A program made the translations under genes and the position numbers. This document shows positions 1-32,497 of a stretch of DNA of 32,497 nucleotides, piece after piece. Positions within the stretch are counted from its first letter, which is position 1, and each line of letters opens with the position of its first letter. The notes under the pieces were generated by a model. The model ran no database searches. It saw nothing but the letters and a program-made list of their open reading frames with translations, and was not told the DNA's origin. This stretch comes from Phycisphaerae bacterium (lineage in GTDB: Bacteria > Planctomycetota > Phycisphaerae > UBA1845): contig JABWBH010000049.1 in NCBI GenBank assembly GCA_013360585.1, positions 1-32,497 of the forward strand, given 5' to 3'.

Positions 1-184
1 ACGCCTCCGATTGACACCCCATCCCTTTCATGGAGACTGGAACTACATACTCACCCCACACAGGAGAAATCGATCAGGTTACTGTTGAGCGCGCCCTTAT
101 GCGCCTACGGAGACGCTTGATCGGAGCGCGCGCTTCATAATCCCCGATGGAATCGCCGTCCTCGGCGGCTTTTCCGGTACCGAG
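1..184 (+). pseudogene. Disrupted 5' part of the beta-helix protein gene
   Basis: Homology-like text of the downstream beta-helix protein continues upstream of its first usable start, but in pieces. The frame of the main gene stays open from 89 and reads YAPTETLDRSARF followed by IPDGIAVLGGFSGTE, a typical lead-in for this family. It is closed by TGA at 86-88. Family-like fragments then appear in other frames: GEIDQVTVE at 63-89, and HGDWNYILT at 29-55 in the first frame again. This pattern fits at least two small indels in a once continuous N-terminal region, or indel errors in the sequence. The true start would lie outside the window. Confidence 0.5.
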
Positions 185-1585
185 TTGCATCACGATGAAC
201 GCGATCCATACGGTTTCGTGACCTGTTTGACAGGGGATATTGGCGTGACCGGAGAGCTATTGGACAATTCGTACCACCTGATCGTCGTCAATAATTGTCC
301 AATGGGGGTAACGATCGACGGGTTCATTGTCAAAGACGCCTATAACGATTTGTCCGACCAGGAAGGTTTTGCAGCAGGAGTTCATGTCATTGATAGTGTT
401 CTGGAACTTCGCAGATGCACGATCATGAACAACCACGCGACGGGTGGAGCTGCTCTGTATAACAGAACCTCAAATGTGCATGTTCTGAAAACAAGGATTG
501 TTCGAAATGACAACGGAGCGGTCATCAATTCCCTGGCTTCGGTAACCTTTGAGCACTGTGATTTCCTTCGTAACTGGAAGTATAGCGGCAATGGCGCTGC
601 TGTCGCGTCGACTGAAGGAAGCATTGTTACTTATGAAAACTGCTACTTTCGAGGAAACAAGCACGCTCGCAACGGCGGCGCGTGCTTTGAACGCGGAACC
701 TCCCACTTCGTCAACTGTCTGTTCGTCAAGAACCGCGCCGGGAACGTCTGCGGGGCGCTGATGGTCTGGGGCGGGGATATGACGGTCGAAGGGTGTATAT
801 TCTACCGGAACCGGGCCGAAATAGGTGGAGGCGGTCTTTGCACAAGTACGGTGGGTGATCTCCGGGTTTACAATTCGATTTTCTGGGCCAACGATGGGCA
901 TCGCAGCGCTCCCATCCGCGATCAAATCTGGATCGAGAATGGCGGGCGTGTTGACTTCAGTTGTATCCAGGACTGGGAAGGGCAACTGGAAGGCGAAAAC
1001 AACTTCGGCGACGATCCCCTGTTCGTTGAGGCAGCCCGCAAGAACCTGCGCCTGCGCGACGACTCCCCCTGCATCGACGCGGGGACGGACGACGCCGTGA
1101 CCGAACCCATCGACCTCGACGGCAACCCGCGCATCCTTGGGCGAAGCGTGGACATCGGGGCCTATGAGAATCTCTGCGCCGACGTGCTCGACCTGTCGGT
1201 CGAACTCGTCGAAGCCGCAAAAGGTGGCGGAGGGGGCGGTGGCGGCGGCGGCGGCGGTGGAGGGGGTGGAGGCGGCGGAGGCGGCGGGCGGTGCGTGGGC
1301 GAAAGCGACGGGGACGGGGACGGGGTGTGCGAACCGGGCGAGGACTGCTGCCTTGTGGCCACGGTGACCGTCAACGCCGACACGTTGCCGCCCGGCTCGA
1401 CCGCCCGCGTGACCTTCACCCCCCTCGACGAAAACGGCGATCCGCTCGAACCGCGCGTCCGCCGCGCTCGTATCCAATCGGAGGGCCGCGGGAAGGCGAC
1501 ACTGCCCGACTGCCCCGCCGGCCGCGTCCGCGTCTGCGTCGAAGGCTGCGGGGAAGCGCTGTGCCGCGAGGTGCAGTGCCCGTAA
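185..1585 (+). CDS. Secreted right-handed beta-helix protein with polyglycine linker (5' end damaged)
   Basis: Parallel beta-helix surface protein. Residues 40-270 are short repeated coils rich in N, G and C (for example CTIMNNHATGGAALYN and CIFYRNRAEIGGGGL). They are followed by SPCIDAGTD near 294 and DIGAYE near 322, a pair typical of secreted choice-of-anchor-Q or pectate-lyase-like proteins. Residues 347-368 are 22 uninterrupted glycines encoded by mixed GGN codons. Then comes an acidic DGDGDG segment and a Cys-bounded C-terminal module of about 80 residues ending in VQCP. The start given is TTG, the first start codon after an in-frame stop at 86-88. Coding similarity extends to 89, and no signal peptide is visible because the real N-terminus is lost or upstream. 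Ligand or substrate is unknown. The glycine run probably acts as a flexible linker between the helix and the tail module (inference). Confidence 0.8.
   Translation: MHHDERDPYGFVTCLTGDIGVTGELLDNSYHLIVVNNCPMGVTIDGFIVKDAYNDLSDQEGFAAGVHVIDSVLELRRCTIMNNHATGGAALYNRTSNVHVLKTRIVRNDNGAVINSLASVTFEHCDFLRNWKYSGNGAAVASTEGSIVTYENCYFRGNKHARNGGACFERGTSHFVNCLFVKNRAGNVCGALMVWGGDMTVEGCIFYRNRAEIGGGGLCTSTVGDLRVYNSIFWANDGHRSAPIRDQIWIENGGRVDFSCIQDWEGQLEGENNFGDDPLFVEAARKNLRLRDDSPCIDAGTDDAVTEPIDLDGNPRILGRSVDIGAYENLCADVLDLSVELVEAAKGGGGGGGGGGGGGGGGGGGGGGRCVGESDGDGDGVCEPGEDCCLVATVTVNADTLPPGSTARVTFTPLDENGDPLEPRVRRARIQSEGRGKATLPDCPAGRVRVCVEGCGEALCREVQCP
1223..1288 (+). repeat. (GGN)22 glycine-codon tract
   Basis: Twenty-two consecutive glycine codons (GGT, GGC, GGA and GGG mixed) lie between the beta-helix and the C-terminal module of the gene at 185-1585. 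The tract is in frame, so changes in length by whole codons would alter only linker length. The G-rich strand could also form secondary structure. Confidence 0.95.
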
Positions 1586-1632
1586 GGACGATGGGCTGCG
1601 GGGAGGCGCTGTGCCGGGAGGGAGAATGTCCG
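1544..1632 (+). repeat. Imperfect tandem duplication of the 3' end of the beta-helix gene
   Basis: The last ~40 bases of the coding region (1544-1581, ggctgcggggaagcgctgtg onward) recur 50 bases downstream at 1594-1632 with a few substitutions. The first copy encodes CGEALCREVQCP and stop. The second would encode CGEALCREGECPW in another frame, after the stop. It is a decayed tail copy, either from a tandem duplication or left from a second, deleted gene that ended in the same tail. Confidence 0.8.
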
Positions 1633-1868
1633 TGGTCGCCGTACTCGTAGCGGGGCGAAGCGGTGGGCATAGCCCGCTCTACGCGGGTCGGGGATCGGGA
1701 ATCGCCAATTGGGGATCGTGCGGCGTTCGTCGTTGAGCATGAAGCGCGCCGCTTGCAGCGTGAATCGAGTAGTGCGCCGCTCCGCAGCGATTTTCATGGC
1801 GACTGGACCATAGATCGGGGTCAGGTCAACCTGGGTTGCCGGGGACTGTTCCGAACCCGCGGCGTTTG
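1586..1868. other. Intergenic region between convergent genes
   Basis: Apart from the duplicated tail copy at its start I see no gene here. The stretch gatcggggtcaggtcaacct (1815-1834) carries GGGGTCAGGTC, a string often seen next to REP-associated transposase elements. This is a weak resemblance only. No convincing terminator hairpin with a T-run was found for either flanking gene. Confidence 0.4.
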
Positions 1869-4661
1869 TTACTGGGGGCTGGATTGCGCGGAAAGTTTGA
1901 GGACTTCGTTCTGGAGACGGCGATATTCGGCGGCTTGTTCGGGCTTTCCCCAGGCGTCGTAGAGGGCGATAAACTCGACGAGCAGGTTGTCGGGGTAAAC
2001 GTGCCCTCCCACACCGCGACGTGCGTCTCCTGTGATTGCGACTGCGTCCAGGAGGGACCGCTCAGCCTCCTCGAAGCGACCGCACCGCACCAGGTGGCTG
2101 CCGTACAACACCTGCGCCTGCACTTCTCCGCCTTTCGTCAGGTCCGGGATCCGGCTTAGCAACGGGTTGTACAAGGCGTCCGCTTCGTCGAGCCGCCCCT
2201 GCATGGAGATGAAGTGGGCGACGTAGAATTCAGTGGTTACGTCGATAAGATCGTGGACCCCGCCGTAGGTTCGCAGCGCCGTGAGCAGTTCTCGCGCCAT
2301 CGCCTCACCTTCGGTCGCCCGCCCCGCACGGCTGAGAAAGTCCAGGCTTTGGCTCATGGCGCCGAGCAGGATCGGGCTGCCGGGGTCCATTTTCGGCCTC
2401 ATGCATTCGACCTTGCGCAGCACAAGCTCCGCCGGTTCACGCTCCTCGCCGAGACCGGCGAGGGAAAAAGCCAGCACGTCCATCGCATCGAGACGGATCT
2501 GATGGCACTCGCCGAACGCTTCCGCGGTTGCATCCAGGAGCGCGCGCGCCGTCTGCGCGGCGGCCGGGTAGCGGCCCGAGTGGCATTGGAACTCCGCCTG
2601 CCAGAGCTGCGTCTCCAGGGTGAGCGGGGCACCCGGGCCGAAGCGTCGCAGGGCGCGCTGGGCGCACTCGGCAGCCAGCTCCTCCAGGCGACGCGTGATC
2701 TCCGGTACCGGCCCTTCCTCAGAGGTTGAGTATTGCAGGTTTTTGTCGATGCGGATCTGGCTCAGAAGGAGGTCAAGCTGTCGGGCGTCATCCTCCGCGA
2801 GGACGGGGTGCGTGCGCAGTTCCGTCAGGATCGCCCGCGCCTCGTCGTATCGGCGGTGCAGCGTGTACACGTCCGCGAGGTATTTGCGCGTCATCAGCGT
2901 CCAGAGATCGTCCGGTCCGAAAACGCGCTCCATCCTCGGAAGCAACCCGTCCAGAATCGCGGCGGCCTCGGTCCTTTCCTCGAGAGCGATCAGGGTGCGC
3001 GCCAGCGCCGCTTCGCTGACCAGGGCCTCGGGGCTGTCGGGACCGAGCGTGGCGCTCCACAGCGCGACGGCGCGTCGCCGTTCCGCCTTGGATTCGCGGC
3101 ACTCGTTCAAATTGGAGTAGACCTCGGCGAGCATGTCGCGCACCGCGGCCTCCTGCGTCGGGTGGCCCGCGAAGCGTTGTGCGGCGGAGCGGGACGCGCT
3201 GCTGAGCACCTCGACCAGCCGAACATCCGCGCCACGGTTTCCGGGTTGGACGCTGGTGAGGATTTCGCGCATGAATTCATTGACGGCAAGCGCCTGCTCC
3301 GCCTCGCTGTTGGCGCGTCGAGCCTGGAGGAGCGTGGCGGTCAGACCGGCGGCGGCGACCATCGTGATCGCGAACGCGACGAGCACGGACCGCTTCCGTC
3401 GCTGGACGAACTTGCGAATCTGATACCCCGCGCTTGGCGGTCTCGCCAGCACCGGCTGCTGGCGCAGGTAGCGGCCGACGTCGTCCGCCAGGGCGGTCGC
3501 CGTTCCGTAGCGCCGGCGTCGATCCTTCTCAAGGCATTTCATGACGATCCAGTCCAGATCGCCGCGAAGCGCGCGCATGAGCGTGGTGGGTTCGGACCGG
3601 CGGCATCGCGCGACGTCCATCGCCGAGGAGCCCGCATCGCGCGCCGGTTCGTCGGCGGTGTTGAACCGCCCGGCGCCGGACGACGACGTCAGGGTCGCCA
3701 GGCGCAGGCTGGGTCGGGGCGCCTCTTCCTCGCGGATGATTCTCTGCATCTCCGCCAGCGGCGTGGCGCGAAGCCTCCCGCGGTCCAGCGGGGTGGTGCC
3801 GACCAGCAGTTCGTAGAGCAGAACGCCGAGACTGTAGAGGTCGCTGCGGGTGTCGATGTCCACGCCGTGAATCTCGGCCTGCTCCGGGCTCATGTATTCC
3901 GGCGTCCCGATGAGCTGATGCATGTCGGTGAAAAGAGTCTTGTCGGTCAGTGGCGCGGCGGTCGCCTTGGCGATGCCGAAGTCGATCACCTTCGGCAGCG
4001 GGCGCCCGTCCGCCACGCTCACCAACACGTTGGACGGTTTGAGGTCGCGGTGGATAACGCCCTTCTGGTGGGCGTGCTCGACGGCGTAACAGATGTCGCG
4101 GAACAGCTCGAGCCTCTGCGGGACGGAAAGCTTCTCGCGGTCGCAGTAGCGCGTGACGGGTTCGCCGCGAACCAGCTCCATCACGAAATAAGGCCGCCCG
4201 CTGTCCGTCGTGCCGGCGTCGAGCACCCGGGCGATGTTGGGGTGATCCATCATGGCGAGCGCCTGGCGCTCGGCCTCGAAGCGGGCGATGACCTGGCGCG
4301 TGTCCATGCCGGCCTTGATGATCTTCAGAGCGACGCGACGATGCACCGGTTCGGTCTGATCGGCCATGAAAACCGCCCCGAACCCGCCCTCGCCGATCCG
4401 TTGGAGGAGCTTGTAGCGGCCGATCCGTGATCCAGCGCCTTCACCGAAATGCGGTTCTGCGAAGGTGGAGGCGAAACCCGCGCCGGTCGGGGCGGCCAGG
4501 AATTCGGAATCTTCCAGGGTTTGAAGCAGATCGAGCGCCTCGGCGGCGATGGCGGCGTCGGCGCCGGACTCGCGATGCACGAACGCGGCGCGCTCCGCGG
4601 CAGGCAGGAGCGCGGCCCGTGACAGCAGTTCCTTCACGCGTTCGCGCCCGGCGGCATTCAC
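1869..4661 (-). CDS. Membrane-anchored Hanks-type Ser/Thr protein kinase with TPR-like C-terminal half
   Basis: Transmembrane Ser/Thr kinase of 930 residues. A short N-terminal helix-rich segment (1-75) precedes the kinase domain at about 83-395. The domain has the glycine loop GEGGFGAV at 90-97, the ATP-binding Lys113 in VALKI, the catalytic loop HRDLKPSN at 204-211, DFG at 227-229 and GTPEYMSPEQ at 252-261, so it looks fully active. One transmembrane helix lies at about 425-446. The remaining ~480 residues are helical tetratricopeptide-like repeats, presumably extracytoplasmic ligand or protein-binding. The start is GTG at 4661. Its TGA-sharing overlap (GTGA) with the sigma factor stop implies translational coupling, and GGAG lies ~9 bases upstream. 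The open frame runs further upstream, but that part is only the antiphase shadow of the sigma factor gene. Such pairs are common in Planctomycetota, where the kinase is thought to control the sigma factor (inference). Confidence 0.95.
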   Translation of the reverse strand: MNAAGRERVKELLSRAALLPAAERAAFVHRESGADAAIAAEALDLLQTLEDSEFLAAPTGAGFASTFAEPHFGEGAGSRIGRYKLLQRIGEGGFGAVFMADQTEPVHRRVALKIIKAGMDTRQVIARFEAERQALAMMDHPNIARVLDAGTTDSGRPYFVMELVRGEPVTRYCDREKLSVPQRLELFRDICYAVEHAHQKGVIHRDLKPSNVLVSVADGRPLPKVIDFGIAKATAAPLTDKTLFTDMHQLIGTPEYMSPEQAEIHGVDIDTRSDLYSLGVLLYELLVGTTPLDRGRLRATPLAEMQRIIREEEAPRPSLRLATLTSSSGAGRFNTADEPARDAGSSAMDVARCRRSEPTTLMRALRGDLDWIVMKCLEKDRRRRYGTATALADDVGRYLRQQPVLARPPSAGYQIRKFVQRRKRSVLVAFAITMVAAAGLTATLLQARRANSEAEQALAVNEFMREILTSVQPGNRGADVRLVEVLSSASRSAAQRFAGHPTQEAAVRDMLAEVYSNLNECRESKAERRRAVALWSATLGPDSPEALVSEAALARTLIALEERTEAAAILDGLLPRMERVFGPDDLWTLMTRKYLADVYTLHRRYDEARAILTELRTHPVLAEDDARQLDLLLSQIRIDKNLQYSTSEEGPVPEITRRLEELAAECAQRALRRFGPGAPLTLETQLWQAEFQCHSGRYPAAAQTARALLDATAEAFGECHQIRLDAMDVLAFSLAGLGEEREPAELVLRKVECMRPKMDPGSPILLGAMSQSLDFLSRAGRATEGEAMARELLTALRTYGGVHDLIDVTTEFYVAHFISMQGRLDEADALYNPLLSRIPDLTKGGEVQAQVLYGSHLVRCGRFEEAERSLLDAVAITGDARRGVGGHVYPDNLLVEFIALYDAWGKPEQAAEYRRLQNEVLKLSAQSSPQ

Positions 4662-5290
4662 GGTGAGGTTGCTCCGCGCCCGTCGAGCTTCAAACGCCGC
4701 AGCAACCAGGAACGGGCGTAGCGCCACTCGCGGTCGACGGTGGTCGGGGCGATACCGAGCGCCGCGGCGGTCTCGTCGATGGAGAGCCCGGTGTAGAATC
4801 GCAGGTGAACGACGCTGGCGGCACGCGGATCCTCCCGGCGCAGCGCCTCGATCGCCGCGTCGATTTCCAGAGCGTCGGAGAGGCACTCCTCGTCCGCCAG
4901 ATCCGCGACGTTGGCGATTTCGCGGACACGGTCGCCGCCACGCTTTTTCGCACCGATGCGCCGCGCGTGCTCGATCAGGATGCGCCGCATCGCCTCCGCG
5001 GCCGCGGCGTAGAAATGCGCCCGGCTGTCCCAGCGGCACTGTGCCGTCCCGACCAGCCGCAGGTAGGCCTCGTGAACCAGGGCGGTCGCCTGAAGCGTGT
5101 GCGACCGGCGCTCGCCGAGCATCTGCCGATCGGCGAGTTCCTTCAGTGAGCGGTAAACGAGCGGCAGCAGCTCCCGCGCGGCATGCGGCTTGTCCGCCGC
5201 AGCGGCTTCGAGCAGTTGCGTAATTCCGTCCACGAGGGGGCCGGACCCCGCAGGCGGGTGACCGGTGTCCTCGCTTGCTGCTGTGTTCAT
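4658..5290 (-). CDS. ECF-like sigma factor (planctomycete TIGR02999 type)
   Basis: RNA polymerase sigma factor of 210 residues, with region 2 at about 30-110 (LLPLVYRSLKELADRQM through AEAMRRILIEHARRIGAKKR) and region 4 at about 150-205 (VVHLRFYTGLSIDETAAALG, then TVDREWRYARSWLLRRL). There is no region 1.1 or region 3, as expected for extracytoplasmic-function types. No anti-sigma factor is adjacent; instead the stop codon overlaps the GTG start of the Ser/Thr kinase, suggesting phosphorylation-dependent control. A TATACT -10-like hexamer ends only 6 bases before the ATG, so the mRNA may be leaderless. Confidence 0.95.
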   Translation of the reverse strand: MNTAASEDTGHPPAGSGPLVDGITQLLEAAAADKPHAARELLPLVYRSLKELADRQMLGERRSHTLQATALVHEAYLRLVGTAQCRWDSRAHFYAAAAEAMRRILIEHARRIGAKKRGGDRVREIANVADLADEECLSDALEIDAAIEALRREDPRAASVVHLRFYTGLSIDETAAALGIAPTTVDREWRYARSWLLRRLKLDGRGATSP

Positions 5291-5296
5291 GTTCCA

Positions 5297-5302
5297 AGTA
5301 TA
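5297..5302 (-). promoter_or_regulatory. -10-like hexamer giving a possible leaderless start of the sigma factor mRNA
   Basis: TATACT on the minus strand is followed by TGGAAC and then the ATG at 5290. A transcript starting the usual 6-7 bases after a -10 box would begin at the start codon. I see no good -35 element, which leaves room for an alternative sigma factor, possibly the encoded one. Confidence 0.35.
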
Positions 5303-5619
5303 AGCGAGAACGGCGGCGACCGGGCGTCATGGATTCCCGGGGGTCATTCCGGAACCCTCGCCCCCGGAATGTCTTGGGATTCTTTGAGAACACCTTGCAT
5401 GCAAAACCCAAGTCCTGTCGCCGCGAGGCGGGTTTGTGAGCCGGAAAACGGGTTCTCGTGAGGCATCGGCTGGAAAAATCCCCAAGTCCGGGGAGAGACA
5501 ATACACGCCGCATCACCTTCTTAAGACCCTCAAGCGACGCGCGCCGGAGCCCGTGAAGACTCGGGCGCGTCGATTGCTTGCGCGGGTGCTGATGAATTTC
5601 GGGGCGGGGGGTGCTTTCG

Positions 5620-5648
5620 TTGACCCGCAGGCGCGCCTCCCTTATTGT
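5620..5648 (+). promoter_or_regulatory. Sigma-70-type promoter for the PPIase-adenylate kinase operon
   Basis: TTGACC at 5620-5625, a 17-base spacer and TATTGT at 5643-5648. Transcription would start near 5655, about 20 bases before the ATG at 5674. This argues against the upstream GTG at 5611 as the start. Confidence 0.5.
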
Positions 5649-5673
5649 CCCGCCCCGGTTGAGGCGACACGGC

Positions 5674-6768
5674 ATGCGCGAGAGGATGCGCCGGATGTCT
5701 CGATGGGGATTGATGTTAACGACGATCGGAGGGCTGGCTTTCGTCGGATGCGCACCGCGATCTGAACCGGCGACCCGTGACGTCCAGGACGCTTGGCGCC
5801 GGCCTTCCGCGCCAGAACCTGCGGCCTCGTCACTGTCCGGCGAATTCACCTCTCGTTCCCAAGCCAACGTACCGTCGGCGCCGGCCGACTCGGTAGGAAC
5901 GATCGACGGAGAAGCGTTTTCCCGAGCGGCGTTGGTCGAGCTTCTTCTGCGGACTCACGGTCCGGTGTTGTTTAACGAGCTGGTGGTTATTGCGCGGGCC
6001 GACGCGGAGGCGCAAAAGCGGGGGCTGACGTTGCGGGACGAGCAGATTGACGAAGAACACCAGCGGTTTCTGCGGTCGATGGTCGATCCTCTGTCCGGTC
6101 TGGGGGGCGAGGAGTTCAACCGGGCTGAGGCGGAAAAGGTGCTTGACGTCGTGCTGGCGGAGAAGGGGCTGTCCCGCGAGGAATACCGCCTTGGTCTGAA
6201 GCGCACGTCCCTGCTGCGCCTGCTGGTGAAGGGGGAGGTCGCGGTTTCCGATGAAGAAGTGGAGGTCGAGGTCCGCCGCCGGACGGGCCCGCGGGTGAGC
6301 GTTCGGCATATTCAGGTCGGGAGTCTGCTTCAGGCCGAGCAGGCGCTGAGCGAGCTTCGCGCCGGGCGTCCTTTTGAGGAGGTGGCGATGCGTTTGAGCG
6401 GACATCGAGCGAGCGCCCCTGAAGGCGGGCTTCTGCCGCCGTTCTCGCGTGAAGATCCCCGCGTCCCCGCGACCCTGCGCGCCGCCGCGTTTGCGCTCGA
6501 GCCCGGGCAGGTCAGCGATCCGATCCGTGTCGGAAACTGGTATCACCTGCTGCGTGTTGAGGGGAATGTGCCGCCGGAGGGGACGCCTTCCGAGTCGGCA
6601 CGGGACACGGTCCGCGAGGAATTGCGCCGCATCCGTGAGGATGAGCGGATTCCGGGCGTGTATCAGCGCTTGCTCAACGAGGCGAACGTCGAAATTCATG
6701 ATCCTGCGTTGCGCAGCGGTTATCATCGCCTGGACCCCGCCCGGCGACCGAAGTGGGCTGAAGAATGA
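5674..6768 (+). CDS. Parvulin-type peptidyl-prolyl isomerase lipoprotein (PrsA/SurA-like)
   Basis: Probable lipoprotein folding factor that catalyses cis/trans isomerisation of prolyl bonds in exported proteins. A basic N-terminus and hydrophobic stretch end in LAFVGC, a plausible lipobox. A charged helical region at about 60-205 resembles the SurA_N/PrsA chaperone part. The rotamase domain spans about 208-300, from VSVRHIQV to GNWYHLLRVEG, with GGLLPPFSRED and FALEPGQVSDPIR as typical parvulin segments. The ATG at 5674 has GAGG 9 bases upstream; ATGs at 5686 and 5695 are alternatives, the latter with AGAGG at good spacing. The stop overlaps the next gene as ATGA, so the two are co-translated. 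Confidence 0.9.
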   Translation: MRERMRRMSRWGLMLTTIGGLAFVGCAPRSEPATRDVQDAWRRPSAPEPAASSLSGEFTSRSQANVPSAPADSVGTIDGEAFSRAALVELLLRTHGPVLFNELVVIARADAEAQKRGLTLRDEQIDEEHQRFLRSMVDPLSGLGGEEFNRAEAEKVLDVVLAEKGLSREEYRLGLKRTSLLRLLVKGEVAVSDEEVEVEVRRRTGPRVSVRHIQVGSLLQAEQALSELRAGRPFEEVAMRLSGHRASAPEGGLLPPFSREDPRVPATLRAAAFALEPGQVSDPIRVGNWYHLLRVEGNVPPEGTPSESARDTVREELRRIREDERIPGVYQRLLNEANVEIHDPALRSGYHRLDPARRPKWAEE

Positions 6769-7373
6769 CGGCGATCTCCAACTTCCCAGCGATCCTGATG
6801 TTCGGCGGACCCGGGACCGGGAAGGGAACCCAGGGTACGATTCTCGGCCGGGTGCCCAACCTCGCCCACCTCGCGATGGGCGACATTTTCCGCGCGCTGG
6901 ATCCCGCTTCCGAACTCGGTCGTGAGTTTCTCGCCTACTCGACCAAGGGACTGCTTGTGCCCGATGTGTTCACCGTCCGTCTGTTCCAGCAGCACGTTGG
7001 CGAGTTGATCGACGCAGGAAAGGTCCGCGCCTCTTATCACACGCTCCTGCTTGACGGCATTCCACGCACGACGACCCAGGTTGAGCTTCTGCGTGGGACG
7101 ATCGACGTTCGCCGGATCATTCATCTCGTGGTCGATGACCGGGAGGCGCTGGTCGCTCGCCTCAGCGCCCGTGCGCGTAAGGCCAACCGCCCCGACGACG
7201 CCGATCCGTCCGTGATCCGCAAACGTCTCGACGTCTACGACTCCGAGACGCGACCGGTTCTGGAGGCATATCCCCCGGAGCTGGTGCGCCGCATCAACGG
7301 CGACCAGCACCCGCTGGCCGTCCTTCGCGACGTTGCGGCTGCGCTGATCCCCGTCGTTCCCGGCAGCATCTAA
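6765..7373 (+). CDS. Adenylate-kinase-like nucleoside monophosphate kinase
   Basis: P-loop NMP kinase of 202 residues that should transfer phosphate from ATP to a nucleoside monophosphate. The Walker A loop is GGPGTGKGT at 14-22, the NMP-binding helix starts at MGDIFRA, and LDGIPRTTTQ matches the LDGFPR motif with Phe replaced by Ile. The LID is short (RARKANRPDDAD), followed by VIRKRLDVYDSETRPVLEAY, which is standard for the family. The usual STGD is AMGD here. It is coupled by ATGA to the PPIase gene rather than placed with ribosomal or secY genes, so it may be a second, specialised kinase. Substrate specificity cannot be read from the sequence. Confidence 0.88.
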   Translation: MTAISNFPAILMFGGPGTGKGTQGTILGRVPNLAHLAMGDIFRALDPASELGREFLAYSTKGLLVPDVFTVRLFQQHVGELIDAGKVRASYHTLLLDGIPRTTTQVELLRGTIDVRRIIHLVVDDREALVARLSARARKANRPDDADPSVIRKRLDVYDSETRPVLEAYPPELVRRINGDQHPLAVLRDVAAALIPVVPGSI

Positions 7374-7595
7374 GAAGGGCGCGGAACATTTTTTGCCCGA
7401 GCCGCGCGGATTCAGCCCGCGCGATGTCACGCACCAGGAATGTCCCTCAATTCTGCAATCGACCTTGGTCGTCTGGCGGGCAGCCCCGCGATTTCAGCCC
7501 CGACAGAAACAGACCCGCCGCCGATTAAAGTCCCGTCGCCGCCGACCGATAAAGCCCGCAGGGCGATGCTGACGGTGCGCCCGGATCCGCGCAGA

Positions 7596-7612
7596 AACCG
7601 CGCGGTTAACCG
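7596..7612. promoter_or_regulatory. Overlapping palindromes just upstream of the sigma-54 activator gene
   Basis: AACCGCGCGGTT (7596-7607) is a perfect 12-bp palindrome overlapping the perfect 10-bp palindrome CGGTTAACCG (7603-7612). Together they form three alternating AACCG/CGGTT half-sites ending 9 bases before the ATG. This placement fits an operator, perhaps for autorepression (inference). Confidence 0.45.
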
Positions 7613-7621
7613 TGTGTTCGG

Positions 7622-9148
7622 ATGATGAACAAAGCCAACCTGCTGATTGTGGACGTCGACCGCCGGGCGGTGAACTCGCTGACCGCGCTGTTGAACGCCG
7701 ACGATTATGCGGTATTCGAGGTTCCCACCGCCCACGAAGCGCTGGCGCATCTTGCGTCCACGGAGATAGGCCTGCTCCTTTGCAGCGCCGACCTGCCGGG
7801 AGGCGGCGCATTTGAATTGCTTGGCGAAGTCCGCCGCCGCTTCCCCCAGACCGTCGTCCTCATGTTCACCGCTTTCGGGACGATCGACGGCGCAGTCGAG
7901 GCAATCCGCCTCGGAGCCTACGACTATCTGACGACGCCCCTCAGCGCCGAAGATCTTCGGCTCGCCCTCGAGCGCGCCGCCGCCCAGCACGCCCTGCTCA
8001 CCGAGCACCGCAAGCTGAAGCGCGAGCTGGAACTGCGCTTCGGACTGGAAAGCCTCGTCGGACACGACTACCGCATGCTGAAACTCTTTGAACTCATCGA
8101 GACGGTGGCGGACTCGACCGTCTCGGTCCTGATTCAAGGCCCGTCGGGAACGGGGAAGTCCCTTACCGCCCGCGTCATTCATCGCCTCAGTTCGCGCCGC
8201 GATCGTCCCTTCGTGGAGGTTTCCGTCGCCGCGATCCCTGAAGCGTTGATCGAAAGCGAACTTTTCGGGCACGTCCGCGGGGCGTTCACTGGTGCGCTAT
8301 CCAGCAAACCCGGGAAGTTCCGCGCCGCCGACGGGGGGACGATCTTCCTCGACGAGATCGGCGCCGCCAGCCCGGCGCTTCAGGTCAAACTTCTCCGCGT
8401 CCTTCAGGAGCGGCAGTTCGAGCCTGTCGGATCCAACCGGACCGAACGCGTCGACATCCGCGTAATCTGCGCGACGAACGCCGATCTCGAAGCCGAGGTG
8501 CGCGCCGGACGCTTCCGCGAGGATCTCTTCTACCGCATCAACGTCATCGCCCTCGAACTGCCGCCACTGTGTGAGCGACTTGGGGACATCCCCCTGCTGG
8601 CCGAATTCTTCCTGCGACAGCATGCCGGTCCCCGCCGCGCTCTTGAGGGGTTCTCGATCGAGGCGATGTCCGCCCTTCAGGCGTATTCGTGGCCCGGCAA
8701 TGTCCGCGAACTCGCCAACGTCGTCGAACGCTGTGCAATTCTCGCTCGAGGGAGCCGGATCGAATTGTTCGACCTTCCCGCGCGGATCGTTGAACCGCTC
8801 GGAAGCGCGGCACTGCACGGGGCGCGCTCCGCAGGAGGCACGCTGCGCGAAGCCCTGAGAGAGGCCGAGCGGCTGATCATCGAAGCCGCCCTGTCCGCCC
8901 ACGGAGGCAACCGCCAGTCCGCCGCGCATCAGCTCGGCGTCGATCGGACGACGCTTTACAAGAAAATGAGGCGCTTCGGCATCCGCACCGCCCGGCGCGG
9001 CAGGCGGCCTGGCGCTTCGACAGCATCGGTTCTGCCCCTCAGGAACGCTCAGGGGGCGTCGCCCGCCTCCGCACCATCTGTCCCGACCTCAGGTGCAAAC
9101 ATTTCGAATACGCGCACGTCCTCCGCGCTCACCGGTCCGACGCGCTGA
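7622..9148 (+). CDS. Sigma-54-dependent activator with degenerate receiver domain
   Basis: NtrC-type enhancer-binding protein of 508 residues. Receiver-like domain 5-120; AAA+ domain about 141-375 with Walker A GPSGTGKS at 173-180, the sigma-54 contact loop GAFTGA at 220-225 and Walker B GGTIFLDEIG at 238-247; Fis-type helix-turn-helix at about 405-455 (NRQSAAHQLGVDRTTLYKKM). The receiver is atypical. Ser55 replaces the phosphoacceptor Asp (four residues before the conserved Pro59), Val12 replaces one acidic-pocket Asp, and Thr105 replaces the conserved Lys, while Thr83 remains. It therefore probably does not use classical Asp phosphorylation. The ATPase and DNA-binding parts look intact. The last ~50 residues are a low-complexity tail that overlaps the convergent gene by 100 bases. 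The second ATG at 7625 is an equally possible start. Confidence 0.95.
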   Translation: MMNKANLLIVDVDRRAVNSLTALLNADDYAVFEVPTAHEALAHLASTEIGLLLCSADLPGGGAFELLGEVRRRFPQTVVLMFTAFGTIDGAVEAIRLGAYDYLTTPLSAEDLRLALERAAAQHALLTEHRKLKRELELRFGLESLVGHDYRMLKLFELIETVADSTVSVLIQGPSGTGKSLTARVIHRLSSRRDRPFVEVSVAAIPEALIESELFGHVRGAFTGALSSKPGKFRAADGGTIFLDEIGAASPALQVKLLRVLQERQFEPVGSNRTERVDIRVICATNADLEAEVRAGRFREDLFYRINVIALELPPLCERLGDIPLLAEFFLRQHAGPRRALEGFSIEAMSALQAYSWPGNVRELANVVERCAILARGSRIELFDLPARIVEPLGSAALHGARSAGGTLREALREAERLIIEAALSAHGGNRQSAAHQLGVDRTTLYKKMRRFGIRTARRGRRPGASTASVLPLRNAQGASPASAPSVPTSGANISNTRTSSALTGPTR

Positions 9149-10974
9149 AGCACCTGAATCAACGTTTCCGCATGTTCGGACGCCACTGCCGTCGCAAGGA
9201 TCGGCGGCGCGACGCCGGGAGTCACCCCGAAAGGAATCGCCGCGCATTCGAGTTGCGGCGCGGTGTTGAGAATATCCCTCCACAAGGCGTCCGCGGATCG
9301 CTCTCGAAGCCGGACGGCAATGACGAAGCCCCCCCCACCTCGCGGATCCCCGGCCGCCTCGGCGCGCCGAACCCCCCGCCAGATGCGAATCTCAACCCCC
9401 TCGACCACCGCTGGCGCTGCCCGCTCCCTGAGGAAGTCCGGCAGGCGACGCTCGTTCAGCCGCACAGCGTGACGGTCAGGTACGTAACAAACCGCCTCCC
9501 CGCTCGGATCGCGTTGCATCAGCATCATGAATTCGACGTGCTCGCCGTCGCCGACATTCAACAGCGACATCGGATCTGGTGCGCCGGCATACCAGTCAAG
9601 GACGTTGCGGAAGCCTTGGCAACGCAGCAACCAGCGCACGTCATCCGTCGGTGGTCGTGACTCCGCCCACCGGACCGCCGCACCCCAGTCCGGCACGTGT
9701 GCGAGCGTCCGCGCTCTCAGATCCCGCACGCCGACGGTTGCCGCAACCGAACCTGCCAACATCAACACTCCGGCGCCGGTCCAGCGCAACTGTCGAGCCT
9801 TTGATTCACTGCCTGATGCGGCCGTGACGACGTTAGCCCCCCACCACGTCGTCGCCGCGGAAAGCAGAACCTCCAACCCGCATCCGATCAGTACACTGGC
9901 TGGAACCGCCAGGAAAACAAGGTTCCTTGTGTACCCCGCCGACCCCCCTCCCGCCGTCACACCGATGATGACAAGCCCGCAGCCCAGCAGCGCCGCCAGC
10001 CACCACCGATAATCCCCGCGCGCCAGAACCCAGATGCCCGCCGCCCCCGCCGGCAGCAACCACGCCGCTCCCCCCAGCACGTCGCGCGACAACGCCGAGG
10101 CAAACGCCACGGCATCCGCCCACGTCCGCAGCCGGTCGCCCATGTCAGACGCCAGTCCGGTCAATGATTCCGTCCGGTCCAGCGCATACAACCCGACAAA
10201 CCCGGCGACGACTCCGAAAACCAGCCGGAACGTCGCGCGATGCGCCTTCAACTCCCGGCTCGGTCTTTGCAACGGAATCACGTCGCACGCCACCAGCAGC
10301 ACCGGCGCCGTCCAATACACCCACGTCGTAAACACCGTCGCCGCCGTCTGCACCGAGACCGCAATCAGAAAAGCAATCCGCGCGGCCGAACGAGGCCGCC
10401 TGCGAACCACCTCCACCGCGATGCACAGCAGCGCCGCCGCCGCGGTCGTCTCGCTGTACCCGCGCGCCTGCGCCGCGTAAACCGACGCCAGCGGAGACAG
10501 CGCGAAGACCAGTGCGCAAAGACACCCGGCGCGAGCTCCTCCACCTACGTGCGCGCCGATCACCCCGACGCACGCGATGGCGACCAGCGACCACAGCCAC
10601 GGCATGAACCGCGCCGCCAGCGTCGAGTACCCGGCTGCGTGAAAACCAAGGTGGGCCCAGAACGACGCCAGCGGTTGCACCGATGCAGGCGTCGTGGGCG
10701 GCTTGAGCGCTCGGACGATACCGTGTCGGAACGTGTACATCGTCGGCGAGAACGCACGTGCCGCCGCCTCGTTCGCCGCCTGTCCCGCAAGCCCGGTCCG
10801 CTGCACAACCGCCGGCAGTTCGTCGCACCGCCACGAGCGGTCGCGGGCATGCTCCCAGCGTTGCCCCGCCACGGCGGCGACAACGCAAAGCGTCAGAACC
10901 CCGACGTAGCCTGATCCAACGTGGACGAAGATCCGCGGATGAAGCCCCCCGTCTACGTGGAGTTTTCCACGCAT
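9049..10974 (-). CDS. Polytopic membrane protein, GT-C glycosyltransferase-like (PMT/ArnT type)
   Basis: Large integral membrane protein of 641 residues with roughly ten hydrophobic helices across its first two-thirds and a soluble C-terminal domain. An acidic Asp-Glu pair (CDELPAVV) lies in the first loop after helix 1, where GT-C transferases keep their catalytic acid, and QARGYS follows a later helix. This layout resembles Dol-P-Man or undecaprenyl-phosphate-sugar-dependent transferases that glycosylate lipids or proteins outside the membrane. Donor and acceptor are unknown. I chose ATG 10974 because GGAG lies 6 bases upstream; the frame is open to 11067, but that ATG has no ribosome site. 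The 3' end overlaps the convergent sigma-54 activator gene by 100 bases. Confidence 0.8.
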   Translation of the reverse strand: MRGKLHVDGGLHPRIFVHVGSGYVGVLTLCVVAAVAGQRWEHARDRSWRCDELPAVVQRTGLAGQAANEAAARAFSPTMYTFRHGIVRALKPPTTPASVQPLASFWAHLGFHAAGYSTLAARFMPWLWSLVAIACVGVIGAHVGGGARAGCLCALVFALSPLASVYAAQARGYSETTAAAALLCIAVEVVRRRPRSAARIAFLIAVSVQTAATVFTTWVYWTAPVLLVACDVIPLQRPSRELKAHRATFRLVFGVVAGFVGLYALDRTESLTGLASDMGDRLRTWADAVAFASALSRDVLGGAAWLLPAGAAGIWVLARGDYRWWLAALLGCGLVIIGVTAGGGSAGYTRNLVFLAVPASVLIGCGLEVLLSAATTWWGANVVTAASGSESKARQLRWTGAGVLMLAGSVAATVGVRDLRARTLAHVPDWGAAVRWAESRPPTDDVRWLLRCQGFRNVLDWYAGAPDPMSLLNVGDGEHVEFMMLMQRDPSGEAVCYVPDRHAVRLNERRLPDFLRERAAPAVVEGVEIRIWRGVRRAEAAGDPRGGGGFVIAVRLRERSADALWRDILNTAPQLECAAIPFGVTPGVAPPILATAVASEHAETLIQVLQRVGPVSAEDVRVFEMFAPEVGTDGAEAGDAP

Positions 10975-11175
10975 CAGGTTCTCCGCCGAAGTCGTCGATG
11001 CCGCCACGTTCAACCCTTGTCGTATGCGCTTTCCCCGCTTCGGACAACCCGGAAGCGCAGACATCACGTTTATCGACGAGGGTTTCGCCCCGACTGAACT
11101 GCGATCCGTCCCGGGGGATCGACCGCGGAATCAGGCCAAGACGGCGGCAGCAGGGACGGCCGGAGGCTTAAACGT

Positions 11176-12372
11176 TCAGGTCGCGGCGGCGGGGGTGCGC
11201 CGGTGTTGCAGCGCCGCCTGAGCGTCGCTCATGTCCTGCGCCGTCGGAGCCCGCCCGGTGTCCATCATGCGGGCGAAACAGTCGAAAAGGTAGGTCGCAT
11301 CGTGCGGTCCGGGACTTGCTTCCGGGTGATACTGGACCGCCAGCAGCGCCTCACCCGCATGTGTAAACCCTTCCAGAGTTCGGTCGTTGAGATTGACGTG
11401 GGTGACCGTCGCTCCGGACGACTCGATCGAACTCGCCTCCACCGCGAACCCGTGATTCTGTGAGGTGATCTCGACCCGCTCCGTCCCCACGTTCAGCACC
11501 GGCTGATTCGCGCCGCGATGTCCGAACTTCAGCTTGAAGCTGCGCCCTCCCAGCGCAAGACCGAGAAGCTGATGCCCGAGGCAGATTCCGAACATCGGAA
11601 CGCGGCCGCGCAACGCCTTCAGCAGCGCGATCGCGTACGTCACCGCCGCCGGATCGCCCGGCCCGTTGCTGACGAATACGCCGTCCGGCCGCGATTCCAG
11701 CGCTTCCTCCACCGACGCCGTCGGCGGGAGGATCCGCACCTCCGCGCCCACGTCCACCAGGTGCCGCAGAATGTTCCGCTTCATTCCGCAGTCGATTGCC
11801 ACCACCCGGCGACGCCTTGATTCGGCATTACGAGAGGGAACAAACGTCGCGTCCAACCCCTCCGTCCAGATCGCGGCGCCGCGAGGCATCACGTCTTTGA
11901 CCAGGTCTGCGCCGTCCATCGACGGCGCCCCGCGTGCGAGCCGGACACAGGTCTGAGGATCGCTTTCCTCCGTCGTCAGCACGCCGTTCATCGCCCCCTG
12001 CACGCGCAGGAGCTTCGTCAGCGCCCGCGTGTCGATCCCCTCGATGCCGATCACGCCGTGCCGGGTGAGATACTCATCCAGCGTTCGCGTCGCTCGGTAA
12101 TTGCTCGCACGCCGCGCCGCTTCACGAACGACGAACCCGGACACCTGCGGCGTCGCGGATTCCACGTCCGCCTCGTTCACGCCGTAATTGCCGATGTGGG
12201 GGTACGTCATCGTCACGATCTGCCCGCGGTAGGACGGGTCGGTGAGGATCTCCTGATACCCGGTCAGCGCCGTATTGAATACGACTTCCCCGACACGCGT
12301 CCCGGTCGCGCCGAAGGCGACGCCCGTGAACACCGTCCCGTCTTCCAGCGCGAGGATGCAGCGCCCGCTCAC
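11176..12372 (-). CDS. carA: Carbamoyl-phosphate synthase small (glutaminase) subunit
   Basis: CarA hydrolyses glutamine and passes ammonia to CarB for carbamoyl phosphate, feeding pyrimidine and arginine synthesis. The length of 398 residues is normal. The N-terminal CPSase domain (LEDGTVFTGVAFGA, then GEVVFNTALTGYQEILTDPSY) is followed by the class I amidotransferase domain with nucleophile Cys264 in GICLGHQ and His349/Glu351 in QYHPEASPGP, so the triad is complete. The start is GTG, which overlaps the stop of the upstream aminotransferase gene as GTGA. carB is not in this window. Confidence 0.97.
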   Translation of the reverse strand: MSGRCILALEDGTVFTGVAFGATGTRVGEVVFNTALTGYQEILTDPSYRGQIVTMTYPHIGNYGVNEADVESATPQVSGFVVREAARRASNYRATRTLDEYLTRHGVIGIEGIDTRALTKLLRVQGAMNGVLTTEESDPQTCVRLARGAPSMDGADLVKDVMPRGAAIWTEGLDATFVPSRNAESRRRRVVAIDCGMKRNILRHLVDVGAEVRILPPTASVEEALESRPDGVFVSNGPGDPAAVTYAIALLKALRGRVPMFGICLGHQLLGLALGGRSFKLKFGHRGANQPVLNVGTERVEITSQNHGFAVEASSIESSGATVTHVNLNDRTLEGFTHAGEALLAVQYHPEASPGPHDATYLFDCFARMMDTGRAPTAQDMSDAQAALQHRRTPAAAT

Positions 12373-13544
12373 TTCAGGAATGCCTCCAGCCGGTCCACCG
12401 CGGCATCAATCTGCGCCATCGACGTGGCGAACGACATGCGGATATGACGATCAGACCCGAACGCGCTTCCGGGAATCACCACCAGGTGCGCCTCGTTCAG
12501 CAGTCGCTCGGCGAATTCATCGCTGTCGCGCACCCTAAGGCGTGCAAACGTCCCCGACACGTTGGGGAACAGGTAGTACGCCCCCGTCGGCTCGACGCAC
12601 GTCACCCCCGGCAGCCGCTTCACACGATCATACATGTGCCGTCCGCGGCGCTCGAAATCCCGTCGCATCCGCTCAATCTCGCCGCGGTCGTCCTTCAGCC
12701 CTTCCGCATACGCAAGCTGAATAAAAGGCGCCACGCCGCTGGTCCCCTGGCTTTGAAGCTTGATCATCGCTTCGATGACGTGGACCGGACCGGCGGCGAA
12801 CCCGACGCGCCACCCCGTCATCGCGAAGATCTTCGAGGCGCCGTTGATCGTGATGGTGCGGGCATACGCCTCCGCGCTGACCGCAGCCGGGCTGAGCGGC
12901 TTTACGCCCCCGAACGTCAGGCTGTCGTATATCTCATCCGAGATGATCGCCACCCCCGCCGTCGCCAGAACCTGAACCAGCCCCCGCGTTTCTTCCGGCG
13001 TGTACGTGAACGAAGCCGGGTTCGACGGCGAGCAGTAAAGGAACGCCTTCGTGCGCGGCGTGATCGCCGCCCGCACCTGCTCCGGCGTCAGCTTGAAGTC
13101 CCGTCGCTCGTCGGACTCGATCAACACCGGCGTGCCCCCCGCCAGCTTCACAAGCTCCGGGTAACTCACCCAGTAGGGCGTCGGGATCAGTACCTCGTCT
13201 CCGGGGTTGATCAGCACCGTCAGCGTCTTCTGGATCGCCAGCTTCGCCCCGCAGGTCACGATCACCTGCTCCGGCCGGTACGTCAGACCCTGATTGCGCA
13301 GCAGCGCCGCACAGATCGCGGATTTCAGCGCCGGAAGCCCGGAAGCCGGTTTCGGGTACTTCGTCTCCCCCCGGCGGATCGCCTCGATCGCGGCGGCTTT
13401 GATGTGTTCCGGAGTGTCGAAATCCGGCTCGCCCGCCGTCATCGCGACGACATCAATGCCCTCTGCCTTCATCCGCGCCGCCCGCGCGGTCAGCTTCATC
13501 GTCGGAGATTCGTGCAAGGCGTTGATTCTGGTTGAGAGGTTCAT
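12369..13544 (-). CDS. PLP-dependent aspartate aminotransferase-like enzyme (class I)
   Basis: Fold-type I aminotransferase of 391 residues, closest in motif pattern to the bacterial aspartate aminotransferases of the Thermus type. It shows AGEPDFDTPEHIKAAA near the N-terminus, YPKPASGLPALKSAI, the cofactor contact SDEIYDSLTF, the Schiff-base lysine Lys238 in SKIFAMTGWRVGF, and GAYYLFPNVS. The likely reaction is aspartate plus 2-oxoglutarate to oxaloacetate plus glutamate; prephenate activity is possible in this group. ATG 13544 (MNLSTRINALHESPT) is preferred over the open frame to 13565 because proteins of this family begin this way. Coupling to carA could link aspartate and glutamate supply with carbamoyl phosphate use. 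Confidence 0.95.
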   Translation of the reverse strand: MNLSTRINALHESPTMKLTARAARMKAEGIDVVAMTAGEPDFDTPEHIKAAAIEAIRRGETKYPKPASGLPALKSAICAALLRNQGLTYRPEQVIVTCGAKLAIQKTLTVLINPGDEVLIPTPYWVSYPELVKLAGGTPVLIESDERRDFKLTPEQVRAAITPRTKAFLYCSPSNPASFTYTPEETRGLVQVLATAGVAIISDEIYDSLTFGGVKPLSPAAVSAEAYARTITINGASKIFAMTGWRVGFAAGPVHVIEAMIKLQSQGTSGVAPFIQLAYAEGLKDDRGEIERMRRDFERRGRHMYDRVKRLPGVTCVEPTGAYYLFPNVSGTFARLRVRDSDEFAERLLNEAHLVVIPGSAFGSDRHIRMSFATSMAQIDAAVDRLEAFLK

Positions 13545-13851
13545 GTTCTCGGAATCATACCGCACCTGCGACGGTCGCGCAAGGGGCGGGACTCCGGGGC
13601 GTTCCGCTTCGCTGCTTCAGCGCCGCAGAAACACAGAGAAGAGCGCCGCGAGGTCTCCGTGAAGGGCGGGTTGTTCCTTGCAGGCAGAACCACCCGAATC
13701 CGCTCACGAGCCCCCGCGGCGCTCCGCGCGCCACGCCGGCGCGCCGCCGAACGGACCGATCGCTACGCCACCCTTTCCCCACCCCGGGTTGGTGATAGGG
13801 AAGACAGCGCGATAGCGAGGCACGCCGCTCAGCGCCGCTCGTCAGGCTCCG
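13545..13851. other. Intergenic region upstream of the aminotransferase-carA operon
   Basis: About 300 very G+C-rich bases with no credible gene. They include ttcagcgccgcagaaacaca (13617-13636) and the palindromic clusters gcgcgcc/ggcgcgcc near 13727-13745. Such strings recur as dispersed intergenic repeats in many G+C-rich genomes, but that cannot be tested here. It must also hold the promoter of the minus-strand operon; I could not identify a convincing one. Confidence 0.4.
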
Positions 13852-15027
13852 CTACCGCGGGGGGCACGAGGTGTTGCGGTAGATCGAAAAGGTCGCGTCG
13901 GATGAGGCCTGTACCGTGTGCGAACCTGGCGGCACGTCGCGCCACACGACCTTGCCCTTCCCGCGGTTGTTCGCGATCAGGGGGTTGTTGTTGCCCCCGT
14001 CATATTTGAGTTGGACGCGTTCGCCGCGCGGATAGCCTTTCACCCGCGCCGTCAGACGGCCACGCTCTTCACAATGCGCGCGCAGTTTCGGCGTCGCCGG
14101 ACTTCCGCGGTACCAAAAGGCCGTCATCGCGCCAAGAGGGTTCATGCACTGCCCGATGTCGAGCGCCTGGCACTCTCCCCCGTTGACCTGTCCGTTATGG
14201 TTCTGATCCCAGTGCATTCTGCGCATCTGGTTGCACTCGTTCAGGGGCTTTTGCGTTCCCCAGAGCATTGGCTGCGCCAGCGTTGCGGGCGTCATCGCGA
14301 CATCCTTGGCCAGAACAATCTTGTACGCACCGCGGCCGTCCGCCGGCGCCGTGAGCTTTAGATTTCCGGGAAGAAGACACAGCGGAAGATCGACAAAGTA
14401 GTAACCGCCTGTGTCATGACTGGACGGAAGAATTCCGAAATCCACCGCAATGCCCGAGACGAATCCCGCACTCGTGCAGTTCCCCGAGTTCTCCCAATCC
14501 TCGAAGGTCGAAAACCCGATCACGCACCGCTCGGAGCTTCCCGGTCCGCTCACTTGCCACCACCACGCGAATTGCACGCGCCCGAACTCCGCGCTGTTGC
14601 ACGCGCCGACCGCGGCGCCGTTCATCCGGTCCAGATCGTCGACAAACACGACGTTGCGCGTGTTGTCCGCGAACCGGTATCGACCCGATCCCAGCCCGCA
14701 GTTCTGTCCGTAAAATCCGTCGCCGGGAGCGTCCGTCGTTGAGTCCATCTCGAATGCGTCGAAGCACAGAAACGCGCCGCAAAGCTCCACCGGACGAACA
14801 TCCGGCCACGGCTGCCACGTGTCCGGCAGCACACCCTCCTCATCCATCAGCGCGACCGCGATCGGCGCAGCCGGAACTCCACCGTCAACGATGACCAGAG
14901 ATTCATCAGGACGATTGCCCTCGATCGGACGGTTCGTTAAAAAAGATTCGTTATCAGGCTTCTGCGCCTGCGCCGTTCCAACGCACGCACCCAACAACAG
15001 TGCTTCCCTCAACAAGCATCGCCTCAT
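13852..15027 (-). CDS. Secreted cysteine-rich protein with dockerin-like loop and Cys-Pro C-terminal module
   Basis: Exported protein of 391 residues and unknown function. Signal peptide 1-21 (RRCLLREALLLGACVGTAQA, then QKP). The central part (about 90-240) is rich in Cys, Trp, Tyr and Gly and looks like a beta-sandwich binding domain. The segment DQNHNGQVNGGEC resembles a single dockerin or EF-type calcium loop. The last ~80 residues begin at LRAHCEERG, contain NNRGKGKVVW and VPPGSHTVQAS, and end in SCPPR. This matches in layout the C-termini of the beta-helix protein near 1.5 kb and the CHRD protein near 29.3 kb. ATG 15027 has AAAGGG at good spacing, and a promoter lies at 15198-15227. Confidence 0.85.
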   Translation of the reverse strand: MRRCLLREALLLGACVGTAQAQKPDNESFLTNRPIEGNRPDESLVIVDGGVPAAPIAVALMDEEGVLPDTWQPWPDVRPVELCGAFLCFDAFEMDSTTDAPGDGFYGQNCGLGSGRYRFADNTRNVVFVDDLDRMNGAAVGACNSAEFGRVQFAWWWQVSGPGSSERCVIGFSTFEDWENSGNCTSAGFVSGIAVDFGILPSSHDTGGYYFVDLPLCLLPGNLKLTAPADGRGAYKIVLAKDVAMTPATLAQPMLWGTQKPLNECNQMRRMHWDQNHNGQVNGGECQALDIGQCMNPLGAMTAFWYRGSPATPKLRAHCEERGRLTARVKGYPRGERVQLKYDGGNNNPLIANNRGKGKVVWRDVPPGSHTVQASSDATFSIYRNTSCPPR

Positions 15028-15197
15028 GTGATTCCCTTTCTTGTCTGGTCCACCTTAGAACCAATCCCCCATCCACTCGCGGAACGGAATCCGGTGCAAT
15101 CCGACACGAGGGGCACGTCGACATCAACGGTTGCAGACAGGATTCGTGACGCGCATCGCGGTGATTCCGCGCAGGCGGCTCCCCGCTTCTGATCCCA

Positions 15198-15227
15198 GTC
15201 ATATGAAATTCGGTCGGCCGATGTCAA
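15198..15227 (-). promoter_or_regulatory. Sigma-70-type promoter of the secreted Cys-rich protein gene
   Basis: On the minus strand, a perfect TTGACA (15227-15222), an 18-base spacer and TATGAC (15203-15198). Transcription would begin near 15190, giving a leader of about 165 bases before the ATG at 15027. Confidence 0.5.
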
Positions 15228-15490
15228 GGTGATTATCGTGATTCTCGGCACATTCATGATAATTCATCCCATCTCCACTTTCCGCCAGACTCACATAGAA
15301 ACTTTTTTATGACTTTGACATTGATCAACAATGAATGAGTTTGAATGCATCGCATCAGGCGCGGTGGAAGGATGGCGCGGTATTGAGTTCTGGTTTGATG
15401 TCCTAACGGTGACGTTCGCGCCCGATAGTCGCGCATGGCGCCCGTACAAAGGACCAGGACGCCGTGTCAAAACCGAGCTGCGCCTGCCTG

Positions 15491-15535
15491 CCCTTGACGT
15501 TGCGAAGCAAGGTCAAGGGTAACGAGGTGTTTTTT
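15491..15535 (+). terminator. Hairpin followed by T6
   Basis: CCCTTGAC (15491-15498) pairs with GTCAAGGG (15512-15519). After a G-G mismatch, TTGC pairs with GCAA around a GAA loop. Six T residues follow at 15530-15535 on the plus strand. On the minus strand it lies ~60 bases after the stop of the DUF2723 gene but lacks a T-run in that direction, so it could serve either strand. Confidence 0.5.
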
Positions 15536-15577
15536 CACTCTGCTCAAAAGGGTTTGAAGCGACGCCGAGAACGAAGC

Positions 15578-17158
15578 TCAGGGGGCGGCGGGCGAACCCT
15601 CGCGAACCAAAGCGGGCGCAATCTCTGATCCGGTGTCCCCACTTGTGCGTTGCGCATTGACAAAGTAGACCGGCCGGTCCGCGGCCCGACGCCGAACGTT
15701 CTCCCACGCCTCCACCGCATCCGTGCCGATGATGTCCACGTCCGCACGAGGCGTGTCCACCAGTTTCCCGTACCACAACGCCCGGGATTGCGACCACGGT
15801 GCGCAAATGACGCTGCCGGGTGGCAGCTCGTTCAGCCGCACGGCGCGCAAAAAGGTGTCCGCGTGAAAAGTGCTGTGATTGTGGCGCATCAAAGCGCCGC
15901 CGACCACGCACACCGCAATGACCGCACACGCCTCGACCGCCGCAAGCCGAAGCCAGCTTCGCGCGCCAGGCGCTACCCAATTCAACGCTCGCCCGCCCAG
16001 CTCCGACGCTCCCCCCAGAAACGCCAGCGATCCGGGCAGGATCAACGTCAACAAATCCGCCGCCGTGTCATGTACCCGGTACTCAAGGACGAACGCCAGC
16101 GTTCCCGCCACGAACCCCACCACGCCGATCGCCGCCGACCGGCTTCTTCGCCACAGCACGTACATCCCCCAACCTGATACGACAGCGACCCCCGCCGCAA
16201 TCAGATCATTCCGCAAGCCGCACTGCGCCAGCACCCACCTCAGCTTGCTGCGCATCTGAAAAAAATCCGCCCCGCGAAGCCGGGCGAACATCTCACCCGT
16301 CATCACCCAGCGCACCTGCGACATTCGGTCCTGCGGAAATCCGCTTTCTTCCCCCGCTGACCGCTGCGCCTCCGCCATCTCCACCGGACACCGGTACGGC
16401 ACGTGCGGCCCGAGCCGCTCCCACGTCAGCATCGCCGTCAAAACCGTCGGCACGGCTCCCGCCAACACAACGAGGATCGCACGACCCGCGAACCGACCCG
16501 CCGTCAATTCCCGACCCCGTCCGCTTCGTTTCTTACGCCACGTGGCCAACGCCCAACCCGCCAGCAGCCACGGCGCGATCAGCATCAGGGAAAGCCGCTG
16601 CGCCGCCGCAAACCCGAAAAGCGCCGCCGCCGCCGCGCCGCGCCACCAACCACCTCCCTGCTCGTCGCGGATCAGCAGGTACAACGCTGCGATCGTCAGG
16701 CACGCGCCCGGTGCATACACCTCGGGCACGACCGTGTTGCACCAGACCCACGGATGCTGACTCAGGAGCAGCACCCCCCCCGCCGCCACCCAGGTCGGCA
16801 CGCCGACCGCGAGGCAGGCGCGCAGCAGAAGCACGAGCGCCCCGGTCATACTCAGCGCGCACGCGACGCTCACCGCCCGTGCCGGCGTCATCACCGGCTC
16901 AGCCGCTCTGCAAATCACCCACCCGATCGCCGTGTACCCGGCGTACCCGGGCGGGTGCGCCAGTCCGAACGTCGCACAAGCTGTCTGAAGGTCGCCGGAG
17001 TCATATGAACACACGCCGGGGGGGAGACGAAAACAGGCTGGAACGAAGATCACGATCCCGATCAGCAGCGGCAGAACTCGCCCCGCCCGGCGATGATCGC
17101 CAGAGCGGTCAGAATCAGGCCGAAAGACTCCGGTTTGTCCGGGCGATGCGGTCGGCAT
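15578..17158 (-). CDS. DUF2723 family polytopic membrane protein
   Basis: Membrane protein of 526 residues with about ten hydrophobic helices in the first 430 residues and a soluble C-terminal part. The early loop YDSGDLQTACATFGLAHPPG is the hallmark of DUF2723, a GT-C-like family with an acidic residue after helix 1. Members are linked to envelope glycosylation; the substrate is not known here. ATG 17158 starts just after the rdgB stop (17179). The frame is open to a GTG at 17221, which would overlap rdgB by 43 bases. No clear ribosome site precedes 17158, so coupling to rdgB translation is likely. It is the last gene of the maf-rph-lipoprotein-rdgB run. Confidence 0.85.
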   Translation of the reverse strand: MPTASPGQTGVFRPDSDRSGDHRRAGRVLPLLIGIVIFVPACFRLPPGVCSYDSGDLQTACATFGLAHPPGYAGYTAIGWVICRAAEPVMTPARAVSVACALSMTGALVLLLRACLAVGVPTWVAAGGVLLLSQHPWVWCNTVVPEVYAPGACLTIAALYLLIRDEQGGGWWRGAAAAALFGFAAAQRLSLMLIAPWLLAGWALATWRKKRSGRGRELTAGRFAGRAILVVLAGAVPTVLTAMLTWERLGPHVPYRCPVEMAEAQRSAGEESGFPQDRMSQVRWVMTGEMFARLRGADFFQMRSKLRWVLAQCGLRNDLIAAGVAVVSGWGMYVLWRRSRSAAIGVVGFVAGTLAFVLEYRVHDTAADLLTLILPGSLAFLGGASELGGRALNWVAPGARSWLRLAAVEACAVIAVCVVGGALMRHNHSTFHADTFLRAVRLNELPPGSVICAPWSQSRALWYGKLVDTPRADVDIIGTDAVEAWENVRRRAADRPVYFVNAQRTSGDTGSEIAPALVREGSPAAP

Positions 17159-17178
17159 GATCGATAAGTATACGATCG

Positions 17179-17784
17179 TCAGGAGCCTTCGGCGCTGATC
17201 AACGCCTTGATGTGCGGGCACAGCTTCCGCAACGCCTGCCCGCGGTGGGACAGGGCGTTCTTAAGCTCAGGAGGCATCTCCGCAGTGGTGCATCCGTAGT
17301 CGTCCACCCAGAACAGCGGGTCATATCCGAAGCCGTTGCTCCCGCGCGGGGCGTCGATGATCCGCCCTTCGATCGTTCCGGCTTCGATCCTGACGCATCC
17401 GTCCGGTGTCGCCAGCGCCGCGGCGCACCGGAACCGCGCGGTCCGACGCTCCGGCTCAACCCCGGACAGCGCCGCCAGAAGTTTCGCGTTGTTGGCCGCG
17501 TCGTCTTTCGGTTCGCCCGCATACCGCGCCGAGAGCACGCCCGGCGCTCCCCCCAGCGCGTCGACTTCAAGCCCGGAGTCGTCCGCCACCGTCGGCAGAC
17601 CCGTCTTCCCGGCGTAGTATTGCGCTTTCAGCCCGGCGTTGCCTGCAAACGTCGACTCGGTTTCTTCCGGTTCGCGGATCCCCGGAAAAGCCTCCAGCGC
17701 GACGCTTTCCACCGCCAGCCCCGTCAAAATCTGCCGGAACTCGCGCAGCTTCCCGGCGTTTGTCGTCGCCAGCAGAATGCGCAT
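17179..17784 (-). CDS. rdgB: dITP/XTP pyrophosphatase (RdgB/HAM1)
   Basis: House-cleaning nucleoside triphosphatase that hydrolyses dITP, XTP and ITP to the monophosphate and pyrophosphate, keeping deaminated purines out of DNA and RNA. The 201 residues show ATTNAGKLREF at the N-terminus, the metal-binding VADDSGLEVDALGGAPGV, GSNGFGYDPLFW and SHRGQALRKL, all in family order. The start is ATG 17784, sharing one base with the TGA of the upstream lipoprotein gene. A GTG one codon earlier is an alternative. Association with rph is conserved across many bacteria. Confidence 0.96.
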   Translation of the reverse strand: MRILLATTNAGKLREFRQILTGLAVESVALEAFPGIREPEETESTFAGNAGLKAQYYAGKTGLPTVADDSGLEVDALGGAPGVLSARYAGEPKDDAANNAKLLAALSGVEPERRTARFRCAAALATPDGCVRIEAGTIEGRIIDAPRGSNGFGYDPLFWVDDYGCTTAEMPPELKNALSHRGQALRKLCPHIKALISAEGS

Positions 17785-18662
17785 CACGACCCCGCGGACC
17801 CCGGCGCTGCGGCGCGGGTCGGGCTGAACTCCGCGTCCCTCCCGATCTGCGCGTCTTCATGTCCTGGCACGATCATCAGTTGTGACGGGACCGGCACACG
17901 CTTGCCGTCGTCGATGACGAACACCTTCGCGCCGTTAATGTAGTTGTACCGCAGCAACTCATCCTCCTGAAGTCGGCGCACACGCTCACCGTAAATGAGC
18001 TTTCCCGCGGATAGCCGGACATCTTGCTCGTCGAACTGCCCCACCGTCACCATGCTGCTCACGGTGGCGTGGTGATAGAACGCCTCGTACCCGCGCCGCC
18101 GCAGCTCCTCGCACCACTTGGACGCCGCTTCCTTGTACTCATCCACCACGTGCGCCTCGAACACCGCCACCTGAAGCGTGTAAGGCCCCTCCGACCGCGA
18201 CAACGCCCACGCCGGATCCCCGACGTCCGGCATCGGCTTGCGCGCCCGCGTCGCCATCGCAAAAAAGTTTGATCCGTCCTCCTCTCGCAGAAACCGGATC
18301 ATCCGCAGGTCGGCATCCATCTTCGCCGGAAACTGACGGCGCCCGGTCCGCGGGTCCGTCCGGGCAGGGTAGCTTCCGTAATAAATCCGCGAGACGCCGT
18401 CCGGATCATGCGTGACTTGCACCAGCTTGCCGTTGATGCCCGGCGTGCGTCGCAACCGGCCGGCGATCCGCTCGGCCTCCCGCTGTGAACCTTCTCCCGG
18501 CGCGACTTCCAACGCCAGAATCGTCCAGGTCACTTCTCCCGTGGCGCCGTGCCCGACAATCCCGCCGGACCCCGGCGACGAAGCACATCCTCCGGCCGCG
18601 GTCATCCCTAGCGCCGCCGCGGCAAAGATAGCCCCGAAAATTCCTGAAGTTCTTGGGTTCAT
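17784..18662 (-). CDS. Lipoprotein with SPOR-like repeats
   Basis: Predicted lipoprotein of 292 residues. The N-terminal hydrophobic segment ends in TAAGGC, a usable lipobox. Two similar alpha/beta segments (about 43-125 and 160-215) each begin with a strand such as WTILALEV or YTLQVAVFEA, continue with a helix rich in E, R and A, and return with strands of the SRIYYGSY type. This is the general plan of SPOR peptidoglycan-binding domains. The match is visual and divergent. It lies between rph and rdgB, touching rdgB by one base. A role at the cell wall or division site would be inference. Confidence 0.8.
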   Translation of the reverse strand: MNPRTSGIFGAIFAAAALGMTAAGGCASSPGSGGIVGHGATGEVTWTILALEVAPGEGSQREAERIAGRLRRTPGINGKLVQVTHDPDGVSRIYYGSYPARTDPRTGRRQFPAKMDADLRMIRFLREEDGSNFFAMATRARKPMPDVGDPAWALSRSEGPYTLQVAVFEAHVVDEYKEAASKWCEELRRRGYEAFYHHATVSSMVTVGQFDEQDVRLSAGKLIYGERVRRLQEDELLRYNYINGAKVFVIDDGKRVPVPSQLMIVPGHEDAQIGRDAEFSPTRAAAPGSAGS

Positions 18663-18689
18663 CGGTGCATCGCCGTCACGATCTCAGCC

Positions 18690-19421
18690 TCAACGCCCGG
18701 TCCCGGTCCGCTTCCGCAACGCCTTCTCCTGTGCGGAAAGCAGTTGAGCGCAACCCTTCCGGCCCAGCTTCAGCAGCCGATCCAGCTCCACCTGCGAAAA
18801 CGTCCCGCGCTCCCCGGTCCCCTGAACCTCGACGTACCTTCCGGATGACGTCATCACCAGGTTCATGTCCACCTCGGCGCGAACATCTTCCTCATAATTC
18901 AAGTCCAGCAACGCCCGTCCGTCCACCAGCCCAACGCTGACGGCCGCCACCGCCTCACGGATCGGCGACGCCGCCACCCACCCCTTCCGCCGCGCGGCGC
19001 CCACCGCATCCGCCAGCGCCACGTAAGCCCCGGTGATCGCCGCCGTCCGCGTGCCGCCGTCCGCCTGAAGCACGTCACAATCGATCAGGATCGAATTCTC
19101 TCCCAGCGCCTCCAGGTCCACCACCGCCCGCAGGGATCGCCCTACCAGGCGTTGAATCTCCTGGGTCCGCCCATCAACTTTGCCCCGGTTGCGGGATTTT
19201 CGCGTCGGCGTCGCGCCGGGCAGCATGTCGTATTCCGCCGTCACCCACCCGCTGCCCTTCCCCTTCCGCCAGTCCGGAACGGAGCACTCCCAGACCGCGG
19301 TGCAAAGCACATGCGTGTCCCCGGCGCGAATCAACACCGACCCCGCCGCATTCCGGGTGAACCCGCGAACGATTTCGACCTTGCGGATCTCGTCGCCGCG
19401 CCGCCCGTCGTTTCGCGCCAT
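18690..19421 (-). CDS. rph: Ribonuclease PH
   Basis: Phosphorolytic 3' exoribonuclease that trims tRNA 3' ends and releases nucleoside diphosphates. The 243 residues are full length. The sequence begins with [19 protein letters not shown], then [18 protein letters not shown], the phosphate-binding [15 protein letters not shown] and the catalytic region [19 protein letters not shown]. The family-typical ending [18 protein letters not shown] follows. Nothing important is missing. The ATG overlaps the maf stop by one base (TGATG), so the two are co-translated. Confidence 0.97.
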
Positions 19422-20017
19422 CAGTCGTCCCCTCTGCCGGCGTTCTCAAACGCCTTCAGCATCGTTCGCAGCAATTCCACCGAAAGCCCCACCACGTTCG
19501 AGAAACTGCCCTCGATCCGCTCCACGAAGGCGTCGCCGTGGTCCTGGATGCCGTATGCCCCTGCCTTGCCGACCCAGGCTTCGCTGTCGAGGTAGGACTC
19601 GATCTCGTCAGACCGCAGCGGACGCATCACCACGGCTGTCGTGTCGACGCGCGTGTCCCTCCGTCCGGTCCGGGCGTCGAGTAGCGTCATGCCGGTATGC
19701 ACCTCGTGGCGAGTACCGCTCAAGGCCTGGAGGATCCGGCGCGCGTCCGCCCGGTCCGACGGTTTCCCGAAGACCTCGCCGTCCTTCGCCGCCACCGTGT
19801 CCGCCGCAAGAATCAATCCCTCCCGGACGCTCGCCCCCACCGCCTCCGCCTTGAAAACGCTCAGTGCTTGAGCAAGCTCGGCGGGCGACATCGGGCGCGC
19901 AAACCCGAGCGGCTCCTCGATCGGCGACGGCACGACTCGGAATTGAAATCCCAGCTCCCTGAGGATCTGTGCCCGCCGCGGACTTCCCGACGCCAGAATC
20001 AGCTCGTGCTCCGCCAC
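19421..20017 (-). CDS. maf: Maf-type nucleotide pyrophosphatase
   Basis: Maf/HAM1-superfamily pyrophosphatase of 198 residues that removes non-canonical or surplus pyrimidine nucleoside triphosphates and has been tied to septum control. It shows [17 protein letters not shown] at the N-terminus, the catalytic [16 protein letters not shown], and [22 protein letters not shown] near the C-terminus, which best fits the dTTP/UTP-specific branch. It is the first gene of the compact minus-strand run maf-rph-lipoprotein-rdgB-DUF2723. Confidence 0.95.
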
Positions 20018-20089
20018 ACTGCGCCCCGTCCCGCTTTCACACCGAAATCCAGCGCTCTGAGTCGAAAGGTTGTTGAATGAATACGGATC

Positions 20090-20106
20090 GCGGACCTCCG
20101 GTCCGC
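20090..20106 (-). terminator. Hairpin downstream of the Clp_N gene
   Basis: GCGGACC (20090-20096) pairs perfectly with GGTCCGC (20100-20106) around a TCC loop, about 80 bases after the stop of the Clp_N-repeat gene and upstream of maf. No T-run follows on the minus strand, so intrinsic termination is uncertain. Confidence 0.3.
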
Positions 20107-20187
20107 CGCGCCGGACGCAATACCAGCGCCAACTCGAGCGCGGCGATCCTCCAACGTCCCGCCGGGATCGTGGCAGTGAAGACGTGG

Positions 20188-20910
20188 CTACTCCGCGCCG
20201 TTCGACGCCAGCAGACGCTCGCGCACCCAGTCCGGAGTCACGCCCTTTTCCCGAAGCAGAGTCGCCACCGTCGTCCCCTCATCCCGGATCAGCGCCAGCA
20301 GAAGGTGAATCTGCTCGATTTCACCGGCCCCAAGCCGGTTTGCGGAGTCCACCGCCAGAATCAGCGTGTGCCAGAATTTTGGCGACCGGAACGCCTTCGC
20401 CAGTTCGGCCTGGTGCATCCACTCAAAGTGCCCGTGCCGCGAATGCACCAGGTCGTGTGACGGATCGATCTCCGATCGCAGGGCCGCGAGGGTCTTCTCC
20501 CGCAGCGAGTCGATCCGCACCCCCTGCGCCCGGAGAATCCGCGACGGCAGGCTGTCTTCCTGCGCCAGCAGCCCCAGCGTAATGTGTTCGGTTCCGACGT
20601 ACCTGTGTCCGAACTTGCGGGCCTCGTCGATGGCGCGAGCAATGACTTCCTTGGTTTCCTGGGTTTGCGTCCTCGCACCGATGCGTCCGCTCGCCGCCTC
20701 GCCCTCGCCCATCTCGGAACGTACCTGGGAGCGGACCTTCTCCAGGTCCACGTCGAAAAGGCGCAGCGTCTCGGTCGCCACCGACTTCCCCTCGGCGATC
20801 AAACCCAGCATGATATGTCCCGGCGCAAGATACGTGTGCCTCAGCTTCCCGGCTTCAAGATTCGCCAGCGCCAACGCATGCCGCGCCCGATCCGAAAATC
20901 GCTCGTTCAT
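20188..20910 (-). CDS. Stand-alone Clp_N-repeat protein without ATPase
   Basis: Protein of 240 residues made of Clp N-terminal repeats only. Repeat 1 is at about 4-60 (FSDRARHALALANLEA, HTYLAPGHIMLGLI); repeat 2 at about 83-145 (EVIARAIDEARKFGHRYVG, EHITLGLLAQEDSLPSRIL). A third related segment is at about 175-235 (LILAVDSANRLGAGE, QIHLLLALIRDEGTTVATLL). In ClpC this domain binds substrates and adaptors. Here there is no Walker motif, so it cannot unfold proteins itself and may deliver or compete for substrates (inference). ATG 20910 has AAGGAG 9 bases upstream. The frame is open to 20943. Confidence 0.9.
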   Translation of the reverse strand: MNERFSDRARHALALANLEAGKLRHTYLAPGHIMLGLIAEGKSVATETLRLFDVDLEKVRSQVRSEMGEGEAASGRIGARTQTQETKEVIARAIDEARKFGHRYVGTEHITLGLLAQEDSLPSRILRAQGVRIDSLREKTLAALRSEIDPSHDLVHSRHGHFEWMHQAELAKAFRSPKFWHTLILAVDSANRLGAGEIEQIHLLLALIRDEGTTVATLLREKGVTPDWVRERLLASNGAE

Positions 20911-21062
20911 GAAGACCCGCTCCTTCCCGTCGTCGTCCGTCACGCAGACTCTGCTCCGTGGTTCCGAGACGTACCTCGGAAACTTCCCCGGAGCGCGACG
21001 GACCTCGGTTCCCTTATGAGGTTACGCGGCTTCTGTCAACAAACGAAGGTCGGCCCGCCGGT

Positions 21063-21905
21063 TCAGCCAGGCAGGTGAGGAGTGCAAGCCCGCGGGGGTT
21101 CACCGGTGGGGAGTTGAATACGGAAAGTCGTCCCCTCGCCCTTGCGGCTCTCCACCGTCAACGATCCCTCGCTCTCCTCGATCAGCAGCTTGCAGAGCGC
21201 AAGACCGATCCCCCCGCAGCGCAGTCGAGAACCCTCGGGACCGGAAGTGCGCCGGCTCGACCGGAACGGGTCGAAAAGCGACTCCATCTCGCTCGGTTCG
21301 ATCCCGACCCCGGTGTCGCTGATGCTGATGACCGCTCGATCCCCGCTCGTGGCGCCGTGAATCCGCAACCGACCCTCGCCGACCTGAGCGATCGCCGCGC
21401 GGGCGTTCAGAATCAGGTTGAACAAAATCTGCTGAAACGAATGCGGATCGACCCACGCCGCAAGATCCTCGGGAACCTCAAGAGTGACACGGATCCGGTC
21501 CTTCGCCAGATCGCGCCCGAGTGCGTCGATCGCCGTCTGCACTGCCGCTTTCACAAAGACCGCTGCCGGCGCCGGAGCCTCATTCCGGGCCGCCAGGTTC
21601 AGGATACGCTCGGATAGCGCCACCAGCGTCTCGGCGTTCGACGCGATGATCCGCAGCGCCTTTTCGGTATACGCCGGATCCTTCAAATCCAGCGCGGACT
21701 TGGACAGGTTCAGGATCGGGGTGATGAGGTTGTTGAATTCGTGGGCCCAGATCGTCGCCGCGCTGCCGATCGCGGAGAACTGCATCGCCTGCCGGGTCTC
21801 GGCGCGCAGTCGATGAAACCGCTCCTCGAGACGCTCGAATTGCTCCTCGATGAGGCTGACAACGTCCGCTTCGCCGCCCGGGTGCGCCGGAAAAGGCCCG
21901 CTCAT
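21063..21905 (-). CDS. Soluble sensor histidine kinase
   Basis: Cytoplasmic histidine kinase of 280 residues without transmembrane helices or a recognisable sensor domain. A charged coiled coil at about 17-40 (EEQFERLEERFHRLRAETRQ) leads into the phospho-acceptor helix with His55 in IWAHEFNNLITP. The ATPase domain follows with N-box ILFNLILNARAAI, G1 SDTGVGIEPSE and G2 GGIGLALCKLL. It should autophosphorylate His55 and pass phosphate to an unlinked response regulator, since none is adjacent. ATG 21905 follows GGGGGACAGG closely; the frame is open to 22004. The coiled coil may receive signals from a partner protein (inference). Confidence 0.9.
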   Translation of the reverse strand: MSGPFPAHPGGEADVVSLIEEQFERLEERFHRLRAETRQAMQFSAIGSAATIWAHEFNNLITPILNLSKSALDLKDPAYTEKALRIIASNAETLVALSERILNLAARNEAPAPAAVFVKAAVQTAIDALGRDLAKDRIRVTLEVPEDLAAWVDPHSFQQILFNLILNARAAIAQVGEGRLRIHGATSGDRAVISISDTGVGIEPSEMESLFDPFRSSRRTSGPEGSRLRCGGIGLALCKLLIEESEGSLTVESRKGEGTTFRIQLPTGEPPRACTPHLPG

Positions 21906-22090
21906 CCTGTCCCCCTTGCCGCCGCTCGCCCAGGTGTCGAAACGAAACCCGCGTACCCACGGCTGCATCTGGTCATATCGGCGCGAGCCTCGGGCTTCCT
22001 GCATGTGTTAACTGAGGAAATCAAAATCCAAGAGAACACGGTTAGCTTGGTGAAGGAGATTCCGGGTAAAAAGCGACCACCCGACGAGTC

Positions 22091-22142
22091 CGTGGGCTCC
22101 CCCGGCGTCCAGCTCCCCCAATTGGACGCCTTATCCCACGGC
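22091..22142 (-). ncRNA. Two-tier hairpin, candidate structured RNA or leader element
   Basis: The outer arms CCGTGGG (22091-22097) and CCCACGG (22136-22142) enclose a perfect inner 8-bp stem GGCGTCCA (22104-22111)/TGGACGCC (22123-22130). On the minus strand both the inner loop and one internal-loop side carry GGGGGAGC, a repeated accessible motif. It lies about 190 bases upstream of the histidine kinase start. The type is a candidate only; I do not recognise a known riboswitch. Confidence 0.4.
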
Positions 22143-22220
22143 CTCGCCGGGCGGTTCGCACCTTGCAGGCGAAGTCGATTCCTTCCCCCCGGAAGTTCCC
22201 TAGTGTCTCAGGCAGTCTGA

Positions 22221-22380
22221 ATACTTGGCACAAATCGTACCAGAAAGAAAATTAAGCTATATTACGTCTTATAACCACAATAATATAAATTTAATTGACT
22301 AAAATAAATTATATTTTATCATGCAGCGTCGTTTATTGCCCACTAAATCGGTTGTTGTGGGTAATATTACTCGATCATTA
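22221..22380. other. AT-rich island
   Basis: About 160 bases composed largely of A and T (for example ataatataaatttaattgac at 22279-22298) inside otherwise G+C-rich DNA. Such a sharp change suggests a promoter or protein-binding region, an origin-like unwinding element or recently acquired DNA. I found no promoter there with a good -35/-10 pair on either strand. Confidence 0.6.
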
Positions 22381-22396
22381 CTCGTCATTTACCCAC
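22357..22396 (-). terminator. Inverted repeat directly after the stop of the secreted helical protein gene
   Basis: GTGGGTAA (22357-22364) and TTACCCAC (22389-22396) form an 8-bp perfect repeat with a 24-base loop, starting one base after the TGA of the minus-strand gene. The position suits a terminator or 3' stabiliser, but the stem is short for the loop and no T-run follows. Confidence 0.3.
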
Positions 22397-22397
22397 C

Positions 22398-23432
22398 TCA
22401 TCGCATCGACGGGGTAACCAGGGGATCGACGAGGGGTATTGCGATCTCTTCCCCTTCCGTGATTCTTACCGCCAAGGCATCTTTCCGCTGCTGATACCAG
22501 ACTTGAGTAGCCTCGGTAGCCTTGTCTGAAACAGACGACTGCCACTCGGCAGTTACTCGCAGCCGGAACAGCGCCACGGCTCGCAAGGCCAGACTGGATT
22601 CCGCGCCCGAAAACCACGAGGGAGCCTCCTCTTCAAGTCGATTCAGCAATCCCAGCGCCGCGGCATACCCACCCCGATGCGCCAGCAACTCACATCGCTT
22701 CAACCGCAGGTACAACCCGGTGACGCGCCGGGTTGCCTCTGGCTCCGACCACGCCAGCGGCAGGCTGTCCATCACAGACAGGTCTTCGGGCGTCAGTAAC
22801 GCAAGCTGCGCGGACCAGATCAGCGCCGCATCGCTCAGACCCAGGTCATCGGATTCGCTAAGCACACCCAGCCGCGCCAGCAGCCCCTTGATCGTTTCGA
22901 TCGAGGGCGGGTCATCGCTGGCGCAGGCAAGGTAAGTTTCAGCCAAGGTCTCCAGATTCTTCGCGACTCGTCGCAGATCGGCGTCGGCATCCTGCCCCCC
23001 CTCGCCGGATTGATTCAATTCGGTCAAAGCGTTCTGAATGAGGGCTAGCGCCTCCTCAGCCGCTTTCCGCAGTTCCGCCCGATCCCCCGCGGGCGCAACT
23101 CCGAGGAAAAGCTTTGTCGCGGCTTCAGCCGCCTGATGCGCCAGCACAAGATTCGCCGCGGCCACGGAAGCCCGGCGCCTCATCACCGGATCGCCGTTTT
23201 CCACGCTGTCCCGGCGAAGCCCCTGAATCCGGGTTGCAACCTCTTCCGGACTTGGTTTTCCCGCACCCTCTGACGGAACGCGCTTCAGCACCAGCGCCGC
23301 TGAGATGTCCTGCAAGCGGGTCGCCGAACCCGGAGGCGCGACAGGCAAAACATCCTGAGCGAAGCCTGAAGCGACGACAGGAGCCAGCAACATGAAGAAC
23401 GCCATCATCATCGTGTTTCCGCTTTGAATCAT
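22398..23432 (-). CDS. Secreted alpha-helical protein of unknown function
   Basis: Exported protein of 344 residues with a signal peptide (MMMAFFMLLAPVVASGFA, then QDV). The mature part is almost entirely helical and rich in A, L, E and R, with loosely TPR-like helix pairs (GYAALGLLNRLEEEAPSW-like spacing near residues 270-310). I recognise no catalytic motif. It may be a periplasmic scaffold or binding protein. ATG 23432 is preferred because it starts the signal peptide; the frame is open to 23450. It is divergent from the membrane histidine kinase at 23570, so the 137-bp gap must hold promoters for both and the pair may be functionally linked (inference). Confidence 0.75.
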   Translation of the reverse strand: MIQSGNTMMMAFFMLLAPVVASGFAQDVLPVAPPGSATRLQDISAALVLKRVPSEGAGKPSPEEVATRIQGLRRDSVENGDPVMRRRASVAAANLVLAHQAAEAATKLFLGVAPAGDRAELRKAAEEALALIQNALTELNQSGEGGQDADADLRRVAKNLETLAETYLACASDDPPSIETIKGLLARLGVLSESDDLGLSDAALIWSAQLALLTPEDLSVMDSLPLAWSEPEATRRVTGLYLRLKRCELLAHRGGYAAALGLLNRLEEEAPSWFSGAESSLALRAVALFRLRVTAEWQSSVSDKATEATQVWYQQRKDALAVRITEGEEIAIPLVDPLVTPSMR

Positions 23433-23569
23433 AAGGGTTCCCGATCCCACCCATCCCGGTGCTTTCGGAAAAATAAGGCATCACCGCCCAGTGAGAAAGC
23501 GCGGTCACAGGGCAGAAGAGGCCGACCCTGCCCCTCAACATGGCGCCGGATTCAGGGTAAAGTCGCGCC

Positions 23570-25162
23570 ATGGCGTCCGCCTACCAGCTCAAACTACCGC
23601 TGGATCGCAAGATCACCGTTCTCTTCGGCGGGGCGGTGCTGCTGACGATTCTGGCGACGCTCGCCCTGCCTTGGGTGTTGATGAGCACGTTGACCGATCA
23701 GGCCCAGGTGGTTCGGGCGGAGCAGGTCGCAATGCTCGCGTCGCAGGTGCTCCCCCCCGCAGGATCGGAAATCAACTGGGAGCAGGCCCGCCAGCGATTG
23801 CAGGATCTCTGGCCGGTGCTGCGCAATGAACTTCCTGCAAACCTCTCGATCGGTCCGCCACGGCTTTATTCGATCGAGGAAATCCTTGGCCGGCGTGAAA
23901 CGGGCGGGTTTCTTCAGGAAGCGGTGGCCTTTCTCAGCGCCCATCCGGACCGGTCTTACTGGCGCCTTCAGGATGACGGGCGGTCGCTTCGGTTCGCCCG
24001 GGCGGTGCGCGCCGCGGCGGTGGACCTCGACGCCGGGAGGGTGCTGGGGATTCTGGATGTCGCCCTACCGGTGGCTGTCGAGGAGCGGACCTGGGGCATC
24101 GTCGTCACGCTGCTGGGCGGCGGGCTTGGCGCGGTGCTGGCGATTGTCGTCTTTTACCTGGTTACGCAGCGCCTCGTGCTGCGCCCCGTGAACCGCTTGC
24201 GCGACCTGACCGAGCGCGTCACCGCCGGCGACCTCGCCGCCCGCGCCGAACTGAAGACCGGCGACGAGTTTCAGAACCTCGCCGAGGCGTTCAACGAGAT
24301 GCTCGAGCACCTCGCCCGGACGCAGGAGGATCTGCGCCGCATCAACCGCTCGCTCGACGTCAAGCTTGGCGAACTGGCCGAGTCCAACGTCGCCCTCTAC
24401 GAGTCCAACCGCCTCAAGAGCGACTTCCTCGCCAACGTTAGTCACGAACTGCGCACGCCCCTCGTGTCGATCATCGGTTTCGCCGACCTGCTCAATGACG
24501 CGTGGTCCAGTCCCGACATCGATCGCACGCGCCTCGCCCGTTACACCCGCAACATCCTGACCAGCGGGCGGATGCTCCTCGACCTGATCAACGACCTGCT
24601 CGATCTGGCGAAGATCGAAGCGGGCAAGATGGAGCTGCACTTAAGCGAGTTCGACCTCGGCGCCGTCTGCTCCGACCTGGTCGATCTGATCCGACCGCTG
24701 GCGGCGAAGAAAGAGCTGGACGTCGCCCTCCACGTCGGCGACGACCTGCCGCGCATGCACAGCGACTCCGGCAAGATCAAGCAGATTCTTTACAATCTGC
24801 TTTCCAACGCGGTGAAATTCACTCCCGCGCACGGCCGGATCGGGCTGGACGCCTCGCGCGACGGCGACGGTTTCGTGCTCCTCCGCGTCGACGACACCGG
24901 ACCTGGAATCCCTCAGGAGAAGCTGCACCTGATCTTCGAGAAATTCCGCCAGCTCGACTCCTCCCGCACCCGCGAGTACGAGGGCACGGGGCTGGGGCTC
25001 GCCATCACCCGCGAACTCGTCAACATCCTCGAAGGGCAGATCACGCTCGACACCGCTCCCGATCGGGGAACCACCTTCACGGTGCGGCTGCCGGTGCGCA
25101 TCAGTACGCCCGTGTCGCCCGCCGACGTCGCCGGACAGTTGACCCGCGCGCCGTCCGGCTGA
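23570..25162 (+). CDS. Membrane-bound sensor histidine kinase (HAMP-HisKA-HATPase)
   Basis: Two-component sensor of 530 residues. Transmembrane helix 1 is at about 15-38, a periplasmic sensing domain at about 39-175, helix 2 at about 177-199, a HAMP linker at about 200-252 (LVLRPVNRLRDLTERVTAGD) and a coiled coil to about 280. The dimerisation domain has His292 in VSHELRTPLVSIIGF. The ATPase domain has N-box ILYNLLSNAVKF, G1 DDTGPGIPQEK and G2 GTGLGLAITRELV. All catalytic elements are present. No response regulator is adjacent. The downstream gene encodes a ZIP metal transporter in the same direction, about 100 bases on, past a possible terminator. Confidence 0.95.
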   Translation: MASAYQLKLPLDRKITVLFGGAVLLTILATLALPWVLMSTLTDQAQVVRAEQVAMLASQVLPPAGSEINWEQARQRLQDLWPVLRNELPANLSIGPPRLYSIEEILGRRETGGFLQEAVAFLSAHPDRSYWRLQDDGRSLRFARAVRAAAVDLDAGRVLGILDVALPVAVEERTWGIVVTLLGGGLGAVLAIVVFYLVTQRLVLRPVNRLRDLTERVTAGDLAARAELKTGDEFQNLAEAFNEMLEHLARTQEDLRRINRSLDVKLGELAESNVALYESNRLKSDFLANVSHELRTPLVSIIGFADLLNDAWSSPDIDRTRLARYTRNILTSGRMLLDLINDLLDLAKIEAGKMELHLSEFDLGAVCSDLVDLIRPLAAKKELDVALHVGDDLPRMHSDSGKIKQILYNLLSNAVKFTPAHGRIGLDASRDGDGFVLLRVDDTGPGIPQEKLHLIFEKFRQLDSSRTREYEGTGLGLAITRELVNILEGQITLDTAPDRGTTFTVRLPVRISTPVSPADVAGQLTRAPSG

Positions 25163-25187
25163 ATGATACCGCCCGCCGGGTTCGGAA

Positions 25188-25219
25188 CCTGCCGCCGCAA
25201 GGCGCCGCAGGATTTTACC
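25188..25219 (+). terminator. GNRA-loop hairpin with short T-run after the histidine kinase gene
   Basis: CCTGC pairs with GCAGG and CGCC with GGCG around a GCAA loop (25188-25211), with a CC bulge on the 3' side, followed by ATTTTACC. It is located 25 bases after the stop codon. The T-run is only four bases, so it is probably a weak terminator allowing read-through to the ZIP gene. Confidence 0.4.
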
Positions 25220-25263
25220 GTGAACCGGGGGTCGGCTCGCCGCGTACACGCGACAGGAAACGC

Positions 25264-26181
25264 ATGTTGCAGATCACCGCATATTGTTCGGCCATCGTGG
25301 TCGTCGCTCTGGCGGGTGGGTTGCTCCCCCTTCGGCGGCGCATCGGACACGTGACGTTGCAGGTCTATCTCAGCCTGTCCGCCGGCGCGATGCTCGGCGC
25401 GGCATTTTTTCACATGCTCCCCGAGTCGTCGCACCTGTGTCCCGAGCATTTCGGGTTCTGGATGGCCGTCGGCGTCCTCGGGCTTTATGTCATCGAGCGC
25501 TTTCTCAGTCCCCACAGTCATGACGCCGAAGGCGCGGAACCCGAAACCGGTCACGGCGGGATTGCCGCCCCGGCGTGCGCCGGAACACACACCCACGTCC
25601 ACGACGCCGCGCCGCAGGCCAGCCGCTCCGCCGCTCCGAAGATCGCCGGCTGGTCCGCTGTGCTCGGCTTGTTTCTGCATACCTTGATGGGCGGGGCGGC
25701 GCTGGGCAGCGCTGTCATCGGACATGATGCGACCCCCGGTCTGGGGCTTGCGGTGTTTCTGGCGACCGTTCTGCACAAGCCGGCGGACGCCTTCACGATT
25801 TCAACCCTGCTGACCAAGGCGGGGTTCTCGCGCGCCAGGACACTCGGAATTCAGGTCGCTTTCGCGCTGACCCTTCCGCTCGGGGTCGTATTGTATGCCG
25901 CAGGAGAGTCCGCCGTGTCCAGCGTCGTGCTCGGCAGTACGCTGACCGGCGCGGTGCTCGCCTTCAGCGCGGGCACGTTCGTCTGCATCGCGCTCTCAGA
26001 CCTGCTGCCGGAGGTCCAGTTTCACTCGCACGATCGAGGGAGGCTTTTCGCGGCGGTCATATTCGGAGCCGCCGTCATGTGGGCGACGGCGTTGTTCGAG
26101 CCGCCGCATATGCACGGTCCGCCGCCCGCTGCCGCAGCGGAGGAGGATGATCACGGTCATGATCACCCCCACGATCACTAA
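25264..26181 (+). CDS. ZIP-family metal transporter, divergent, His-rich
   Basis: Divalent metal permease of 305 residues with about eight membrane helices (residues 5-20, 32-50, 60-78, then five from about 128 to 285). In ZIP proteins helices 4 and 5 carry the metal site. Here they read HTLMGGAALG from His139 and HKPADAFTI from His171, in place of the usual HNxxDG and HExPEE patterns, so metal choice may differ. A His-rich loop (HSHDAEG, HTHVHD) lies between helices 3 and 4, and a His-rich tail (HGHDHPHDH) ends the protein; both could collect zinc or a similar ion. ATG 25264 has AGGAAA upstream. The longer open frame to 24502 only shadows the kinase gene. Confidence 0.9.
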   Translation: MLQITAYCSAIVVVALAGGLLPLRRRIGHVTLQVYLSLSAGAMLGAAFFHMLPESSHLCPEHFGFWMAVGVLGLYVIERFLSPHSHDAEGAEPETGHGGIAAPACAGTHTHVHDAAPQASRSAAPKIAGWSAVLGLFLHTLMGGAALGSAVIGHDATPGLGLAVFLATVLHKPADAFTISTLLTKAGFSRARTLGIQVAFALTLPLGVVLYAAGESAVSSVVLGSTLTGAVLAFSAGTFVCIALSDLLPEVQFHSHDRGRLFAAVIFGAAVMWATALFEPPHMHGPPPAAAAEEDDHGHDHPHDH

Positions 26182-26327
26182 GACGCCGGAACCGAGCCGA
26201 ACCCGCGGTTCTTGACGCCGTGAAACAACGTCACAGGCCAGAACGCGGTCCGCGCCGCACAGGTTCCGGGCGCGCTCGCCTTTCCGGCTCTCGCCAGGTC
26301 TGATGACTCACACTGCGGGTTCGAAGG
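26182..26327. other. Short gap between convergent genes
   Basis: A weak hairpin, GAACCG (26193-26198) with CGGTTC (26210-26215), lies just after the ZIP stop. Nothing else is visible. Confidence 0.3.
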
Positions 26328-26534
26328 TTACCGCTGATGCGTCGCCGTCAGCCGCGTCGGACGCTCCGTCATGCAGATCATGTCGATGTCGTCCGCCAGC
26401 GCCCGCATGTCCTGCTCGAACGCAACCTTCCACCGGTGCTCACGTTCGGCATACGTCCCGCCCAGCCCGGCGCAACCGCTCAATCCGCCGATCGCCGCCG
26501 CCATCAAAACACCCGCAATGAGGTTCCGCTTCAT
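26328..26534 (-). CDS. Small lipoprotein
   Basis: A 68-residue product. A basic start (MKRNLIAG), a hydrophobic helix and LSGC give a clear lipoprotein signal with Cys near residue 21. The mature part of ~48 residues is charged and helical (YAEREHRWKVAFEQDMRAL) and ends in CMTERPTRLTATHQR. The lipobox, plus non-random composition after it, is why I accept this short frame. ATG 26534 starts the signal; AGGAC lies about 11 bases upstream. The frame is open to 26606. Function unknown. It is downstream of argS on neither the same transcript nor strand order that would suggest coupling: both are minus, with argS ending at 26652 before it. Confidence 0.65.
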   Translation of the reverse strand: MKRNLIAGVLMAAAIGGLSGCAGLGGTYAEREHRWKVAFEQDMRALADDIDMICMTERPTRLTATHQR

Positions 26535-26651
26535 GATCCGTGTCGTCCTGATCGAACTCCGATGTTCCGCCGGCGCCCCTCGCGGCGGCTCGCACGTCAG
26601 CACCAACCTTAGCGCCGGCGAGCATCGCCGTCAAGCCGCGCCAGCCCGCTC

Positions 26652-28454
26652 CTACATCTGCTCCAGGGTGCGGATGCCCAGCAGGGAAAGCCCCAGCTTC
26701 AACGACCGCGCCGTCAGGTCGCACAACCGCAAACGCGACACCCGTAGTTCCCCCGTCGGCGCATCATAAACGCGAACGCCCAGCCGCCGGTCGTAAAACC
26801 GGCTGAACGCCTTGCTCAGATCATAAAGGTAATCCGTCAGCAGATTCGGCTTCAGCTCCGCCCCCGTCTGCTCGATTACCTCCGGCAGCCGCAGGATCCG
26901 CCGCGCCAGCGCCTGCTCCGTCGGATGCGCCAGCAGGATCGGGGAACTTCCGCTCAACGTGGCGAAATCCACCCCCGCGCGCCGCCCGATCGCCCGAATT
27001 CGCGCATACGCATAAAGCAGGTACGGCGCGGTGTTCCCCTCCAGCGACGTCATTGCCTCGATGTCAAACCGGTAGTCCTTGATGAGGTTGTGCGACAGGT
27101 CGTAATACTTCAGCGCCGCCAGCCCCACCGTCTCTGCGATCTCCTCGACCTGCTCCCGAGACAGCGCCCGCTTCGACATCGGCGCCGCCCCCTCATCCCC
27201 GTCTTCGTCGCCGCTCGCCGACTCGACCACCGCCCGCGCCGCCGCCACGGCCTCGTCGAGCAGGTTCTTGAGCTTGATTGTCCCGCCTTCGCGTGTTTTG
27301 AAGGGCGCGCCGGACCGCGACAACATGCTGCCGAACGCCAGATGCTCCAACCGGACCTCGGGCGGGGCGATCCCGCACTTCCGCGCCGCGGCGAACAACA
27401 TCTCGAAATGCAGCTTCTGCGTCACGCCGACCACGTAGATGATCCGCCGCGCCTTCAGCGTTCGGATCCGATGCACCAGCGTCGCGAGGTCCGACGTCGC
27501 GTAGTTGAACCCTCCGTCCGACTTGCGCACCAGCAGCGGCAGAGGTTCACCCTCTTTCGTCTTGAATCCCTCCAGAAAAACGCACAGCGCGCCCTGACTC
27601 TCCACCGCATGACCGTCGCGCTCCAGCGCGTCGATCACCTGCGGCATCAGATCGTTGTAGTAGCTCTCTCCGCGGTCGACGACACGGACGTTCAACCGGT
27701 CCAGGATGCGGTGGCAGTGGCGCAGGGACTCGTTGCAGAACGCCTCCCAGATCCGTCGCGTCGCCGTGTCCCCCTGCTGAAGCGCCACGACCGCCTCCTG
27801 AGACTCCCTCTTGAACGTCGCATCCGCGTCAAACAACGCCTTCGCCTGAACATAAAACGCCTCGAGGTCCGCGATCTGCAACGCGTCAGGTCGGTTCAGC
27901 ACGTCCGGATGCGTCCGCCGCAGGTACGCCACGAGCATTCCGAATTGCGTGCCCCAGTCTCCGACGTGATTCTCCCGGATGACGTCATGACCGAGGAACT
28001 CGAGAATCCGCGCCGCGCAGTCGCCGATCACCGTGCTGCGAAGGTGGCCGACGTGCATTTCCTTCGCCAGGTTCGGACTCGACAGGTCCACCACCACCTT
28101 TTCCGGAGCGTCCGACGGCGCGATCCCAACTCGATCCTCCCCCGCAGCCGGCGCCGGCGGAACCTCCGCAAGACGATGCGCCATCGCATCCGCCTTCAAC
28201 CGGAAATTGATGAACCCCGGTCCGGCCACCTCCGGAGGCTCACAAAGATCGGACACCTCCAGCGCCGCCGCGATCCGCTCCGCCACCGACCGCGGCGGCT
28301 GACCCAGCTTCTTCGCCAGGCTCATCGCGCAGTTCGACTGGTAGTCGCCGTGCGACTCATCCGCCGCCGGCCTCACCAGCGGATCCGCCTGCGGGTCCAG
28401 GCGCGCCACCGCCTCGCCCACCCGCGCCGTCAATTCCTTCAGGATCGATCTCAC
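26652..28454 (-). CDS. argS: Arginyl-tRNA synthetase
   Basis: Class I aminoacyl-tRNA synthetase of 600 residues that charges tRNA-Arg. The N-terminal Add1 domain (1-100) is followed by the catalytic domain with HVGH at 134-137 in SSPNLAKEMHVGHLRS and VGDWGTQFGMLVAYL. Then comes FGSMLSRSGAPFKTREGG, the region that replaces KMSKS in many ArgRS, and the DALR anticodon-binding domain (APYLLYAYARIRAIG) ending in LLGIRTLEQM. The start is GTG 28454 (RSILKELTARVGEAV), with AGAGGG 7 bases upstream. The frame is open to 28664, but those extra residues do not look like ArgRS. tRNA-Cys lies divergently ~400 bases away. Confidence 0.97.
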   Translation of the reverse strand: MRSILKELTARVGEAVARLDPQADPLVRPAADESHGDYQSNCAMSLAKKLGQPPRSVAERIAAALEVSDLCEPPEVAGPGFINFRLKADAMAHRLAEVPPAPAAGEDRVGIAPSDAPEKVVVDLSSPNLAKEMHVGHLRSTVIGDCAARILEFLGHDVIRENHVGDWGTQFGMLVAYLRRTHPDVLNRPDALQIADLEAFYVQAKALFDADATFKRESQEAVVALQQGDTATRRIWEAFCNESLRHCHRILDRLNVRVVDRGESYYNDLMPQVIDALERDGHAVESQGALCVFLEGFKTKEGEPLPLLVRKSDGGFNYATSDLATLVHRIRTLKARRIIYVVGVTQKLHFEMLFAAARKCGIAPPEVRLEHLAFGSMLSRSGAPFKTREGGTIKLKNLLDEAVAAARAVVESASGDEDGDEGAAPMSKRALSREQVEEIAETVGLAALKYYDLSHNLIKDYRFDIEAMTSLEGNTAPYLLYAYARIRAIGRRAGVDFATLSGSSPILLAHPTEQALARRILRLPEVIEQTGAELKPNLLTDYLYDLSKAFSRFYDRRLGVRVYDAPTGELRVSRLRLCDLTARSLKLGLSLLGIRTLEQM

Positions 28455-28785
28455 GCCGCAACCCTCTGCGCCGAACACTCCGTCAATCCCGCCGCTGGGG
28501 CCGCGCCGCAGCAAAACGGTGCGAATCCCCACGTTCAAGACCGCAGTACGCATTCCCCGGTGCGAAATCGCGGCATCCTTTCCCGGCATGACGTTTCCGA
28601 AACGATTCCCGCGCTGCCCGCCCGGGTCCGCCCCTGCAACGCAGGGTGGGCGACGCCCCGCCATCGCCCCGAGCAGGCTCCGTCCCCCTTCCGCACCGGT
28701 AAGCGGACCGGGTTCGCTTTCCCTGAACGCCGGGAATCGCGGATGCTAACGACTCCGGAACCCCACGCCATCCCGCCCCGCGGCG

Positions 28786-28813
28786 TGGACACGCCGCAGT
28801 CCTTCGATATACT
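28786..28813 (+). promoter_or_regulatory. Promoter of tRNA-Cys
   Basis: TGGACA (28786-28791), a 16-base spacer and TATACT (28808-28813), each one mismatch from consensus. The start would be near 28820, giving a ~40-base 5' leader before the tRNA at 28862. The -35 box sits in the palindrome GGCGTGGACACGCC (28782-28795). Confidence 0.65.
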
Positions 28814-28851
28814 CCCCGCTCCGCGGTTCCGACGGGGCAGGATATCGAAGG
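28801..28851. repeat. 10-bp perfect inverted repeat overlapping the tRNA-Cys promoter
   Basis: CCTTCGATAT (28801-28810) and ATATCGAAGG (28842-28851), with an inner CCCCG/CGGGG stem (28814-28818 and 28833-28837). The left arm overlaps the -10 box and the right arm ends 10 bases before the tRNA. As DNA it could be an operator. As RNA, the initial transcript would contain only the inner stem and the right arm. Confidence 0.75.
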
Positions 28852-28861
28852 AACCGCGTCC

Positions 28862-28935
28862 GGCGGCGTACCCAAGTGGACCAAGGGGACGGATTGCAAA
28901 TCCGTTATTCGTCGGTTCGAATCCGACCGCCGCCT
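28862..28935 (+). tRNA. tRNA-Cys (anticodon GCA)
   Basis: The 74-base cloverleaf has acceptor GGCGGCG/CGCCGCC (7 bp), D-stem CCC/GGG with an 11-base loop, and anticodon stem ACGGA/TCCGT with loop TTGCAAA (GCA at positions 34-36). The variable loop is five bases and the T-stem is GTCGG/CCGAC with TTCGAAT. The discriminator base is T, the strong identity element for cysteine tRNA. The 3' CCA is not encoded (GTT follows), so it must be added. Confidence 0.97.
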
Positions 28936-29134
28936 GTTCCTTTCCGTGCGACCCGGTGCGTCAATATGTCCGGCCTCCGCCCCGGCGGCGCTGTTGTTCG
29001 GGGAAACGCCCGGTGGACGGCCACGATCACGGGCATGATCGCCCGGGAGATCCGTAAATTGAAAGACCGCGGCCCCTTCCGACCCTGTCAACCTTTTCCG
29101 GGAGACCGACCTGTCGCGTGAGTAAAATGCGGAA

Positions 29135-29169
29135 ACCGGGCGGCGCCTGCGGTTGCAGGCCCGCCCGGT
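29135..29169. terminator. Strong hairpin terminator between tRNA-Cys and the CHRD gene
   Basis: ACCGGGCGG (29135-29143) pairs with CCGCCCGGT (29161-29169). GCCTGC pairs with GCAGGC around a GGTT loop, giving a 15-bp stem with one bulged base. On the minus strand it lies 35 bases after the CHRD gene stop and is followed by TTT and, further on, TTTT. On the plus strand ACTTTTC follows. It can serve both converging transcripts. Confidence 0.75.
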
Positions 29170-29203
29170 CCGTCAGACTTTTCGGATCACGCCTCGGTGC
29201 GAA

Positions 29204-30466
29204 TTACGGCATGCAGTGCGTGTGCGCTTCGATGTCACACGGGAGCACCTTCACGTGATGGTCGCCTTCGGTGACGTCCTTGAACTTGCCCGTGGCCTTG
29301 CCGCTGTCCTTGACCGTCTTGACGACGTCGGTGTTCGCGTCGTCATCGAGACGGAAGGTGACTTCCAGCCCCGGCGTGCTGTTCTTCAGCTTGCCCTTGA
29401 CGATGAACTTGCCGTTCTTGAGCTTGCAGGAAGCGTTGAGCACTTCGTTACCGCTGCACGGCGTCGGGTTCTCGATCTGACCGCGGATTTCCCCTCCCGG
29501 GAACTCCTGCGAGTGAACGTTGACGTACATGCCGCCGGAGAGGAGCGTCGCGGCCTGCTCCGGAGTGACGCCAGTGATCTCGACCTCGATCGGGCTGACG
29601 CCGTCGCCGAGATTAAAGGTTACGCCGCCGTTCTGTCCGCGCGGCGCGGTGTGGATGTGCGCCGCGGTCGGGTTCGCCACGTCGTGCGTCACCGACACGA
29701 AGATCGAGTTCCCCAGCGAACTCAGGGCCAGAAAGCCCGTACCCGTCGCGGTGCTCCCGGTCGGCGGAACTTCCTGCGACCCGTCGAGCGGGAAGTTGTA
29801 CTCCGTCCGCTCGCGGTTCTCCGTGCCCGGCGTGTCGTGTCCGCCGTTCGGGAAGAACGAGCCGATGTGCCAGACGTGGTCGCCCGTCTCCAGGCGGTGG
29901 ATATGCCCCGGAACGAACGTGCCGTCCGGTCCGATCCGGTTGTCGCCGTAAAGGCACTCGGTGTTCACCGGCGGATCCTCGAGCACCAGCCCGATCGAAT
30001 CCACGATCGTCGTCCACGGCGTAATGTCGAACACGCAGTCGTCGTTGGTGTCCAGATCCTGACCCATCGTGCCCGTGAAGCCCTCGACGAGCATGTGCGT
30101 GACGTTGTCCGTGTTCTCGAAATTCAGGCCGTTGCCCGAGAGGACGAGGTCAGCCGTGCCGATGTTCACCATCGTGAAGGTGCTCTCAACCGCCAGGAAG
30201 TAACCGTCCGCCGGAATGACCAGTCCGTTCAGGTTGACGATCGCTTCGATGACGCCGCTGAACGTCCCCGACGAACCGTCGCCGATCACGATGTAGGTCA
30301 AACCGTCGAGCGACGTGCCCGCCCGTCCGGTAAGCTCAAAGTACTCATCATTGTCCGTGCTCGGCTGGTCGATGCGGATCTCGCTGATCTCGACCTGCGC
30401 CGATGCGCCGCCGACAAGCCCCAGCGCCAGCATCACGCCCCACAACGCCTGCAAATTCCGTCCCAT
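29204..30466 (-). CDS. Secreted lamin-tail/CHRD-domain protein with Cys-Pro C-terminal module
   Basis: Exported protein of 420 residues. Signal peptide 1-23 (LWGVMLALGLVGGASA, then QVE). Residues about 25-200 resemble a lamin-tail domain (VEISEIRIDQPSTDNDEYFEL, then YIVIGDG, and ADGYFLAVE). Residues about 225-340 are a CHRD beta domain (FPLDGSQEVPPTGSTATGTG, then AAHIHTAPRGQNG, and GGMYVNVHSQEFPGGEIRGQ), known from chordin and from bacterial exported proteins. The last ~80 residues, from NASCKLKNG through SGKATGKF and TEGDHHVKV to THCMP, form a Cys-bounded module like those of two other secreted proteins in the window. AGGAGG lies 5 bases before ATG 30466, the best ribosome site seen here, so high expression is likely. 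Role unknown; probably surface adhesion or matrix. Confidence 0.9.
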   Translation of the reverse strand: MGRNLQALWGVMLALGLVGGASAQVEISEIRIDQPSTDNDEYFELTGRAGTSLDGLTYIVIGDGSSGTFSGVIEAIVNLNGLVIPADGYFLAVESTFTMVNIGTADLVLSGNGLNFENTDNVTHMLVEGFTGTMGQDLDTNDDCVFDITPWTTIVDSIGLVLEDPPVNTECLYGDNRIGPDGTFVPGHIHRLETGDHVWHIGSFFPNGGHDTPGTENRERTEYNFPLDGSQEVPPTGSTATGTGFLALSSLGNSIFVSVTHDVANPTAAHIHTAPRGQNGGVTFNLGDGVSPIEVEITGVTPEQAATLLSGGMYVNVHSQEFPGGEIRGQIENPTPCSGNEVLNASCKLKNGKFIVKGKLKNSTPGLEVTFRLDDDANTDVVKTVKDSGKATGKFKDVTEGDHHVKVLPCDIEAHTHCMP

Positions 30467-30567
30467 CGTTGCCTCCTTTTCCCAGAAATGAGATGACTGC
30501 GAGTTCCGGTGCCCATGTCCGGAACCGGCCTGCGGGAGTGATAAAAGGCAGACACAGGGGCTGCGCC

Positions 30568-30611
30568 GTTTCGCACTTGCGCGGTCCCCTCCGCCTCCCT
30601 CCTTGCGAAAC
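30568..30611 (-). promoter_or_regulatory. Leader inverted repeat with G-tract loop
   Basis: GTTTCGCA (30568-30575) and TGCGAAAC (30604-30611) form a perfect 8-bp repeat inside the putative CHRD 5' leader. On the transcribed strand the loop reads GGAGGGAGGCGGAGGGG, a run able to form a two-tier G-quadruplex or to imitate ribosome-binding sequence. Confidence 0.35.
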
Positions 30612-30640
30612 GCTCAGGCCGTCACTTTCTCCAGCGGGGG

Positions 30641-30670
30641 AGAATAACTCATACCTCCGCGTCGAGTCAA
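30641..30670 (-). promoter_or_regulatory. Promoter of the CHRD gene
   Basis: On the minus strand, TTGACT (30670-30665), an 18-base spacer and TATTCT (30646-30641). The start near 30634 would give a leader of about 168 bases. Confidence 0.4.
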
Positions 30671-30921
30671 GCAGGGTCGAAGCGGTCCGAGCGAGATTAA
30701 CAAAACCTCAACATAATGTTGTGCAAAGATTTACGGCTCACATGCATTGATGCGCGAGGAGTACGTCGGGGGAGTTGCTTCCGGTAGGTCTCGACGGAAC
30801 AGGCTGAATCTCGGGGGTCTTACGGGAGAAAGATGGCTAGCAGCCCGTCGTAGAAGCCTGTTTCAGCCGCGTGCGGGTGTTCAAGCCGCGCGGCGCGCCG
30901 GAAAGTCGAACGGCAGCTCGT

Positions 30922-31185
30922 TCACACCCGCGCGCTCCGACCCATGACCGCCGCAGGGCGGCCGCGCAACGCTCCGTGGCCTGGGGACTCCACTCCGCCC
31001 GCCCGAATGCCAGACAACCAGGGAACTCTCATAGCAGCTGGACCATGAAATGGGGGCACGTCATTCCAACCCAAGATCTTGCGCAGGATCAGACTCAGGT
31101 TGAACCCGGCCGCGTGGATCAGCAGTCGCTTGAGAATGTTGGGATGCTCCCGCAAGTGGGTCCGGCGCATCCCTCCCGTGTCATA
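30922..31185 (-). pseudogene. Transposase relic (IS1182/IS5-like C-terminal fragment)
   Basis: On the minus strand, from 31185, the frame reads YDTGGMRRTHLREHPNILK and continues RLLIHAAGFNLSLILRKILG. This is the well-known C-terminal end of IS1182-like DDE transposases, whose usual continuation is a GTPR-type ending. Here the similarity stops after KILG and the frame wanders to a stop at 30922. Upstream it is cut by TAA at 31186-31188, immediately beside the 19-bp inverted repeat at 31193. No catalytic DDE residues remain, so it is a dead remnant. Confidence 0.75.
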
Positions 31186-31192
31186 TTACTCC

Positions 31193-31288
31193 GGTCATCA
31201 AATAGTTTACATCGCGTATGGCGAACCGTAGAGATTACAGCATGACTCGACGATTCGAGGAGTTCTGAGTGTAAACTATTTGATGACC
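31193..31288. repeat. Perfect 19-bp inverted repeat with 58-base spacer (MITE- or relic-like)
   Basis: GGTCATCAAATAGTTTACA (31193-31211) and its exact complement (31270-31288) enclose 58 bases that include a smaller hairpin CTCGA/TCGAG (31246-31250 and 31255-31259). The arms are AT-richer than the surroundings. It abuts the broken end of the transposase relic. It could be a miniature inverted-repeat element, paired ends of a deleted element, or a very stable RNA hairpin. Confidence 0.85.
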
Positions 31289-31357
31289 CCCATTAATAAC
31301 AACATTTGACAATAGCTCCACTCCGGGCGAGCATGTTTCCTACAAACGACAACGGCC

Positions 31358-31984
31358 TTACCATATCAGAAAGGTCCACGTCGTATTTTCCAGTACTAGA
31401 TCTATATTGGCACACATGTCTTGAAATGGAAGTTTTGCTGATCCGACAACGGTAAATCCGGACACTGATTCAACTAAAACACCATCGTCATTTACCCGTA
31501 ATCGAATCCTGTTCATTATCGCCGTTAGCACCGCGACACTCGCAGCGGCACCTGCGAAGATAGCCAGTTCGTTAATAGCCCACCCTAAACCGATGCGCAA
31601 TACTGGAAGCACAACTGCAACTATGATAAAGAGCGCCAGGCGTTGGCTGCGTCTGAGGAAGGTCGTATAAACAACCTCGCCCAGAACGATACCGGATCTG
31701 ACTCGATATACACTATTAATCTGCGCCGCGACCCCACTTAGCTCAAATAACGGGCCTTGATGGGGAAGGGAATCGCATGAAACATTCAAGCGTTTCTCCT
31801 CCTTGCGAAACTCAATTGCTCGCACTACCCAAGCGGGAGCGGCGAGCAGACCGGCAGTTGTCATGATGGCAACGGGAGACATGAACTGGACAAGAAGCGG
31901 GCCCATCAAATAAAGCAGAAGACCACCATAAACGATCTGCTGCCACGGATCGTAATACCAAGCTGGATCTCGAGTAGAATGCAT
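31358..31984 (-). CDS. Small membrane protein linked to the RHS gene (candidate immunity protein)
   Basis: Protein of 208 residues. A double hydrophobic segment spans about 15-55 (YGGLLLYLMGPLLVQF, AIMTTAGLLAAPAWVV). A second spans about 113-155 (LALFIIVAVVLPVL, ELAIFAGAAASVAVLTAI). It ends with a beta-rich cytoplasmic tail of ~50 residues (RIRLRVNDDGVLVESVSGF) resembling bacterial PH-like tails. ATG 31984 starts 21 bases after the RHS stop, with AAAGG upstream, so both genes share a transcript. Base composition is less G+C-rich than the rest of the window. I recognise no family. Its position directly after an RHS tail makes an immunity role reasonable but unproven. Confidence 0.7.
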   Translation of the reverse strand: MHSTRDPAWYYDPWQQIVYGGLLLYLMGPLLVQFMSPVAIMTTAGLLAAPAWVVRAIEFRKEEKRLNVSCDSLPHQGPLFELSGVAAQINSVYRVRSGIVLGEVVYTTFLRRSQRLALFIIVAVVLPVLRIGLGWAINELAIFAGAAASVAVLTAIMNRIRLRVNDDGVLVESVSGFTVVGSAKLPFQDMCANIDLVLENTTWTFLIW

Positions 31985-32005
31985 AACGTAAGACCTTTGT
32001 ATGCC

Positions 32006-32497
32006 TCAAATCCCTGGTTGCGGAATGGGTTCGCCCAACGGCGGGCGTAATAATCCACCCCTTGGTGTCCTTGGAATCTTTGGAAATGTTCCCAGACCAA
32101 TCCCTATGGCGCCACCATCAAGTAGTGGGTCGATTGCTGAATTACCTGTGCTCCCTCCCAACGCACGGAAGCTGCCCCAACCTATTGCTCCGGCAGCCGC
32201 ATACGGTGCCGTAACCGGAAAGAAGTAGACACAGGAAAATCCAAGGCCAACACCGGCAAAAAAGTTGGAGGCATGATCGACGCGGGTCTTGTCATCGAAG
32301 AAGTCCGCTAACCAAGGCCACCAGGGATCGTAACTGGGGCCTCCTGTGATGTCAATAATAAGATCATCGAGACCGTAAAGCCCGAGTGGATCAACATCAA
32401 TCGTAGGACGACTATCTACGTACGCATAGGCGTTCAATCCTCCCTGAATCCCAATCGGATCCCGCTGCAAAAACCGTCCGATCGCCGGATCATACCA
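32006..32497 (-). CDS. RHS-repeat protein, C-terminal end with putative toxin tail (5' end outside window)
   Basis: The frame is open through the window edge and begins with WYDPAIGRFLQRDPIG, then GGLNAYAYVDSRPTIDVDPLGL. This is the RHS-associated core that ends the cocoon-forming shell of RHS/YD-repeat polymorphic toxins. Some 120 residues follow. First comes a Trp-rich stretch (YDPWWPWLADFFDDKTRVDH), then a glycine-rich hydrophobic segment (FFAGVGLGFSCVYFF, then YAAAGAIGWGSFRALGG), then a Pro-rich end. This variable tail is where such proteins carry their effector. I recognise no nuclease or deaminase motif; the hydrophobic segment could act on membranes. The downstream membrane protein may be the partner. 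Confidence 0.85.
   Translation of the reverse strand, partial: WYDPAIGRFLQRDPIGIQGGLNAYAYVDSRPTIDVDPLGLYGLDDLIIDITGGPSYDPWWPWLADFFDDKTRVDHASNFFAGVGLGFSCVYFFPVTAPYAAAGAIGWGSFRALGGSTGNSAIDPLLDGGAIGIGLGTFPKIPRTPRGGLLRPPLGEPIPQPGI

Follow-up and report, generated by a model that had tools for sequence, protein, structure and literature searches.

The window and its three tailed proteins

In this study, the window was the whole stretch of 32,497 nucleotides that forms contig C12 in the 84-contig, 4.24 Mb genome of a Phycisphaerae bacterium (the home genome). Three of its open reading frames (ORFs) end in copies of one immunoglobulin-like (Ig-like) domain, here called the tail. The features were as follows:

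89..1585, + strand: host ORF of copy A, a beta-helix / choice-of-anchor Q protein, frame open from 89
1346..1585, + strand: copy A, Ig-like tail with stop codon (HMM match 1346-1582; AlphaFold2 model)
1590..1632, + strand: incomplete duplication of copy A's final ~40 bases, 3' of its stop codon
13852..15027, - strand: host ORF of copy B, with the N-terminal signal peptide MRRCLLREALLLGACVGTAQA (cleavage site by eye)
13852..14094, - strand: copy B, Ig-like tail with stop codon, on a secreted Cys-rich protein (HMM match 13861-14094)
29204..30466, - strand: host ORF of copy C, with the signal peptide MGRNLQALWGVMLALGLVGGASA (by eye) and a CHRD domain at residues 224-331
29204..29467, - strand: copy C, Ig-like tail with stop codon, on the CHRD protein (HMM match 29213-29467; AlphaFold2 model)

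The first-pass annotation had placed a shared tail at the ends of ORFs 185-1585 (+), 13852-15027 (-), and 29204-30466 (-), and the three tails were found there, each ending at the stop codon. It had also described all three hosts as secreted. This held for proteins B and C, which carry a signal peptide, but not for the open frame of copy A. That frame begins at 89, directly after a stop codon and within the beta-helix, and has no signal peptide; its 5' end therefore appears to have been lost, or put out of frame, at the edge of the contig. The choice_anch_Q match lies at residues 287-328 of ORF 185-1585. In protein A, the beta-helix body and the tail region are linked by a run of 22 glycines (window 1223-1288). 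The duplicate behind copy A was seen as an HMM fragment at 1561-1632 with an E value of 0.025 (three-row profile, home genome). At the far end of the window, 31358-32497 holds two ORFs with a GC3 of 0.47-0.48, far below most of the window; the second resembles the end of an RHS-repeat protein.

The three tails were barely alike in single pairwise comparisons (B and C: 25% identity, E 6e-5; A and B: E 0.008), so a family was needed to back the claim of a shared domain. An HMM of 77 other tails of the home genome, built without the three window rows, scored copy C at 4.1e-20, copy B at 3.5e-15, and copy A, the most divergent, at 1.3e-6 (Z = 7000). Among 1720 shuffled ORFs, none reached E <= 1 with this HMM. 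The likeness of the three tails is more than chance. The shared family proposed by the first-pass annotation was thus upheld, with the correction that copy B has only two Cys and lacks the usual first and third.

The tail family in the home genome

The home genome was searched with three profiles, built from the three window tails (A1), from 39 tails (A2), and, more broadly, from 80 tails (A7). A1 gave 62 matches at E <= 10 including the window's own, and its best match beyond these was 1.1e-13; tail B alone as query gave 37 matches. A2 gave 98 matches at E <= 10, 94 of them inside the fetched stretches or the window and the other four weak (E 0.02-0.28). With A7, at least 106 copies were found at E <= 0.001 (all 106 that were scored matched, among 158 candidates).

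The position of the tail was determined in 8125 ORFs of at least 40 codons, taken from 80 stretches of the home genome and the window. A7, run with filters off and itself derived from most of these tails, matched 93 ORFs at E <= 1e-3, with a single copy in each. Of the 93 matches, 86 ended within two residues of the stop codon, 89 within ten, and 91 within 11. An earlier, narrower HMM search, which missed several tails, had given 86 ORFs, with 81 ending within ten residues of the stop. In all 91 terminal copies the last Cys lay 0-6 residues before the C-terminus, and in 72 of them exactly one residue before it. The two internal copies were read by eye. In L140, the gene is fused to a second FG-GAP-like copy; in L120, a long C-terminal part follows the domain.

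A signal-peptide-like start was found in 74/86 tail ORFs by a lenient rule without control. By a strict rule it was found in 42/72 tail ORFs versus 48/275 other ORFs of the same stretches, the latter including a few later recognized as tail ORFs; both rules were home-made. The view that varied exported proteins share one tail was borne out by these 93 ORFs, nearly all with a terminal copy (fetched stretches and window), and the profile search that the first-pass annotation had proposed did find further C-terminal copies in the genome.

The host bodies were diverse. At E <= 1e-3, the 79 bodies matched 45 families in Pfam and 47 in NCBIfam, some overlapping. Among the best 25 families of each database were subtilase, Porphyromonas-type deiminase, PHB depolymerase, beta-propellers, and beta-helices. 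Choice-of-anchor bodies were represented by choice_anch_B (three members), choice_anch_Q (two), and choice_anch_V (one), and all three TIGR04312 proteins of the home genome carry the tail. In NCBI naming, "choice-of-anchor" (TIGR04312, NF041518, NF041895) denotes bodies with interchangeable C-terminal anchors. One tailed protein had a sub-cut-off Dockerin_1 match immediately upstream of the tail.

Sequence architecture and predicted fold

The consensus of 80 aligned tails has four main cysteines. C1 and C3 co-vary: both are present in 74 tails, only C1 in none, only C3 in three, and neither in three (phi 0.69). Extra Cys pairs co-vary as well (c110-c124, phi 1.0; c43-c73, phi 0.94; c39-c95, phi 0.74). 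From these patterns we infer a disulfide C1-C3 and, in most tails, C2-C4. The terminal Cys occurs in 80/80 tails, including 11 without C2. The number of Cys is even in 57/80, and four rows with seven (C1, c39, c43, c73, c95, C3, C4) have one Cys left over. One strand carries K/R at three alternating positions in 91%, 74%, and 69% of the tails.

The AlphaFold2 model of tail C (pLDDT 96.3, pTM 0.85) has seven strands and that of tail A (pLDDT 86.7) has six. The strand order of tail A was read as that of tail C minus the first strand, and in this sense the two models agree. Both consist of strands only, with no helix. The fold is a generic Ig-like sandwich (best Foldseek E 8e-3, VIA Z 9.1); in the tail C model, the near-terminal Cys forms part of the last strand or adjoins it. 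The small beta-sandwich foreseen from the sequence was obtained in the predicted structures of tails A and C. The lack of a hydrophobic helix was likewise supported: the best 15-residue hydropathy was 1.0-1.7 in four choice_anch_B tails of genus g1 versus 2.1-2.7 in seven IPTL-type ends. No T9SS CTD was among the matches listed in the fold search, a result that carries no evidential weight.

The tail had no clear match to a Pfam or NCBIfam model; the best was Big_3_5 (E 3e-5), which matched 17/39 tails at E <= 1, and window protein B scored 13.6 bits against its Pfam gathering cut-off of 35.5. The top PDB matches by sequence were rejected as additive artefacts, since these were repeat proteins whose scores added up over many weak repeats. 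None of 33 pattern matches in viral contigs was a relative.

Distribution across genomes

Among 51 genomes of the bacterial family, the tail was abundant in two genera, g1 (four genomes) and g29 (one genome), with at least 86-106 copies each. Eight other genomes had 1-4 copies and 38 had none. Named relatives are the MAGs JAJVHU01 (Phycisphaerae bacterium Bin_14R), BOJX01 (Planctomycetota bacterium BroJett003), and JADZBE01 (Phycisphaerales bacterium SJ659). Genera g1 and g29 grouped together with an SH-aLRT of 99 in one exosortase tree and weakly (77) in the other, both quick trees. In 392 genomes of the phylum, with at most 14 candidates per genome scored, nine weak Ig-like matches were found outside this clade, and none of the nine ended within ten residues of the stop. 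In the genomes searched, the massively multicopy tail is restricted to a single clade comprising two genera; a multicopy module general to planctomycetes was not supported.

The single tails of G016, G025, and G035 sit on proteins 29-32% identical to one tailed protein of the home genome, which has an HExxH motif and was read by eye as a metallopeptidase. Since these single copies are on homologous proteins, the tail module probably pre-dates its expansion. Two genomes of the same order have weaker, internal tail relatives (L069 and L070). In L069 (G052), residues 425-579 of the ORF form two tandem tail-like domains in a non-terminal position, possibly an older, non-terminal relative of the tail.

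Exchange of the tail with known C-terminal signals

Choice_anch_B proteins were found in 41/51 family genomes at E <= 0.001, 35 of them over the cut-off. In a set of 30 proteins, one per genome, 26 ends were readable; of the other four, three ran off the end of the locus and one contained an internal stop. The tail was present on 5/30, namely those of all four g1 genomes (E 2e-20 to 1e-17) and G022 (2e-7), and the other 25 had no A7 match at E <= 10. By eye, these 25 ends comprised seven IPTL-type ends, 14 dockerin-like or related repeats, and the four unreadable ones. PF18203 confirmed L178 and L189 as IPTL-CTERM, with L174 absent from its matches, and PF00404 confirmed L169 as dockerin.

The orthologues share 41-49% identity over 360-674 residues, and their alignments break off at a common junction, give or take about ten residues. 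Beyond it follows the tail (G000, G001, G022), IPTL-CTERM (G024, G006; G017 by eye), or Dockerin_1 (G072). These alignments showed that, in one host family, the tail has been exchanged with sorting signals and dockerin at approximately one junction, so that it occupies the place where relatives carry sorting signals. As dockerins are found there too, this slot is not reserved for surface sorting.

The counts of known signals (PEP-CTERM, PF07589; IPTL-CTERM, TIGR04174) ran opposite to that of the tail. The five tail-rich genomes had no IPTL-CTERM and 1-4 PEP-CTERM matches each, versus 8-57 for both signals together (median 24) in the other 46, with no overlap. IPTL-CTERM was also missing in 7/46 of the other genomes, and in G022 the tail is present beside 43 IPTL-CTERM matches. 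Since the five tail-rich genomes form one clade, the drop is a single evolutionary event, and the Mann-Whitney values for the signal-peptide rule and for the PEP/IPTL counts are not independent replication.

Exosortases were found in 51/51 family genomes, with two matches in the home genome. Their presence is therefore not discriminating, and their retention in the tail-rich genomes means that the older system persists. In the tail-rich clade, one exosortase paralog (L238, L239, L240, L241, L242) sits on a long stem branch of 0.58 changes per column, as if it had evolved faster after its substrates dwindled.

Gene neighbourhoods

An exported protein of 105-120 residues that consists of the tail only is kept with its neighbours in 4/4 genomes of the genus. 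The neighbours are a sigma-54 response regulator, a tailed protein of ~590 residues, and an ABC transporter. Between G000 and G002 the tail-only protein is 74% identical and the tailed neighbour 53%. The feature was recorded as follows:

L099:6964-9020: conserved tail-only gene group (also in L258, L259, L260), with the tail-only protein at 6964-7278

At five loci (L111, L114, L128, L129, and L133), a small tailed protein of 167-289 aa is paired with a large ORF of 466-804 aa. The large ORFs belong to one family, and the one in L133 is truncated where the locus ends.

When the 466 predicted genes of the fetched stretches were clustered, no partner common to many tail genes emerged. The largest cluster (50) says little, because its tail genes are joined mostly through their tails; the largest cluster without tails has nine members, among them the window's protein kinase. 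A comparison of 64 tail genes with 242 others for sigma-54 sites and k-mers gave no shared upstream motif; only ribosome-binding-site-like words emerged.

Proposed role of the tail

Because it sits where relatives carry sorting signals, the tail looks like an undescribed route for delivering proteins to the surface or fixing them there. It is considered fairly probable that the tail is a folded C-terminal sorting or attachment domain that does an exosortase-type job without a transmembrane helix. In the proposed mechanism, an N-terminal signal peptide, for which most hosts have sequence evidence, would direct export by Sec. In the periplasm, the last ~75-85 residues are predicted to fold into a seven-stranded Ig-like sandwich. 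As co-variation suggests, this would be stapled by a disulfide C1-C3, probably another between C2 and the terminal Cys, and variable extra pairs. A putative partner at the outer membrane or surface would recognize two features, the basic strand (G-K-x-K-x-K) and the fixed C-terminus, and would send the protein to the cell surface or hold it there. In the tail-rich clade, the tail would have assumed the role that PEP-/IPTL-CTERM and C-terminal dockerins have in related genera, and would be functionally equivalent to them; on sequence, the slot replacement is shown for one host family. The main function of the tail may be translocation, as for the type IX CTD, or the binding of a surface glycan or receptor. 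Of the surface-attachment or export domain first proposed, the signal-like placement is supported, attachment or export itself is putative, and a multicopy module common to planctomycetes is not supported.

Several results were counted against the sorting reading: exosortases are kept, the drop in PEP-/IPTL-CTERM is a single event, 7/46 other genomes lack IPTL-CTERM too, dockerins occur in the same slot, G022 is mixed, some copies are internal, and neither an upstream motif nor cognate machinery was found in the genomes and neighbourhoods searched. A wider form of this reading is an independent T9SS-like delivery outside Bacteroidota. Its disulfide-stapled Ig-fold signal, with its own putative outer-membrane translocon or receptor, would have come to mark about a hundred exported proteins per genome, or more, in one Phycisphaerae clade, where it would have supplanted most signals of the exosortase type. 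This is put forward tentatively and is rather doubtful.

Alternatively, the tail could be a docking module that, like dockerin, binds a cohesin-like partner and builds extracellular complexes without a role in transport. Dockerin_1 stands at the same junction in an orthologue, among the 26 choice_anch_B ends that could be read about half are dockerin-like by eye, and the conserved tail-only protein is kept as an adaptor might be. A docking role thus retains some probability, because dockerins fill the same slot and the replacement is one event. However, IPTL-CTERM, a membrane-anchored processing signal, fills this junction too, the tail-rich clade has no IPTL-CTERM and little PEP-CTERM, and the domain almost always occurs once, at the terminus. 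Docking alone was judged unlikely.

The near-terminal Cys might instead be a covalent site for a lipid, a glycan, or an intermolecular disulfide, as proposed for the MYXO-CTERM Cys. Its presence in every aligned tail, even in the 11 without its likely partner C2, and the unpaired Cys of the seven-Cys rows would suit such a site. The even Cys count of most tails fits a closed disulfide set, and only 0-6 residues, with no helix, follow the Cys; a covalent site is quite improbable. A passive stability cap, in which a disulfide-stapled Ig-like end protects against proteolysis and spread by recombination and drift with no partner, would fit the fold, the many Cys, and the multicopy state in one clade only, but it is quite improbable as well: the conserved basic strand, the conserved tail-only protein, the low sorting-signal count, and the terminal position would not be expected of it.

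To our knowledge, the placement of many proteins at the surface of diderm planctomycetes is little understood. Here a single undescribed domain marks roughly a hundred of the proteins that one genome exports, and near relatives with known signals on orthologous proteins offer a natural before-and-after comparison. The tail-rich genomes form a short list for seeking cognate machinery, and the domain is small enough for reporter work.

Comparison with known systems

A C-terminal sorting domain is a known kind of element. The tail family seems to be new, as do its Cys architecture and its lineage. No description of such a domain was found in the literature covered, a search that left most subscription papers and preprints outside.

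The weak sequence similarity to Big_3_5 / Big_1 and the predicted Ig-like fold are shared with those domains, whereas the conserved Cys, the basic strand, and the single terminal placement are particular to the tail. Type I dockerin is likewise a C-terminal module at the same junction (G072), but the tail models show strands only. PF00404 had no match in two tail-bearing C-termini, while the G072 orthologue matched at 3.6e-6, and Dockerin_1 was absent from the best 25 of the 33 Pfam families matching 39 tails.

MYXO-CTERM is described as having an invariant Cys near the C-terminus in dozens of proteins of one lineage (PMC11980579). The tail also has an invariant Cys near its C-terminus on many proteins of one lineage, but it has neither a transmembrane helix nor an Arg-rich end, and few residues (0-6) follow its last Cys.

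PEP-CTERM is reported at the C-termini of many different exported proteins with a lineage-patchy occurrence (PMC1569441). The tail resembles PEP-/IPTL-CTERM in its varied exported hosts, its C-terminal and patchy occurrence, and the shared junction on orthologous bodies. It differs in lacking the layout of motif, helix, and basic end, in its size (~80 residues versus models of 24 and 27), and in its opposite abundance.

T9SS CTD proteins are reported to have a Sec signal peptide, different bodies, and a folded C-terminal domain, with many copies per genome; these CTDs are described as restricted to Bacteroidota, and TIGR04131 is given as a T9SS sorting-domain model (PMC10202324). None of the 12 NCBIfam families matching 39 tails at E <= 1 was a T9SS model. 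TIGR04183 is another such model, and the T9SS CTD is a beta-sandwich of a size similar to the tail. Single-tail Pfam matches to Peptidase_C25_C (0.079) and GldM_3rd (0.11), both Ig-like, were not significant, and SprA (TIGR04189) had no match in 60 genomes, a search equally silent in control genomes. The tail and the T9SS CTD have in common the Sec signal peptide, a folded beta domain (of ~80 residues and predicted here), the extreme C-terminal position, the many copies, and the varied bodies. The tail is unlike it in being Cys-rich with a near-terminal Cys and in having a planctomycete host. By analogy, the tail probably works most like the T9SS CTD, as a folded domain and not as a tag of motif, helix, and basic end.
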